Of a stretch of DNA of 64,000 nucleotides, positions 1 to 64,000 are shown piece by piece. The DNA comes from Bacteroidia bacterium (GTDB lineage: Bacteria; Bacteroidota; Bacteroidia; AKYH767-A; OLB10), in contig JAEUTH010000024.1 of NCBI GenBank assembly GCA_016788165.1, positions 1 through 64,000 on the forward strand. The letters run 5' to 3'. Within the stretch, counting starts at the first letter, position 1; each line of letters opens with the position of its first letter. The position numbers were made by a program, and so were the translations under genes. A model generated the notes under the pieces. That model was not told where the DNA came from and made no database searches. It worked only from the letters and a program-made list of their open reading frames with translations.

Positions 1-392
<392 letters not shown>

Positions 393-448
393 AATTTAGC
401 TTTTTCTACCTTGTTTTCTTTCAAATATTGTCAAGAATATAGAATAAT

Positions 449-558
<110 letters not shown>

Positions 559-562
559 TCAT

Positions 563-594
563 AAAGCCTCATCATTTGATGAGGCTTTTTTTTT
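563..594 (+). terminator. rRNA operon terminator
   Basis: Perfect inverted repeat AAGCCTCATCA / TGATGAGGCTT with a two-base loop, followed by nine or more T residues. It sits just after 5S and 14 bases before the next start codon. The downstream gene therefore either needs its own promoter inside this space or relies on read-through. Confidence 0.93.
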
Positions 595-607
595 AAAATC
601 AGAAAAA

Positions 608-1255
608 ATGGAGTACAATTCCTCGCGTCCTGAATTAATAAAGCCTGAGTATGGCAGAGTAGTACAGAAGATGATAAAAAATCTTTTTGATTTAAAAGAT
701 GCAGTTGCAATAAAGAACTATTCCGAACAAATAGTGAATGTTATGGCTACCATTTCTATTCAGACAAAAGATTCGAATGAAACCATGCAAACGATTTGGG
801 AACATTTTTCAGAAATGACTGAGGGTAAACTTAACCTGGAGTTGCCTTATATCAAAGGTGATAATCAAAAGCTTAAGAATAAGCCAAATGTTATCAAGTA
901 TCCAAAACATAAAATCGCTTTTAAATATTATGGTTCCTATTTGGAGGAACTAATTTCAACAATTAGTTCGATACAAGATTCTCAAAAACAAGAGTACTTT
1001 CTAAAAAATGCTGCTAATTTTATGAAAATGCAGTATCTTTTATGGAATAAAGACAGTGTCAGTAACGAGTTAATTTTAAAACATGTAAAAGATTTTGCAG
1101 TTATTGAGGTAGATTTTTTAGAAAGAATAAAACTTAATGATAGTTTTGAGATGCGGTCAAAAGATGAATTTGCTCGGAAGAAATCGAAAAAATCGGCAAA
1201 AAGGCAACATAATAATCAAGTCAATCAGCGCAATAAACAGAAGCATAAGAAGTAA
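608..1255 (+). CDS. DUF4290 family protein
   Basis: A 215-residue soluble protein of unknown function. The N-terminus (YNSSRPELIKPEYGRVVQKM) matches the signature I associate with DUF4290, a family essentially limited to Bacteroidota. No signal peptide or membrane segment is visible. The last ~35 residues are strongly basic and Asn/Gln/Lys-rich (ARKKSKKSAKRQHNNQ...), which could bind nucleic acid, though that is only inference. A longer reading frame extends upstream into the 5S gene. I chose the ATG at 608 because it lies just past the rRNA terminator and begins where family similarity begins. No Shine-Dalgarno is apparent, as is usual in this phylum. Confidence 0.85.
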   Translation: MEYNSSRPELIKPEYGRVVQKMIKNLFDLKDAVAIKNYSEQIVNVMATISIQTKDSNETMQTIWEHFSEMTEGKLNLELPYIKGDNQKLKNKPNVIKYPKHKIAFKYYGSYLEELISTISSIQDSQKQEYFLKNAANFMKMQYLLWNKDSVSNELILKHVKDFAVIEVDFLERIKLNDSFEMRSKDEFARKKSKKSAKRQHNNQVNQRNKQKHKK

Positions 1256-1790
1256 TAATTAAATTTTATTGTTAGAAATAATTTTTCTAACAATTATCTT
1301 AAATTCAACTTCCCGAGCCCTGCTTTTTTGAGTGAGCTAACCTGTATTGCGAAAATTCGTGTATTTAATATACAGAACCCACTTTTATTTACTTCAAAAT
1401 TTTATTGTTTCTAATTTTTTTAGCAAAATATTATGCGTGTAAATAGAGATTTATTTACATGATATCATTGTTAGTTTCTCTGTTTTAAAAGATATTTACT
1501 TTTGGTGAATTGGCAAAATATGAGGGTAACTTATTGCTGTTTTTTCTCTAAGATTAAACTTTAATTAATTGAATATTATAGGTTTAATTAAACAGTTGTA
1601 GAATTTTATAGAAATTATTGAATTCTTTGTAGTTTTGGCGAATTGACAAAATTATTAGGTGAATGCTTTTATATTGTTTTCAACAATTTGTTATTGTTTA
1701 ATTGTAAAAGAATACGAATTCTCTAATATCTGAAGAGAGTCATACTATTTACTTCTGTTTATTTTGAAATTTTTTTACAAATTATTTAAT
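1256..1790. other. AT-rich intergenic region with hairpin and duplicated 20-mer
   Basis: No gene is seen here. A hairpin at 1269-1294 (ATTGTTAGAAA / TTTCTAACAAT) just after the DUF4290 stop could act as a weak terminator, but it lacks a clear T-run. Two near-identical 20-mers occur at 1500-1519 (TTTTGGTGAATTGGCAAAAT) and 1633-1652 (TTTTGGCGAATTGACAAAAT). The rest is very AT-rich leader for the large exported protein downstream. Confidence 0.6.
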
Positions 1791-4700
1791 ATGTTCAAAT
1801 CATCATTCGGGTTAGCCCCTGCCCGCCTTCGGTGCACCTTTTGTTTTGTTCTTTTATTTTTAGGTTTAAATCTAAAATTTGAAAATTTACATGCACAGAG
1901 TTACGTTCCACAGTTATATTACACTTTTGATGGTTTAAATCCATTATCTGACTCTTCTGGAAATGGTAATTTGAATCCTAATTATTATAGTAGTTATTAT
2001 ACGATAGGGACAAATATAGCTACTACCGGTGTCGGCAAATTCTTAACTACTTATGCTAATTCAACGATAATTAAAGGTGGTGAGTTTACTCCGTCAGACG
2101 CTATGACTATTGAGTTTTTAATTAGACCGGGTTCGCAATTTGATAATCAAAGTATTTTATGGTCTCAGAATGGGTGTTTTAGTGTTAGAATGGGTTACCC
2201 GTTTATCGAATTTAATACTACAGCTTATACTTCGACTAATGTTTCGGTTTATGATCAGTTTAAAATTGATTTAAATGAAATTGGTCGTAAATCATATGGC
2301 TATTACATAGACGGTAATTGGCATCATATAGTATTCAAATATAATGCTAGCACAGGTATAAAACAAGTATGGGTAGATGGTCAGAAACCTACTGGATTTC
2401 AAAAAACCCTGGCCAATGGTTTGCAAATGCAATCAGGCCAATTCAATTCTCTCTATATTAATAACAATAATAGTTTTTTAGTTTATAAAGGCGACATTGA
2501 TGAGCTTGCAGCCTATGAAATTGATCTACATCAAAATGTGATTTATAATCACTATTTGAACTTTAGTAATAAGCAACATTATTCATACCAACATAGTAAT
2601 ACTGTACCGCCCTCCCCATCACCAGTTACAGCTGGTATTGATATTGAAGAGTTTGGGGTTGGCCATCCGAATGTTTCAATGGATGTTATTGATCAATTTA
2701 AAACATTTCCTGGGGCTCGATTTAAACCGAACCATTCTCTGTTGCCAAATGGTACACTTATAAACTATGCATACTTAGCAGGTTATTACTTTCAGGGTAC
2801 AAGTTATGCGCAAGCAGTTAAGCGTAGTGTTGACATTCAAACTATACTGTTCAAAAATTATAACTTTCCGATTCAGGTAGCTGGTGCAACTACAGAGTGG
2901 GCTCAATTTGGCGATACAAATAAGTTTTCAGGAGCGTGGATTAAATTAGCAAATGATAACCCAACAATACCCAGTACCATATCAACAGCATGGCCGCATG
3001 TAATTCCCCAGATGGCAGGCTTTAATTCTTATGAGACATACACAACATGTCAATGTTTGCCATCAAATTCTTACTTGAGAAATAGTAATGGTCAATTTAT
3101 TAATGAGTTGGGCAATGTTACAAGCACTAAAGTACTATCACCAATCACTCCGCTTGATTCGATTTATTTAGATGGAAGAACCCAACGTTTTTATTTTGAT
3201 AAACTTTTTAAAAAGCTAAACAGGCCTCTAAATTATATTTTGGATGAAAGTGAAAATTTAAAATTTTTTAATACAAGCCATGCGGGTTTACAAATGGATC
3301 CTAATGTAGTTAACAATAAAAATGCTAGTGGCATGGATTGGAATACTTATTTTGGCAACAAACATGCGCGTTTAGTAAAAGCTTATAGAGATACGATGTT
3401 GAGTTTGCCACAGTTATCAAACACACGTTATCAACTTTATGAGACTGAAGGACATGATTTTTATCGTGCTAAATATACAGAGTCAAGAAATAATCAAACA
3501 CATATAAATGGCAAAAACTACCCATTGGCAAGTATGTACACGCGCTGGCCAAGTAATTGGCGCTACAACATAAGTGCTTGGAACGGTTGGCAGTGGTTTG
3601 TAGATTCTCGTATTAATGAGATTGCAGCTGGTGATCCGTATTGTGCACCAGCGGTTGGTGCTGGCTGGGACTTAGATGAAGAGTTAAATGTTAGACCTGG
3701 CCAATGGCTTGGGTTGTGTAAGGCGTATGCGATGGCAGGTGCTGAATTTTTCTTCCCTTCATACTTTGTTTTAAACGTAGGCACACAACAAATTCAAAAC
3801 CCGCGTGATTATGCATGGCAGATGGTAATGCCATCAATAGCCCAAGCCATCACTACTCGTTATGAGGATTTATTTAGAAATGGTAGTTTGCTAGAAGGTG
3901 ATGTGCCGTTAGTGGCAAGCAATCCAAACGGACCAAAAGGTTTTTCTTTTAAAGCCGGTGATCAAAGAAAATTGGTTGTGATTCGAAAATCGAATACGGG
4001 TAATAAGTATGCAATTACCGGAACTTTGCAGCCTAACTCTAATATGATTGGAGCAACTGAACTAGAGGGTGTTGCACAAATAACATTAGATGGACAAGTT
4101 GTAAAATTTAAGGTCAGAAGGCAAGGTAGTACCTATTTTTATGATAAGTCGGTAACTCCAAATGTATTTTATATGTTAGATGGTTGGCATGACTATAAGC
4201 ATCCTAGCCACTGGACAAAGGATTTTGAATTTGAAGCCGAACTACATGATAATACAGTAAATGGAGCTGTTAAAACGCAAACGCCTAATGGAACTGCTGC
4301 TGGCGACTATACAAATTTTACAAGTTATTTGACATTTAATGCAAACAATACTCAAGCACGGTATAACTTTACAGTAAGAGCACTGGCTACTACAACCTAT
4401 TACTTTTGGGTACGGGCCAGGAACTTTGGTTCGTCAGGGCAAATTGATATTCAAATGGATAATGGAACCACCAGTGCAATAAAGTGTATATCAGATACTA
4501 ATTGGACTTGGTACCGAATTCATAGTAACAGTGCACAACCAATTCAGTTTACTAATTTATCAATTGATAATCATCAGCTAAAGTTAACTTGTTCAAGTAC
4601 CATACAAGTAGATAAAATATTATTGACCCAAACGAGTGGACCTATATTAGGCAATGCAATTACGAGTTGTGGTAGCTTAAATGCCACTATCACTCCTTCA

Positions 4701-7412
4701 GGAAGTACTACTTTTTGTAATGGCGATAGTGTTCAACTTTCAGCCAATAATTCGATGAGTAGTTATTTATGGTCTAATGGCGCAACAACACAAAGCATTG
4801 TTGTAAAATCGGCAGGCAATTACTCGGTATTTATTACAAATTATAGTGGCGTATCGGCTACTAGCAGTATTGTTGGTGTAATTGTAAATGCATTACCTAA
4901 TGCCAACGTAAATGCAACTTTTGCTTCAATTTGCCCGCCAAATACTACTGAGCTATCCGTAAACAGTGGTGTAAGCTATCTTTGGTCAACAGGTGCAACT
5001 ACAAAGAAAATTATTGTGTCGGCTACAGGTGCATATATTGCAACAGTTACTAATACAGCTGGTTGCACACGTGCATCGGTTCCATTTAATGTAGGGCTTG
5101 GTAATTGTGGCACCACCGCTCAAATTAGCCCTAATGGCCCAATAACATTTTGTTACGGGGGTACTGTAATTTTAAATTGCAACTCACAAAGCAGCTATCA
5201 ATGGTCAACAGGTAGCACTGCTCAAAGTATAAGTGTTAACCAAGGTGGCATCTATACAGTAAGTGTAGTTAATAGTTTTGGCATAGCATCATCGTCAAGT
5301 ATTACTATAACGGTTAACCCGGTGCCTTATGCCCAAATTGTAAGTTCGGGTGGTGATACGGTTTGTGAAGGATATCCGTTGCTATTAACTGCGCAAGGAG
5401 GTTTGGGTTATTTATGGTCGAATGGCGAAAGCGTAGCCACTGTTTTAGAAGAGTATGCCGGAACCTATACAGTTACTGTTACTAATGAATTTGCTTGTAC
5501 TTCAAGTGCCAGTTATATTATACATGATGGTAATTGTGTACCTGATGCCACAATTAGTTTTTTAGGTAATCCTGTATTTTGTGAAGGTGATAGTTGCATT
5601 TTTGAAGCCATGCCTGGCATGCAAAGTTATTTATGGAGCAATGGAGAAACAACTCAAACAGTTGTAATTAAGGAGAGTATTGCAGCTCTTATATTAACTG
5701 TAACCAATATAAATGGTTATACAACCTCTTCCTATCCTATTGAGACAACCATGAAAGCAGCACCACAAGCAGGTATTATTTCAACAAAAGATTCATTATG
5801 TGCAGGTCAAAGTGCTATACTTAGTAATATGGCTCCTGCAAACAGTTTTTATTGGAGCACAGGTGCTACTACACCAAATATACAAGTGGCTTCAGCAGGT
5901 GTATATATTGTTACCGTTACAGGTGTAAACGGCTGTAGTCGCATGTCAAGCCCATTTGAGGTGAAAGCAGGTAACTGTGGTGCGCCACCAATTGCGAGTA
6001 TTACTGCAAGTGGTGCGCTAAGTTTTTGTTTGGGCGACAGCGTAACATTAACGGCTTCGAATGCCAGTGGTTATTTGTGGTCTAATGGCGCCACTACTAA
6101 AAGTATTAAGGCTTTCAATACGGGCATTTATAGCGTAACTATAACCAATGCTGCCGGCTTAACTGCAAGCGCTTCGGTTAGTGTACAAGTAAATAGTTTG
6201 CCAATAGCTGCGATTACAAGTAACGGTGGTGATACAATTTGTGCGGGTGTAAGTTTGCAATTATCGGCAAGTGGCGGAACAAATTATTTGTGGAGTAACG
6301 GTAGTGTAAACAGTGAAATAAGTGTTGCAAGTGTTGGCGCCTATACGGTAACTGTTACCAATCAAACAGGATGTAACAGTACAGCATCTTTCATTGTTAA
6401 AAATGGTATTTGTGTTGCCCCTGATGCAACACTAAACTATACAGGAACAGTGAGTATTTGTGAAGGAAGTTCGGTAATTTTAATTGCAAAACCAGGCCAA
6501 ACTTATTTGTGGAGTACGGGGCAAACTACTCAACAAATCAATACTTTTTATGCAGGTACATATAGTGTAACTGTAACTAATTGGTTTGGCGTAAGTGCAA
6601 CTTCTGCACCTGTTAATGTGGTTCAAAATGTTAAGCCCAAATCGTTAATAACTTCTTCGGGCTTAATGTCAATTTGTAATGGCAACTCCATAACTTTAAC
6701 CGTAAGCGAATCGAAAACCTATTTGTGGAGTAATGGTCAAACGACCAGAAGCATTGTAGTGATGCAGCCGGGTATTTATTATGTAACGGTGTCGAATAAC
6801 AAAGGTTGCACCAGTGTTAGCACACCTGCTGTTGTTACTTTGGGTAATTGCAATGTTTCATGTCCCGCTCCATATAATTTGGCTACAACAAATATTACAT
6901 CAAATGTTGCCCGATTAAATTGGGACGAAAATTATGTAGCCGATAGCTTAATTTACACTTTAACTAATACAGCAACCAACGCTTCTATTAATTATACGGT
7001 AAGCGGAATACTTGACTTTACCACAGTATTTAATTTAGTACCAAACACACTGTATAAGTGGAGTTTAAAAGGCAAGTGCGGTAGCGTAATTTCAGCATCA
7101 AGCGATACAACATTATTTACAACCTGGCCAGTTTATGGTAATTCACGCTTGGCTATGTATCAGCAGCAAATTAAGCTTTACCCAAATCCGATTTTGAAAT
7201 CTATTAAACTACAAATATTGTTTGAAGAGGCGGAAACAGTTCAATTAATTGTTTGTGATGCATTAGGAAAAGTTGTTTATACAACCATGCATAATTTGCC
7301 AAGTGGTGTTAGTGTGTTGCAAATTCCTTTTGAGGAATATGCAGCAGGTTTTTATAATTTACAATTAATAGGCAATAGCATTACAGAAAATATTAAGTTT
7401 CAAAAGCTTTAG
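1791..7412 (+). CDS. Giant multidomain T9SS-exported protein (LamG-like, unknown central domain, Ig-like repeats)
   Basis: A cell-surface or secreted protein of ~1,873 residues. A TTG codon opens the frame at 1764, but I prefer the ATG at 1791, which gives a cleaner signal peptide ending near LHAQ. Domains in order: a LamG/concanavalin-like domain (~35-250, with GNWHHIVFKYNA); a central ~550-residue region (~290-830), rich in Trp/Tyr, that could be a glycosidase-like TIM barrel but that I do not recognise; a carbohydrate-binding-like beta-sandwich (~840-950); ten Ig-like repeats each carrying a YLWSNG/YLWSTG motif and a GxYxVTVTN strand (~960-1680); an FN3-like domain (~1690-1760); and a C-terminal T9SS sorting domain (KLYPNPILKSIKLQI...). 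It probably binds polysaccharide, but its substrate is unknown. The gene stands alone and converges on the response regulator downstream. Confidence 0.88.
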   Translation: MFKSSFGLAPARLRCTFCFVLLFLGLNLKFENLHAQSYVPQLYYTFDGLNPLSDSSGNGNLNPNYYSSYYTIGTNIATTGVGKFLTTYANSTIIKGGEFTPSDAMTIEFLIRPGSQFDNQSILWSQNGCFSVRMGYPFIEFNTTAYTSTNVSVYDQFKIDLNEIGRKSYGYYIDGNWHHIVFKYNASTGIKQVWVDGQKPTGFQKTLANGLQMQSGQFNSLYINNNNSFLVYKGDIDELAAYEIDLHQNVIYNHYLNFSNKQHYSYQHSNTVPPSPSPVTAGIDIEEFGVGHPNVSMDVIDQFKTFPGARFKPNHSLLPNGTLINYAYLAGYYFQGTSYAQAVKRSVDIQTILFKNYNFPIQVAGATTEWAQFGDTNKFSGAWIKLANDNPTIPSTISTAWPHVIPQMAGFNSYETYTTCQCLPSNSYLRNSNGQFINELGNVTSTKVLSPITPLDSIYLDGRTQRFYFDKLFKKLNRPLNYILDESENLKFFNTSHAGLQMDPNVVNNKNASGMDWNTYFGNKHARLVKAYRDTMLSLPQLSNTRYQLYETEGHDFYRAKYTESRNNQTHINGKNYPLASMYTRWPSNWRYNISAWNGWQWFVDSRINEIAAGDPYCAPAVGAGWDLDEELNVRPGQWLGLCKAYAMAGAEFFFPSYFVLNVGTQQIQNPRDYAWQMVMPSIAQAITTRYEDLFRNGSLLEGDVPLVASNPNGPKGFSFKAGDQRKLVVIRKSNTGNKYAITGTLQPNSNMIGATELEGVAQITLDGQVVKFKVRRQGSTYFYDKSVTPNVFYMLDGWHDYKHPSHWTKDFEFEAELHDNTVNGAVKTQTPNGTAAGDYTNFTSYLTFNANNTQARYNFTVRALATTTYYFWVRARNFGSSGQIDIQMDNGTTSAIKCISDTNWTWYRIHSNSAQPIQFTNLSIDNHQLKLTCSSTIQVDKILLTQTSGPILGNAITSCGSLNATITPSGSTTFCNGDSVQLSANNSMSSYLWSNGATTQSIVVKSAGNYSVFITNYSGVSATSSIVGVIVNALPNANVNATFASICPPNTTELSVNSGVSYLWSTGATTKKIIVSATGAYIATVTNTAGCTRASVPFNVGLGNCGTTAQISPNGPITFCYGGTVILNCNSQSSYQWSTGSTAQSISVNQGGIYTVSVVNSFGIASSSSITITVNPVPYAQIVSSGGDTVCEGYPLLLTAQGGLGYLWSNGESVATVLEEYAGTYTVTVTNEFACTSSASYIIHDGNCVPDATISFLGNPVFCEGDSCIFEAMPGMQSYLWSNGETTQTVVIKESIAALILTVTNINGYTTSSYPIETTMKAAPQAGIISTKDSLCAGQSAILSNMAPANSFYWSTGATTPNIQVASAGVYIVTVTGVNGCSRMSSPFEVKAGNCGAPPIASITASGALSFCLGDSVTLTASNASGYLWSNGATTKSIKAFNTGIYSVTITNAAGLTASASVSVQVNSLPIAAITSNGGDTICAGVSLQLSASGGTNYLWSNGSVNSEISVASVGAYTVTVTNQTGCNSTASFIVKNGICVAPDATLNYTGTVSICEGSSVILIAKPGQTYLWSTGQTTQQINTFYAGTYSVTVTNWFGVSATSAPVNVVQNVKPKSLITSSGLMSICNGNSITLTVSESKTYLWSNGQTTRSIVVMQPGIYYVTVSNNKGCTSVSTPAVVTLGNCNVSCPAPYNLATTNITSNVARLNWDENYVADSLIYTLTNTATNASINYTVSGILDFTTVFNLVPNTLYKWSLKGKCGSVISASSDTTLFTTWPVYGNSRLAMYQQQIKLYPNPILKSIKLQILFEEAETVQLIVCDALGKVVYTTMHNLPSGVSVLQIPFEEYAAGFYNLQLIGNSITENIKFQKL

Positions 7413-7434
7413 GTAGTTTAAAACTTAAAAGATT

Positions 7435-8067
7435 TTAATGCCTATAGAATTTATTTATTGCTTCGGTCTTATTTTGGACATGAAGCTTTTCATAAATACG
7501 GTGTAAATGTTGCTTTACGGTACCTATGCTTATATTTAAAATGAATGCAATTTCCTTGTAGAGCAAACCTTTAGCGAGCTGCTCAATAATTTCAATTTCA
7601 CGTTTACTTAAAATTTGTTCTTTAGTTTCATTTAACTGTATTTGAGGTTGAAAATGCTTAACCAGTCTTTGGGCAATTTGTGCATTCATTGGCGAACCAC
7701 CAGCAAGCAATTCTGTAATTGACTCAAGTATGCGTGCCGGAGCTGTTTTTTTTAGAATATAACCGGATGCACCTGCAGCTAGTGCATCAAAAATTTTTTC
7801 ATCATCCTCAAAAACGGTTACCATCATAAATAATAAATCTGGTTTTATTGTTTTAAGTTGCTTAACACTTTCAATACCATTAAGTACAGGTAAATCTATA
7901 TCCATTAACACCACATCAATTTCGAGTTTTGGGATTTGATTTACTGCATCGGCACCATTAGTAAATACATGTGTACACTTAAAACCTTCCTCGCTATTAA
8001 GCAATATTTGCATAGCGTTACGGATATCGTCTCTATCTTCAACCAAAGCAATTTTAATGGGTTTCAC
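7435..8067 (-). CDS. NarL/FixJ-type response regulator
   Basis: A two-component transcription regulator of 210 residues. The N-terminal receiver domain (1-120) has the acidic pocket E10/D11, phospho-acceptor Asp56 (VVLMDIDLP) and the conserved Lys in ILKKT. The C-terminal LuxR-type helix-turn-helix (~150-208) has LSKREIEIIEQLAKGLLYKEIA and GTVKQHLHRIYEKL. The start codon is GTG. No histidine kinase is adjacent. In related bacteria such regulators often pair with TPR-type kinases like the one at 60.3 kb, but nothing here links the two. It reads toward the end of the giant surface-protein gene and lies 78 bases downstream of the outer-membrane protein gene on the same strand. Confidence 0.92.
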   Translation of the reverse strand: MKPIKIALVEDRDDIRNAMQILLNSEEGFKCTHVFTNGADAVNQIPKLEIDVVLMDIDLPVLNGIESVKQLKTIKPDLLFMMVTVFEDDEKIFDALAAGASGYILKKTAPARILESITELLAGGSPMNAQIAQRLVKHFQPQIQLNETKEQILSKREIEIIEQLAKGLLYKEIAFILNISIGTVKQHLHRIYEKLHVQNKTEAINKFYRH

Positions 8068-8145
8068 TGCAAAGGGATTTTATTTGTTAGAATGCTAAAA
8101 ACACCTTTATACTCGAAAATAAAAATATAGCTTTTGTTATATTTA

Positions 8146-9561
8146 TTAGTCGTACTTTCTTTTAATAAACCATTGGTCGGCAAAATTTACACCAATGGTT
8201 AAGCGTACATAATTTTCCTGAAGTAAGCTATTTTTTGTAGTTCCTTTAATTCCAAACTCTAATGCTACATTGAGTTTCGAATGGTATGCACTAAATGCCG
8301 ATGTAACACCATCTTTTCTAATTGGTAAGCCTGCACCAATGCTTAAAGTATAGTCATGTATGGCTGTATTGTTCAAACTTAAATTTGTTTTTTCATAGCG
8401 TAAGCCGGCACGATATGCAATACGTTGTGCATATTTAGCCGAATTATATTTGGGTATCCATTCGCCCCCAACTATTACTTTATAAGCATCATCTAAAGCG
8501 TTGTTTCTTTCGTTATACACACTCCAGTTTTGGTAACCTGCATCTATTCCAAATAACCATTTATTTATTTCTTGTAGTGAAAATCCAACCCCAATGGCAC
8601 CGGGTAAATCACGTTTTGTTTCTGCATTGGTTGCATACAATATTGTATCGCGCTGTAATATTACACCTACATTGTTGCGTTTATAAGTTCTTACAAATAC
8701 ATCGCTGGTTTCGGTAACGGTTTGGCCTAAAGCACCGGTGAACCCTGCATTAAACCGGAGAAACTTTTCTGCTTTTAATTTCTTTTTTTCAATTCCGCTT
8801 TTGCCTTTTAATACATCTGTTTTTATTTTAATCGTATCTAAGCCATTAATAGAATCAACTGTTACATATCGTTCGAAATTTTTATTTCGTTTTATAAAAA
8901 GCGAATCGGTTTTGAATTGTAAGCCTGCTTGTGCACTAACATAACCATATTGTGTAGCAATTTGATAACTGCTGTTGTAGTATGCTGCTTGCGTAAACTC
9001 AGTAGCTCTATCACGATTAATATTTCCAAAAACATAGGATAGGTTTAGGCCAAGCGCTACATTACGCGAAACCGCAAATCCATTGCCCCAATACAACCGG
9101 TTTAAACCACCACTTCCCTCGTAACTATTGATGTAATTAATACTATCGTTTATAGTACCAACGGTTTGAAGGTTATAACCTTTTGCAGTATATGGTAGTA
9201 ATCCTACAGACGAGCCCCAAACCTTGTATATAATTGGAAATGCTATTGATAAATAATTGAGTCTGCCGTTATTTAATGTTTGGGTATGGGTTTGCGATTG
9301 ATACTTTGTATAGCTGCCACTTACACTGATATCGAAAATGGTAAGTCTTAATGATGCATAACTGGCCGGGTTACTGAAGTTGATATTAAACGAATCGCGT
9401 ACCGCATAACTTAAGCCACCCATACCTGTTTGAAAACTTGCTGTTTGATTTTGAGTTTCGCCAATGCCGAAATATGAGTATGGCGACTGTGAACCGGTTT
9501 GTGACCAACCTTGTTGGACGGTGAGCAGTATCAGCCAACCAATAAATTTTTTTTTCAGCAT
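8146..9561 (-). CDS. Outer-membrane beta-barrel protein linked to coaX
   Basis: A 471-residue outer-membrane protein with a Sec signal peptide (to about residue 20, QGWSQ). The mature N-terminus, SPYSYFGIGE, belongs to a barrel family that in Bacteroidota commonly sits directly after coaX. The many alternating hydrophobic/aromatic strands and the C-terminal aromatic strand (LTIGVNFADQWFIKRKYD) fit a FadL/OmpP1-like barrel. Its ATG overlaps the coaX stop codon by one base (TAATG), which implies translational coupling. The substrate or role is unknown. The link with coenzyme A synthesis is positional only. Confidence 0.85.
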   Translation of the reverse strand: MLKKKFIGWLILLTVQQGWSQTGSQSPYSYFGIGETQNQTASFQTGMGGLSYAVRDSFNINFSNPASYASLRLTIFDISVSGSYTKYQSQTHTQTLNNGRLNYLSIAFPIIYKVWGSSVGLLPYTAKGYNLQTVGTINDSINYINSYEGSGGLNRLYWGNGFAVSRNVALGLNLSYVFGNINRDRATEFTQAAYYNSSYQIATQYGYVSAQAGLQFKTDSLFIKRNKNFERYVTVDSINGLDTIKIKTDVLKGKSGIEKKKLKAEKFLRFNAGFTGALGQTVTETSDVFVRTYKRNNVGVILQRDTILYATNAETKRDLPGAIGVGFSLQEINKWLFGIDAGYQNWSVYNERNNALDDAYKVIVGGEWIPKYNSAKYAQRIAYRAGLRYEKTNLSLNNTAIHDYTLSIGAGLPIRKDGVTSAFSAYHSKLNVALEFGIKGTTKNSLLQENYVRLTIGVNFADQWFIKRKYD

Positions 9562-10301
9562 TATTTATTCAGGTAATTAATCAGTATAAAATACAAGCCC
9601 TTCAGGGTAAAAAATGGGTCGGCAAAGATGTGTTTTTTTGTATGTCTGGCAAATAAACGACTATCGCCACCGGTTAGTATGATGTGCAACGGTTTATAAA
9701 GTTTTTTAAAATGGTTTATGTGACTTTCGGTTTCATAAAAAAATCCTTTTTGCACCCCGCTTTGTATAGAAGTTAATGTGTTATTTCCCGGATATGAATA
9801 ATTTGTTGTAACACTAATTAATGGAAGTTGTCCTGTAAAATGGTTTAAAGCTTTAAACCGCATGGTTAAGCCAGGGCTTATGCTACCGCCTAAATATTTT
9901 TGCTTGATAATTAAATCAACTTTAAGGCAAGTACCCATATCAATTAACAGTACATTTTTTGTTGGGTAGAGCATGGCTGCAGCAGTGGCATTTGCAATAC
10001 GGTCAGCCCCTAATGTTAAGGGCGTTTTATAAGTATTGATAAAGCCAAAATCGAACTTTTGTTTTCTTAAATCAGAAATGTTATAGGTTGAAAAGGTACT
10101 TTGTAAATAGGATACAATAGTTTTATGTGTGTTACTGACATTGGCAAGCATGCAGGCTTCAATATTTTTGGAACCAATAAATGCTTTCACCTGTTTTAAA
10201 GTAGGCTTGTTAAGTTGTTTAAAATGCTTCATAGTTTTTGCATTAAACAAGGCCAGCTTTATGCTGGTGTTTCCTATGTCAACTATAAGGTAAAACATCA
10301 T
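9561..10301 (-). CDS. coaX: Type III pantothenate kinase
   Basis: Phosphorylates pantothenate with ATP in the first step of coenzyme A synthesis, in the cytoplasm. It belongs to the ASKHA kinase fold. Visible motifs are the phosphate-1 loop DIGNTSIKLALF near the N-terminus, GADRIANATAAA with the catalytic Asp, LLIDMGTCLKVD and GGSISPGL. The open frame reaches 10322 through a TTG, but paired ATGs at 10301 and 10298 put the first residues right before FYLIVDIGNTS, so I start at 10301. Length ~246 residues is normal for CoaX. It is the first gene of a two-gene unit with the outer-membrane protein that its stop codon overlaps. Confidence 0.93.
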   Translation of the reverse strand: MMFYLIVDIGNTSIKLALFNAKTMKHFKQLNKPTLKQVKAFIGSKNIEACMLANVSNTHKTIVSYLQSTFSTYNISDLRKQKFDFGFINTYKTPLTLGADRIANATAAAMLYPTKNVLLIDMGTCLKVDLIIKQKYLGGSISPGLTMRFKALNHFTGQLPLISVTTNYSYPGNNTLTSIQSGVQKGFFYETESHINHFKKLYKPLHIILTGGDSRLFARHTKKHIFADPFFTLKGLYFILINYLNK

Positions 10302-10402
10302 GACGCAAATTAAGTGAAACAATATGCTTGTTTAATTCGAAATCAATTTTCTTTGATTTGCTTATGCGCAAAATGTGTTTTTATTTAATTTTTATTCAAA
10401 TG

Positions 10403-10432
10403 TTGCTTCATGTAGTATAAAATATATTTTTG
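10403..10432 (+). promoter_or_regulatory. Bacteroidota-type promoter for tRNA-Phe
   Basis: A -33 TTG at 10403-10405 and a -7 box TATTTTTG at 10425-10432 are separated by 19 bases, matching the TTG / TAnnTTTG consensus of Bacteroidota sigma factors. The tRNA begins 20 bases after the -7 box. Confidence 0.6.
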
Positions 10433-10452
10433 CGCCCTCTAAAAACGCATTG

Positions 10453-10525
10453 GGTATCTTAGCTCAGTTGGTAGAGCAAAGGACTGAAAATCCTTGTGTC
10501 CCTGGTTCGATTCCTGGAGATACCA
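10453..10525 (+). tRNA. tRNA-Phe (GAA)
   Basis: A 73-base cloverleaf. The acceptor stem pairs GGTATCT with AGATACC. The D-arm is GCTCAGTTGGTAGAGC. The anticodon stem AAGGA/TCCTT encloses CTGAAAA with anticodon GAA (Phe). The T-arm is CCTGG-TTCGATT-CCTGG. The 3' CCA is not encoded. The T-stem has a T-T mismatch at its third pair. Confidence 0.95.
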
Positions 10526-10526
10526 C

Positions 10527-10557
10527 AAAGCCCTCAATAAAATTGAGGGCTTTTTTT
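10527..10557 (+). terminator. Intrinsic terminator after tRNA-Phe
   Basis: Inverted repeat AAGCCCTCAAT / ATTGAGGGCTT with a short AAA loop, followed by a run of seven T residues. It ends the tRNA transcript. Confidence 0.9.
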
Positions 10558-10577
10558 ATGCTTTAAATTTTTTTTAT

Positions 10578-10614
10578 AAAAAAAACGCGGCTGATAATTT
10601 TATCAGCCGCGTTT
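10578..10614 (-). terminator. Intrinsic terminator of the BNR-repeat gene
   Basis: Inverted repeat AACGCGGCTGATA / TATCAGCCGCGTT. On the minus strand it is followed by a run of T residues (the A-run at 10578-10585 of the + strand). It lies 17 bases past the stop codon of the minus-strand exported protein. Confidence 0.88.
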
Positions 10615-10630
10615 AAATTAAACTACTTGT

Positions 10631-13531
10631 TTAAAGTTTTGTAATTCGTTTCGAAGTTAAAACGCCATCAATGTATATGTTAACCATGTACATACCATTG
10701 TTAAGCAACTCGGCATTAAATGGTATGGTGTGTTTACCTCCATCTAATTGCGCTTTAAAACCAAAGCTGCTTATACTTTTGCCGGTTGCATCAAAAACTA
10801 TTATTTGAACATCGGCTTCTGATTTTAAGAGCAACTCGATATTGGCTGATGCATTCATCGGATTTGGATAAATTTTTACCAATGGGTCGGTATCGTCAGC
10901 AAGTATGCGGCTATTGCTTACAATTTGTGGTTGTTGCCATAAAGGCAATCCTTCAAAAGTGCCGGTAAGCGCTGGTGATGCAGGTGGTGGAGGTGGGCAA
11001 CCGGCTATGTAAGCTACAAAGTTTGCATCTCCGGTACCATCAAATCTAAATCCATCTACTAAATCAACCCTGTTAAGGGCATTGTATTTTACATCTGTGC
11101 CCAAACCACCGGTATAAACACGGCTACTGATTATATAATCGCTAGATGTATAACGTTGGTAACCACCACTACCCGGATTATTAGCCATGTCTAAAACATA
11201 ATTTGTAGGGCAGTCTGTAAACAAATCTGATGTCCACAATCCGCGACCAAATGTTGCTGCCGCTATTTTATTGGTTCCAACCATTACAAAATCGTTCACA
11301 ATTACATTAGGTAAACCGTTGCGGAATGGTATCCAATTGCCCAATGTATTGCTACGGTAGTAAACGCCATTATCGGTGCCAACGTAAATTTCGTCACTGG
11401 CACTACCGGGCTCAAAGGCTATTGTATTACAAGGGATGTTTGGCAATGCGCCCGAAATATTGGTCCAACTTGTACCGCCATTGCTCGAGAAAAATACTTT
11501 GTTGCCTGCGCTATAGCCGCTAAAGGATACCCAAACTTTATTAGCATCAATAGTTGATACAGCAATATAAGTAATGCTTGCGCTACCAACAGGCAATGTG
11601 CCCGTTATATTAGTCCAACTGGTGCCTCCATTGGTAGTTTTACGCAGTACGGAGCTTGTTGCCGAATAAACGGTTTGTGTATTGTTGGTACCCATTGCCA
11701 TAGCTATTTGCTGGCCCGCACTGGCCAATACCGATGTCCAATTGGTGCCGCTGTTTGTTGTTTTCCAAATATTGGCATTTGATCCATAGTACAAAATAGC
11801 AGCATTAGTTGGGTCCATTATATATGGAGCTACCCAAGCGCCCGATGCCGGACTTATGCCCGTAAAGTTTGCACCGGCATTGGTACTACGCATTAAACCA
11901 CCACCCTGGCTGGCAATAAATACGGTATTACTGGTTGCATGACTAATACGACATTGCATACCATCGGCACCGTAAACATGTGTATTCACATTGGTGTTAT
12001 CCTGAAAACGGTTGCAGCCATTATCTTGCGCACCGTAGTAGTACAAATTAGCGTCAGCTGCAGTACCGGCAGCACGATAAATTTGTGTGATGTGAAGGCC
12101 GGAAGTTAGGTTGGTAAAGGTATTAGCACCATCGGTAGATTTATAAATACCACCATCGCTACCGGTAAATATAGTTGAGCCTTTAAATTCAAATACATGC
12201 TGATCGGCATGGTTGTAAGTAAAGCCTGGCGGAACGGGTTCATACCAATTGGTTTTGCAAGTCCATGATGTTCCGCCATTAGTTGATTTCCAAACTATAA
12301 TACCACCTGTATAAACGGTTTCGGCATTTGATGGGTCAACGCCAATGGTTAAATCGTAAGAAGCTTGCGATGATCCATCTGAACCATCGGTTGCGTAACC
12401 TAATGTATTGGGTGTACTTGAACGAAGCGAGAAATTTACTCCTGAATCGGTAGAACGATACATCCCTTTAAAACCACCGGAACCACCGCATAACAGATAT
12501 ACATAAGCACTATTAGCCGCTGTTACGCCAATCGAAACGCGTGATGATGATGTAATACCGCCTGTTAAACCTGAGGTAATTTGTGTCCATGATACACCAT
12601 TGTTTGTTGACCTGTAAAGTGAACTTGAGCGGCTTGCATACATAATATTAGAGTCGCCCGGTTTAAATTCAGCGTCATAAAATGATAGGGTTGAGGTTTT
12701 GGTAAATGTAGCCCAACTATCAGTGGTACGGTAAATACCATCGGTTGTAATAGCAAACATTTTGCTACTGTTTGTTGGGTCAACCATTAGTTTATAACCT
12801 AAAATAAAAGTCAATGGATTAAATACTACACTTGTTCGCGACCAGGTAGCACCACTATTATCCGACTTTAAAATACCTATTGATGGTGTATGGCCACCAT
12901 CACCATCACCGGTTAAAATAAATATCTGTGCAGAATTATTTGGGTTTACAACAATGCCCGATACACCAATTGTTGGGATTCCATCACTTAGCGAAGTCCA
13001 GGTAGCGCCCGCATCAGTACTACGCCAAATGCCACCGGCCGGTGTGCCTATATATATGTAATTGGCGTTATTGGGGTCAAATGCAATACAATTAATACGC
13101 CCTACACCGCCATTGTAACCTGAGGTTCCATTTGTATAGTTTGTAATACCGGCCGGGAACCAATACCCTGAAGTTGTTAATTTTTCGGCACTATTATTTT
13201 TCTCGTTTTCAAATGCTTCGAATGCTTTGGCAGCGGGGTTTAGCATTTGTCCGGTTGGATATACGCGCGGTTCCATAAACCACTCCCAGCGTTTAAACTG
13301 ATAATATTCGCCTTCGCCATATTTGCGTGGGTTTTCTGGTGTCGAGGGATGCAATACTTTTTCTTGTGCTATTTCGGCACTGCGTTTTTCCCAATAGTTA
13401 TAAAAGGACTTTTGAATATCGTAAAAATTCGTGTGTCCCTCGCGTATCATATCCCTATATTCCTGGGCCAAACTTATGTTGGTAATGCATAGCAGCATAG
13501 CCAACCCAATATGTTTTATATTTCTTTTCAT
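10631..13531 (-). CDS. T9SS-exported Asp-box (BNR/sortilin-like) beta-propeller protein
   Basis: A 966-residue secreted or surface protein. It has a signal peptide ending near SLAQ (residue 22) and an N-terminal linker (to ~115). A long beta-propeller region (~120-790) carries about eleven Asp-box-like turns such as STDAGATW, STNNGVSW, STDSGVNF, TTNGGTSW and SSNGGTSW, the pattern of VPS10/BNR or Ycf48-like propellers. The C-terminal ~80 residues form a T9SS sorting domain (KIYPNPMNASANIELLL ... MYMVNIYIDGVLTSKRITKL). Sialidase or xyloglucanase activity is possible for this fold, but I see no catalytic signature, so it may be purely a binding or structural propeller. It has its own strong terminator and is followed on the same strand, upstream, by the fibre-like gene. 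Confidence 0.87.
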   Translation of the reverse strand: MKRNIKHIGLAMLLCITNISLAQEYRDMIREGHTNFYDIQKSFYNYWEKRSAEIAQEKVLHPSTPENPRKYGEGEYYQFKRWEWFMEPRVYPTGQMLNPAAKAFEAFENEKNNSAEKLTTSGYWFPAGITNYTNGTSGYNGGVGRINCIAFDPNNANYIYIGTPAGGIWRSTDAGATWTSLSDGIPTIGVSGIVVNPNNSAQIFILTGDGDGGHTPSIGILKSDNSGATWSRTSVVFNPLTFILGYKLMVDPTNSSKMFAITTDGIYRTTDSWATFTKTSTLSFYDAEFKPGDSNIMYASRSSSLYRSTNNGVSWTQITSGLTGGITSSSRVSIGVTAANSAYVYLLCGGSGGFKGMYRSTDSGVNFSLRSSTPNTLGYATDGSDGSSQASYDLTIGVDPSNAETVYTGGIIVWKSTNGGTSWTCKTNWYEPVPPGFTYNHADQHVFEFKGSTIFTGSDGGIYKSTDGANTFTNLTSGLHITQIYRAAGTAADANLYYYGAQDNGCNRFQDNTNVNTHVYGADGMQCRISHATSNTVFIASQGGGLMRSTNAGANFTGISPASGAWVAPYIMDPTNAAILYYGSNANIWKTTNSGTNWTSVLASAGQQIAMAMGTNNTQTVYSATSSVLRKTTNGGTSWTNITGTLPVGSASITYIAVSTIDANKVWVSFSGYSAGNKVFFSSNGGTSWTNISGALPNIPCNTIAFEPGSASDEIYVGTDNGVYYRSNTLGNWIPFRNGLPNVIVNDFVMVGTNKIAAATFGRGLWTSDLFTDCPTNYVLDMANNPGSGGYQRYTSSDYIISSRVYTGGLGTDVKYNALNRVDLVDGFRFDGTGDANFVAYIAGCPPPPPASPALTGTFEGLPLWQQPQIVSNSRILADDTDPLVKIYPNPMNASANIELLLKSEADVQIIVFDATGKSISSFGFKAQLDGGKHTIPFNAELLNNGMYMVNIYIDGVLTSKRITKL

Positions 13532-13579
13532 TTTTTGAGTTTTTAAGTTAAAGAATAAAATATTCAGCGAAAAGAAATA

Positions 13580-15022
13580 TTACTTTTTATCAGCTTTTAA
13601 AGTGTTTAATTCAGCTTTTAATTCATTAATCTGCTTTTGTAGTTGTATAATATAAAGATGCGACTCTTCTAACTTCTCAACAATTTGAGTTTGTACTTTA
13701 CCTAAGTCAACACCATTGGTTTCTACATCACAAGCTTTAGGCATGCCGGGTAAACATTTATTTGTTTTTAAATTAGCTTCTAATGCTTCAATGCTTAACA
13801 TTTGGTATCCGGGCTCAAAAACATAATCAGGCCATGCAGCTATTAAGGCAACACGTACTTCTTCGGCAATAAGCTTTCCATTAATAGAGGCCACATATCC
13901 GGCTGCACCTTCGAAACCACCAACACGCAATTCATTCATGTAGGTTTTAGTATCAAAATATCCGCCCCAACTATTTTCGGCTGTGTTACCGGTGGCATAT
14001 CCATAAACAGCTATTCCTGTACCACCGCTATTTGAAGCCGAACTATAAGTACCATATCGGGTACCTGCACTGCCATTTGCTTGTGCATAAAGTCCATATG
14101 CTGGCCCTGCATAGGTAGAAGCTTCACCTAGTGCATAAACACCTATATAACCACCTTCGCCTTGAAGGCCATAGCCATAGCCTGGTGCAGTAACACTTTT
14201 TGAATATACACCTATTAAGTCAACGTTTCCAAGATAGGTTGTTCTAACATCAACAGTGTTTACAGGTGTTGCTGTTGATGTATCGCCAAGTATTTCTAAG
14301 CGGGCTGTGGGGTTAAAAGTGCCAATACCTACGCGGCCATTACTGTTTAAGCTCATGGTTTGTGTGTTGGCAAAACTGTTTGATGTACCTAAATACAAAC
14401 GATGGCTTGCGGCTAAATAACCATCACCTGCACCACCACCGGCATTGGCAACGCCCATTTCTATATTATAGGTGCTGTTACCTAATCTAAAATCACCGGC
14501 TCCACTAAATAAGTCGTAATTGTTCGAACCTGAAATATCAAGTTTTGTCGCAGGTGCATTGGTGCCAATGCCCACAAAATTATTTGCAGCCGTTACTACT
14601 ATAGCCGGTGAACCCAAAGCAATATTGCGAATCGAAAAATTATCAGTACCCAAGGTACCCGTTTGCCATGTAGGTGTGCCGGCAGTACGATAACTTACTG
14701 ATGAAGTAGCTGTTGAGTTTCCACGGTCAATAATTAAATTTGCTGTACCCGTACCCGATTTAAAGTTGGCACTGGCATTACCCGGAGTTTGAACATCCAA
14801 TAAAAAGCCCGGTGCTGTGGTACCAATACCTAAAAGGCCTGCCTTGGTAAGCGTCATACGCGTAAGGTTGTTACTAATAAAGTTTACATCCTGATTGGTG
14901 GTTGAACCAAAGTTGCCGGTGCTCCCTAATGCATTACCCCCTACAAGCCATTGCGCTTGTGCATTAAAAGTAAACGATGTGGCAGCTAATACAGCAGCCA
15001 AACTAATGAGTTGTTTTTTCAT
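13580..15022 (-). CDS. Exported fibre-like protein with C-terminal coiled coil
   Basis: A 480-residue exported protein with signal peptide MKKQLISLAAVLAATSFTFN...AQAQ. The body is Gly/Asn/Thr-rich with repeated GIGT.APxxxLD motifs (LLGIGTTAPGFLLDV, FVGIGTNAPATKLDI, RVGIGTFNPTARLEI), a beta-rich design seen in tail-fibre-like proteins of Bacteroidota. The C-terminal ~100 residues hold a conserved module (WPDYVFEPGY...LPGMPKACDVETNG) followed by a coiled coil (KLEESHLYIIQLQKQINELKAELNTLKAD) that likely trimerises. No T9SS signal and no phage genes lie nearby, so it is more likely a cell-surface fibre than a prophage remnant. Function unknown. Confidence 0.82.
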   Translation of the reverse strand: MKKQLISLAAVLAATSFTFNAQAQWLVGGNALGSTGNFGSTTNQDVNFISNNLTRMTLTKAGLLGIGTTAPGFLLDVQTPGNASANFKSGTGTANLIIDRGNSTATSSVSYRTAGTPTWQTGTLGTDNFSIRNIALGSPAIVVTAANNFVGIGTNAPATKLDISGSNNYDLFSGAGDFRLGNSTYNIEMGVANAGGGAGDGYLAASHRLYLGTSNSFANTQTMSLNSNGRVGIGTFNPTARLEILGDTSTATPVNTVDVRTTYLGNVDLIGVYSKSVTAPGYGYGLQGEGGYIGVYALGEASTYAGPAYGLYAQANGSAGTRYGTYSSASNSGGTGIAVYGYATGNTAENSWGGYFDTKTYMNELRVGGFEGAAGYVASINGKLIAEEVRVALIAAWPDYVFEPGYQMLSIEALEANLKTNKCLPGMPKACDVETNGVDLGKVQTQIVEKLEESHLYIIQLQKQINELKAELNTLKADKK

Positions 15023-15182
15023 AATAAATAAATTTTTTGGTGAAGGTTTTTTTTGAATAAGCCAATGTGCTTATCTATTTAAAGCAATTATAAGTAAAAT
15101 TTGTGTAACTCCACAACAAGCGTTGATAAACATTATTTGTTTGCGCTTTAAAAATAAATGATCCTTGTTTTTAATTTTAAAC

Positions 15183-16154
15183 ATGCAAAGAACCAAGCTT
15201 ATAATATTAATTGTTTTTACCTATGTATTGCTTCAGTTTAGCTGGTGGGCATACATGTTGGTAAAACTTAATGCAGCATTGTATGAACAGAAAATTGAGT
15301 TGGCAAATTTGAATAGCTCAATTGATGATGCTTATCAAACGAAACAAAATTTAGATGCTTCGCTGAAACTAAAATATTGGATGATAGCTGGCGAAGGTTT
15401 GGTTTTTATCGGATTAATGGTGTTTGGCATTTCAAAACTACTTAATGCTTATAATAAAGAGATGGACCTGGCACAGCGACAAAAAAACTTTTTGCTATCT
15501 ATCACACATGAATTTAAGTCGCCATTAGCTGCTGTACGGCTTAATATGCAAACCATGCAAAAACATCAATTAGATGACGAAAAGCGCAAAATGGTTATCA
15601 CATCAACCTTGTTAGAAGCCAACAGATTAAACACCCTGGTTGAAAATGCATTAATGGCTGCACAAATCGAAACCCATAATTTTGTGCAAAGTACTACGCC
15701 TTTTAATTTTTCGAAATGTATAAGTACGCAAATGCAGGCACGAGCCTTGGTTTCAAAAAAAATTAAAACCTGTTATACCAATATCGAACCTGAAGTATAT
15801 ATAACAGGCGATTGTATTTCATTAAGCTCTGTTGTATTTAATATTGTTGAAAATGCCGAAAAATATACGGCTGATGAAGCACGTATTGAAGTGCACTTAT
15901 ACAAAAAACATAAGGAAGCCGAATTAATAATTAAAGACAATGGTTTTGGTATTGCACCGGAAGAACGTGACAAAATTTTTGAAAAATTTTATCGGATTGG
16001 CAATGAAGATACCCGCAAAAGCAAGGGAACCGGGCTGGGACTTTACATTGTAAAAAAATTGGTGGAAATACATCATGGTAAAATTGCAGTAAGAGAAAAT
16101 TATCCGCAAGGCACCGTATTTCAAATCAATTTTCCTTTAGTAAATGCTGAATAA
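15183..16154 (+). CDS. Membrane sensor histidine kinase
   Basis: A 323-residue inner-membrane kinase. Two transmembrane segments (~5-27 and ~66-86) flank a short, predicted periplasmic loop of about 40 residues. A HisKA domain follows, with phospho-accepting His109 (SITHEFKSPLAAVR), then a HATPase_c domain with N box NIVENAEKYT, G1 DNGFGIAPEERDKIFEKFYR and G2 GTGLGLYIVKKLVE. A TTG at 15165 opens the frame, but the ATG at 15183 begins a better membrane anchor. No response regulator is adjacent, so it is an orphan in this window. It lies 36 bases upstream of gpmI on the same strand, possibly co-transcribed by chance. Confidence 0.92.
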   Translation: MQRTKLIILIVFTYVLLQFSWWAYMLVKLNAALYEQKIELANLNSSIDDAYQTKQNLDASLKLKYWMIAGEGLVFIGLMVFGISKLLNAYNKEMDLAQRQKNFLLSITHEFKSPLAAVRLNMQTMQKHQLDDEKRKMVITSTLLEANRLNTLVENALMAAQIETHNFVQSTTPFNFSKCISTQMQARALVSKKIKTCYTNIEPEVYITGDCISLSSVVFNIVENAEKYTADEARIEVHLYKKHKEAELIIKDNGFGIAPEERDKIFEKFYRIGNEDTRKSKGTGLGLYIVKKLVEIHHGKIAVRENYPQGTVFQINFPLVNAE

Positions 16155-16190
16155 AATTTTGTTGTATTGCATTAATAAATCTAACAATAC

Positions 16191-17708
16191 ATGGGAAAAA
16201 AAGTAGCACTTTTAATTTTAGATGGATGGGGCGAGGCTCCAGATAATGCCAGTAATGCCATTGCAGCAGCCGATACACCATTTATGGATAGCCTTTATCA
16301 AAATCAGCAACATGCACAACTGTTAACCTGTGGGCAACATGTGGGCTTGCCCGATGGACAGATGGGTAACTCTGAAGTAGGCCACATGAATATTGGTGCC
16401 GGGCGTATTGTTTGGCAGGAGTTAGCACGCATTAACCGTGAGATTGATTTGGGATTAATTGAAAAAAATAAAACACTGCTAAGCCTGTTTGATTATTGCA
16501 AGACAAATTCAAAACCGTTGCACTTAATGGGTTTGGTTAGCGATGGTGGTGTGCATTCACATATAAACCATCTGTTTGTCTTAGTTAAGTTGGCACATAC
16601 ACATGGCATAACTACATTCATTCATGCATTTACCGATGGCCGCGATACGGACCCCAAAAGTGGCTTAGGATTTATAAATGATTTACAACAATTTATTAAT
16701 GCAAATAATCTGCAATCAAAAATTGCAAGCATTTGCGGTCGTTATTACGCAATGGATAGAGATAAGCGATGGGAGCGTGTGGCCATTGCTTATAATGCAC
16801 TTGTAAATGCCCAAGGCGATTTAGAAATTGATGCTGCACAGGCAATACAAAAAAGTTATGCTGCCGGCATAACCGATGAATTTATAAAACCAATTATTAT
16901 TACTGATAATAACAAGCCCACAGCAACCATTAAAGCACATGATGCCGTACTATGTTTTAATTTCAGAACCGACCGTTGTCGTGAGATAACTCAGGTATTA
17001 TCGCAGTGTAATATGCCGGAGTTTAATATGCAAACATTGCCATTATACTATGTTACATTTACAAGATATGACGAACGTTTTGAAGGGGTGGAGGTAATTT
17101 ATGAAAAAGATAATTTAAACCTGACCCTTGGCGAAGTTATTGCCAATGCCAACAAAACACAGGTGCGGATTGCCGAAACTGAAAAATATCCGCACGTTAC
17201 TTTTTTCTTTAGTGGCGGGCGCGAGGCAACATTTGATAAAGAACAGCGCATCATGATTCCATCGCCCAAGGTAGCTACTTACGATTTGGCACCACAAATG
17301 AGCGCGCCATTAATTACTGAAGCTATTGTAGCAACCATTAAGACAAATGCCCCCGATTTTATTTGCTTAAATTTTGCCAATACCGATATGGTTGGCCACA
17401 CAGGTGTTTTTAATGCGGTAATGCAAGCTGCGCAAACGGTTGATACATGTACAGCAACAGTTACAAATGCTGCAATCGAAAATAATTACGCTGTAATAAT
17501 TATTGCCGACCACGGCAACGCTGATTATATGATTAATGACGATGGTACACCCAATACGGCACACTCATTAAACCCAGTACCCGTTTTTATTTTGAATGCC
17601 GGTGTTACAAAAATCAGTAATGGCGTTTTAGCCGATGTTGCACCAACTATATTAAAACTAATGGGCTTGTCAATTCCTGAAGAAATGACTGGTAAGTGCC
17701 TCATTTAA
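16191..17708 (+). CDS. gpmI: 2,3-bisphosphoglycerate-independent phosphoglycerate mutase
   Basis: Interconverts 3- and 2-phosphoglycerate in glycolysis and gluconeogenesis through a phosphoserine intermediate, using two Mn ions. The 505-residue length is standard. Visible residues are metal ligand Asp11 in LLILDGWG, catalytic Ser61 in DGQMGNSEVGHMNIGAGR, FTDGRDTDPKSG, and the metal site NFANTDMVGHTG followed by IIADHGNADYM and TAHSLNPVP. The start ATG is preceded by an AT-rich leader without Shine-Dalgarno. The 3' end overlaps the convergent cytochrome/monooxygenase-like gene by four bases. Confidence 0.97.
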   Translation: MGKKVALLILDGWGEAPDNASNAIAAADTPFMDSLYQNQQHAQLLTCGQHVGLPDGQMGNSEVGHMNIGAGRIVWQELARINREIDLGLIEKNKTLLSLFDYCKTNSKPLHLMGLVSDGGVHSHINHLFVLVKLAHTHGITTFIHAFTDGRDTDPKSGLGFINDLQQFINANNLQSKIASICGRYYAMDRDKRWERVAIAYNALVNAQGDLEIDAAQAIQKSYAAGITDEFIKPIIITDNNKPTATIKAHDAVLCFNFRTDRCREITQVLSQCNMPEFNMQTLPLYYVTFTRYDERFEGVEVIYEKDNLNLTLGEVIANANKTQVRIAETEKYPHVTFFFSGGREATFDKEQRIMIPSPKVATYDLAPQMSAPLITEAIVATIKTNAPDFICLNFANTDMVGHTGVFNAVMQAAQTVDTCTATVTNAAIENNYAVIIIADHGNADYMINDDGTPNTAHSLNPVPVFILNAGVTKISNGVLADVAPTILKLMGLSIPEEMTGKCLI

Positions 17709-19282
17709 TTAATTACTATTAACTTTCTGTATGTAGTTTCATTACCAACTGTAATGCCGCACTGATACACACCATTGCTAATGTGTAAGGGTAATGTTTC
17801 AACTTGCAAACCTCCGTTCAGTATATGTTTGACAATCAAACGGCCTTTGGTATCAAACAATTTAAGTTCTATTGGTTGGCCGTATGTTTGAGGCAAGCTA
17901 ATATTTAGTAAACCATTATTTGGATTGGGCCACAACGTAATTGATGTGATATCTATTTTATCAATACCGGTTGTGTATGTACAGTTATTATAAGTAGGCG
18001 GTACTGTTGTCGAATCAATCACAATATTCTCATCACCCATAACATAAGGTAGCCAATAAAAATATGTAAGCATCATTTCATCGGTAGTAGCTTCGCCCAA
18101 ACTTACTGCCAAAGGCGGATTGTTAGGGTTGTGTGGATTTCCGCCCGTGTTATCATACGTTGCATAACTGTGTAAAGTGCTGCCTGCAGGCAACTTAATC
18201 GGGTTACGGAATGAGTAAAATCCTTGCCAGTGAAAATCCCAGTTAGGGATATTTATTAATGGTATGGTATCAAACAAAAGAGTAGAAGCGAAGGCATGTG
18301 TTTTTGTTGCAATTAAATGCATGTGTGGGCCTACAGTTAGCAGTGTAATTGGGCCCAGTGCAACAGGGATGGTAAATTTTTCATAAAAAGTTTTAATGGT
18401 GTTGGCAGGAATATAAAGTGGCCCATTTTGTAATACAGGAGCATTATGATATAATATTGGGTCAACCCGTACGGTGCGTAATGCAGGCGTAGCATCATAT
18501 TGTAAATTTAATCTGGTCGAATCAACCAAACCCGTACTGCCTGCCGGATAATGAATTTGAACGATAATATTTGCTTGAGCCTTTAATTTTATACCCATGC
18601 CTGCAGGTGTAAAGTATGGTTGGCTACCGGGCACCCAACCACCTAATAATTCGGCAGTATTACTACCCGGGCCTCCAAAACTGGTATAACCGGGGCCGGG
18701 GTCTAACGAATCGAGTGTGAGGGTAGTATTGGCAACATCCTGATAAACCAGCACATGATGTACTGCACTGCGGTTACCGGGTATAATTTCAATGCCATTT
18801 ATAAACCTGTCAATATTAGTGGTGGCCGGCATAACAAAACAACGGTACATGTCGCTTGTAATTGGTGGTATGGTATAGGTTGGTATTACATCACTAAACG
18901 AAGGCGAAGTAATTTGCCAATTATTGGTATAAACAGGCGCAGTAGGTGCCGTACCGGTACCAAGTGGTGTACCGTTGTTTATCCAATCGTTAATTAAGGT
19001 AATTTCCTGTTGTGTTAGAACTCTTTCATGTGCCAATTTCCGATACGAAGCATCGGGCGGCCAGGGTGGCATTATTTTATTGCTTACTGCTATTTGAATA
19101 CCCGGTGAATAATTAACAGCATCGTTATAATCTATTAATGAAAAAGGTGCAATACCGTTGGCATTGTGGCAACTGGCGCAACGACTGTAAATAATACAAG
19201 CAATATCATTATTCCAGGTGGGTATGTACTGGGCTTTTAATTGGTTAGTGCTTAATAGTATGATTAATATCAGTTTACGCAT
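17705..19282 (-). CDS. T9SS-exported cytochrome c / PHM-like copper monooxygenase-like protein
   Basis: A 525-residue exported protein. After a signal peptide (to ~18) comes a small cytochrome c-like domain with haem motif CASCH (Cys35-His39) and a candidate axial Met in KIMPPWP. The middle (~125-440) resembles the two-domain copper fold of peptidylglycine/dopamine-type monooxygenases: SAVHHVLVY and IIVQIHYP supply three His like the CuH site, and GPHMHLIAT plus DEMMLTYFYW supply His-x-His and Met like the CuM site. The C-terminus is a T9SS sorting domain (TLWPNPNNGLLNISL). It may be a secreted redox enzyme. The substrate is unknown, and the copper-site reading rests on motif order only. Confidence 0.82.
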   Translation of the reverse strand: MRKLILIILLSTNQLKAQYIPTWNNDIACIIYSRCASCHNANGIAPFSLIDYNDAVNYSPGIQIAVSNKIMPPWPPDASYRKLAHERVLTQQEITLINDWINNGTPLGTGTAPTAPVYTNNWQITSPSFSDVIPTYTIPPITSDMYRCFVMPATTNIDRFINGIEIIPGNRSAVHHVLVYQDVANTTLTLDSLDPGPGYTSFGGPGSNTAELLGGWVPGSQPYFTPAGMGIKLKAQANIIVQIHYPAGSTGLVDSTRLNLQYDATPALRTVRVDPILYHNAPVLQNGPLYIPANTIKTFYEKFTIPVALGPITLLTVGPHMHLIATKTHAFASTLLFDTIPLINIPNWDFHWQGFYSFRNPIKLPAGSTLHSYATYDNTGGNPHNPNNPPLAVSLGEATTDEMMLTYFYWLPYVMGDENIVIDSTTVPPTYNNCTYTTGIDKIDITSITLWPNPNNGLLNISLPQTYGQPIELKLFDTKGRLIVKHILNGGLQVETLPLHISNGVYQCGITVGNETTYRKLIVIN

Positions 19283-19396
19283 TTTGAGTAATATTTAAGT
19301 TCCAAATAAAAATAATTAATAGAATTTTGCCTTGATAAACTTAGACAATTAATTCAGTATGTGCAGGGTTTATTTTTCACACTAAATTTTAGGCAA

Positions 19397-19753
19397 ATGA
19401 GTAAGTATGACGAAATAGCAAAACAATGGTTTAATGCATTTAATACTAAAAACACGGAATTGTTGCTGAGCCTGTACGATGATAATGCCCAACATTTTAG
19501 TCCCAAATTATTAATTGCCCGGCCCGAAACCAAAGGATTGGTAACCGGTAAAGCAGCTATGCGAGATTGGTGGCAACAAGCTTTTGATACGATTAAAGGT
19601 TTAAATTATGAGTTGCTGACTTTGGTTACTAATGAGCAGCACATTTTTTTTGAGTACATAAGACATGCTGATGATGTTGCTGATTTGCGCGTTGGCGAGT
19701 TGCTCGAAATTCGCAATGGATTAATTGTTTCATCGCGTGTATTTCATGGGTAA
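19397..19753 (+). CDS. NTF2/SnoaL-like small protein
   Basis: A 118-residue cytoplasmic protein with the length and pattern of an NTF2-like cone fold: an N-terminal helix with YDEIAKQWFNAFNTKNTELLLSLYDDNAQHFSP, a middle GKAAMRDWWQQAFDTI helix, and C-terminal strands GELLEIRNGLIVSSRVFHG. The family includes SnoaL-type cyclases, isomerases and ligand-binding proteins, so no function can be fixed. A GTG at 19361 extends the frame, but the ATG at 19397 starts at the conserved helix. It lies 41 bases upstream of eboA on the same strand and may be co-transcribed with the ebo genes. Confidence 0.82.
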   Translation: MSKYDEIAKQWFNAFNTKNTELLLSLYDDNAQHFSPKLLIARPETKGLVTGKAAMRDWWQQAFDTIKGLNYELLTLVTNEQHIFFEYIRHADDVADLRVGELLEIRNGLIVSSRVFHG

Positions 19754-19794
19754 ACTACCATTCATTAAAATCTGAATTTTGTAATTATACCGTT

Positions 19795-20661
19795 ATGCAA
19801 AAAAAGGCCATTGAATTTATACTAACAGTTATTGTATCAAAAGTTGATACCGATACCTATGCCGAAATTAAATACGCATGTGATGAAGTAGCACAAAATG
19901 CTGACAAGCTTAAAACCTGTTATGTAAAAGCATTGCGCAGGTATAACAAACAAAAAATTACATATACACAAAAGCAATTAAGTGAAGCAAATTCAATTTG
20001 CAATGGTTGGTTACCACCGTTAACTTTAGTTGATGCAGTGCGTACCCTGTTACTGTTGCATACAAAATTTAGCGATACACAAATGCAATTAAGCAATTTG
20101 CAAAGTATGGTTGATTGTGGCGATAACAATGAGCAAATAGTTATCTATCAAAATTTAGCGCTGTTGCCACATGCCGATACATTGGCATTGTTTTGTGCAC
20201 AAGGCTTACGAAGTAATATGGCCGATATATTTGAAGCAATTGCCAATAATAATCCTTACCCTGCAAAATATTTAGCCGATGATGCTTTTAATCAGATGGT
20301 TTTAAAATGTGTTTTTATAGGTAAGCCTTTGTATAAAATTGTGGGGCTGCATCAACGTTTAAATCCAAACTTATCACGTATGATAATTGACTATGCAGCC
20401 GAACGGTGGGCGGCTTCTCGAAGCCTTTCGCCCGAAGTTTGGCAGTTAACGCCCATCATAGAAAATGCCCATAAAGATTTGTATTTAAAACTTCAGCGCA
20501 GCAACATTGAATCAGAACAAAAGGCTGCATCGCTTCTTTTTTACAGTAATGAATCGGCAAAGGCTTTGGGTTTATTACCACAAAAGCAACATCAAACACT
20601 TATCGAAAACAACGAGCTGAACTGGCAAACATTGGGTGCCTTGGTTTGGCATAACAATTAA
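19795..20661 (+). CDS. eboA: EboA-family protein
   Basis: A 288-residue, mostly helical soluble protein without signal peptide. I call it EboA from family-like segments (GLRSNMADIFEAIANNNPYPAKYL; DDAFNQMVLKCVFIGKPLYKIVGL; YAAERWAASR) and because TatD-like, UbiA-like and dehydroquinate-synthase-like genes follow in the known eboB-C-D order. EboA has no assigned reaction. The cluster is known from Bacteroidota, cyanobacteria and some eustigmatophyte plastids. Its stop is 10 bases before the eboB ATG, so the genes form an operon. Confidence 0.85.
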   Translation: MQKKAIEFILTVIVSKVDTDTYAEIKYACDEVAQNADKLKTCYVKALRRYNKQKITYTQKQLSEANSICNGWLPPLTLVDAVRTLLLLHTKFSDTQMQLSNLQSMVDCGDNNEQIVIYQNLALLPHADTLALFCAQGLRSNMADIFEAIANNNPYPAKYLADDAFNQMVLKCVFIGKPLYKIVGLHQRLNPNLSRMIIDYAAERWAASRSLSPEVWQLTPIIENAHKDLYLKLQRSNIESEQKAASLLFYSNESAKALGLLPQKQHQTLIENNELNWQTLGALVWHNN

Positions 20662-20671
20662 TTTATCAAAC

Positions 20672-21568
20672 ATGAAATATATTGATCCGCACATACACAT
20701 GTGCTCGCGTACAACGGATGATTACGAAGCCATGAAACAAGCCGGCATTGTTGCCGTTATTGAGCCTGCTTTTTGGCAAGGGCAATTACGAACTGCAGTT
20801 GGTACATTTAAAGATTATTATCAAAGCTTGATTGGTTGGGAACGATTCAGAGCTTCGCAATTTGGTATTAAGCATTTTTGCACCATTGGCCTCAACAGCA
20901 AAGAAGCCAATAACGAAAGCCTGGCCGAACAGGTTATGGAAATATTGCCCATGTTTATTTATAAAGAAGGCGTAGTGGGCATTGGCGAAATTGGTTATGA
21001 TGATCAGACAGCCATGGAAGATAAGTTTTTCAGGCAACAATTAGTTTTGGCAAAAGACGCACAACTTCCGGTACAAATACATACACCGCACCGCGATAAA
21101 AAAACGGGTACTACCCGCAGTATGGATGTTTGTATGGAACATGGCCTGGCACCTGATTGGGTAATTGTTGATCACAACAATGAGGAAACCGTTAAAGAAA
21201 CTTTAGATCGTGGCTTTTGGGCTGCCTTTACCATCTACCCACATACAAAAATGGGTAGCCAACGTATGGTTGAAATTGTGAAACAATACGGAAGCGATGG
21301 TATTTTTATAAACTCTGCTGCCGACTGGGGCGTTAGCGATCCTTTAGCTGTACCAAAAACAGCGGCTTTAATGTTAACACACGGTATAAGTGAACACGAT
21401 GTGCAAAAAGTTTGTTACACCAATGCATTAATTGCTTTCGGGAAAAGCGGACAGTTTAACGAGGCCGATTGGTTGCAGGCAGCACCTGCAGATCAGCAGT
21501 TAAAATATCACGGTAATTCTATTTTGCGTGGCGGACAAAAACCGGCAAATACAGGTGAGATAGTATAA
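20672..21568 (+). CDS. eboB: TatD-like metal-dependent hydrolase EboB
   Basis: A 298-residue amidohydrolase-superfamily TIM barrel. The metal-binding HxH lies at residues 7-9 (DPHIHM). Later ligands are suggested by GIGEIGYDD (Glu), PVQIHTPHRDKKTG (His), WVIVDHNNEET (His) and NSAADWGVSDP (Asp). The family hydrolyses or cleaves small substrates. The natural EboB substrate is unknown. A GTG at 20636 would extend the frame into eboA, but the ATG at 20672 begins just before the metal site. Only two bases separate it from eboC. Confidence 0.88.
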   Translation: MKYIDPHIHMCSRTTDDYEAMKQAGIVAVIEPAFWQGQLRTAVGTFKDYYQSLIGWERFRASQFGIKHFCTIGLNSKEANNESLAEQVMEILPMFIYKEGVVGIGEIGYDDQTAMEDKFFRQQLVLAKDAQLPVQIHTPHRDKKTGTTRSMDVCMEHGLAPDWVIVDHNNEETVKETLDRGFWAAFTIYPHTKMGSQRMVEIVKQYGSDGIFINSAADWGVSDPLAVPKTAALMLTHGISEHDVQKVCYTNALIAFGKSGQFNEADWLQAAPADQQLKYHGNSILRGGQKPANTGEIV

Positions 21569-21570
21569 AC

Positions 21571-22461
21571 ATGCCCATTAACTTTAGAGCTTACTTAACC
21601 TTAACAAGGCCGCCCAACATAATTACGTCTATGGCCGATGTTATTGCAGCAACATGCATTGCATGTACCGTTGCCCAAATGCATTTAACCGATAACATTA
21701 TAGAGATACTTTGTTTAGCATTTGCCAGTTGTTTTTTATATGCAGGCGGTGTTGTAATGAACGATGTTGCCGATATTAGCATTGATAAAATTGAAAGACC
21801 TGAACGACCTATACCGGCCAAATTGGTAAGTAAAACAGGTGCAACAATATGGGCACTTTTGCTCTCGGCTACTGCTATTGTATTGGCAAGTTGGGTTAGT
21901 ATTGTCTCAGCAATTTTGGCTATCCTAATTGTAATAGCATCTTATGTTTATGATTTTTACGGCAAGCATTATGCAATAGGACCCATTAATATGGGCTTGT
22001 GCCGTGCATTAAACTTTAGTATGGGTTTGTCAATTAGTTTGCAGGTGTTACAAAGTTACTGGTGGCTTAGCCTAATAGCCGTAGTTTATATTGCTGCAAT
22101 TACCATGATTAGCAAAGGTGAGGTAAGTGGAGGTAACCAAAGTGCTATACGTAATGCGGCAATTATGTTTGGGTTTGTAATTGGTGTACTGGCTTTTATA
22201 GCTATTACCCAACAAACACATTTTTATGCTGCATTGTTTTTTGTGGCATTATTTACCTTTTATTTATATAAGCCGCTGATAATGGCATACCAACAACCCC
22301 AACCCGCACTTATCCGTAAGGCTGTAAAAGCAGGTGTTATTGGCATTATACTTTTAGATGCTTGTTTATTGGCTGCATTTATGGGTTTGCTGCCTGCATT
22401 ATTTTTATGTGCTTTGTTGCCAATTAGTTTAATTATTGCAAAGATATTTGCTGTTACATAA
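21571..22461 (+). CDS. eboC: UbiA-like prenyltransferase EboC
   Basis: A 296-residue integral inner-membrane protein with about eight hydrophobic segments. The UbiA signature NDVADISIDKIERPERPI (first Asp-rich motif, prenyl diphosphate/Mg binding) is present, and a second polar loop includes YDFYGKHYAIGP. UbiA enzymes attach prenyl chains to aromatic or sugar-like acceptors, so EboC probably modifies the product of the EboD cyclase, which is inference from context. The start ATG lies two bases after the eboB stop, and the eboD start follows 46 bases after the eboC stop. Confidence 0.9.
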   Translation: MPINFRAYLTLTRPPNIITSMADVIAATCIACTVAQMHLTDNIIEILCLAFASCFLYAGGVVMNDVADISIDKIERPERPIPAKLVSKTGATIWALLLSATAIVLASWVSIVSAILAILIVIASYVYDFYGKHYAIGPINMGLCRALNFSMGLSISLQVLQSYWWLSLIAVVYIAAITMISKGEVSGGNQSAIRNAAIMFGFVIGVLAFIAITQQTHFYAALFFVALFTFYLYKPLIMAYQQPQPALIRKAVKAGVIGIILLDACLLAAFMGLLPALFLCALLPISLIIAKIFAVT

Positions 22462-22507
22462 ATCGCATGGCTTTTTATAATTTGCACAACAATTAAAAAT
22501 TATTTTG

Positions 22508-23653
22508 ATGGAGCTTATAAAGCAAAACTTTGCTGTAAATTATACCTACCCTGTACTTTTTATCAATTCATTATTTGAACCGGGCAAAAACAAATTTTTA
22601 AAAATATTTGAGGAGTTAGCTATTGCCGATGGTGCCCGTTTTTTAATTGTTGTTGATAGTAATGTTGCAAAAGCACAACCGGCACTTATACCCAGTATTG
22701 AATTGTTTTTCAGGTTGCACCCTTTCAATTTGCTGGCATCGCCTGTTTTAATTGATGGCGGTGAAGTTTGTAAAAACAGTTTAAGCTATACAGAAAGTAT
22801 ATGGCAACTAATAAATAAATATGGTGTTGACAGGCATGCATATCTTATGGCTATTGGTGGTGGTGCATTATTAGATGTTGCTGGGTTTGCAGCTTCAGTT
22901 GCACATCGGGGTATCAGGCATATCCGGGTTCCAACAACTGTTTTATCACAAAACGATTCGGGCGTGGGCGTAAAAAATGGCATAAATTATTTTGGCAAGA
23001 AAAACTTTTTAGGATGCTTCGCAACACCGTTTGCCGTTATAAACGACAGTGCTTTTTTAAACACACTCAGCAATCGGGATTTCAGGTCGGGCATAGCCGA
23101 AGCAATAAAAGTTGCTTTGATAAAAGATGCCGATTTTTTTAATTATTTGGAAACAAATGCCGAAGCATTAAATAAAAGACAACCGGCTGCAACCATGTAT
23201 ATGATTAAGCGTTGTGCTGAGTTACATTTGCAACATATTGCTTCGGCCGATCCATTTGAACAGGGTAACAGCAGACCTTTGGATTATGGCCATTGGAGTG
23301 CGCATAAATTGGAGCAGCTAAGTAATTTTAATGTTTTGCATGGCGAAGCAGTAGCTATAGGCATGTGTTTAGATGCTGTATATGCATTTAAGATGGGAAT
23401 ATTAAGTAGTGCTGATATGCATCGTATTATAAACCTTGTAAAACAACTGGGCTTTAAAATCTATAATAAACATTTGGATGACAAAGATGCAGTTCAGAAT
23501 GAAGTGCTTAATGGTTTAGACGAGTTCAGAGAACATTTGGGTGGTCAGTTAACCATTATGCTCTTAACAACTATTGGCATTGGCACAGAAGTAAATTGTA
23601 TGGACAATTCGGTTTTAATGGAAAGCATAACTTATTTAAAACAAGCCAATTAA
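22508..23653 (+). CDS. eboD: Sugar-phosphate cyclase EboD (3-dehydroquinate synthase-like)
   Basis: A 381-residue NAD/Zn-dependent sugar-phosphate cyclase. The NAD-binding GGG (117-119) in AIGGGALLDVAGFAASV, the nucleotide loop VPTTVLSQNDSGVGVKNGIN, and Zn ligands Glu198 (SGIAEAIKVALI), the His of LDYGHWSAHKLE and the His of VLHGEAVAIGM are all present, so it should be active. It differs from true AroB in the VPTTVLSQ and DYGHWSAH stretches, where AroB normally has VPTTLLAQ and DFGHTFGH. With the EboA-C neighbours this supports EboD, a family proposed to act on a heptose- or DAHP-like phosphate in an uncharacterised pathway. A TTG at 22505 precedes the chosen ATG. Confidence 0.9.
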   Translation: MELIKQNFAVNYTYPVLFINSLFEPGKNKFLKIFEELAIADGARFLIVVDSNVAKAQPALIPSIELFFRLHPFNLLASPVLIDGGEVCKNSLSYTESIWQLINKYGVDRHAYLMAIGGGALLDVAGFAASVAHRGIRHIRVPTTVLSQNDSGVGVKNGINYFGKKNFLGCFATPFAVINDSAFLNTLSNRDFRSGIAEAIKVALIKDADFFNYLETNAEALNKRQPAATMYMIKRCAELHLQHIASADPFEQGNSRPLDYGHWSAHKLEQLSNFNVLHGEAVAIGMCLDAVYAFKMGILSSADMHRIINLVKQLGFKIYNKHLDDKDAVQNEVLNGLDEFREHLGGQLTIMLLTTIGIGTEVNCMDNSVLMESITYLKQAN

Positions 23654-23738
23654 TTATTGTTGCTTTTATAATTATAGACAAAGTAAAGAAGGTGCTGCAA
23701 TCAATTTATGTACAGCATCTAAACCATAAAATTAAAGT

Positions 23739-25307
23739 TTACTCTTTAACCAACCTGAACGTTTTTGCACCATCGTTGGTACTTAGTTTTAAAAGATAAA
23801 TACCGGGTTTATACGTTTCGCCTAATGTAAGTTGTGTGCTAAAATTACCGTTTGCCAGTAATGTTCCATAAGCATTAAAAACCTGATACATATAAACTTG
23901 ATTTTTACCTGTTTGAATATTAAAAGAGCTATGTGCCGGATTGGGGAATATATTGACATCCGTAAAATATTCAGTTGAAGCACGTAGTGTAGCAGTTTTA
24001 AAATTGTTGTTAGCCCAAGCCGATAGTAATGCACCGTCAGCCGAACATTTATTTCGTACCCGCCATTGATACTTTGTATTTGCAAGCAAGCCATTTAATA
24101 AATAACCGGTTGCACTTGCAGGTAAATTAATTTTTTGCCAGGTACTGTTACCCCAAACTCTATACTGCAATTTATACCCAAAGCTGCATGCATTTGCAAG
24201 CCAATTTAACTGTGCACTTTGAACCGTGATATTGGTTGTATTGGTTACGGGTTGTACACAACCGCAGCTTCCGGATAAAAACGCGCTTTTATTTGCAGGC
24301 TTGGTTAGTAAACCATACTGATTGTTATTTACCAAATCATTGCCATAAGGTGTAAGGTTGGCAAAGTAGCCGGTACTACTCATACTTCGGCTGTTGCAAC
24401 CATCAATATCCCAAACCCAGGCTAACCATCCCATGTTTTTTTGCTCGCAGATACGTAACAATGCCTGGTAGTTTAATGCATATTGGCACAAGTAGGCATC
24501 ATCCTGCCAATTGGCAATTTCTCCTAAAACAAAAGGTATATTTTTATTTTGAACATACGTAAGTGCTTGCGCAAACTTTGTACTATCGTTATTGGTGTAA
24601 TAGTGCCAATAAGCATGTGCACTTAATATTACATTATGCTGTGGATCGTTGTTTATTAACGTACTGCCCACGTTAGCAATATAATATAGATGCTGACCAC
24701 AGTCAGGTGCATCAATCATTAATGGAACATTAATTTGGTTGGCTCGTAAATTATTAATTATGTAAGTGTAAGTATTAATAAATTTTTGGGATGCTTTAGC
24801 CGAGTCGTTAGTCCAGTTTAAATAAAGTGTTTCGTTTGCTATATTTAGTATAAGGCTGTGGTTATATTTATTAATAAGCGTTTTAATAGCCGGTTGAAAA
24901 AACCATTGACTTAGTGTAATTAATGCAGCTGTATCGTTTTGGCATGTTAAATCATGCAAATCAAGTACGGCAATCATATCGTTTGCAATACACCTGCTTA
25001 GTACACTATCTAGTAATGCATAATTCTGATAAGTGCTGTTGGGAGTAGGGTTACTAACGCTTGCATACCAAACAATCCGAACCGTATTTGAACCGGTAAG
25101 GGCAATCTCATCCATTTTCATGTTACCCGGTGTCCAGCCCCAATTGTATGGTGCATAATTAACGCCTTTTAATTTTAATGTATCGCCACATGGCCCCAAA
25201 ATTTTATTGCCTTGTGTTGTAATGGTAGCACAGGTTTGTGCAAAGTTTATTCCATGAAAAAATAAAATTATAAAGCAAAAGATCAGCGTAGGTTTTGAGT
25301 TCATCAT
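23739..25307 (-). CDS. T9SS-exported GH5-like glycoside hydrolase
   Basis: A 522-residue secreted glycosidase. Signal peptide to ~24 (NFAQ). The catalytic TIM barrel (~25-345) has the clan-A pattern of family 5: GVNYAPYNWG and NTVRIVW near the start, MIAVLDLHD, the acid/base Glu in LILNIANE, HAYWHYY, and the nucleophile Glu in FVLGEIANWQ. This resembles mannanase/endoglucanase-like GH5 enzymes. An FN3 domain (~355-440) with YKLQYRVWG and KYQWRVRNKC follows, then a T9SS sorting domain (NIFPNPAHSSFNIQT). It is probably released or surface-attached for plant or algal polysaccharide breakdown. The exact substrate cannot be read. It converges on eboD. Confidence 0.9.
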   Translation of the reverse strand: MMNSKPTLIFCFIILFFHGINFAQTCATITTQGNKILGPCGDTLKLKGVNYAPYNWGWTPGNMKMDEIALTGSNTVRIVWYASVSNPTPNSTYQNYALLDSVLSRCIANDMIAVLDLHDLTCQNDTAALITLSQWFFQPAIKTLINKYNHSLILNIANETLYLNWTNDSAKASQKFINTYTYIINNLRANQINVPLMIDAPDCGQHLYYIANVGSTLINNDPQHNVILSAHAYWHYYTNNDSTKFAQALTYVQNKNIPFVLGEIANWQDDAYLCQYALNYQALLRICEQKNMGWLAWVWDIDGCNSRSMSSTGYFANLTPYGNDLVNNNQYGLLTKPANKSAFLSGSCGCVQPVTNTTNITVQSAQLNWLANACSFGYKLQYRVWGNSTWQKINLPASATGYLLNGLLANTKYQWRVRNKCSADGALLSAWANNNFKTATLRASTEYFTDVNIFPNPAHSSFNIQTGKNQVYMYQVFNAYGTLLANGNFSTQLTLGETYKPGIYLLKLSTNDGAKTFRLVKE

Positions 25308-25425
25308 AAATAAGTTTATTATTTGTTAGCAAAGTAAAGTTAGAAAAGCGCATCGTTTTTTCAATAAATTGTAATTCAATGATATCTAAAAACTAATTTA
25401 GCGCGAAATACTTAATCATTAAATT

Positions 25426-26046
25426 ATGAAAAATTATTCGAATCTACTTTTAATATCCGCTGCTGCAATTGTGATTTTTATTACATCTTGTAGTACAGAA
25501 AAAGGGCTAACCTTAGAAAAGAGGCATTATCGTAAAGGCTACTCAATTGCATGGCATGGTAAAAAGCAAAGTACTGAAGTAGATAACCAGATGCTGACAA
25601 GTAATAGCAATAACAACGCAAACGCTGCAGCTGATCTTGAAAAAATGCCAACCATTATTCTTGAATCGGTTACTACAACACAAAGCAATGATTTGGCTTT
25701 GGTAGCAAACGGTAGCCAAATAGCTAACACTGCAATACAAACTGAAAGCAACAAACAAGTTGTTAAAAAGCATGTTACTGAAAAAACAACTAAAGCAGCC
25801 GAACCCAAAATGAGCTTTACAAAAGCCGAGAAAAAGGAAATGCGTAAATTTTTAACTAAGCAAGCACCCGGCCAAACCGATATGCCTTTATGGGCTTATG
25901 TGTTAATTGCTATTTTATTACCTCCATTGGCTGTTGCTTTATATGAAGGCATTGTTTCGCATTTTTGGATTTGTCTGGTACTTACTTTTATCTTTTGGAT
26001 ACCGGGCATTATTTACGCAATGTGGCGTGTGTTGCGCAACGAATAA
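25426..26046 (+). CDS. Lipoprotein-Pmp3/YqaE fusion
   Basis: A 206-residue membrane protein. Residues 1-21 are a lipoprotein signal with lipobox ITSC (Cys22). A ~130-residue polar linker rich in Asn, Thr and Lys follows (LEKRHYRKGYSIAWHGKK near its start). The C-terminal ~50 residues are a complete Pmp3/YqaE (UPF0057) module with two membrane helices: LLPPLAVALYEGIVSHFWICL and LTFIFWIPGIIYAMWRVL. Pmp3 proteins affect membrane potential and stress tolerance. In Bacteroidota this fusion architecture recurs, but how a lipidated N-terminus and an inner-membrane hairpin fit together is unclear. Monocistronic, with a strong terminator right after the stop. Confidence 0.87.
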   Translation: MKNYSNLLLISAAAIVIFITSCSTEKGLTLEKRHYRKGYSIAWHGKKQSTEVDNQMLTSNSNNNANAAADLEKMPTIILESVTTTQSNDLALVANGSQIANTAIQTESNKQVVKKHVTEKTTKAAEPKMSFTKAEKKEMRKFLTKQAPGQTDMPLWAYVLIAILLPPLAVALYEGIVSHFWICLVLTFIFWIPGIIYAMWRVLRNE

Positions 26047-26052
26047 TCAGAC

Positions 26053-26088
26053 AAAAAAAAATGGTGCTGCGAAGCACCATTTTTTTTT
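26053..26088. terminator. Bidirectional intrinsic terminator
   Basis: Inverted repeat ATGGTGCT-GCGA-AGCACCAT flanked by an A-run on the left and a T-run on the right. It can stop transcription from both the lipoprotein-Pmp3 gene (+) and the convergent sucB gene (-). Confidence 0.9.
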
Positions 26089-26119
26089 GAAAATTAATTT
26101 TCTGATTTAACAAAACTAA

Positions 26120-27346
26120 TTATAACCCTAACAAAACTTTACTTGGGTCGTTGCCGGCAGTAAGCATTTTAACCGGATTTTCTAACATCTCTTTTACCTT
26201 TACTAAAAAGCCTACACTTTCGCGTCCGTCAATAATACGATGGTCATAAGATAATGCTACATACATAATTGGCCGGATAACAATTTGGCCATTTACCACT
26301 ACTGCTCGTTCAACAATATTGTGCATACCTAAAATGGCGCTTTGCGGTGGGTTAATTATGGGCGTTGAAAGCATGCTGCCAAATACACCACCATTAGTTA
26401 TTGTAAATGTGCCACCACTCATTTCTTCAATACTTAACTTACCATCGCGTGCTTTGGTAGCTAAGGCAATTATTTCCTTTTCAATTTGTGCCAAGCTCAT
26501 TTGTTCGGCATTGCGAATTACAGGTACCATTAAGCCTTTTGGTGCACTAACGGCTATGCCAATATCGCAGTAGTTATGATAGGCTATTTCATCACCTTCG
26601 ATAGCCGCATTTACGGCCGGGTATAAAGCCAAAGCTTCGGTAACGGCTTTGGTAAAAAACGACATAAAGCCCAGGTTAACCTGATGTTTTTCTTTAAATG
26701 TGTCTTTGTATTTTTTTCTGATTTCCATTATTACGCTCATGTCCACTTCGTTAAAAGTGGTTAGCATGGCAGTTTCGTTTTTTACGGCTACCAACCGCTG
26801 CGAAAGTTTTTTGCGCAGCATAGTCATTTTCTCATTCCGTTTTTCGCGCACTATGTTTGATTGTTTTCCGGTATGAGGCAGTTTCAACGATTGTAAGACA
26901 TCCGTTTTTGTAATACGGCCACCTTTACCACTTGCAGTAACTTGCTGTGGTGTTAAGTTGTTTTCGTCCATTATTTTTTTGGCCGCTGGTGCCGGTACAC
27001 CGTTACTGTATGCAACATTTTGGTCTGATGCTGCAGCCGGTTTAGCTTCGGCTTTGGCCATAGTTTCTGCTGCGTTTGCTATTGGTTTTACATTACTGTT
27101 AGCAGGTGCTGCAACGGTAGTATCAATACTACAAACAACGGTGCCTACAGCAACTGTTTGGCCAGCGGCAACATTAATTTTCAGTTTGCCATCGGCTTCA
27201 GCGCTTAAAGTTAATGTGGCTTTGTCCGAATCAATTTCTGCCAGCTCTTCATCCTTATACACATAATCGCCTTCGTTTTTTATCCAACGTGCAATTTGAA
27301 CTTCGGTTATGCTTTCGCCCGGGCTGGGTACTTTAATTTCAATCAT
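26120..27346 (-). CDS. sucB: 2-oxoglutarate dehydrogenase E2, dihydrolipoyl succinyltransferase
   Basis: Transfers the succinyl group from the E1-bound intermediate to CoA, in the TCA cycle. At 408 residues it has one lipoyl domain (1-78) with lipoylated Lys42 in [10 protein letters not shown], an Ala/Pro-rich linker, a peripheral-subunit-binding domain (~115-152, [13 protein letters not shown]...[11 protein letters not shown]), and the catalytic domain (~175-408) with His369 and Asp373 in [10 protein letters not shown]. The single lipoyl domain and the sequence around [15 protein letters not shown] favour succinyl- over acetyl-transferase, and the adjacent sucA confirms it. It is the second gene of a sucA-sucB operon. 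The shared E3 subunit is not in the window. Confidence 0.96.
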
Positions 27347-27386
27347 TTAATTTTATCGTTTAGGTATGCTGCGTATATGGTTTATG

Positions 27387-30095
27387 TTAGGCGTTAAATA
27401 CGTTTTGCATTAATTCAAGTTGTTGTTTGTCATGTGCTTTGTGCGAACCGGTTGCCGGGCTGGCACTTTCGGCACGGGTTACAGCTGTAAATTGCATTTT
27501 TAATGCACGCAGCATGTAGTTATAAGCACCCATATTTTCGGGTTCTTCCTGGGCCCAAATGAGTTGTGCCTGTTTATGTTTGGCTATTACCGCTTGCAGT
27601 TGTTTTTGTGGTAGCGGATATAGTTGCTCAATACGTACTATGGCCGTATCGGTAATGTTATGTTCAGTGCGGTAGGCCAATAAATCATAATATATTTTAC
27701 CACTGCACAGCACTAATTTTTTAGCATTCTCGATTACGTTATCCGCTAAAACTTCTTTAAAACCTCCGTTGGTAAAATCGGTTAATGGCGAAATACATTT
27801 TGGGTGACGCAGCAAACTTTTTGGGGTTAAAATAATCAGTGGTTTTCTAAAATCGCGCACTTGCTGCCTGCGAATTACATGAAAAAAGTTTGCAGGTGTT
27901 GTGGCATTTACTACTTGAAAATTTAACTCGGCACAAAGCGATAAAAAGCGTTCTAAACGGGCGCTGCTATGCTCGGCACCTTGCCCTTCATAACCATGTG
28001 GCAGCAGCATAACCAGGCCATTCATGCGCCTCCATTTATCTTCGGCACTGCTTAAATACTGATCAATGATTATTTGTGCTCCGTTGGCAAAATCGCCAAA
28101 TTGGGCTTCCCAAATTACTAACGACTGAGGTGTACCAAAAGCATAACCATACTCAAAACCTAACACACCGTATTCAGACAGTAGTGAGTTGTAAATATAA
28201 AATGGAGCTTGTTTGCTGTTGATATGTTGTAAGGGAATATATTTTTCTTCGCTTTCTTCAACACGCACCACTGCATGCCTGTGGCTAAAGGTGCCACGCT
28301 CCACATCCTGCCCCGATAATCGAATAGCCACACCTTCGTTTAACAGTGTTGCATAAGCTAAATGTTCGGCCATAGCCCAATCGAATAAGCCCGCATCCAG
28401 CATGGCTAAACGGTCGGCAAATAGTTTTTGAATTTTGCTGAAAAACTTTTTGTCGGCCGGCAGTGTTGCAATTGATTTGCCAATTTGCAGCAATGTTTTT
28501 TGGGCAACAACGGTTTCATAAGATTTTTCAAAATCGTCAGGTGTTGCAAATTTTAATTTATTCCAGGAACCTTCGGCTGTACATATTACTTTGGTTTTTT
28601 GACGCTTTTTCGATTCGTCTAAATCACGTTGCAACAAAGCTTTAAAATTTGCTTCCATTTCTTTGGCCATGTTGGCTTCAACAGCACCCTGGCTCATCAG
28701 TTTCTGATTGTAAATTTCGCGTGGGTTTGCATGTGCTGCAATTGCTTTGTAAAGCAATGGTTGTGTAAAGCGGGGTTCGTCACCTTCGTTGTGGCCATAT
28801 TTACGATAGCATAAGATATCAATAAACACATCGCGATGAAATTTTTGACGGTATTCCAATGCAAGTTTTACGGTATAAACCAAAGCTTCCACATCATCGC
28901 CATTAACATGAAATACAGGCGATAGTGTAACCTTGGCCACATCAGTACAATAGGTACTACTACGTGCATCGGTGTAGTTAGTTGTAAAGCCAATTTGATT
29001 GTTTATGATAAGGTGAACGGTGCCACCGGTCCGGTAGCCTTCAAGCAAACTCATTTGTACTACTTCATACACAACGCCTTGTGCAGCAATTGCTGCATCG
29101 CCATGTATCAGTATGGGTGCAATTTCATTTTCGCTGCCATTTTGTGTGTCAATTTTTGAACGTACCAACCCTTGCACAATCGGATCAACTGCTTCGAGAT
29201 GTGAGGGGTTAGGTGTTAGCGACAGGTGTACTTTTTTACCATTGCTGGTAACAACATCGGTACTGTAGCCCAGGTGATATTTTACATCACCGTCAAATGA
29301 TATTTCAAACTCTTTGCCTTCAAACTCACTAAAAATATCTTCATACGATTTTTTTAAAATATTGGCCAGCACATTTAATCTGCCACGGTGTGCCATACCA
29401 ATAACAAATTCCTTAATACCCATATCGGCCCCCCACTCAATAACAGCATCTAAAGCCGGTATGGTAGTTTCGGCACCTTCGAGCGAAAAACGTTTTTGCC
29501 CAACAAATTTAGTGTGCAGAAAATTTTCGAAAGCAACAGCCTCATTGAGTTTTTGAAGCATGTGCTTTTTATCTGCAATTGTAAATGGATAGCTGTTTTT
29601 GCAACCTTCCATTTTTTCTTCCAACCATTTATTTACATGTGGTTGTCTGATGTATTTAAACTCAGCACCCACACTATGGCAATAGGTTTGTTCTAAATGT
29701 TCGACAATGTTTTTTAAGGTGGCATTGGCCAATCCAATTTCGCTGCCGGCCTGAAACACCGTTGCTAAATCATCAGCCGTAAGGCCAAAGTTTTCGAGTG
29801 CTAGGTTGGGTGTATAATGTCTGCGTTCGCGTACGGGATTTGTTTTGGTAAATAAATGGCCGCGTATGCGATATGCGTTTATAAGGTTTAACACCGCAAA
29901 CTCTTTACCAACAACCAATTGATTGGCGGGTTGTGTTGATTTAATTAAAGGAGCAAACTCGGTTTGTGCAAAATCAAAACCTTCGAAAAATTTTTTCCAC
30001 GAAAGGTCCAGTAATTCGGGTTGCTTTAAATAGGTTTGGTACATTTGGTCAAATGCAGCCACATCGCCATTTCCTAAATAAGTATTATCAGTCAT
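27387..30095 (-). CDS. sucA: 2-oxoglutarate dehydrogenase E1
   Basis: Thiamine-diphosphate-dependent decarboxylase that converts 2-oxoglutarate and lipoyl-E2 to CO2 and succinyl-E2. At ~902 residues it has the N-terminal E1 segment (NGDVAAFDQMYQTYLKQPEL), then the catalytic core with GMAHRGRLNVLANILKK, HGDAAIAAQGVVYE (ThDP motif), RYGHNEGDEPRFTQP-like RKYGHNEGDEPRFTQP, the pyrimidine-domain RLSGQDVERGTFSHRHAV, and the C-terminal LLPHGYEGQGAEHSSARLERFL. A TTG at 30104 opens the frame. The ATG at 30095 starts MTDNTYLGNG, which fits the family. It is the first gene of the operon and lies 40 bases from sucB. Confidence 0.97.
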   Translation of the reverse strand: MTDNTYLGNGDVAAFDQMYQTYLKQPELLDLSWKKFFEGFDFAQTEFAPLIKSTQPANQLVVGKEFAVLNLINAYRIRGHLFTKTNPVRERRHYTPNLALENFGLTADDLATVFQAGSEIGLANATLKNIVEHLEQTYCHSVGAEFKYIRQPHVNKWLEEKMEGCKNSYPFTIADKKHMLQKLNEAVAFENFLHTKFVGQKRFSLEGAETTIPALDAVIEWGADMGIKEFVIGMAHRGRLNVLANILKKSYEDIFSEFEGKEFEISFDGDVKYHLGYSTDVVTSNGKKVHLSLTPNPSHLEAVDPIVQGLVRSKIDTQNGSENEIAPILIHGDAAIAAQGVVYEVVQMSLLEGYRTGGTVHLIINNQIGFTTNYTDARSSTYCTDVAKVTLSPVFHVNGDDVEALVYTVKLALEYRQKFHRDVFIDILCYRKYGHNEGDEPRFTQPLLYKAIAAHANPREIYNQKLMSQGAVEANMAKEMEANFKALLQRDLDESKKRQKTKVICTAEGSWNKLKFATPDDFEKSYETVVAQKTLLQIGKSIATLPADKKFFSKIQKLFADRLAMLDAGLFDWAMAEHLAYATLLNEGVAIRLSGQDVERGTFSHRHAVVRVEESEEKYIPLQHINSKQAPFYIYNSLLSEYGVLGFEYGYAFGTPQSLVIWEAQFGDFANGAQIIIDQYLSSAEDKWRRMNGLVMLLPHGYEGQGAEHSSARLERFLSLCAELNFQVVNATTPANFFHVIRRQQVRDFRKPLIILTPKSLLRHPKCISPLTDFTNGGFKEVLADNVIENAKKLVLCSGKIYYDLLAYRTEHNITDTAIVRIEQLYPLPQKQLQAVIAKHKQAQLIWAQEEPENMGAYNYMLRALKMQFTAVTRAESASPATGSHKAHDKQQLELMQNVFNA

Positions 30096-30287
30096 TAACG
30101 TCAAAATTAAAGGCGCGAAATTAGTATAATGTGATGCACATTAAAATTTGGTTGAAGCAATAATGTTGCGGTATCGCTAATTTTAAGTAAACTTTTTATT
30201 GCAATTGTCCAACCGGCTTTTTGGGCAGCATTATATTGTTTGTTTATTCGCTTTTCGATTTAAAATATTCAATTTCTAAAAAATCAG

Positions 30288-32051
30288 ATGCAATCATTGG
30301 AGTTAAGAAATCTGTTTAACCAATTGCCTATTGGTATAATTGTACTATGCATGGATAATCAGGTAATTTTTGTTAACCATACGGTTTGTCAAATATTCAA
30401 CCTAACCGAGATGGATGAGCCCGTGCAAACAGATTGGATTAATAACTTAATTGTACAGTGTAACCTGCAACTGCATATCAACGAACTAAAAAAGGGTGCA
30501 TACAAAAGCCAACTAAATGTTGAGTGTAATTTTAACCGCAGCTGGAATACCAATAAAAAACTTAATGGCGTTTATTTTTATGAAGTAGAGTTGTTTAAGC
30601 AATTTTTAATTGAACGCGATTGTATAATTATTTCGTTTAATGATATAACGCCTTTTGTTAATGATGCCAAGGCCATACGCGAAAGTCATTTAAACCTAAA
30701 AACGATTATAAACAATACACGCTATAATATTTTTAGTGTGGATGCCAATCTGCGTTTTATCGAATTTAATATTCCGTTTAAAGAAGAGTTTGATGCCATG
30801 TATCAGTGGGATTTAAAGGTGGGCGATAGTGCGGTAGGCCACCCAATTCCGCCTCAAACCATAGCCGACTGGATTGGCTTTTATGGTAAAGCAATGGGGG
30901 GTAAAAAAATCATACAAACGTATCATTTCAATGCCAACCCTTATATGATAACCTTAAACCCTATTTTTGATGATGGCAAAGTGGTTGGCATTGCTGTGTT
31001 TAGCGAAAATTTAGCAGCACAACAACAGCTTATTGGCGAGTTAGAAGAAAGCAAGTTCCGGTATAGTTTTGCAATGGATGTAAGTAATTCGGGTTACTGG
31101 GATTGGAATTTGGAAACCAACCATGTTTATTTTTCGAAAATATGGAAGACCATGCTTGGCTATCAGCCAACAGAAATTGTAAACCGCTACCAAAGTTGGG
31201 AAAACTTACTACATAAAGATGATTTGGATTACGTATTAGATGCAGTGCGCAAACACCTGGCAGGCATTACCGAAACGTATATAACCGAAAGCCGGCTGCT
31301 TACCAAATCGGGCATCTATAAATGGATATTGGCAAAAGGCCGTGTAGTTGAATTTAATAATGAAGGTAAGCCTAAGCGTTTTATTGGTGTGCATATAGAT
31401 ATTGACCATATTAAATCAGCCGAGATAGAGGTAAAAAAACTAAACAAACAATTAGCCGAAATAGCCTTTATTACCTCGCATGGTGTACGCAAAAGTTTGG
31501 CTAACATTTTGGGGCTTACCGGTATTATTGATACATCAAAATTTGAAAATAATGAGCACAGGCAGTTAATTGAAAAACTAATTGGCGCAGCCAATGAGCT
31601 AAATGCACAAACAATTACGTTGAATGAAGTAATCAGAAAACTGCAGGTTGATGTTGATTTTGGCAGTCATTTATTGCTTAAACCCAAACAACAAATTATT
31701 ATCGTTGATGACGATCCGATTAGTAATTTAATTTCTTCGAAATATGTAGAAAAGGCGGGTTTTGTGCCCGTAGTATTTGACCAACCTTTAAAAGCTATAG
31801 ATCAATTGTTAACCAACAATTATAATGCTGACGATTTAATATTGTTGGATATTAATATGCCTTTAATGGATGGATTCGAATTTTTAGAAATGATGCGAAA
31901 AAATCAACTGTTTTACAGAGTTATTATGCTTACATCTTCTATAAATGCTACCGATCGTGAGCGGGTAGCACAGTTTAGCAATGTGCTTGATTTTTGGGTT
32001 AAGCCTTTAAGTTTGCAAAAACTTAAAGGCTTAAGTATGGCCAAGGCTTAA
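30288..32051 (+). CDS. PAS-domain protein with H-box-like segment and receiver domain, no HATPase
   Basis: A 587-residue cytoplasmic signalling protein. Two diverged PAS-like regions (~1-120 and ~125-250) precede a clearer PAS/PAC (~260-385: SGYWDWNLETNHVYFSKIWKTMLGY ... FIGVHIDID). A dimerisation helix follows with an H-box-like motif ITSHGVRKSLANILGLTGII near residue 400. Instead of a HATPase domain it goes straight into a receiver domain (~465-587) with acidic pocket VDDD, Asp521 in LLDINMPLMDG and Lys572 in FWVKP. The kinase lobe is therefore absent, so it must be phosphorylated by another kinase or act as a sensor-scaffold. The 3' end overlaps the convergent hydrolase gene by four bases. 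Confidence 0.86.
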   Translation: MQSLELRNLFNQLPIGIIVLCMDNQVIFVNHTVCQIFNLTEMDEPVQTDWINNLIVQCNLQLHINELKKGAYKSQLNVECNFNRSWNTNKKLNGVYFYEVELFKQFLIERDCIIISFNDITPFVNDAKAIRESHLNLKTIINNTRYNIFSVDANLRFIEFNIPFKEEFDAMYQWDLKVGDSAVGHPIPPQTIADWIGFYGKAMGGKKIIQTYHFNANPYMITLNPIFDDGKVVGIAVFSENLAAQQQLIGELEESKFRYSFAMDVSNSGYWDWNLETNHVYFSKIWKTMLGYQPTEIVNRYQSWENLLHKDDLDYVLDAVRKHLAGITETYITESRLLTKSGIYKWILAKGRVVEFNNEGKPKRFIGVHIDIDHIKSAEIEVKKLNKQLAEIAFITSHGVRKSLANILGLTGIIDTSKFENNEHRQLIEKLIGAANELNAQTITLNEVIRKLQVDVDFGSHLLLKPKQQIIIVDDDPISNLISSKYVEKAGFVPVVFDQPLKAIDQLLTNNYNADDLILLDINMPLMDGFEFLEMMRKNQLFYRVIMLTSSINATDRERVAQFSNVLDFWVKPLSLQKLKGLSMAKA

Positions 32052-32890
32052 TAACCAAAGTAAGATTCCAATGTAAATGTTTCGTCTTTTTTTACACCGC
32101 GCTCCGTAACTTTTACCGTACAGCAAACTACATCGGGGTCGTGTTCAAAATATAAAATATAATTGTTGGCAGCAGCCTGCGACAGGAACTGTTGTTTTTC
32201 AGTCATGGTAACTAAGGGCTGCATATCGTAAGCCATTACATAAGGCAACGGAATGTGATGCGAAGATGGAATCATATCGGCAACATATACAACGGTTTTA
32301 TTTTTATAATTAATAATGGGGTGCATCATGCCTTCGGTATGGCCGTTACTCATCATCAAACTAATGTCCGGTATAATTTCCTGCCCGTCAACCGCATATT
32401 TTAACTGACCACTTTCGGCAATGGGCAATATGTTATCTTTTAAAAAGCTGGCTTTTTCGCGTGCATTGGGTTGTGTTGCTGTTAGCCAATGTTTTTCATT
32501 ACTCCAATAAGTGGCGTTTTTAAAAGCTGTTTCCAACTTATCGTTGTTGCGAACCACACTGCCACCGCAATGGTCGAAATGTAAATGCGTAAGTATTACA
32601 TCCGTAATATCATCAGCATGGTAACCGAGTTTCCGTAGCGATTTTTCTAAACTATCATCGCCATGTAAATAGTAGTAGCTAAAAAATTTAGCGTCTTGTT
32701 TATTGCCAATTCCATTATCAATCAACACCAGCTTATTACCGGTTTCAACTAACAAACAACGTAATGCCCAGGTGCACATATTATTGGCATCGGCCGGGTT
32801 AAGCGATTCCCAAATTGATTTTGGCACTACGCCAAACATGGCTCCACCATCCAGTTTAAAACGTCCTGTTTCAATAGTATGCAGTTTCAT
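32048..32890 (-). CDS. Metallo-beta-lactamase-fold hydrolase
   Basis: A 280-residue cytoplasmic MBL-fold enzyme. The Zn-binding HxHxDH motif is intact in VILTHLHFDHCGGS. A further His lies in MSNGHTEGMMHPII, Asp in VYVADMIPSSHHIP, and a terminal His in LYFEHDPDVVCC. This arrangement resembles lactonase/AttM-like or general MBL hydrolases, so quorum-quenching lactonase activity is possible, but the substrate cannot be assigned. It lies six bases downstream of the stop of the Ycf48-like gene on the same strand. Confidence 0.9.
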   Translation of the reverse strand: MKLHTIETGRFKLDGGAMFGVVPKSIWESLNPADANNMCTWALRCLLVETGNKLVLIDNGIGNKQDAKFFSYYYLHGDDSLEKSLRKLGYHADDITDVILTHLHFDHCGGSVVRNNDKLETAFKNATYWSNEKHWLTATQPNAREKASFLKDNILPIAESGQLKYAVDGQEIIPDISLMMSNGHTEGMMHPIINYKNKTVVYVADMIPSSHHIPLPYVMAYDMQPLVTMTEKQQFLSQAAANNYILYFEHDPDVVCCTVKVTERGVKKDETFTLESYFGY

Positions 32891-32896
32891 AGTTTT

Positions 32897-35800
32897 TTAT
32901 TTGATTATAGTTTGATAAAAATGGATGGGTTCTATTTTAATATAATATAAACCTTTGGGCCATGTTTTTGTATTTACAACAGCCAGTTTATTTTGAAGTT
33001 TTTGTTCATGTATTTTTTGACCTGCACTGTTGAAACAAGTTAATGTTGTGCCATTTGCATGGTTTTTAAACGAATCAATAAACAACAAATCTTTTACAGG
33101 ATTAGGGTATATACTTATGTCCGATACGTGTTTATTTTGTAATGCATGTATTACCGAAACGTTTACAGGAAAATAAACTGTATCACTTACGCAGCCATAT
33201 AAATCGGTTTCAATATATGCAATAGAAGCATTGGGACTATTGCCCCATTGCACTACTATCGAATCGGGATAGAGCGTATAAGTGCCACCATTTACAATCC
33301 ATTGTATGTTGTTGTTTGCAATGTTTGAATAAAAGTAAGTTGCATTGGCAAAAGGATAAATTGTGGTATCGCCTGTTAATACTACTTGTGGTGTTTGGCT
33401 GCCTACCGTAATTATAATGGGCGAAAAATAACTGTTACATTGATAATTGTTAACTGCAACATATATAGTATCAGTTACAGGGTTGGGCAAGTGTAAAAAC
33501 GAGCTATTGGTTTTAAATGGCATTAAGTTACTATCGGTGTACCAGTTAAAGCTAAACCCATTACCCGGAAAAATAATTAATGCATCGTTATTACATTGAA
33601 AATAGTTGGTGGTTACCGGTGCTGCAGGCTTGGTTGTTTTTGAAACAATTATGCGTGTACGGCTGCTTTCGCAAGTACCATTGTAAGCGGCTACATAAAA
33701 TGTATCGGTTGCAGTAAGTATGGGCGTAGTGTAAAAGGAATCGGTACTTAATATGGTTGTTGACGAATCGGTTTTATACCAGCGGTAATTAATGGCACCG
33801 GTTGCGGTTAAAGTGGTGCTACTCGAATCGCATATATAAACGTTTGGTGTTACTATGGGTTTAACCATATAACCGGTACTGCAACTATCAATATTTAAAC
33901 TGTAATAACCATCGTTGCAACAACCATATTTAACCACAACTGCGTAAAGTCCGGGTTGGTTTATTACCAAATAGTTTTTATGCTCATTGGGTATGATGGC
34001 AAAATTAAAACGCCATTGGTAACTATAACCTGTATGATAAGCAGTATATAAAGTATCATTGCTTATGAAAATGGTAGGAGAGGGGCTGTCAAACAATCGA
34101 ACGGTAGCGGTTAAACTGGTATTAACCGGTTGCGTTTTTGTAGCTCTTAAGCGCGCCTGATAATACCCGGTATGTAAGGTTTGAGGTATATTAAACATTA
34201 CGCTTTGGCCTGATGTATCGCTGGCCACAGCACCCAAAACCATTGCATGTTTAAAGTTGTTTCCTATGGTATCCATTTCTATCAAAAACACATTACCGGT
34301 ATCAATGGTAACATTACCGGGCACCAATGTTTTTATATTAAAGCCACCACCTTTACACCAGTCGTTGTAACCATTAAAAGCTTTAAGCGGATCGTATTTG
34401 GCTTTGTAGTCTAATTCGCCAACGGTATAACCGTTGTAGGCATCAAAAAAAGCAATATCATTAATGGCGCCTGCATTAAATAGTTTTCCTTTCCAGGTTA
34501 AGCCGCCATCAGTGGTAACATAAAAATCGCCATACTCAGTACCTACATAACCATGCATTGAATCGGCAAAGGCAATTGAAGGCAAGTATAATGATGTGCC
34601 CAAATTAATTTTTGTCCAGGTGTTGCCACTATCTAATGTTTGTAATAGTGTGCCACTTTCGCCAACAGCAAACCCTTTGGCCGGATTTAAAAATAAAATG
34701 TTTAATAAGTATTTAGTGGTGCCGGTAGTTAAAGTTGTAAAGCTGGTGCCTCCGTTTGTACTGCGCGCAATTTTGCCCTGCGAACCGCATATATAACCTA
34801 GTGAGTCGTTAACAAAAAACACATCGTAGTAGCCATATAAACTACCGTTGGCAAATGAATCAACCACCCAGTTTAAACCGCCATTGCTGGTACGTGCAAT
34901 ACTATAATTACTGCCAACGGCTATTCCTTTATTGTAATTAAAAAAATGTATGCCGCTAAACAATGCACTGCTGTTTGTGGTTTGTTTGGTCCAGTTGTTA
35001 CCCCCATTTATGGTTTTAAAAATGGCTCCAAAATATCCTGATGCATAACCGGTATCTTTATCAACAAAATCCATGTCATACATGTGAATGCGATTAAAGG
35101 GATGTGTTTCAGTCCAGGTATATCCGCCATCGAACGATTTACGGAAAACATCATCGCCAACGGCCACCAAGGTATCTTTACTCAGGTAACTTACTTTATT
35201 TAATTCCTGACCCACTTTGCTCCAGGTTATACCGCCATCAATGGTTCGATAAAAATCATAAGTAGTTATAAAAAATCCGTTTAACGAATCGCTGAAAATA
35301 ATATCCAGCACCGGGTTATTGTAACTGGGCAACGGATAGGACGACCAGGTGCTGCCACCATCCGTAGTTTTTTTAAGAATACCGCCATCGCTGCCTATGA
35401 AACCTGTAAGCGTATCCATAAAGAAAACACTTAGCACCGGGCTGGTAATGCCGGTGTTTACGGTTTGCCAGCTATTACCTGCATCGGTACTTTTAATTAA
35501 TGTGCCATTAGCACCCGATGCAAAAAGTATATTGTTGCCAACACTAACTATATCAAACAAATGTACGTTTATACCTGTGGTTAGCCCCTGCCAGGTTTGT
35601 GCTGTATCGGTTGATTTGATAATGGTGCCGTTATTGCCCGCTGCAAACAAATTTTTATTGGGCGTAATAATTAATTTGCGCAGTGTTTCTGTAACACCTG
35701 AAGCTATGGTAGTCCAGCTATTACCGTTATTAAAGGTGCGCAGTATTTTACCATTTTCACCGGCAATAAAACCGGTATCTTTATTATAAAATTTAATACT

Positions 35801-36154
35801 GAATAGGGTATCAAGCGTATTGCTTACCTGATCTTTCCAATTACCAAAGAGTTCGCATGCTTCGTTTTTGCGTATAACGCCTTTAGCGCCCACAACAAAG
35901 CAGTTGGCGTGTGAAGGTGCTGCACCACCAAATAAGTATAAGGGTGTGTAACAGTAGCCTTGCCAGGTAATTTGGCCGTTGGTAGTACCCCGTACCGAAC
36001 ATTGGCCTACCTGATATACTTCGAGCGAATCGCCAAAGAATAATTCCTGAGGCCTGTAGCTATCGTGCCCATACGAAATGGTGCTGAAATTTACCTGAGC
36101 TATGCAGGTTATATTCACTAAAAATAAACTGACTAAGTATAAAATTGTTTTCAT
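32897..36154 (-). CDS. T9SS-exported Ycf48/BNR-repeat propeller protein
   Basis: A ~1,085-residue exported protein. The frame is open from 36190, but the ATG at 36154 starts a proper signal peptide (MKTILYLVSLFLVNITCIAQ). Residues ~60-600 form a propeller region with about eleven Asp-box/Ycf48-like turns (STDAGNSW, TTDGGSTW, TIDGGITW, SFDGGYTW, TINGGNNW, TLDSGNTW, TTDGGLTW) alternating with DxxxGYxxG-type strands such as DTGYASGYFGAIFKT. Ig-like/PKD-like sandwich repeats (YRWYKTDSSTTILSTDSFY) follow, then a T9SS sorting domain (SIYPNPVKDLLFIDS). The role is probably adhesive or structural, with no catalytic motif visible. Its stop is six bases from the MBL hydrolase start, so the two may share a transcript. 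Confidence 0.88.
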   Translation of the reverse strand: MKTILYLVSLFLVNITCIAQVNFSTISYGHDSYRPQELFFGDSLEVYQVGQCSVRGTTNGQITWQGYCYTPLYLFGGAAPSHANCFVVGAKGVIRKNEACELFGNWKDQVSNTLDTLFSIKFYNKDTGFIAGENGKILRTFNNGNSWTTIASGVTETLRKLIITPNKNLFAAGNNGTIIKSTDTAQTWQGLTTGINVHLFDIVSVGNNILFASGANGTLIKSTDAGNSWQTVNTGITSPVLSVFFMDTLTGFIGSDGGILKKTTDGGSTWSSYPLPSYNNPVLDIIFSDSLNGFFITTYDFYRTIDGGITWSKVGQELNKVSYLSKDTLVAVGDDVFRKSFDGGYTWTETHPFNRIHMYDMDFVDKDTGYASGYFGAIFKTINGGNNWTKQTTNSSALFSGIHFFNYNKGIAVGSNYSIARTSNGGLNWVVDSFANGSLYGYYDVFFVNDSLGYICGSQGKIARSTNGGTSFTTLTTGTTKYLLNILFLNPAKGFAVGESGTLLQTLDSGNTWTKINLGTSLYLPSIAFADSMHGYVGTEYGDFYVTTDGGLTWKGKLFNAGAINDIAFFDAYNGYTVGELDYKAKYDPLKAFNGYNDWCKGGGFNIKTLVPGNVTIDTGNVFLIEMDTIGNNFKHAMVLGAVASDTSGQSVMFNIPQTLHTGYYQARLRATKTQPVNTSLTATVRLFDSPSPTIFISNDTLYTAYHTGYSYQWRFNFAIIPNEHKNYLVINQPGLYAVVVKYGCCNDGYYSLNIDSCSTGYMVKPIVTPNVYICDSSSTTLTATGAINYRWYKTDSSTTILSTDSFYTTPILTATDTFYVAAYNGTCESSRTRIIVSKTTKPAAPVTTNYFQCNNDALIIFPGNGFSFNWYTDSNLMPFKTNSSFLHLPNPVTDTIYVAVNNYQCNSYFSPIIITVGSQTPQVVLTGDTTIYPFANATYFYSNIANNNIQWIVNGGTYTLYPDSIVVQWGNSPNASIAYIETDLYGCVSDTVYFPVNVSVIHALQNKHVSDISIYPNPVKDLLFIDSFKNHANGTTLTCFNSAGQKIHEQKLQNKLAVVNTKTWPKGLYYIKIEPIHFYQTIIK

Positions 36155-36223
36155 GATGCAACAATAAAAAAGCATTACCGATAAAATCAATAATGCTTGT
36201 AAAGATTACAATGTAAAATATAA

Positions 36224-36970
36224 TTAGGTGAGCATGCCGCCATCCACATTTATTACCTGCCCGGTGATGTAGGTTGACCAGTCGGAAGCTAAAAACACGC
36301 ACAGGTTTGCCACGTCATCGGCAGTGCCGCCTCGTTTTAATGGTATGGCTTCGCGCCATTGTTTTACGGTTTCAGGGTTTAAAGCATCTGTCATTTCTGT
36401 TTCGATAAAGCCGGGCGCTATGGCATTGCAACGTATGTTGCGCGACCCTAATTCCAACGCAACAGATTTGGTAAAACCAATAATACCTGCTTTTGAAGCG
36501 GCATAATTAGCCTGACCTGCATTGCCTTTTACACCTACCACACTACTAATGTTAATAATTGAACCCGAGCGCTGTTTTAATAATTGTTTTTGCACGGCTT
36601 TGGTAATATTAAAAACCGATTTTAAATTGGTGGCTATCACTTCATCAAAATGTGCTTCAGTCATACGCATCAATAAATTATCGCGTGTTATACCGGCATT
36701 GTTTATCACAATATCAATGGTTGTAAACTCGGCTAATATGGTAGCTATTAACGCTTCGGCTGCATTATAATCGGCTGCATCACTTTTAACTGCCAACGCT
36801 TTTACACCTTCTTGTTGTAAGAGCGTTGCCAACTCTTCGGCTTTTTGTGCTGATGCACTGTAAGTAAAAATAACATTAGCACCTTGTTGTGCTAACTTAA
36901 TGGCAATGCCACGGCCAATACCACGACTTGCACCGGTTACTAAAGCTGTTTTTCCGCTAAGTAATTTCAT
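36224..36970 (-). CDS. fabG: 3-oxoacyl-[acyl-carrier-protein] reductase
   Basis: NADPH-dependent reduction of 3-oxoacyl-ACP in type II fatty-acid synthesis. A 248-residue short-chain dehydrogenase with cofactor motif TGASRGIG (12-19), NNAG (90-93), catalytic Ser143 in NISSVVG, Tyr156 and Lys160 in ANYAASKAG, and the FabG-typical end GQVINVDGGMLT. NAGITRDNLLMRM is characteristic of FabG itself rather than of other SDRs. No fab neighbours are present. It lies ~70 bases upstream of the Ycf48-like gene. Confidence 0.95.
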   Translation of the reverse strand: MKLLSGKTALVTGASRGIGRGIAIKLAQQGANVIFTYSASAQKAEELATLLQQEGVKALAVKSDAADYNAAEALIATILAEFTTIDIVINNAGITRDNLLMRMTEAHFDEVIATNLKSVFNITKAVQKQLLKQRSGSIINISSVVGVKGNAGQANYAASKAGIIGFTKSVALELGSRNIRCNAIAPGFIETEMTDALNPETVKQWREAIPLKRGGTADDVANLCVFLASDWSTYITGQVINVDGGMLT

Positions 36971-37026
36971 AAGGTTTGTATTAAATTTTTGGGAAGTATG
37001 AAAATTTTATCCAAAACAACAAACAG

Positions 37027-37056
37027 TTTGTGCTTTAAGGTTTAAATCTATTTTTG
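37027..37056 (+). promoter_or_regulatory. Bacteroidota-type promoter for the beta-barrel gene
   Basis: TTTG at 37027-37030 and TATTTTTG at 37049-37056, spaced by 18 bases, fit the phylum's -33/-7 consensus. The ATG of the outer-membrane protein is 30 bases further on. Confidence 0.6.
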
Positions 37057-37086
37057 CATGCATTAATTTAAAACTCTCAAACAAAA

Positions 37087-37842
37087 ATGAAAAAAATTAC
37101 CCTGATTATTGCCTTTGCAGGCATAACCTTGCAAGCACTTTCGCAAGGCTTAGAAGTGGGCTTAAATGGAAGTTTAGGTACTACCTGGTTACTTAATAAA
37201 AATGTTTTTGACCAAGACGAAATTTTGAATCCAACCTTTAGCGGTGGCTTTACTTTTGGAGCTTCTGCAACTTATTTTTTTTCGCCTAAATTGGGCGTAG
37301 GCATCGAGTTAAATTCGGCCACGGTTAATCAGAAATATAGTGGCGAGTATAGTGCTAACGACACGTATGAGGCCAAAACAACTTTAAAGTATTTATCCAT
37401 TCCGGTATTATTAAAACTGCAAACCGAAAGTGGTTTTTACTTTGAAATTGGACCACAGTTTAATTCATTAAGCAAGGCCAAAGAAGAATATACAAGCGAT
37501 CCATCTGATCCGGATGATTACAGTTCGTTAAATGTGAAAAAAGGATTTGAGAACATGGTTATTGCCGGTGTTTTTGGCTTTGGCGGCCGTTTTGATTTAA
37601 ATGATAATCTGGCGCTTACAGCCGGTGTGCGTTTTCAGTACGGTATTGGCGATGTTACCAAAGAATATAGTCAAACAGAATTGCTTGATTTAGTTACAAC
37701 AGGCGAAGGTATTTATGGCGAAGCTGGCTTAACCGATGCATTTGCACATACTACACAGGGTGGTAAGTACAAGTATGAAAAAACAACTTTGGCAACCGGC
37801 TCGGTACAAATGGGTTTGGTTTACAAAATTGGCAGTAAATAA
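37087..37842 (+). CDS. Outer-membrane beta-barrel protein (PorT/OMP_b-brl-like)
   Basis: A 251-residue exported barrel. Signal peptide to ~20 (LQALSQG). The mature part starts GLEVGLNGSLGTTWLLN and has about eight amphipathic strands with turns typical of the OMP_b-brl family (SATYFFSPKLGVGIEL, YLSIPVLLKLQTESGFYFEIGPQF, GGRFDLNDNLALTAGVRFQYGIGDV), closing with VQMGLVYKIGSK. Such barrels are common in Bacteroidota as small porin- or PorT-like proteins. The specific role is not evident. It has its own promoter and terminator. Confidence 0.88.
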   Translation: MKKITLIIAFAGITLQALSQGLEVGLNGSLGTTWLLNKNVFDQDEILNPTFSGGFTFGASATYFFSPKLGVGIELNSATVNQKYSGEYSANDTYEAKTTLKYLSIPVLLKLQTESGFYFEIGPQFNSLSKAKEEYTSDPSDPDDYSSLNVKKGFENMVIAGVFGFGGRFDLNDNLALTAGVRFQYGIGDVTKEYSQTELLDLVTTGEGIYGEAGLTDAFAHTTQGGKYKYEKTTLATGSVQMGLVYKIGSK

Positions 37843-37865
37843 ATATTGATTAACCATTTAATAAG

Positions 37866-37898
37866 TAAGCCTCAACTTTTTAGTTGGGGCTTTTTTTA
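37866..37898 (+). terminator. Intrinsic terminator after the beta-barrel gene
   Basis: Inverted repeat AAGCCTCAACT / AGTTGGGGCTT (one G-T pair) with a TTT loop and a seven-T run. It abuts the stop codon of the convergent CotH-like gene. Confidence 0.88.
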
Positions 37899-40187
37899 TT
37901 GGTTAATTATTTTGCCAGTGTAAGTATTACCATCTATTAGCAACTTATATAAATAAAAACCGGGTTGTTTAAGTGTAAAAGAGTTATGGTTTGATGTTAG
38001 GTGCTTTTCCATCATTAATGCACCCTGTAGGTTATAAACCGATAACCATGCATGGGAAGCATAAAGGTTGGCAAAGTAAAATGTGCCATTGCCCGGATTG
38101 GGGTAACAACTTACAGCATTGTACTTAACCGGATTAATTGATGCTGTATTACATAAGCCGGGCAAGTTGGCATCTAACCAACTAATGCGTTGTGTAAGCC
38201 ATGCTTTTAAAGTATCAAGCTCGGCTGCATAAGTTGCTGCAATGGCATTAACCTCGGGTGCAGGGCCACTGATACCTAATATAGGCCATCTTAAAAAGTG
38301 TCTTTGTTGCACATTGGCAACTAAGGTGTGCACACTGTCAATTATTGAAAAAATAGCAGAAGTATCTAAAATATTTGAACGATAGTTTTCATAGGTGCAA
38401 TGTAATTGGTTGGCAAAAGTACTGTCTTGTAATAAGCGAATATACCAGCCACAGGAGTAGTTGTCGGTAGGGCAATCGTTTATATGATGCGCCCATCCCG
38501 TGCCATCGGTACTTTCAAAAATATTGCAGCCCCAAATATTTTTAAATGCCCAGTCAAAATCCCAAACGGGCCCCATTTTTAATTTACTGTAATGGGTGTT
38601 TTTATCCTTATTAAAAAACACACTTTTTTTAAAGCCATCGTTATTACGCGCCAATTCATTTACAATAAAGTAATCAATAAATGATGGTACATCTAAATAT
38701 TTGCGATAACCATTTATCGGGTCGGCAAAATTGGTACTATATAAAGCTGTTTCTAAACTATCAACATAAGAAGCAATATATGTACGTTGCTGTGCAGTTA
38801 TACTATCGGGTTTGGGATATTCATATACAAAATGTACATCAAATGTTGGATGGCCAACAGGGCTGTAGTTTGATTGAAAACTGGTAAATGCATCCCAATG
38901 GTTTTGTTGTAAAATATAACCACCGGTTACGTCATTACCGCTGGTGTCAATGGTAGTAAGTTTGGCAATGTTAACGCGGTTTTTATCGCGTTTAATTTTT
39001 TCGGTAAGCAGATAAATGCCACGATACATGCTATCAACCATCACTTCAACCAACTTGGTGCGCACACTGTAGTTGCCCATGTTTTCGAACAATTTAAATG
39101 CAATATGATTTCGCAATAATGACCGGTCATTATAATTTGAAATCAGGTTCCAGTCGCTTTCGGCAGGCATATTAAATAAAGGCGCTTCCATTTCATTGTT
39201 TAAGGTATCGCGTAACTCAAAACCATAAGGTGTTTGTGGATAGCCGGCCGATGAAGCGCCTCTTTTTTCAATACCAATTTTGCCGGTATAATAACTGCTG
39301 TCGGACAAATAATTTATACTGCCATTGTTTTGATACTTTATATCAATGGTTGCATCTACCTTTACATCGTTAACAATGGTATTACCCAGCGTATTAATTA
39401 ATACAATGGGCAAAGCCGAACTATCGGCTATTAATTTGCCCGGGTTGGTAATACATATTTTAAAGTTTCCCTGATTGTTGCCATAACCCCAAACCTGAAT
39501 GTACACTGTACTTTGCGGCACTAAATTAAATGATGAAAGTTGCGAGTAGTAACCATTACCACCATCATCATCGCAATCAACTAAAGTAAGTTTGCTGCAC
39601 TTGTTACCGCGCCATAATGCCATGCCCGTATCATAGATACTGCCACTGTCTAACATTACATGAATACTGCCCGATGCAGGTACGGTGTATTTAAACCATA
39701 TATCCTTACCGGTGTAGTTGGCACAACCTGCGGCAAGGGCCGAACCGTTATAGGTGGTATTATCATACCATTGGCAAACGGTATCAACAGGAATGGCTGT
39801 ACATGAAAAACTGCCATTAACTAAGGTGCTGTTGCAGCTTGCTGTAGTGTTTAAAACCGATCCTGTTTGTGGTGTTGGGCCATCAGCAAAAATCAAATTC
39901 CATTGTGTGTCGTAAAGCTGGTAGGTATTTTCGTTTTCATAACTGCCGGCTGTATATATCAGTTGCAAATTGTCGTTGTTGCATAAAGTAAATGAGTCGG
40001 TACGCCAATAATTGGTGGCGCTAAACATACCTATGCTGTTTTGGTTTTGTTTTACTTGTAAAGAGCCTCCATTCCAACCATCACCGTAACTATCGCGCAT
40101 TACCAAGTAATAAGTACAACATTGACCCTGCACCGTTGTTTGTATGAATAGTAAAGCCAATAGCTGTAGCAGTAATTTTTGATACAT
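37896..40187 (-). CDS. T9SS-exported CotH-like kinase family protein
   Basis: A 763-residue exported protein with signal peptide to ~22 (TTVQGQ). The N-terminal beta-sandwich (~23-120) contains DSYGDGWNGGSLQV, a module seen in several secreted Bacteroidota proteins. A second PPC-like sandwich (~120-250, VSIQVWGYGNN-like VYIQVWGYGNNQGNF) follows. The CotH domain (~270-660) has SSYYTGKIGIEKRG, FGFELRD-like YGFELRDTLN, WNLISNYNDRSLLRNHIAF, the YLLTEKIKRDKNRVNIAKL segment and PVWDFDWAF, matching spore-coat-kinase-like CotH, an atypical protein-kinase fold. It ends in a T9SS sorting domain (SCYPNPGNGTFYFAN). It could phosphorylate extracellular proteins, but activity is untested in this context. 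Confidence 0.87.
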   Translation of the reverse strand: MYQKLLLQLLALLFIQTTVQGQCCTYYLVMRDSYGDGWNGGSLQVKQNQNSIGMFSATNYWRTDSFTLCNNDNLQLIYTAGSYENENTYQLYDTQWNLIFADGPTPQTGSVLNTTASCNSTLVNGSFSCTAIPVDTVCQWYDNTTYNGSALAAGCANYTGKDIWFKYTVPASGSIHVMLDSGSIYDTGMALWRGNKCSKLTLVDCDDDGGNGYYSQLSSFNLVPQSTVYIQVWGYGNNQGNFKICITNPGKLIADSSALPIVLINTLGNTIVNDVKVDATIDIKYQNNGSINYLSDSSYYTGKIGIEKRGASSAGYPQTPYGFELRDTLNNEMEAPLFNMPAESDWNLISNYNDRSLLRNHIAFKLFENMGNYSVRTKLVEVMVDSMYRGIYLLTEKIKRDKNRVNIAKLTTIDTSGNDVTGGYILQQNHWDAFTSFQSNYSPVGHPTFDVHFVYEYPKPDSITAQQRTYIASYVDSLETALYSTNFADPINGYRKYLDVPSFIDYFIVNELARNNDGFKKSVFFNKDKNTHYSKLKMGPVWDFDWAFKNIWGCNIFESTDGTGWAHHINDCPTDNYSCGWYIRLLQDSTFANQLHCTYENYRSNILDTSAIFSIIDSVHTLVANVQQRHFLRWPILGISGPAPEVNAIAATYAAELDTLKAWLTQRISWLDANLPGLCNTASINPVKYNAVSCYPNPGNGTFYFANLYASHAWLSVYNLQGALMMEKHLTSNHNSFTLKQPGFYLYKLLIDGNTYTGKIINQ

Positions 40188-40205
40188 ATAATGTTATTTT
40201 TAAAG

Positions 40206-40235
40206 CAAACATAGGGTTAATCTATAATCAGCAAG
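40206..40235 (-). promoter_or_regulatory. Bacteroidota-type promoter for the CotH-like gene
   Basis: On the minus strand, CTTG (40235-40232) and TATGTTTG (40213-40206) are 18 bases apart, an exact TAnnTTTG match. The start codon lies 18 bases downstream of the -7 box. The -33 element falls in the edge sequence (GCAAGTTGTCTG) of the adjacent intergenic repeat. Confidence 0.6.
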
Positions 40236-40462
40236 TTGTCTGAACTAAGATTTTCAGGATTATAGGATTATAGGATTTTTTTTCGATTTTTTAAAGTGCT
40301 ACTGTTGTTGCTAATTGTCTGAACTATGATTTGCATGATTATAGGATTATAGGATTCGTTTTCTGGTTTTCTAAAGTCCTTACGCACCTTCCAATCTGCT
40401 GAGCATAGCGCGCAGCACCCTTTAGGGTCGGGGTGTGGGATGGGTACCATGATTTTAAAATT
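40231..40462. repeat. Degenerate intergenic repeat region, two copies plus tail
   Basis: Two copies of a repeat beginning GCAAGTTGTCTGAAC (40231) and GCTAATTGTCTGAAC (40310) run into ~9-11-base periodic tracts (GATTATAGGATTATAGGATT at 40257-40276 and again at 40337-40356). A third, partial copy (GGGATGGGTACCATGATTTT, 40437-40456) leads directly into the stop of propeller gene A. Between them, 40357-40427 is less AT-rich and unassigned. This GTCTGAACCATGATT-type sequence looks like the short intergenic repeat family that is common in Bacteroidota genomes. Confidence 0.7.
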
Positions 40463-41986
40463 CTAATTCTTCACAAACTTTGCTGAAAGTACTTCTTTAT
40501 CCGTTACCAGTGTAACAATATACAAACCGTTGCTTAAATTACTAACATCAACATCCTGTGTGTAGTAACCCCCGGCCCCTGATGCATGGCCTTTGTGCGA
40601 GCGGTAAACTTCCTTGCCTTGTGTATCATATATCATCAGCAAAGCGTTTTTGCCTTTAACCTGTTGCGCATTAACGAACAGTTTTTGCCAGGCATGTATG
40701 TAGGTGGTTTGCAGTGTGGCCACACCTCCGGTTTGGGGTTGGGGGGCGATGCCTGTAGTTAAAGTATCGCATACACTGCCGGTTAGCGGGCCTAAATCAT
40801 AATCGGGGTTGTTGGGCAAGCCCCAGTAGGTGCGTTTACCACCAAGGTAAAAACTATACGGCTGAAAATCGCAGGCGGCACCAAGGCTATCGGGTTGGTT
40901 TATGACGCTGAGGTTCATGTTGTACATGTTGTACATGCTATCGGGGTATGGGTAGTTCCAACTGCCCATGCTGTCAATATATGCACAACTAACATATAGT
41001 TTGTTATCCGGTGCTCTGCGCACTGCGCCCAAACCTCCAACAGGAAAAGTAATGTGCCATAATGTATCCTTGGTTGCCGATGGGTTTGAATCAAGTAAAT
41101 TGTATTGAAGTAAAACGCATTCATAATCATTTGTTGTTAAATATAACAAATTGCTATTAGGGGAAAATGTGCACTCCCAGTATTCAATATACGGAAATGA
41201 GATTGATTGCGGTTCAATTGTTATTGGATTATAAATATTACCGGTACATCTATCAAAATCATAAACTTCAACCAAACTTGCTGTGTTCACAGAAGCTATT
41301 TTTGTTCCATCCGAGTTTACACAGAGCCTGTTAAACCCTGTGGGGTTTGGAGTTCCGCAAGAAACAACCTGTACATTACTTATTCCAAATGGTGTAACAA
41401 GGTATTCATAAAAATCGTTGTTTGATCCCCCAATATTATAATCATTCTTTCTGAAAATTACCCACCAGTCTCTACCATTTCCATGTTTAATTGCTATAAC
41501 ACAATCAACAGCAGGAACAGTGTCAAGTATAATATTCTTTTGTGTTACTGCTCCTAATACGCCATTTAAGCTCATGTCCACAATTGAGTAGTAGAAGCCG
41601 TAAATACTGGTTACGCCAGCTGTGAATATGAAGTATTGGTCACTGTCAGCGGGGTTTGGTAAAATTACATGTTCCTGGTACCATGCACGCCCTATTAATG
41701 AATCGCCATTTTGCATAATTAAGCCATCATTTTGATAGACAACACCGCGTTGTGTCAAGAATGCATTTGAATCATTTGCAACATAGAATAAGATATTTCC
41801 TGATGTATCTGCAATGGAAGCACAACTACCTCGTGAAACTACGGCTGAAGAATCAATTATGGCATTCGTTCCATTAGCAAATTCGATTGCTGCATTGTGT
41901 CCAAAACACCAATATTTATTACGATTTTGTGCTTCAACTTTTAAATTTATTAGAACAGCTAATATTATTAGAAAGCGAGATGCCAC
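40463..41986 (-). CDS. T9SS-exported beta-propeller protein, tandem paralogue A
   Basis: A 507-residue exported protein. GTG start with signal peptide (LKVEAQ, ~19). Residues ~20-390 resemble the WD40/lactonase-like propeller found in large Bacteroidota surface proteins (YWCFGHNAAIEF; GNILFYVANDS; IKHGNGRDWWVIFRKN; FSPNSNLLYLTT; APDNKLYVSCAY). Residues ~400-507 are a linker and T9SS sorting domain (KNALLMIYDTQGKEVYRSHKGH ... NGLYIVTLVTDKEVLSAKFVKN). This is the last of four tandem paralogues. The ~100 C-terminal residues are almost identical in all four, while the propellers differ. It starts 11 bases after a truncated beta-helix gene. Confidence 0.87.
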   Translation of the reverse strand: MASRFLIILAVLINLKVEAQNRNKYWCFGHNAAIEFANGTNAIIDSSAVVSRGSCASIADTSGNILFYVANDSNAFLTQRGVVYQNDGLIMQNGDSLIGRAWYQEHVILPNPADSDQYFIFTAGVTSIYGFYYSIVDMSLNGVLGAVTQKNIILDTVPAVDCVIAIKHGNGRDWWVIFRKNDYNIGGSNNDFYEYLVTPFGISNVQVVSCGTPNPTGFNRLCVNSDGTKIASVNTASLVEVYDFDRCTGNIYNPITIEPQSISFPYIEYWECTFSPNSNLLYLTTNDYECVLLQYNLLDSNPSATKDTLWHITFPVGGLGAVRRAPDNKLYVSCAYIDSMGSWNYPYPDSMYNMYNMNLSVINQPDSLGAACDFQPYSFYLGGKRTYWGLPNNPDYDLGPLTGSVCDTLTTGIAPQPQTGGVATLQTTYIHAWQKLFVNAQQVKGKNALLMIYDTQGKEVYRSHKGHASGAGGYYTQDVDVSNLSNGLYIVTLVTDKEVLSAKFVKN

Positions 41987-41997
41987 GGCAATAATAT

Positions 41998-42624
41998 TTA
42001 GCGGTTAATAATTAGTGGCTTGCCTTTTACTATCCCTTGCTGTGTGATACTTATTAAATAAAGCCCATTTGATAATGAAGAAATATCTATTTCGGTATTT
42101 CTTGAAATATAATCTGAATTTAAAAGTATTCTTCCGGATGCATCAGCAATCTTTATTGCAAAGGGGGATGAACCCTCTTCCATTTTCACAGATACTTTTT
42201 CACTTGAAGGGTTGGGATACAATTCAAAATCAAAGTTGCTTTGTATTAGCATAAAATTTTCTGCCTCTTTCATTCGCAGTGGAAGGGCATCACAACTTGC
42301 TATTGCTGCACATGTAGAACAAGGCTGCGGTGTAATTTTTGATTGTATACCATTATAATTACCACTAACATCCATTGATGAGTTATTGGAATTATAATGC
42401 CAATCAATTGTACTCAAATTTAAAATACTCCCATCCAATCTCTTCTTCGCAGTCAATTTATCATCAAAAACATTTTCCCAGGTTTCGGTGGAGGTGCCTT
42501 GTTGTGAGAAGTAGGCATTGTCAAAGTATATGGCTTTTTCGTAATGTAAAGTGGTATTCTGCTTTAGAAATGAGTTGGTGCAAATGGTCTGAACCATGAT
42601 TTTTGAGATGGGTGTGATTTCCAT
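41998..42624 (-). pseudogene. 5'-truncated beta-helix T9SS gene fragment A
   Basis: An open frame of 208 codons that corresponds only to the C-terminal third of the beta-helix gene at 48.8-50.9 kb. The first ~17 codons (MEITPISKIMVQTICTN) are translated from the intergenic repeat. Real homology begins at NSFLKQNTT...YEKAIYFDNAYFS, continues through ETWENVFDD and KKRLDGS, then diverges and ends in a T9SS domain (ELYPNPSSEKVSVKM). There is no signal peptide, so the product could not be exported, and I call it a remnant. It keeps the normal position just upstream of its propeller gene. Confidence 0.7.
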
Positions 42625-42636
42625 GATTTTAATTTT
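42580..42636. repeat. Intergenic repeat copy between propeller B and fragment A
   Basis: A ~57-base copy with edge GCAAATGGTCTGAACC, core CATGATTTTTGAGATGGGTG and tail TTTCCATGATTTTAATTT, ending at the stop codon of propeller gene B. The junction with coding homology lies exactly at the GCAA edge. Confidence 0.8.
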
Positions 42637-44148
42637 CTAATTCTTCACAAACTTTGCTGAAAGTACTTCTTTATCCGTTACCAGTGTAACAATATACAAA
42701 CCGTTGCTTAAATTACTAACATCAACATCCTGTGTGTAGTAACCCCCGGCTCCTGATGCATGGCCTTTGTGCGAGCGGTAAACTTCCTTGCCTTGGATAT
42801 CATATAACATTAGCAAAGCGTTTTTGCCTTTTACCTGTTGCGCATTAACGAACAGTTTTTGCCAGGCACGTATGTAGGTGGTTTGCAGGGTGGCCACACC
42901 TACGGTTTGGGCTTGTGGGGCGATGCCTGTAGTTAAAGTATCGCATATACTGCCTGTTAGTGGGCCTAATTCATAATCGGGATTGTTGGGCAAGCCCCAA
43001 TAGGTGCGTTTGCCTCCGAGGTAAAAACTATACGGCTGAAAATCGCAGGCAGCACCAAGGCTATCCGGTTGGTTTATTACGCTAAGGTTCATGTTGTACA
43101 TGTTGTACATGCTATCGGGGTAAGGGTAGTTCCAGGTAAAGCCATTAGAGTAGGCACTGCTTACATACAGTTTATTATCGGGTGCCTTACGAACGGCACC
43201 AATAGAACCAATGGGAAAATTAAAATACCAGAGTGTATCTTTTGTAAATGCTGGATTGGTATCTAAAAGATTGTACTGAAGTAGGGTACATACTGTATCG
43301 AGTTGGGTTACATACAATAGATTCCCGTTTGGTGAGAAGGCGCATTCCCAAAATTCAATATATGGAAATGATGTCGCTTGAGACTCAATTGTTCTTGGAT
43401 TATAAATATTCCCGCTACATCTATCAAAATCATAAACTTCAACTAAACTTGCCGAATTGACCGAGGCGAGTTTGGTCCCGTCAGCACTAAGGCATAAGCG
43501 ATTAAATCCAGTAGGATTAGGCGTGCCACAAGATACAACCTGTACATTGCTAATGCCGGAAGGGGTAATCAAGTATAAATAGAAATTGTTATTCGAACCA
43601 CCTGTATTGTAATCACTTTTCCTGAAAATAATCCACCAATCCCGCCCGTTACCGTGTTTAATTGCAACAACACAATCAATTGCAGGAAAACTTTGCAATT
43701 GCATATTCTTTTGAGTAACCGCACCTAAGCCTCCATTTTGATTCATATCTATTACAGAGTAATAGCAGCCATAAAAAGCAGCAGCACCAAGTGAAAACAA
43801 ATAGTACTCACCGTTATAAGCCGGGTTTTCAATTGTAACTAGTTCTTTATACCAAGCCTCGCCAACAACACTGTCACCAAATTGCATTATCTGATGGTTC
43901 TTATTCCAAACCACTGTAGCATGGCCTGGGGTGGATATAGTGTTTGCATAAAACAATAAGTTACCAGTTGAATCTGAAAAAGAAATACAAGATCCCCTAC
44001 CATCCATCGAACTTGCAATAGGGATTGGGCTATTAATGTTACTGAAATCTATTCCTGCACTATCCCCAAAGCACCAAACGTTGCCTTGCTTTTGAGCAAT
44101 AGAAAGAAATGGAAACAATAATACAATTACTACCGAAAGTATTCGCAT
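42637..44148 (-). CDS. T9SS-exported beta-propeller protein, tandem paralogue B
   Basis: A 503-residue exported paralogue. The frame opens upstream at 44220, but the ATG at 44148 gives a standard signal peptide (MRILSVVIVLLFPFLSIAQ). Propeller motifs match paralogue A (VWCFGDSAGIDF; AIKHGNGRDWWIIFRKSDYN; TGFNRLCLSADGTKLASVNS; APDNKLYVSSAYSNGFTWNY). The C-terminal ~100 residues including the T9SS domain are nearly identical to paralogue A at the DNA level as well. The gene starts 22 bases after fragment B. Confidence 0.87.
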   Translation of the reverse strand: MRILSVVIVLLFPFLSIAQKQGNVWCFGDSAGIDFSNINSPIPIASSMDGRGSCISFSDSTGNLLFYANTISTPGHATVVWNKNHQIMQFGDSVVGEAWYKELVTIENPAYNGEYYLFSLGAAAFYGCYYSVIDMNQNGGLGAVTQKNMQLQSFPAIDCVVAIKHGNGRDWWIIFRKSDYNTGGSNNNFYLYLITPSGISNVQVVSCGTPNPTGFNRLCLSADGTKLASVNSASLVEVYDFDRCSGNIYNPRTIESQATSFPYIEFWECAFSPNGNLLYVTQLDTVCTLLQYNLLDTNPAFTKDTLWYFNFPIGSIGAVRKAPDNKLYVSSAYSNGFTWNYPYPDSMYNMYNMNLSVINQPDSLGAACDFQPYSFYLGGKRTYWGLPNNPDYELGPLTGSICDTLTTGIAPQAQTVGVATLQTTYIRAWQKLFVNAQQVKGKNALLMLYDIQGKEVYRSHKGHASGAGGYYTQDVDVSNLSNGLYIVTLVTDKEVLSAKFVKN

Positions 44149-44170
44149 AATTAATAAATCGTAAAATTGA

Positions 44171-44803
44171 TTAACGCTGAATGATAATTTTAGTGGTGGC
44201 AACCAACTTGCCATTTTCATGTATCGTCAATCCATAAAATCCATTTTGGATTTGCATTGTGTTTACGTGCGTGAACCGTAAATTGCTTTTTATGATTTGA
44301 ACAGTACGCCCGGTAATGTCATTTAAAACAATTTCAAATTCATTTGTTGATTCACCCGTTGCTTCAACCATAAAATAATCAGCAGCGGGATTTGGAAATG
44401 CTTTATAAATAGTTTTGGCATTGGTTTCAATATCATCACTAATCATTCTTAATGGCAACGCATCACAATCAATAATTCCAACGTTTGGAACACCTGATGG
44501 GGATACGTTAGCAAACAAAGTACTTGAAAGGTAGTTCCCGCTTATATCCTTAGCACTTTGACCTACACCTGAATTATAATACCAGAAAAGTGGAGCACTA
44601 AGCATACTCCCATCCAATCTCTTCTTCGTAGCCAAATTATCATCAAAAACATTTTCCCAGGTTTCGGTGGAGGTGCCTTGCTGTGAGAAGTAGGCATTGT
44701 CAAAATAGATGGCTTTTTCGTATTGTAAAGTGGTATTCTGCTTTAGTAATGAGTTGGTGCAAATGGTCTGACCCATGATTTTTGGGATGGATGTGATTTT
44801 CAT
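44171..44803 (-). pseudogene. 5'-truncated beta-helix T9SS gene fragment B
   Basis: A 210-codon open frame whose first ~17 codons come from the intergenic repeat (MKITSIPKIMGQTICTN). It joins beta-helix homology at the same base as fragment A (NSLLKQNTT). Shared segments are YEKAIYFDNAYFSQQGTST, ETWENVFDDNLATKKRLDGS and a diverged T9SS domain (KAFPNPAADYFMVEA). No signal peptide is present. The identical breakpoint shows that A and B descend from one deletion that was later duplicated. Confidence 0.7.
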
Positions 44804-44815
44804 GATTTTATAGTT
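44759..44815. repeat. Intergenic repeat copy between propeller C and fragment B
   Basis: GCAAATGGTCTGACCCATGA followed by TTTTTGGGATGGATGTGATT and TTCATGATTTTATAGTT, ending at the stop codon of propeller gene C. It is a few substitutions from the other copies. Confidence 0.8.
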
Positions 44816-46339
44816 CTAATTCTTCACAAACCTTGCTGAAAGTACTTCTTTATCTGTTACCAAGGTTACAATATACAAACCGTTGCTTAAACTGCTTATG
44901 TCCACATCCTGGGTGTAGTAACCCCCAGCTCCTGATGCATGGCCTTTGCGCAAGCGGTAAACTTCCTTGCCTTGTATATCATATAACATTAACAAAGCGT
45001 TTTTGCCTTTTACCTGTTGCGCATTAACGAAGAGTTTTTGCCAGGTATGTATGTAGGTGGTTTGCAGGGTGGCCACACCTGCGGTTTGTGGTTGTGGGGC
45101 GATGCCTGTAGTTAGCGTATCGCATATACTACCGGTTAGAGGGCCTAAATCATAATCGGGGTTATTGGGTAAGCCCTTATAACAACGTTTGCCTCCAAGA
45201 TAAAACGAGTAAGGTTGATAATCGCATGCCGTTCCAACGCTATCTGGATGATTGATAACACTGAGATACGTGTTGTAAACATTATACATTGTATCAGGGT
45301 ATGGATAATTCGAAGTTACGGTATTGTAATAAGCATTTGCAACATAAATTCTATTATCAGGTGCTAATCGAACAGCACCTAATGTAGCAATCGGATAATT
45401 CGTGAACTGTAATGTATCGCGAGTTAGAGACGGATTTGAATCACTTAGATTATATTGCAATAACAAACAAGACGAATCACTTGTCGTAACATAAAGCAAA
45501 TTACTGTTAGGCGAAAATTCACACTCCCAGTACCAGGGATATGGAGGTGAAGGCAATTCCGGCTCTAAAGTTCTTACGCTATCAATCAATCCATTACACC
45601 TGTTAAAATAATAAACCTCTATTAATCCTGCAGCATTTACTAAACCAATTTTATCGCCTTGGTTACTCACACAAAATTTTGCGAACCCTGCGGTGCTGAC
45701 AGAACCAGCAGTAAGAATAATTGTGTTACTTATCCCGTTTGGTGTTATTAGGTATTCATAAATTTCATTAGTAGATGGACTTGAATTTTTGCGAAACAAA
45801 ACCCACCAATCTCTGCCATTACCATGTTTTATAGCCGTGATGCAATCTGCCGTTCTGAAGGATTGCAATTGAACATTTTTTTGTACAACAGCCCCTAAAC
45901 CTCCATTCAATGTCATATTGATTTTTGAATAATAAAAACCATATACAGGAGTCGGGCAAGAATTAAAAGTATAATAGAGATTTGAATCCGCGGGGTCTGG
46001 AATTATCGCATGTTCCTGGTACCAAGCTTTGCCTGCAATTGAATCACCGTTCATCATTAGAGTGTGATTGCTATTGTAAATTACCCCTCGATCCCATAGT
46101 AATGTACTCGAATCATTGGCAATATAAAACAGAAGCTGTCCTGATGCACTACAAATTGATGCGCAGCTTCCTCTCGTTATTAGTGCAGATGTATCTGGCA
46201 CAGGAACTGGTCCGCTAAAGTTAATTGCTGCCCAATGACCAAAACACCAAACATCAGAGCGATGTTGAGCAACAATTTTATTGACACAAAAAAGAACTCC
46301 AATAATTAACGGAAAATAAAATGTTGGGAATCCCTTCAT
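44816..46339 (-). CDS. T9SS-exported beta-propeller protein, tandem paralogue C
   Basis: A 507-residue exported paralogue. The ATG at 46339 is preferred over the frame opening at 46384 because it begins a signal peptide (MKGFPTFYFPLIIGVLFC...IVAQ). The propeller is the most diverged of the four (IYEYLITPNGISNTIILTAG; LIEVYYFNRCNGLIDS; PPYPWYWECEFSPNSN). From LGPLTGSICDTLTTG onward the sequence is almost identical to paralogues A, B and D, so the 3' end has been homogenised or exchanged. It starts four bases after fragment C. Confidence 0.87.
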   Translation of the reverse strand: MKGFPTFYFPLIIGVLFCVNKIVAQHRSDVWCFGHWAAINFSGPVPVPDTSALITRGSCASICSASGQLLFYIANDSSTLLWDRGVIYNSNHTLMMNGDSIAGKAWYQEHAIIPDPADSNLYYTFNSCPTPVYGFYYSKINMTLNGGLGAVVQKNVQLQSFRTADCITAIKHGNGRDWWVLFRKNSSPSTNEIYEYLITPNGISNTIILTAGSVSTAGFAKFCVSNQGDKIGLVNAAGLIEVYYFNRCNGLIDSVRTLEPELPSPPYPWYWECEFSPNSNLLYVTTSDSSCLLLQYNLSDSNPSLTRDTLQFTNYPIATLGAVRLAPDNRIYVANAYYNTVTSNYPYPDTMYNVYNTYLSVINHPDSVGTACDYQPYSFYLGGKRCYKGLPNNPDYDLGPLTGSICDTLTTGIAPQPQTAGVATLQTTYIHTWQKLFVNAQQVKGKNALLMLYDIQGKEVYRLRKGHASGAGGYYTQDVDISSLSNGLYIVTLVTDKEVLSARFVKN

Positions 46340-46343
46340 AGTT

Positions 46344-47258
46344 TTAATGTTGAAGTATGAAATTCCCTTTCCAGACTTGTCCATTGGAGCTTAACTGAAT
46401 GAGATAAAATCCGGCCGCAAGTCCCATAACATTAACAGGTGCAGAAATAATATTTCCTTCTGAATTAAAAACTGCACGGCCAAAAGAATCGAAAATCACT
46501 ATCTTGCCTTGTGCTGGATTGCCTGAACCATCCTGAATGTTTATAAATCCATCAGAGGGATTAGGATATACAAGAAATTTAATTTTATTTTTATTATCAA
46601 ATGTTTTAATCATTTGCCTTTGCGGCAAAGTTTCGCAAGCGGTGGAATTACAACCTGAACAACCTTGAGTAGTTACAGTAAAATTAATAACTCCATTAAA
46701 CACACCACTTACATCCATTGTCGGGTCATTTGAATTGTAAAACCAAAGTATCGGAGAAGTGTTAGATAAACTGCCCGAAAGCCGTTCAACGTTTAGCCAA
46801 TTGGTGCTGTTATCGAAAGTATTGTCCCAGGTTTCAGTATTTGAAGCCTGGTCATTGAACTTAGCATTATTAAAATAAATAGCTTTGTTGTATTTCTCCA
46901 TTACATTTAATTTCAGCATCGAGCCATTCGCGCAATCACCTTCAAAATACATGGCATATCCGGTTTCTTTAATAACATTGCTGCAAATGTTTGCAGCCTG
47001 GCAATCCACTACATGTAACCCTCTCAAATTAGTTGAGCTATTGGGAGTGCCACTATTGTCAATATAATTTTCATGCACGTACACCCCATCACAATGGTCT
47101 AATGCAATGCCATAAAATGCATTGGGTAAAGTACCGGCTCCCAGATTAAATGCAATGGTATTGCCTGTGCTTTCTTTATAAATTTTAGCCCCATCTACCT
47201 TTGACATGGATATGCAAGTTGTCTGAACCATGATTTTTGGGATGGATGTGATTTCCAT
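46344..47258 (-). pseudogene. 5'-truncated beta-helix T9SS gene fragment C
   Basis: A 304-codon frame, longer than fragments A and B. The repeat supplies the first ~15 codons (MEITSIPKIMVQTTC). Homology to the full-length gene starts earlier, at ISMSKVDGAKIYKEST, and continues through the beta-helix turns (VYVHENYIDNSGTP; NLRGLHVVDCQAANICSN; GYAMYFEGDC) to a T9SS domain (LVYPNPSDGFINIQD). No signal peptide is present. Its different breakpoint shows an independent deletion, again at the repeat edge. Confidence 0.68.
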
Positions 47259-47270
47259 GATTTTAATTTT
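47214..47270. repeat. Intergenic repeat copy between propeller D and fragment C
   Basis: GCAAGTTGTCTGAACCATGA followed by TTTTTGGGATGGATGTGATT and TCCATGATTTTAATTTT, directly before the stop codon of propeller gene D. Confidence 0.8.
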
Positions 47271-48794
47271 CTAATTCTTCACAAACTTTGCTGAAAGTAC
47301 TTCTTTATCCGTTACCAAGGTTACAATATACAATCCGTTGCTTAAAGTGTTTACGTCAACATCTTGGGTGTAGTAACCCCCGGCCCCTGAAGACATGCCA
47401 TTGCGTGAGCGGTAAACAACCTTGCCTTGTATATCATAAAGCAATAGCAAAGCGTTTTTGCCTTTAACCTGTTGCGCATTAACGAACAGTTTTTGCCAGG
47501 CATGTATGTAGGTGGTTTGCAGGGTGGCCACAACTACCGTTTGGGGTTGTGGGGTGATGCCTGTGGTTAAAGTATCGCATATACTACCGGTTAACGGGCC
47601 TAAGTCATAATCCGGATTGTTTGGCAAGCCCCAGTACGTGCGTTTACCGCCAAGGTAAAAACTATAGGGTTGAAAGTCGCAGGCAGCACCAAGGCTATCC
47701 GGTTGGTTTATTACGCTGAGGTTCATGTTGTACATGTTGTACATGCTATCAGGGTAAGGGTAGTTCCAGGTAAAGCCATTGTAGTAGGCACTGCTTACAT
47801 AGACCTTATTATCGGGGGCTCTGCGGACTGCGCCCATGGCACCAAGCGGAAATGTGGTTAGCCAGATGGTATCCTTCGTAAGCGCAGGATTAGTATCCAA
47901 CAAATTGTATTGCAACAGTACACATGTTGAGTCGTTGGTGGTTACATACAACCTGTTGCCATCGGGCGAAAAGGCGCATTCCCAAAATTCAATATATGGA
48001 AATGATGTTGCTTGAGGCTCAATTGTTTTTGGGTTATAAATATTCCCGGTACATCTATCAAAATCATAAACTTCAACCAAACTTGCTGAGTTAACCGAAG
48101 CAATTTTTGTTCCATCAGAACTAATACAAAGGCGATTAATTCCAGTTGGGTTTGGAGTACCTGATGAAACAATTTGAAAATTACTAGCGCCTAAAGAAGT
48201 TATTAAATATTCATAAAAATCATTATTAGAACCGCCAATGTTGTAATCATTTTTACGAAAAATAATCCACCAATCCCGACCATTGCCATGCTTTATTGCC
48301 ATAATACAATCGACTGTAGGAAAACTTTGTAATTGAATATTTTTTTGCGTGATAGCCCCCAAACCATTATTTAAAGACATATCAATTATTGAATAATAGA
48401 AACCGAATTGACTGCTTCCAGTAATACCAATTGAAAACAAATAATATAATGATGATGAATCTGGTACTGGTGTAATTAATAATTCGCTATACCAGCCTTC
48501 CCCTACAATACTATCACCATTTTGCATCAATTGATGAGATTTATTCCATATTAATGCGGTATTACCTGGTATTGTAGCTCTTGTGTTTGCATAAAAAAGC
48601 AATTGCCCGCTTGAGTCAGCAATACTGACACAAGAGCCACGAGTATCAAGTGATGTAACAATAGACAATGGGATAGCGTTGTTAAAGTTTATTCCAGCAC
48701 TATCCCCAAAGCACCAGTAATTCCCCTGCTTCTGACTGTTTGCAGAATAGTTTATGAAAAGATGTAACAGCAGCAAGAAAATAAACTTTTTCAC
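47271..48794 (-). CDS. T9SS-exported beta-propeller protein, tandem paralogue D
   Basis: A 507-residue exported paralogue with a GTG start and signal peptide MKKFIFLLLLHLFINYSANSQ. Its propeller motifs are close to those of B (YWCFGDSAGINF; AIKHGNGRDWWIIFRKNDYN; NRLYVTTNDSTCVLLQYNLL; APDNKVYVSSAYYNGFTWNY), and it ends in the shared linker and T9SS domain with a few differences (VVYRSRNGMSSGAGGY). It is the first propeller of the array, 12 bases downstream of the only long copy of the beta-helix gene. That pair appears to be the unit that was duplicated. Confidence 0.87.
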   Translation of the reverse strand: MKKFIFLLLLHLFINYSANSQKQGNYWCFGDSAGINFNNAIPLSIVTSLDTRGSCVSIADSSGQLLFYANTRATIPGNTALIWNKSHQLMQNGDSIVGEGWYSELLITPVPDSSSLYYLFSIGITGSSQFGFYYSIIDMSLNNGLGAITQKNIQLQSFPTVDCIMAIKHGNGRDWWIIFRKNDYNIGGSNNDFYEYLITSLGASNFQIVSSGTPNPTGINRLCISSDGTKIASVNSASLVEVYDFDRCTGNIYNPKTIEPQATSFPYIEFWECAFSPDGNRLYVTTNDSTCVLLQYNLLDTNPALTKDTIWLTTFPLGAMGAVRRAPDNKVYVSSAYYNGFTWNYPYPDSMYNMYNMNLSVINQPDSLGAACDFQPYSFYLGGKRTYWGLPNNPDYDLGPLTGSICDTLTTGITPQPQTVVVATLQTTYIHAWQKLFVNAQQVKGKNALLLLYDIQGKVVYRSRNGMSSGAGGYYTQDVDVNTLSNGLYIVTLVTDKEVLSAKFVKN

Positions 48795-48806
48795 AGCTAA
48801 AGCAAA

Positions 48807-50905
48807 TTAGTGTTGAATGACAATTTTCTTTGATGCAATAATCTGTGATGACAAGGTAATCATCACATTGTAAATTCCCGTAGGAAAATTCCCGACATCA
48901 ATTATCGTTGAAGCAAGATTTGATTTTATCTTTAAAAGCACACGACCAGTTACATCAGATACAGCTATTTCAAAATTATTTTCGGATGGATGAATTAGCT
49001 CAAAAATAAAATTATCAGAAGCAGGGTTTGGATAAAGGTTAAACTCTAAGGGGGTCTCTGATTCGGGATTGGTATTCATCATTCGCACAGGCAATGCATC
49101 GCAATCAGTTATGCCATAGCCAGAAATTCCCAAGGTGTTTATTTTTGTCGGCAGTCCATTATAAATTCCACTAACATCCTTAGTAGTTTGCCCTGCACCT
49201 GAATTATAATACCAATTAAAAAGACTGCTTAGTATTGTCCCATCCAATCTCTTCTTCGTAGCCAAATTATCATCAAAAACATTTTCCCAGGTTTCGGTGG
49301 AGGTGCCTTGCTGTGAGAAGTAGGCATTGTCAAAATAGATGGCTTTTTCGTATTGCCAAGTGGTATTCTGCTTTAGTAATGAGTTGGTGCAATTGTCTTT
49401 AAAGTACATGGCATAGCCCATGCTGTCAATAAAGTTGCTGCAATAATTGCCGCCCTGGCTTTCTGTAATATGCATGCCCCGCAGGTTTACGGATGGGTTG
49501 GCCAACTCGTTGGTAACTCTGTTTTCATGTACAAAAACATTATCACACTCATTTAATTCAATGCCTGCATGTACAGGTGAAATGCCCTGCGTGGCATTAA
49601 AACTAAATTGAATTTTATTGCTTGTGCTTTCCTTATAAATTTTAGCCCCATCTACCTTTGACATGGATATGCCAATGCGTGGCTCTAATATGTAGTTGTC
49701 ATAAATCGCCACCTGCGAGGTTTGCTGTGTGGTGTTGCTTACATTTATGCCTATGCCGTAAGTGCCTGTGGTTAGTGCTGCTTGGGTTATTTGGTTGTCG
49801 TGTATGGTTATCCACGGGTGGGTGGCAGAGGTGTGGCCGGCATTAAGAATTTTTATGCCATACACAAAATCGTCAATCCGGTTGTAGGCTATATCAACGG
49901 GTTTGCTCAGGTTGTTTTCAATAAAGATGTCGGTATTTCTGTCGGTAAGGTCTTTGTTAAAACTATTGCGGCCTATGGCTACATTGTATTCACCTGAAAT
50001 TGTTATCCCCACAAGGTTGTCGGTTAGTACATTTCGTTTCGCAAAGCTGTTTTCTTTTCCAATAATTATTTTCTTTTCATTGTAATAGTTTGGCTGTTGT
50101 GCATTTATGGCTCCTCTAACAGGCGGGCTAAGCGCAGTAAAGGTGTTGTTATACACCGTCATGCCGGCATCTGTGGCTGCGATGCCGTAGCTGGCATTGG
50201 CACCTACTGCGGCAATTAGTGGCGGGTTGGTTGCAAAACCGGCATCGCTTTTTATTGATGTAGCCCAACTTATGGCCTCATCGGCATAATCAATTACAGT
50301 AGGAAATTTTAAATTATTGTTTTCGTCATTTGAATAAAACTCATTACCAAGTTCCACATTACGTACAGGTAAATTTAATTCGCGTGCATGGTAAAGCATC
50401 GCCATTTGATAATTTAAGTCAGAGGTAAGTATGTTTAAATTATACACGGGATCGCTGCCTGTTTTCAAAAATGTTTTTCGCATTTCCGTAAGCGTGTTTA
50501 TGGGCTTGCAAACCCAATTGTAATTGGTATTGTACCAATTTTTAGTCAATGCTTCAAAATTGTTTGGCATAATAAAACTGTCAGGTAACTTATTGAGAAA
50601 ATAACCTTTGCGCCAGTCGTAAAAATTTGATACCGTACCGCCCGGATACCGTAGGTTAGCCATACCTAAATCATTAATAATTGGTCGTAAGTTTGAGATA
50701 CATTATTAAAACAATTGTATCCCTGGTTATCCTGAATGGTATTGGTGCCATTATCGCCACAAAAATATTGTGGTAGCGTGCGCGAAGTTGTTATGGCAAC
50801 AGTTGCAGTAGTTTGGGCGTAGTCATTTTGTGGCCTCAAACATATTAACAGAAGTAAAGCGATAAATACATTTAAAGAGCGGGTATTTAGTGTATATGTT
50901 TTCAT
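48807..50905 (-). pseudogene. Chimeric glycosidase/beta-helix T9SS gene with a frameshift
   Basis: Two frames make one gene. 50905-50666 encodes a signal peptide (to ~DYAQ) and IQDNQGYNCFNNVSQTYDQL, then stops. 50663-48807 (618 codons) continues in another frame from INDLGMANLRYPGG. The whole length is not a multiple of three, so one base was gained or lost near 50670-50690. The N-terminal part resembles a clan-A glycosidase barrel (NLRYPGGTVSNFYDW; VRNVELGNEFY with candidate acid/base Glu at ~50342). The barrel breaks off near IAAVGAN (~50195) and right-handed beta-helix repeats take over (IAATDAGMTVYNNTF; ITISGEYNVAIGRNSF; GIKILNAGHTS), ending in a T9SS domain (NLYPNPASDNFIFEL). The nucleophile half of the barrel is missing. 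Confidence 0.72.
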
Positions 50906-51104
50906 AGCATTTAAAATTTAATTTTATGAAACGATTAATAGCAACAACAATCATTATAAGGCAAAGGCTTTAATCAAAAATAAAAAATTTGTTTAATAAT
51001 TGTTTTGCCTGTATTAATTTTTTGTTGCCTGTTTTTTAATTTTTTTAATATCAGTTATAATTTAAAAAACAGTTTGTTTGATGCTTCGAAATAAAATTAC
51101 AGAT
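50906..51104. other. AT-rich spacer upstream of the chimeric gene
   Basis: Nothing coding is seen. The minus strand contains TATTTTTG (50982-50975), a possible -7 box for the chimeric gene about 70 bases upstream of its start, but no convincing -33 TTG at the right distance. Confidence 0.4.
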
Positions 51105-51146
51105 ATTAAAAAAACCTGCACAAGCCAATGCTCATACAGGTTTTAT
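51105..51146 (-). terminator. Terminator of rnpB
   Basis: On the minus strand AAACCTG / CAGGTTT encloses an inner TGAGC / GCTTG pairing and is followed by a T-run (A-run at ~51108-51114 of the + strand). It ends the RNase P RNA transcript. Confidence 0.75.
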
Positions 51147-51151
51147 TTGGT

Positions 51152-51548
51152 GTCGGCAAAATAATAAGCCGGGTTCTGTTACTTATAACTGCTGGCAGTA
51201 ATAAGTCCTTCATCATTTATCTGCGATTGTACTCGCGTACAACCTGTAGCAGCCTACCCATTGTAAGGCAACATGTTTGCACATGTTGCATAAACGAGCC
51301 GTTTATAACTTACAACCTATGTGGCCTTTCAACCCATAAGGTTTACCCCAACCCAACATTACTGCGGGCTGCGTGAGCTCTTACCTCACGTTTGCACCCT
51401 TATTCCGCATTGCTGCGAAACGGTTATTTTCTGTGGCACTTGCTGTATTTTAATTTCTTAAAACCCTTCCCGTTAGGAAGTATGGCGCTCTGTGTTGCCC
51501 GGACTTTCCTCTGCCTTATTACATGCAGCGATGAAGCCTTTTGCCGAC
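51152..51548 (-). ncRNA. rnpB: RNase P RNA (type A)
   Basis: The catalytic RNA of RNase P, which matures tRNA 5' ends, ~397 bases. The P1 stem pairs the 5' GTCGGCAAAA (51548-51539) with the 3' TTTTGCCGAC (51161-51152). The 5' conserved region reads GAGGAAAGTCCGGGC (CRI/P4) and the 3' side contains AGAACCCGGCTTA with the complementary P4 strand. These are universal RNase P elements, and the length is that of a type A RNA. It is followed by a terminator and preceded by its own -7 element, 36 bases past the phosphodiesterase stop codon. Confidence 0.94.
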
Positions 51549-51552
51549 TGTG

Positions 51553-51560
51553 CAAATATA
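51553..51560 (-). promoter_or_regulatory. -7 element of the rnpB promoter
   Basis: TATATTTG on the minus strand, an exact TAnnTTTG match, ends four bases before the predicted RNA 5' end, the spacing expected for a -7 box. No clear -33 TTG is visible. Confidence 0.5.
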
Positions 51561-51584
51561 ACAAACCCTTGTTATTTGTTGGGC

Positions 51585-52940
51585 TTATCCGGTTATTGTT
51601 TGTTTTATAATATCAAATACATCGGTAGCCAACACTTCTTTTTTTTGTGTGTTAGAAATAACGATAGGCCATTGTGTTTTTGATTGCGGTACGGCCCCAT
51701 GCGATCCTTTTACCATTTCGGCATGCATGGGTATTACATCCATTAAGTACCTGAAGCCTAATTTTTTTTTCAATAAGGTATAGCCTGCTTTAAGTATAGG
51801 TAACTTAATTTTTGGATTTATAAAAAGTTCGGCTGGGTCGTAGCCCGGTTTGCGGTGTATATCAACAGTAGGTGCAAAATCGGGGGCAAGGTTATCGTTA
51901 TGCCAATAATAATAGGTAAACCAGGCATGTGGTTTTGCCACACATACCATATCACCACAACGCTTATGTTGTAACCCTTGTTGTAGCAATTCATTACCAT
52001 GCCAAACATGTTCAATAGCTTGGTTTGATTTTAGCAAAGCCAGCACTTCATTAAAAATACTTTTATCGTTCAGATAGATGTGTGCCACCTGATGGTCGGC
52101 CACTGCAAAAACTTTTGAAGCGCCTGCATCTAACAGCTCGTGTCCGCTTTCATTGCGTATAGCCAGCCAGTTATTTTTGCGGAATAATCGGTTTAAATGT
52201 ATGGTTTCATTTACATCGGTAATACCATATTCGCTTAAAACTATTACTTCAACTTGTTGCGATTCGTAAAATGTAATCAACTCCCGGCATACATTATCTA
52301 CTTCGATAATGTCTGTATCGTTTTGGGCAACATTGCCATGCCGCTGAAAATTGTAATCTAAATGTGGCAGATACACCATGTTTAATGTGGGGCTGTGTTG
52401 CTTAAAAATTTCTATTGCTGCCTGTGCAATCCATTGCGTGCTTTTTATAGTTGTGCGCGGACCCCAAAAATCGAATAACGGAAATGTGCCTAACTGTTTT
52501 TGTAAGTCATTGCGCAACGTATCGGGCTTGGTATAAATATCGGGTAGCTTTAATCCATCGGCATGATATTGTGGGCGTGGGGTTATGGCAAAATCCACAT
52601 CGGCATACATGTTATACCACCAAAATAAATAGGCGCATGTAAACGCTGGATTTATTTCTTTTAATACATGCCAAATTTTTTTTCCTTGTACCAAATCATT
52701 GCTCTGCCGCCAAAATTTTATTTCATGTTCGGTTTTAAAATACCATCCATTACCAACAATGCCATGTTGCGCTGGTAATGTGCCGGTTAAATAACAAGCT
52801 TGCATGGTGCAGGTTACGGCAGGTATTTGTGGTTTAATGGTGGCTACATTTTTTTTGCCGGCCCACGTTTTTAAAAAAGTACTGCGGTTTAATATTTCGG
52901 GGGTTAAACCTACTACGTTTACTACGGCTGTTTTTTTCAT
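51585..52940 (-). CDS. Alkaline-phosphatase-superfamily phosphodiesterase, probable EboF
   Basis: A 451-residue type I phosphodiesterase/nucleotide pyrophosphatase-like protein. Features are an N-terminal VVNVVGLTPEIL metal-site strand, the nucleophile Thr/Ser loop PAVTCTMQACYLTGTLPAQH, HLDYNFQRHG (metal Asp/His), VIVLSEYGIT where classical members have SDHGM, and VFAVADHQVAHIY. The sequence then ends with GYDPAELFINP. No signal peptide is apparent, so the predicted location is cytoplasmic. It lies nine bases downstream of eboE, and this pair is the usual companion of eboABCD, hence the probable EboF call. The letter assignment is from memory of the six-gene cluster, so I leave the symbol empty. 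Confidence 0.82.
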   Translation of the reverse strand: MKKTAVVNVVGLTPEILNRSTFLKTWAGKKNVATIKPQIPAVTCTMQACYLTGTLPAQHGIVGNGWYFKTEHEIKFWRQSNDLVQGKKIWHVLKEINPAFTCAYLFWWYNMYADVDFAITPRPQYHADGLKLPDIYTKPDTLRNDLQKQLGTFPLFDFWGPRTTIKSTQWIAQAAIEIFKQHSPTLNMVYLPHLDYNFQRHGNVAQNDTDIIEVDNVCRELITFYESQQVEVIVLSEYGITDVNETIHLNRLFRKNNWLAIRNESGHELLDAGASKVFAVADHQVAHIYLNDKSIFNEVLALLKSNQAIEHVWHGNELLQQGLQHKRCGDMVCVAKPHAWFTYYYWHNDNLAPDFAPTVDIHRKPGYDPAELFINPKIKLPILKAGYTLLKKKLGFRYLMDVIPMHAEMVKGSHGAVPQSKTQWPIVISNTQKKEVLATDVFDIIKQTITG

Positions 52941-52949
52941 AAGCTTTAG

Positions 52950-54161
52950 CTATTTCAATACATCTATAACCCATTGCATTTCGCGGATAATAGACGCTTG
53001 CAAATCTAACCGTTGGTTTGCCGGCAACACCTCCCATGTATAAGTTTCTATTTCGATATGATTGGTAATGTGTTGTGTTTTTAATAATGATAATAAATGC
53101 AATAATTCCTGCTGTGTTGATTGTAGATGGTTGTATGTATCCATAAATACGGGCACATGATAATGCGTACGCCATTGCATAAAATCAGGGTTTGCAAAGT
53201 GCGGCAGTGCCAATGGCAAATCGCTGTAATGATGCATTACTCCGTTTACATCTTTAACAACCGTTTGATGCAGGTAAGTTGATTCGGCAAATGCCTGATA
53301 AGCTGCTGATTTTTGTTGTATCCATTCGGCAGTAATCTGTGCGGGCTTGTCTATTTTCAAAGCTGCACTTAGTTGCACTTTGCCAATTTTTATACCTGCT
53401 TGTTTTAATTTTGATATGGCTACATCGGCATCTTCAAAAGCAACAGCAAAGTGGCATACATCATAGCATACGGTTATATGGCGTAAAATTATTTGACGTG
53501 CTTTTGAAGCATCAATGCCTGATTGTGCCTGCAGTAAATCAATGCCATAAGGCAACAGATAATTAGTAAAGTAGGCAATGGTATCGGCTGTGTTTTGCAA
53601 CAAGCAATCGGGTTCGGGTTCTAAATCAATGTGTATATATTTATTTTGCGTTGTATCAATTTGATGTAGCAGCAGCACGCATTTCATCAGTTGCACGGTG
53701 CAGGCTTCAAACACATCGGCAGTGTTGCAGCTATCGGTAACCCAATACTTGTACGAAAGTGGTACGGTAGAAATACCGGTTTCAGTGCCTGTTTGCATCA
53801 AACCTGATAAAATGTGAATAAGGTTTGTGGTGTAAATTAAACGTTCATTGGTTGTCCAGTCGGGCTTATACACCTGGTCTTTTACCTTGGTATGGTGAAA
53901 GTTGCTGTAAGGAAATCCGTTTATGGTAAAAACATATAATTGTTGTTGTTGCAACCATTTTTTAAAAAAGGGCAAAGCCTGTTGCAACAAATGTTGGGCC
54001 GCCACTGCACTAAGCCGCAAACCAATACCCATTGGGGTATGCGGGCATATCTGTTTTTTTATTTCGGGCAAAAAATTTTGTAGCGTGTTAAAAGTTTCGT
54101 CCCAGGTTTGGGCGGCATGTATATTAGTACAATAGGAAAAGTGAAACTTGTTTAATAGCAT
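52950..54161 (-). CDS. eboE: EboE, TIM-barrel protein (xylose-isomerase-like)
   Basis: A 403-residue cytoplasmic protein of the AP-endonuclease/xylose-isomerase TIM-barrel type. The N-terminus FHFSYCTNIHAAQTWDETF and GIGLRLSAVAAQHLLQ match what I know of EboE. Putative metal ligands are carried by FTINGFPYSNFHH, IHIDLEPEPDCLL (Glu), CYDVCHFAVAFED (Asp/His) and HIEIETYTWEVLP (Glu) at strand ends. In cyanobacteria the ebo products are needed to get scytonemin precursors to the periplasm. The EboE reaction itself is unknown. It is the first gene of an eboE-phosphodiesterase pair and is 28 kb from eboABCD. Confidence 0.88.
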   Translation of the reverse strand: MLLNKFHFSYCTNIHAAQTWDETFNTLQNFLPEIKKQICPHTPMGIGLRLSAVAAQHLLQQALPFFKKWLQQQQLYVFTINGFPYSNFHHTKVKDQVYKPDWTTNERLIYTTNLIHILSGLMQTGTETGISTVPLSYKYWVTDSCNTADVFEACTVQLMKCVLLLHQIDTTQNKYIHIDLEPEPDCLLQNTADTIAYFTNYLLPYGIDLLQAQSGIDASKARQIILRHITVCYDVCHFAVAFEDADVAISKLKQAGIKIGKVQLSAALKIDKPAQITAEWIQQKSAAYQAFAESTYLHQTVVKDVNGVMHHYSDLPLALPHFANPDFMQWRTHYHVPVFMDTYNHLQSTQQELLHLLSLLKTQHITNHIEIETYTWEVLPANQRLDLQASIIREMQWVIDVLK

Positions 54162-54199
54162 AGGTAACCTAAATGTTATACGTTGATTGCAAAAAACGG

Positions 54200-54811
54200 T
54201 TACTCGGCCACAACTTCGGTTACCTCGGGCATCATTTGCGTAAGCAAACGCTCAATACCGGCTTTTAATGTTTGTGTTGATGATGGACAGCCGCTGCACG
54301 AGCCTTTTAATGTAAGTGTAACCACTCCGTTATCAAACGATTTAAAATCAATAGCGCCACCATCTTGTGCCACAGCAGGCCTTACATATTCATCTAACAA
54401 GGCAATTATTTTTTCGTCTAAAGGGCCTTGTGTTTTTGGTGCCGGTTCTATTTCGGCAGCAATAGCCGCATTTTGTTCGGGGGCATCCGGCAACGGATTA
54501 CGTGTAAATACGGCATCACCGGCCAATAAAAAACCGCGTATAAATTCGCGTACAATGTTTTGTATCTCCCACCAGTCTATTTCTGTATTTTTAGTAACAG
54601 TAACAAAATGCGTTGTAATAAATACATTGGTTACGCCACTAAAATCAAACAACTGATAGGCCAATGGGCAATACAATGCAGCTTCTTTATGATTATAATT
54701 TACACTGCCTTGTGGTAACAATAAAATATTGGTAACAAACTTTAGTGCATCGGGGTTGGGTGTTTGCTCCATATAAATTTCAATGGGCTGTAGCGGCTTA
54801 TCGGTTGACAT
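54200..54811 (-). CDS. Nfu-type iron-sulfur cluster scaffold
   Basis: A 203-residue Fe-S carrier that delivers 4Fe-4S clusters to apo-enzymes. The N-terminal Nfu_N domain (~10-100) has MEQTPNPDALKFVTN. The C-terminal NifU-like domain (~130-203) has VRPAVAQDGGAIDFKSF and the cluster-ligating Cys172-x-x-Cys175 in GSCSGCPSS. Both domains are complete and this is the common Bacteroidota Nfu layout. Divergent from nadB. It lies 38 bases upstream of eboE on the same strand, so read-through into eboE is possible. Confidence 0.93.
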   Translation of the reverse strand: MSTDKPLQPIEIYMEQTPNPDALKFVTNILLLPQGSVNYNHKEAALYCPLAYQLFDFSGVTNVFITTHFVTVTKNTEIDWWEIQNIVREFIRGFLLAGDAVFTRNPLPDAPEQNAAIAAEIEPAPKTQGPLDEKIIALLDEYVRPAVAQDGGAIDFKSFDNGVVTLTLKGSCSGCPSSTQTLKAGIERLLTQMMPEVTEVVAE

Positions 54812-54998
54812 GATTTTTTATTTATTGAATAATTTAAATACATCTTTTAATAAAATTTTAGCCGGTAAACAAATACACCTCCAGGCACGGCTTAAAACAT
54901 ATTGCCGGCAAAATTGAAAAAATTAAACCATGCTTCATAATAAGTTACTATTGCACCATAAATTATTCGGGCTTTTGGCCCAATAACCTGTTATAGTT
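54812..54998. other. Divergent intergenic region between the Nfu gene and nadB
   Basis: 187 bases between two divergent start codons, so promoters for both should lie here. I see GGGCTTTTGGCCC (~54968-54980), a short inverted repeat 19 bases before the nadB ATG, but no confident -33/-7 pair. Confidence 0.35.
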
Positions 54999-56576
54999 AT
55001 GCAAACCGAAGTTGATTTTTTAGTAATAGGGTCGGGTATAGCCGGATTAAGTTATGCTTTAAAAGTTGCCCAACATGGCAGTGTAATGTTGGTTACCAAA
55101 TCAAATGCCGATGAAAGTAATACCAAATATGCACAGGGTGGTATTGCTGCCGTTTTTGATGCCCCTGATACCTATCAGAAACATGTACAGGATACTTTAA
55201 TTGCGGGCGATGGCCTGTGCAAAACCGAAGTAGTGCATACCGTAGTTACCGAAGGCAGCGAACGTGTACGCGAACTGATAGCGTGGGGGGCAGCCTTTGA
55301 TAAAACCAAAGACGGCACTTACGATTTGGCACGCGAAGGTGGCCATAGCGAGCACCGTATTTTGCATTATAAAGATGTTACCGGATTAGAAATTGAACGC
55401 GCCTTATTAGAAAAAATAAATGCACACCCGCAAATAAAATTGTACACCCATTTGTTTGCTGTTGATATTATTACCGAGCACCATTTAGGTCAGGAAATAA
55501 ACAGCCAATCGGAAAACATTACCTGTTTTGGCGCCTATTTGCTCGATACCTTAACCGGTAAAATGCAAACCGTACTGGCACGCAAAACATTAATGGCTAC
55601 AGGTGGTGCCGGCCATGTTTATAAAACAACAACCAACCCTGCCATTGCCACAGGCGATGGTGTGGCTATGGTGTATCGTGCCAAAGGCGCGGTAAATGGA
55701 ATGGAGTTTATACAATTTCATCCTACAGCATTATACAACCCGGGCCAAAACCCATGCTTTTTAATTAGCGAAGCCGTGCGCGGTTTTGGTGCAGTGCTTA
55801 AAACGCATAATGGCCATGAGTTTATGCAAATGTATGATGATAGAAAATCGTTGGCACCTCGTGATATTGTGGCCCGTGCCATTGATAATGAAATGAAAAA
55901 AAGCGGTATTGACTATGTGTATTTAGATGCCACACATTTGCCCATGAACGACTTTAAAGTGCATTTCCCGAACATATATGCTAAGTGTAAAAGTTTGGGT
56001 ATTGATGTGGCAACGCAGTTAATACCCGTTGTGCCTGCCTGCCATTATATGTGTGGCGGTATTACTGTTGATTTAAACGGCTGCAGCACCATTAAAAATT
56101 TATATGCCGTGGGCGAGTGTGCATCAACCGGTTTGCATGGTGCCAACCGACTTGCCTCAAACTCTTTGCTCGAAGCGGTAGTGTTTTCGCACCGTGCAGC
56201 CATGCATGCCGTAAATGAATTTAAACAAATTGGTTTCGAAAACCGCGTACCCAAGTGGAATGCCGAAGGCACCTCGCAACCCAACGAACTGGTTTTAATT
56301 ACACAGAACCTAAATGAATTGCAAAGCCTTATGAGTAATTATGTGGGCATTGTACGCACCAATCAAAGGCTAAAACGTGCTTTAGACCGCTTGCGCATTA
56401 TTTATGGCGAAACCGAAGCTTTGTACGGGCGCACCGTTGTATCGCAACAACTTTGCGAATTACGTAACCTTATTACCATTGCTTACCTAATTGTAAAACA
56501 GGCTACAGCACGCAAAGTAAATGTAGGTTTACACTATAATTCCGACAATGCAATAGCAACTAATGATGCAAAATGA
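54999..56576 (+). CDS. nadB: L-aspartate oxidase
   Basis: FAD-dependent oxidation of L-aspartate to iminoaspartate, the first step of de novo NAD synthesis. At 525 residues it has the dinucleotide-binding GSGIAGLSYALK (11-22), YAQGGIAAVFD, the REGGHSEHRILHYKDVTG active-site stretch, ATGGAGHVYKTTTNP, FIQFHPTALYNPG, and CGGITVDLNG ... GECASTGLHGANRLASNSLLE. These separate NadB from succinate dehydrogenase flavoprotein. nadA and nadC are not nearby. The 3' end overlaps the LuxE-like gene by 14 bases. Confidence 0.96.
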   Translation: MQTEVDFLVIGSGIAGLSYALKVAQHGSVMLVTKSNADESNTKYAQGGIAAVFDAPDTYQKHVQDTLIAGDGLCKTEVVHTVVTEGSERVRELIAWGAAFDKTKDGTYDLAREGGHSEHRILHYKDVTGLEIERALLEKINAHPQIKLYTHLFAVDIITEHHLGQEINSQSENITCFGAYLLDTLTGKMQTVLARKTLMATGGAGHVYKTTTNPAIATGDGVAMVYRAKGAVNGMEFIQFHPTALYNPGQNPCFLISEAVRGFGAVLKTHNGHEFMQMYDDRKSLAPRDIVARAIDNEMKKSGIDYVYLDATHLPMNDFKVHFPNIYAKCKSLGIDVATQLIPVVPACHYMCGGITVDLNGCSTIKNLYAVGECASTGLHGANRLASNSLLEAVVFSHRAAMHAVNEFKQIGFENRVPKWNAEGTSQPNELVLITQNLNELQSLMSNYVGIVRTNQRLKRALDRLRIIYGETEALYGRTVVSQQLCELRNLITIAYLIVKQATARKVNVGLHYNSDNAIATNDAK

Positions 56577-57570
56577 ACTGAAGTTTTTAGCTGATTCGAT
56601 TTTCGATAATTCATCAGATTTTGAATCAACAGCATTGCAGCTTTTTAATTTGCAAGCCGTTTCAGTGCCTGTTTATAAACAGTTTTTGCAATTGCGTAAT
56701 GTAGATGTTAGCACCATAAAACTATTATATCAAATTCCTTTTTTACCCATCGAATTGTTTAAATATTTTGATGTAATTAATGAAACAGCGCCACAACAAA
56801 ATGTGCAAACATTTATTAGCAGTGGTACAACCGGAAGTAAAAACAGCAGGCATATAGTTGCCGATGCAAACTTGTATGTGCAAAGTTTTACCAAAGGTTT
56901 TGAGTTGGTGTATGGCAAGCCCGGGCAGTATTGTTTTTTATGCTTATTGCCATCTTATACACAACGCGGCAACTCATCGCTGGTGTATATGATGCATTAC
57001 TTAATGCAAAAAAACAAACACCGTGCAACAGGCTTTTACCAAAACGCTGATAAAAATTTTATAAACACATTGCTTGCTTTACAAAAAAGCAAACAGCCCA
57101 CCATTATTGTGGGGGTAACTTATGCATTATTAGATTTGGTTGCGCTTATGCAAAAGCAAAAAATACGTATGGATGAAAGTATTACCATTATCGAAACAGG
57201 CGGTATGAAAGGCAGGCGAAAAGAAATGATTCGCGAAGAAGTACATCAGCACTTGAAAAGCGTTTTTGCAGGTAACATACATAGCGAGTATGGTATGACT
57301 GAGCTTTTATCGCAAGCTTATGCAACGGCAAATGGCTTGTTTAAAACACCGCCCTGGATGAAAATTTTAATTCGTGATGCTAACGACAGCAGTCATTACA
57401 AAAGCGCAGGTAGTATGGGTGCTATTAATGTAATTGATTTGGCAAATGTGTATTCTTGCGCCTTTATCGAAACGCAGGATATTGGCCGTATGCATACCGA
57501 TGGCAGCTTTGAAGTTTTGGGACGTATGGATGCCAGCGAATTGCGTGGTTGTAATTTAATGTTTGCATAA
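56563..57570 (+). CDS. LuxE-like acyl-protein synthetase family protein
   Basis: A 335-residue member of the LuxE / acyl-adenylate-forming family. The P-loop-like adenylate motif FISSGTTGSKNSRHI (~86-100), LLPSYTQRGNSSLVYMM, IIETGGMKGRRKEMIREEV and EYGMTELLSQAYA (A5-like) are all present, and the enzyme ends with DIGRMHTDGSFEVLGRMDASELRGCN. The length and missing C-terminal subdomain fit LuxE rather than full AMP ligases. The two tandem ATGs at 56563/56566 lie inside the nadB 3' end, indicating coupling. The substrate acyl group is unknown. Related proteins sit in surface-polymer and fatty-acyl transfer contexts. Confidence 0.86.
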   Translation: MMQNELKFLADSIFDNSSDFESTALQLFNLQAVSVPVYKQFLQLRNVDVSTIKLLYQIPFLPIELFKYFDVINETAPQQNVQTFISSGTTGSKNSRHIVADANLYVQSFTKGFELVYGKPGQYCFLCLLPSYTQRGNSSLVYMMHYLMQKNKHRATGFYQNADKNFINTLLALQKSKQPTIIVGVTYALLDLVALMQKQKIRMDESITIIETGGMKGRRKEMIREEVHQHLKSVFAGNIHSEYGMTELLSQAYATANGLFKTPPWMKILIRDANDSSHYKSAGSMGAINVIDLANVYSCAFIETQDIGRMHTDGSFEVLGRMDASELRGCNLMFA

Positions 57571-57571
57571 A

Positions 57572-57778
57572 ATGACTAATAAAAGAAGATACACTTTACT
57601 AATAGGCTCTATAACGGTTGGGTCGCTGATGAGTTTTTTTATGTTTAAACTCAAACGCGGGGGCACACTTACTGCAAACGACTGGCTTACACTGGGGTCT
57701 ATTTTTATTATTTCAATAATTCTATTGGTAAGTATCAGCATCATACTAAACCGTGCCGATAAAGAAAAAATGAAATGA
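57572..57778 (+). CDS. Small two-helix membrane protein
   Basis: A 68-residue protein with two hydrophobic segments (LLIGSITVGSLMSFFMF and WLTLGSIFIISIILLVSISIIL) around a basic/polar loop (KLKRGGTLTAND), ending in a charged tail. No family recognised. A TTG at 57563 opens the frame, but the ATG at 57572 follows the stop of the LuxE-like gene by a single base, so it is the third gene of a nadB-luxE-like-small membrane protein operon. Confidence 0.72.
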   Translation: MTNKRRYTLLIGSITVGSLMSFFMFKLKRGGTLTANDWLTLGSIFIISIILLVSISIILNRADKEKMK

Positions 57779-57960
57779 TACCGGCAGCATTTTAATTTGT
57801 GTCATGTCTGATCTCATTGTTTTCTTTTGGATTTAAAAAAGTAAGCCGATACGTTTTATAAATTCAATGATTGCAGTTTTATTTTGACGGATACAAACTT
57901 TTTAATTAGTTTGCTTCTATGCAGTATTAAAATAAACCCTAACTGATAAAACAAACAACT

Positions 57961-60201
57961 ATGAAACTAAGAACGAAACTATTTGTATATCTGTTTACAA
58001 TTTACGCCATCGCAGCACAATGCGCCCAAGCACAGTTGGTTTATATACCTGATGCCAATTTCAGAAACTGGATTGCAAGCAATTACCCGGGCGCTATCAT
58101 TGGCGATAGTTTAGAAATATCCAATACAAGCGTTGTGAACGAGTTATATATAAGTTGTGATTCACTAAATATCAGCGATTTAACCGGCATACAATATTTT
58201 GTAAATGCAATAAATATATCTGTAGTAAATAACACATTAACCACCATACCTGCATTACCCAATAACTTGCTATCGCTCGACTGTTCAATAAATAACCTTA
58301 ACACGCTACCCACCTTACCCAATTCACTCAACACGCTATATTGTTATGAAAATAACCTGAGCAGCTTGCCATCACCACTTCCGACACAACTATTAGATTT
58401 GGCTTGCGACTACAATTCAATAACCAGTTTGCCTGCATTGCCGTTATCGTTGATTTATTTAAGTTGCGGAGGTAACTTGTTAACTTCTTTGCCTGTTTTA
58501 CCACCTTCGTTAACCGTTTTGTTTTTCGATGCCAATGCTGTAAATACAATGCCATTGCTTCCTGCTTCGCTGGAAATATTAAGTTTCGCTTCTAACAAAA
58601 TTTCTATTATTCCTGAACTGCCAATATCGCTAACCTATTTAGATTGTAGTTACAATACAGATATTACCTGCCTGCCTAAGTTACACGAGTTAGACGAATT
58701 AAGGTTTGATGGAACCGGTATTACATGCATACCAAATATGGTTAATGTGACCTTCAGTTCGCCTTTAATTAATACGGTACCTATTTGCGATGTTTTTAAT
58801 AATCCCAATAACTGCGATTTTTATTGGAACATATCGGGCAGGTCGTATTTAGACAGTAGTGCAAATTGTATGATAGACAGCAATAGCTTACGAATTAAAA
58901 ATATACCCATCCAGTTGTTGCATAATGGAAATATATTGGAACAAACTACTTCGAGTATAAGTGGTAGTTATGTTTTTGATACACAAACAAATGGCATTTT
59001 TGAGATAATGGTAGACACCAATGGCTTGCCTTTTAATGTAATATGCCCGGCTAATAATATGTTTGTTGATACCCTAACAGCAACAGATACGTTAAAAACA
59101 AATCGGGATTTCGGACTTCAGTGTAAAAATGGTTTGTATGTAGGTATCAGAAGTATTCATGCAAATAGTTTTGTACCTGCAGCCACTACCATCGTTACCA
59201 TGAATATAGGAGATTTATCGCTTTTTTATGGTATGCACTGTGCGGCAGGCGAAAGCGGTGTTGTTACAGTTACTATAAATGGACCAGTTACTTATTTAGG
59301 TGCAGCAGCAGGTGCGTTAACGCCTACATCTGTATCGGGTAATACACTATCCTACACCGTAACCGATTTCGGGGTATTAAATAGTGGAGCGTTTGCTATC
59401 GAAGTTCAAACAGATACTACTGCACTGTTGGGAACCCCTGTTTGTTTTCATGTTACACTCAATGTTACCAATACAGCAGGATTAATAAAAACCGACTCAT
59501 TATTGCATTGCTATGTGGTTGTTTCCAGTTTCGACCCTAATGATAAACGCGTTTCACCATTAAATGATATTGATATAAATGGTAATGGTTGGCTAACTTA
59601 TACTATTAACTTTCAAAATACGGGTACGGCACCAGCATCAGATATTTACCTGCTTGATACCCTTGACAGCAACCTTGACTTGCAATCATTTAAACTATTA
59701 GATTATAGCCATCCGCTGCAAACGCAATTGTTAAGCACAGGAATGCTGCGGTTTAATTTTCCGAATATCAACTTGCCCGATAGCAATTCAAACGAACCAT
59801 TAAGCCATGGTTATGTACAATTTAAAATCAAATTAAAATCGGGGTTGCAGGTTGGTACTCAAATTAAAAATACGGCTTATATTTATTTCGATTTTAATCA
59901 ACCTGTTGTTACTAATACCACTCAAAATGTGCTTGTAAATCCAACTGCGATTAATGAAATGAGTAGTGCTCAGTACAATTTTTTCCCCAATCCGGCTAAC
60001 GATGTACTTTATGTATCTATACATAAACCCGTGGCCACAACCGGTTCAATTATTATACTTGACTTGCAAGGAAGAACTGTAATCGAAGAGGCCATTTCGA
60101 AAAGCAACCCTGCAGCGGCCACTATAAATGTGAGTGGCCTTGCTAAAGGAATTTATTTTTTAAAGCTAAATGAAACCATAAAACGGTTTGTGAAATTGTA
60201 A
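57961..60201 (+). CDS. T9SS-exported leucine-rich-repeat surface protein
   Basis: A 746-residue exported protein. Signal peptide to ~26 (CAQAQ). Residues ~60-280 form LRRs of the short internalin-like/Pro-rich type (LDCSINNLNTLPTLPNSL, LYCYENNLSSLPSP, LSCGGNLLTSLPVLPPSL). An SD-repeat-like domain (~290-390, LDSSANCMIDSNSL...GSYVFDTQTNG) follows, then a DUF11-like/DUF7619-type module with SFDPNDKRVSP and YTINFQNTGTAPASDIYLLDTLD, NTAYIYFDFNQPV, and a T9SS sorting domain (NFFPNPANDVLYVSI). It is probably an adhesin or protein-binding surface protein. It stands alone. Confidence 0.88.
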   Translation: MKLRTKLFVYLFTIYAIAAQCAQAQLVYIPDANFRNWIASNYPGAIIGDSLEISNTSVVNELYISCDSLNISDLTGIQYFVNAINISVVNNTLTTIPALPNNLLSLDCSINNLNTLPTLPNSLNTLYCYENNLSSLPSPLPTQLLDLACDYNSITSLPALPLSLIYLSCGGNLLTSLPVLPPSLTVLFFDANAVNTMPLLPASLEILSFASNKISIIPELPISLTYLDCSYNTDITCLPKLHELDELRFDGTGITCIPNMVNVTFSSPLINTVPICDVFNNPNNCDFYWNISGRSYLDSSANCMIDSNSLRIKNIPIQLLHNGNILEQTTSSISGSYVFDTQTNGIFEIMVDTNGLPFNVICPANNMFVDTLTATDTLKTNRDFGLQCKNGLYVGIRSIHANSFVPAATTIVTMNIGDLSLFYGMHCAAGESGVVTVTINGPVTYLGAAAGALTPTSVSGNTLSYTVTDFGVLNSGAFAIEVQTDTTALLGTPVCFHVTLNVTNTAGLIKTDSLLHCYVVVSSFDPNDKRVSPLNDIDINGNGWLTYTINFQNTGTAPASDIYLLDTLDSNLDLQSFKLLDYSHPLQTQLLSTGMLRFNFPNINLPDSNSNEPLSHGYVQFKIKLKSGLQVGTQIKNTAYIYFDFNQPVVTNTTQNVLVNPTAINEMSSAQYNFFPNPANDVLYVSIHKPVATTGSIIILDLQGRTVIEEAISKSNPAAATINVSGLAKGIYFLKLNETIKRFVKL

Positions 60202-60333
60202 GGCATCTAAATTAAAAAGTTAATCATCTTGCAAAGACTTTGTAATGGTGTTTATTTTTACATGTTAATCGGAATGGGCATAGGAAAAAAGTCAGGCACC
60301 GTTCAATTACTTAGAAATGAATAATTGCAAAGA
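60202..60333. other. Intergenic region with a direct repeat
   Basis: TTGCAAAGACT occurs at 60229-60239 and 60325-60335. Nothing else is seen between the two convergent genes, and there is no terminator with a T-run. Confidence 0.4.
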
Positions 60334-62298
60334 CTAAGCACGTACAACTATGGGCAGTTTAATTATAACACGTGTACCGGTAGGGTTATCGGTTTCGTCT
60401 TTCAGATCAATGGTTACTACACCGGTATTTGGGCTATGCGTTTGCTCTTTTATAGCCGATAAACGTTTATTAATCATATCAACTGCTTTAGAAGTATGTA
60501 ATTTAAACTGATTAATGGGCTTACGGCCAACACCATTATCTTCAATTACACATTGCAACATATTATCATGCTCTTCAATTTTTATTTGAAGTATGCGGTT
60601 ATCCGGTTTATGTGCCAGGCCATGCCAAATGGCATTCTCGGCAAAGGGTTGAATAATTAACGTGGGCACTTCAATGTTTTCTTCCAACAAGCTTTCATCC
60701 ACATTTATCTGATAGGTAAAATTGGCATTGAGGCGTATGCTTTCTAAATCTAAATACATGGTAAGCATTTCAATTTCTTTGTCTAAACTTATTGCATTGT
60801 ATTCGGCATTTTCTAACACCATACGCAACAGGCGCGAAAATTTTACTAAATACTTTTCAGTATCGGCTAAACGGTTTGCATTGAGTAAACTTAATGCCGA
60901 TGCCATGCAGTTATAAATAAAGTGTGGATCCATTTGTGCGCGTATGGCACGTATTTCCAACATATTATTTAAGCGCTCTACATCCTTTTTACTTTTTGTC
61001 AATGCATCGTTAAGTATTTTTTGCGCTGCAAGGTTTTTTTGCCGCTGCCTGCTAATCAAAAACAACATTAGTCCTATTAAAGCCAATAATACTACACTAA
61101 CAATAAGTGCAATAATTAATACTTGTTGGCGCTGGGTTTCGGCCTGATGTACGGCATTTTCGGCTTTTAAACGGGCATTATCTTTTTCGCGCTGCAAGGT
61201 TTCGAAACGTGTTTGTAATTCAAGCACTTCATCATTAACCATTTGTTGGTTTAAGCTGTCTTTGGCATGTTCAACTTTAAGCTGATACTCCCAGGCTTTT
61301 TTATAATTACCCAGCAAGGCCGCTAAATCACTTAAGTGTCCATAGTTTTCTGCTATTAAACTAAAGTCCTTGTTTTCTTCCTCAAGCGCCAGCGATTGAT
61401 TGAATGCTGTTTCGGCTTCGTTGTAATTTTTTAATCCCACATAACACCTACCTAAAGATGTATATAAATGCGAAAGTTGTTGTACCATACCAGCCTTTTC
61501 AAAAGCGTCTTTGGCTTCAATAAAATAGGGTAAAGCTTCCTTAAATTTCTGAAGTTCAACCAGCACATCGCCTACATTACTTTTTACCATAGCAATTCTG
61601 CCTGTTGCATTTTTATTCATATACAACAAGGTACGGTTGTAATAATAAAGCGCACTGTCATATTGTTGCTTCATATAAAAGTAATTGCCCATGTTACTAA
61701 CGGCATTACTCATAAGCATACTGTCGTTTGTCATTTGTGAATACGAAAAACTTAACTGGTCTTTCTTAAATGCCGATTCAAAATTGCCCTGTTTAAATTC
61801 GAGCAATGCCATACGGTTTATTGCAGCGGCCATGCCTTTGTAAAACAATTTCTTTTCAAACAATTCGAAAGCTTTCGTATAGTTCTGAATGGCCTCAGCC
61901 ACTTCATTTCTGTCCGATTGAATATCGGCTTTATATAAAATAACCTGTGCCCGCATTTGCGTGTCCTTGGTTTGAAGCACCAGCTTTTCGGCCATAGTTA
62001 TCACACTATCAGCCGGCACTAAATTTTTACTTTGTAAATAAATACGGCAAAACATTAAAAGTGCATCAACCTGCGCTAAAGGCATTTTATTTTTTAATGC
62101 AAAGTTGTATTCGTTTTGTGCAGCTTGTAATGCGCCTTGTGCATCGGTTTTACTTTTAAAAACGGTTATGGCATGATACCATGCTTGTTTTTGTTGATTG
62201 CTGCCCGGCCCGTTTATAAGTTTTTGCAAGCTGTCGGTTACTTGTGCTTGCACTTGCACAGTGCAAAATATAATTAAAAGTATGCAGCCGTTTTTCAT
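60334..62298 (-). CDS. TPR sensor histidine kinase (LytS/His_kinase type)
   Basis: A 654-residue sensor. Signal peptide or N-anchor (to ~18), then about seven TPR units (~60-340, e.g. AFELFEKKLFYKGMAAAINRMALLEFKQGNFESAF; DVLVELQKFKEALPYFIEAK). A coiled coil and a single membrane helix (~395-415, VLIIALIVSVVLLALIGLML) follow, then the His_kinase domain with phospho-acceptor His in RAQMDPHFIYNCMASAL. The HATPase has QPFAENAIWHGL and IEDNGVGRK. These kinases normally signal to LytTR-type regulators, and none is in the window. A partner at 7.4 kb is possible but distant. Confidence 0.92.
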   Translation of the reverse strand: MKNGCILLIIFCTVQVQAQVTDSLQKLINGPGSNQQKQAWYHAITVFKSKTDAQGALQAAQNEYNFALKNKMPLAQVDALLMFCRIYLQSKNLVPADSVITMAEKLVLQTKDTQMRAQVILYKADIQSDRNEVAEAIQNYTKAFELFEKKLFYKGMAAAINRMALLEFKQGNFESAFKKDQLSFSYSQMTNDSMLMSNAVSNMGNYFYMKQQYDSALYYYNRTLLYMNKNATGRIAMVKSNVGDVLVELQKFKEALPYFIEAKDAFEKAGMVQQLSHLYTSLGRCYVGLKNYNEAETAFNQSLALEEENKDFSLIAENYGHLSDLAALLGNYKKAWEYQLKVEHAKDSLNQQMVNDEVLELQTRFETLQREKDNARLKAENAVHQAETQRQQVLIIALIVSVVLLALIGLMLFLISRQRQKNLAAQKILNDALTKSKKDVERLNNMLEIRAIRAQMDPHFIYNCMASALSLLNANRLADTEKYLVKFSRLLRMVLENAEYNAISLDKEIEMLTMYLDLESIRLNANFTYQINVDESLLEENIEVPTLIIQPFAENAIWHGLAHKPDNRILQIKIEEHDNMLQCVIEDNGVGRKPINQFKLHTSKAVDMINKRLSAIKEQTHSPNTGVVTIDLKDETDNPTGTRVIIKLPIVVRA

Positions 62299-62496
62299 GA
62301 TTGATTTGATAAGATTTAAATTTTTGTAACTATTAAATAACAGGTAGTTTTAAAACTAAGGTATGTTGTGTAAAATTATTTTGGGCAGAAATAATAACTT
62401 GCGCCCGCTAAAATCAAATGTTTTTTAAATTGATTTAAGTAAAACCAACACATCGTATTACCTGTAATATTACAAATTTTAAAACCCCAAACAATT
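62299..62496. other. Divergent intergenic region between the TPR kinase and aconitase
   Basis: 198 AT-rich bases separating two divergent start codons. Promoters for both must lie here, but I see no strict TAnnTTTG box. Confidence 0.35.
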
Positions 62497-64000
62497 ATGG
62501 CATTCGATATTGAAATGATTAAAAAGGTTTATGCTGAACTACCTCAAAAAATTGAAGCATTACGCAAACGCAGGCATTTGCCGCTTACTTTAACCGAAAA
62601 AATATTGTATGCCCATTTAGCCGATGCATTGCCCGAACAGTTTTTTACACGTGGTGTTTCTTATGTTGATTTTAATCCCGACCGGGTGGCTATGCAGGAT
62701 GCTACAGCACAAATGGCACTTTTACAATTTATGCAGGCAGGTCGCAAGCAAGTAGCAGTTCCCAGTACGGTTCACTGCGACCATTTAATACAAGCCAAAG
62801 ATGGCGCACAAGCCGATTTGGCCACAGCAAACAGTAAGAATAAAGAAGTATATGATTTTTTAGCTTCGGTAAGCGATAAATATGGTATTGGATTTTGGAA
62901 ACCAGGTGCAGGTATTATACATCAGGTGGTTTTAGAACAATATGCTTTTCCGGGTGGTATGATGATAGGTACCGATTCGCATACTGTAAATGCAGGTGGC
63001 TTAGGTATGATTGCTATTGGTGTGGGTGGTGCCGATGCTTGTGATGTGATGGCCGGTTTGCCTTGGGAATTAAAATTCCCAAAAATTATTGGCGTAAAAT
63101 TAACCGGCAGGTTAAGCGGTTGGGCATCAGCTAAAGATGTAATACTAAAAGTGGCCGGCATATTAACGGTTAAAGGTGGTACCGATGCCATTGTAGAATA
63201 TTTTGGTCCCGGTGCCGATTCGCTTTCATGTACCGGTAAGGGTACCATTTGTAATATGGGTGCCGAAATAGGCGCAACTACTTCTATATTCTGTTATGAT
63301 GATAAAATGGCCGATTATTTAAGTGGTACAGGCCGTGCTGATGTAGCAGCATTAGCCAATACCGTACGTAATTATTTACGTGGCGATGATGAAGTATATG
63401 CCAATCCACAACAATACTTCGATCAGGTTATAGAAATTGATTTATCAACATTAGAGCCACATATTAATGGTCCGTTTACGCCTGATTTAGCTTGGCCTTT
63501 AAGTAAATTTGCCGCAGCGGTACGAGAAAATAACTGGCCGGCAAAACTCGAAGTGGGCTTAATTGGCAGTTGCACCAATTCATCATACGAAGATATAACC
63601 CGTGCTGCTTCATTAGCCAAACAAGCTGTTGATAATGGTATTGTAGCAAAAAGCGAATACACCATTACACCCGGCAGCGAGCAAGTACGCTATACCGTTG
63701 AACGCGATGGTTACCTGCAAATATTTGAAAAAATGGGTGGAGTGGTTTTGGCCAATGCCTGCGGCCCCTGTATTGGGCAATGGGCACGTCATACGGATGA
63801 TCCCACACGTAAAAATTCAATCATCACATCATTTAACCGCAACTTTGCCAAACGCAACGATGGTAACCCCAACACGCATTCCTTTGTTGCATCGCCCGAA
63901 ATAGTAACGGCACTTGCCATTGCAGGCGATTTAACTTTTAATCCGATAACCGATACATTAACCAATGCCCAAGGTATGCAAGTAAAATTAGCCGAGCCAC
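62497..64000 (+). CDS. Aconitate hydratase, partial
   Basis: Interconverts citrate and isocitrate in the TCA cycle with a 4Fe-4S cluster. The first 501 codons are present and the frame is open to the right edge, so the C-terminal swivel domain is missing from view. Cluster-ligand motifs [10 protein letters not shown] and [11 protein letters not shown] are present, along with the substrate-site sequences [33 protein letters not shown] and [24 protein letters not shown]. The overall pattern is of the mitochondrial-type aconitase common in Bacteroidota rather than E. coli AcnB. The start ATG follows the 198-base AT-rich region divergent from the TPR kinase. Confidence 0.96.

Follow-up and report, generated by a model that had tools for sequence, protein, structure and literature searches.

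A decaying tandem array of beta-helix and propeller genes in a Bacteroidota genome, with microhomology at one of its two repeat-edge junctions and an association of the repeat's arms with GxxExxY nuclease genes

Tandem paralogues that evolve in concert, through gene conversion or unequal crossing-over, combine ends that are alike with diverged interiors and homogenised third codon positions, and silent-cassette systems of antigenic variation, such as pilS and vls, consist of a longer gene with variable copies behind it that are 5'-truncated, lack a signal and have constant ends. The array described here lies in a 64,000-nucleotide stretch of DNA (the window) on contig C12 of a 3.34-Mb Bacteroidota genome in a fragmented assembly of 46 contigs (G000, called the own genome below), and it has the features just listed for both kinds of system. 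It departs from concerted evolution as usually described in that a dispersed repeat and two novel joints lie within the homogenised block of the window, and from silent-cassette systems in that the upstream gene is frameshifted, each of the propeller genes in between has its full length and strains are not known to vary. Silent-cassette antigenic variation was considered as an explanation and rejected, since in place of an intact expression copy there is an upstream gene that is frameshifted in the assembly.

The array runs on the minus strand from 50905 to 40463 and is made up of four tandem units, in the order beta-helix gene, propeller gene, short repeat (Table 1). The names 'beta-helix' and 'propeller' are those of the preliminary description, and the support for these folds comes from weak Pfam and NCBIfam matches. 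A T9SS C-terminal sorting domain scored above the cut-off in all six of the array proteins scanned, fragments A, B and C included. A long beta-helix gene is present in the first unit only, and the other three units keep 3' fragments of 304 aa (C), 210 aa (B) and 208 aa (A), each with an in-frame start at an ATG inside the repeat and without an obvious signal peptide. The long gene had been taken to be intact, a view that the assembly contradicts, as the gene is frameshifted there (ORF 50905-50666 against ORF 50663-48807; window 50660-50905). The lost 5' parts of the other beta-helix genes were not found elsewhere in the own genome, in which the first 160 residues only have distant homologues, on contig C28. 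Between the stop codon of a propeller gene and the next gene there are about 50 nt, mostly repeat. Each copy of the repeat in the array consists of a right arm alone, which does not fold. It had been stated that the repeat lies at the 3' end of every propeller gene; this proved too broad, as the fourth copy in the array is a stub only and, among the other propeller loci of the own genome, the repeat is present at the one on contig C19 only.

Table 1. Positions in the window of the array genes, repeat copies and joining sites.
Feature	Position	Strand	Remarks
Upstream beta-helix gene, 5' ORF (signal-peptide end)	50666..50905	-	Out of frame with main ORF
Upstream ('intact') beta-helix gene, main ORF	48807..50663	-	T9SS sorting domain (PF18962 / TIGR04183)
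C joining site, GGC before ATATCC	49671..49673	-	2-3 nt in common with the edge
A/B joining site AAAGACAATTGC in upstream gene	49389..49404	-	Best repeat-edge match of 2083 positions
Propeller gene 1	47271..48794	-	T9SS sorting domain
Repeat, right arm alone (outer edge GTTCAGACAACTTGC), no fold	47216..47261	-	Profile search E 3.5e-10
Fragment C ORF, start inside repeat	46344..47258	-	47213-47163 near-identical to upstream gene (2/51 differences), remainder diverged
Propeller gene 2	44816..46384	-	ORF
GGGTCAGACC variant of the repeat, separating propeller 2 from fragment B	44761..44810	-	Profile search E 0.0014
Fragment B ORF	44171..44803	-	44761-44618: 2/144 differences from upstream gene, then diverged
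Propeller gene 3	42637..44220	-	ORF
Copy of the repeat separating propeller 3 from fragment A	42582..42627	-	Profile search E 1.4e-8
Fragment A ORF	41998..42624	-	Junction same as B; 8/144 differences from B
Propeller gene 4	40463..41986	-	ORF
Canonical repeat copy past propeller 4	40313..40356	-	27/32 against arms of own GxxExxY unit
Second canonical repeat copy (40251)	40233..40278	-	30/32 against arms of own GxxExxY unit

Matches to the repeat core (minus strand AAAATCATGGTTCAGACNA) number five in the window, compared with 0.08 expected by chance, and include those at 47219-47237, 44764-44782 and 42585-42603. In fragments A, B and C, beta-helix sequence starts no more than 8 nt from the GTTCAGAC edge of the repeat, confirming that all three are joined to the repeat at its edge. 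The description of one breakpoint common to A and B and another for C was also confirmed, the former corresponding to window position 49389 in the upstream gene and the latter to 49671. End-anchored similarity to the repeat edge was scored at all 2083 positions of the upstream beta-helix gene. The A/B site ranked first among these positions, without a tie, the microhomology being AGACAATTGC versus AGACCATTTGC/AGACAACTTGC, whereas the C site, scored against C's own edge, ranked 164th of 2083, with 212 ties. Edge-like bases had been reported at both sites, and this holds for A/B but not for C. With the single best edge match of 2083 at the A/B site, these data give good support to joining by short homology at A/B, but not at C. 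Fragments A and B differ at 8 of the 144 nt beside the junction and, to judge from this comparison, have the junction in common by descent. As for the edge itself, the GCAA bases by which it had been defined lie outside the general edge of the repeat, which reads GTTCAGAC(A)A, and TTGC at the edge is common only to the copies of the window array and the neighbouring copy at 40251.

The fragments also turned out not to be the plain gene truncations that had been proposed. For a short way past each junction the sequence is almost that of the upstream beta-helix gene, with 2 differences over 144 nt in B and 2 over 51 nt in C; past these patches of 51-144 nt the identity to that gene falls to 33-70%, the remainder being an old, diverged paralogue, 50-60% identical. 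The block of at least 90% identity comprises the last 310-530 nt of the propeller genes, the non-coding repeat and the 51-144 nt past the junction, and the unit interiors between array copies are 50-70% identical. Third-position identity between the propeller genes is 85-95% near the 3' end compared to mostly about 35-50% in the middle, a rise that indicates recent homogenisation and not constraint at the protein level. An upstream-like patch followed by diverged sequence further implies that the junctions are not simple in-place deletions and that they are part of a block homogenised by recombination. Deletion within an old paralogue, in place, would not put upstream-gene sequence at the junction, and we infer from this either that the upstream gene was the joining partner and the product was passed on, or that template switching took place. 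Of the earlier proposal of deletion by short-homology recombination, the joining at A/B, at the best of 2083 positions, is therefore retained, but neither its extension to C nor a simple deletion in place.

The repeat was considered as a necessary cause of the homogenisation of 3' ends, and this was rejected. In JAKPPP01, a different Bacteroidota MAG (L111:3920-7524), the same pair of beta-helix and propeller genes occurs, with two tandem propellers and no repeat, and the 3' ends of these propellers show like homogenisation (67-100% identity at third positions vs 40-47%), indicating that homogenisation does not need the repeat. A close relative with the same array, by which the steps might be dated, was not found.

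By its sequence, the window repeat is one arm of a palindromic element of Bacteroidota. The palindrome is 75-150 bp long, dispersed and without an ORF, with the ends GTCTGAAC...GTTCAGAC, and in relatives it reads 5'-GTCTGAACC(A/T)TGATT...AATCA(A/T)GGTTCAGAC-3'. Example palindromes fold into stems of 31-33 bp, with energies between -30 and -37 kcal/mol and z near -13. In relatives, 29 of 42 distances from palindrome to gene 3' end fall within -26 to +9 nt, the 3' ends being intact, few gene 5' ends lie at palindrome edges, and the gene pairs around palindromes were convergent in 14 cases and divergent in 2. The palindromes thus sit directly behind stop codons, which explains the position of the repeat behind the propeller genes; in another MAG (L112), a full palindrome lies just past a propeller gene. 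The flanks of palindromes, read by eye, displayed no consistent target-site duplication, and a search for an empty site of one locus (L218 of genome G126) within its genus found none, the site being occupied in G180 and the flanks lying on different contigs elsewhere. The repeat had no family match in Rfam, and no bacterial description of its sequence motif was found in the open-access papers searched, which is no proof of novelty.

Several observations on the repeat and the palindrome stand apart from the junctions. The palindromes of G180, G126, G139, G217 and others (L199-L238), which lie behind stops and often between convergent genes, are possible bidirectional terminators. Two palindromes (L234:959-1111 and L235:995-1089) lie within long ORFs, unlike the usual post-stop position, and clusters of several palindromes were seen on contigs classed as viral (L168, L177, L197). 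In the own genome, the end of contig C23 (L048:3326-3954) and the start of contig C14 (L119:1644) carry a repeat-X-repeat-X-repeat array with a 315-nt unit, about 93% identical, and this array appears to span the gap between both contigs.

The repeat is present at eight loci in the own genome, as determined by profile search, and the repeat array on contig C39 surrounds a gene of 131 aa (C39:59949-60287) that belongs to the GxxExxY family (TIGR04256, PDDEXK_3), scores 130 bits against a cut-off of 35 and is the one GxxExxY gene in this genome. A test for a linked transposase-like or Rep-type protein had been proposed in the preliminary description. The Y1/HUH transposase domain (PF01797) had no match in G000, where the controls matched, and a protein of this type was rejected as the linked one; a linked gene does exist, namely this one for a PD-(D/E)XK nuclease between the same arms.

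Outward-facing arms of the repeat bracket GxxExxY genes in other genomes too. PDDEXK_3 genes with the window-type arm family were found at 9 of 20 loci in repeat-carrying genomes compared to 1 of 30 others. On the latter count the idea that PDDEXK_3 is tied solely to this arm family was rejected, and a general inverted-repeat test was applied, with a threshold of at least 30 for the score between left and right flank. An inverted repeat between the flanks was detected at 32 of 47 GxxExxY genes phylum-wide, versus 2 of 470 control windows from the same loci. Of the GxxExxY loci, a first batch came from genomes selected because they carry the repeat, and a second batch was phylum-wide with the best-scoring genes listed first. 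A second test, in which some loci were counted twice, gave 55 of 80 GxxExxY ORFs and 1 of 79 other small ORFs. The units are mostly 440-630 bp long, and the outer arm edges lie mostly 42-85 nt before and 37-104 nt after the nuclease domain. Arm families differ between units (GTCTGAACCnnGATT..., AACCACAGAGTTCACAGAG..., CGCAAAGGCGCAAAG..., CCGCGGATGACACGGAT...) and consist mostly of iterations of about 9 nt. The residues E27, D66, E76, K78, Q90 and Y94 (E, D, ExK, QxxxY) are invariant in 14 GxxExxY proteins.

The arms of these units resemble the gene-less palindromes. Genome G180 has a single GxxExxY unit, and when the arms of its dispersed palindromes are compared with the arms of that unit, a median of 30 of 32 nt agree. 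The copy at 40251, beside the array, has 30 of 32 nt in common with the arms of the C39 unit in the own genome. For the three propeller-linked copies the agreement with the arms of the C39 unit is lower (22-23 of 32), and a direct role of the nuclease in the junctions is accordingly a possibility and nothing firmer. When units from different genomes are compared, the DNA match tends to end close to the ends of the unit. No near-identical copies of a unit were seen within one genome, and no known transposase was found in the unit, the domain matches being to PDDEXK_3 / GxxExxY only. No description of inverted repeats or mobile units was found in the open-access papers that came up under the name GxxExxY. 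The repeat turns out to be the end piece of a widespread and apparently undescribed nuclease-gene unit. Two further observations concern these units: in L254, an imperfect direct repeat of about 26 nt on both sides (agcttc..tgcccgttcat.agcaa; ~1415-1441, 2008-2035) is a possible long target duplication, and the inverted-repeat-bounded GxxExxY genes of L239-L331 and of the own C39, with their many arm families, are possibly an undescribed class of mobile unit.

Our preferred reading, to which we give a probability of roughly 0.55, is that of a decaying tandem two-gene array in which microhomology joining, together with gene conversion or unequal crossing-over, made and spread the junctions, and in which the repeat is the terminal arm of a GxxExxY unit. 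The unit is a conserved pair, a T9SS beta-helix gene followed by a T9SS propeller gene, in tandem and by now partly decayed, with the unit ends kept alike by recombination. A half copy of the dispersed palindrome lies just past the propeller stop codon and was, in this reading, copied together with the propeller; the array, its pattern of divergence and the identity of the repeat are direct observations. The outer end of the repeat would have been joined to the interior of a beta-helix gene, so that downstream beta-helix genes lost their 5' parts, in the case of A/B probably via the 8-10 or so matching bases observed there (AGACAAnTTGC). Gene conversion or unequal crossing-over may then have carried the joined product, with a short stretch of the upstream beta-helix gene, from unit to unit. 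We infer the order and mechanism of these events; given that the near-identical patches start exactly at the junctions, joining and patch transfer may have been one coupled event, by template switching, and not deletion followed by conversion. The repeat itself is, in this reading, the terminal arm of an inverted-repeat-bounded unit carrying the gene for a GxxExxY PD-(D/E)XK nuclease. The association between arm and gene is shown by the data, and the unit is a candidate for movement and the nuclease a candidate cutter. What speaks against the preferred reading is that C is without meaningful microhomology and yet agrees with A/B in its breakpoint on the donor side, the TTGC edge, an agreement that chance alone would not favour.

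This agreement, of two gene breakpoints with one donor-side position, speaks for the main rival to microhomology joining and conversion, a less likely possibility, in which the arm is cut at its outer GTTCAGAC edge, by the GxxExxY nuclease or by some other enzyme, and end joining or template switching fuses the end to nearby genes. With a GxxExxY gene between the same arms such cutting is conceivable, the more so as those arms are nearly identical to the 40251 copy beside the array, the catalytic residues of the family are invariant, inverted repeats bound its genes phylum-wide, and the tandem units in C39 and C23 also start directly past the edge. However, among the eight repeat loci of the own genome no truncated gene was found at a repeat edge outside the window array, leaving edge-directed cutting unproven, and almost no sampled copy in relatives has one, their edges adjoining intact gene 3' ends; the directed use of the edge that had been put forward earlier was not borne out by the test proposed along with it, for which the own genome offers only about eight loci. 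Moreover, the array copies are the ones less like the arms of the nuclease unit, microhomology suffices for A/B, and, with a single event inherited by both A and B, at most two events call for explanation. It is quite unlikely, in our judgement, that the units constitute a new kind of minimal mobile element of about 440-630 bp found throughout the phylum, in which a single GxxExxY gene would supply a RecB/Cas4-like PD-(D/E)XK core that cuts the outer edge of inverted arms made of ~9-nt iterations, gene-less palindromes would litter genomes behind stops, and breaks at the edge would have made the junctions of the window.

In another reading the C-type junction is primary, and A/B arose when a C-like copy lost, by simple slippage, the stretch from GACAACTTGC in the repeat to GACAATTGC, some 280 bp further downstream, the edge acting as a direct repeat of 9-10 bp only. 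The direct-repeat match lies exactly at both points and the A/B spacer is equal in length to that of C, but the present fragment C is without GACAATTGC at that place and the precursor would need a closer likeness to the upstream gene, which makes this route improbable. The window, C39 and C23/C14 all have units that start right past an edge, and full elements are strong hairpins, which could also suggest integron-like cassettes of gene and repeat inserted serially at the edge by a site-specific recombinase. This we consider very improbable: the array copies are half elements with no fold, the units contain old tandem paralogues and not unrelated cassettes, they start at different points inside one gene, and homologous recombination between repeats yields the same rep-X-rep-X-rep pattern. 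The edge GTTCAGAC does not match the integron attC core GTTRRRY. Finally, with about 50 nt of intergenic space, mostly repeat, any upstream junction falls in or near the repeat, and illegitimate junctions could be found there by coincidence, simply because the repeat alone separates the genes; the unique best microhomology of A/B and the identical donor-side point of C speak against this, and we consider it very improbable.

Taken by itself, the array, with its microhomology joining and concerted evolution, is tidy but ordinary. The useful lead is the repeat, which ties a common post-stop palindrome of Bacteroidota to the common GxxExxY family of uncharacterised function. GxxExxY lies between inverted repeats in two thirds of the sampled phylum cases, and these repeats would be a candidate substrate for the nuclease, a role that could be tested in vitro.

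Compared with known dispersed elements, the palindrome resembles a MITE in being short, dispersed and without an ORF, with arms near-identical to those of a unit that carries a gene in its own genome (median 30/32 nt in G180). It differs in that the partner gene is a PD-(D/E)XK nuclease and no recognised transposase and in that the arms are iterated ~9-mers; no consistent target-site duplication was apparent in palindrome flanks read by eye, and movement of the palindrome is a candidate property. With REP/BIME elements and their RAYT (TnpA_REP) it has in common the position a few nt past a stop codon, frequently with convergent genes on the two sides, but the own genome has no Y1_Tnp, the palindrome lacks the GTAG/CGTC tag and has the ends GTCTGAAC/GTTCAGAC and a length of 75-150 bp instead of 20-40 nt, and its hairpins are longer (33 bp stems). 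Terminal inverted repeats around one gene, as at 32/47 GxxExxY genes against 2/470 windows, are also the layout of an insertion sequence, although the unit is without a known transposase. The gene in the own repeat array belongs to the known family GxxExxY (TIGR04256) / PDDEXK_3 (PF13366).
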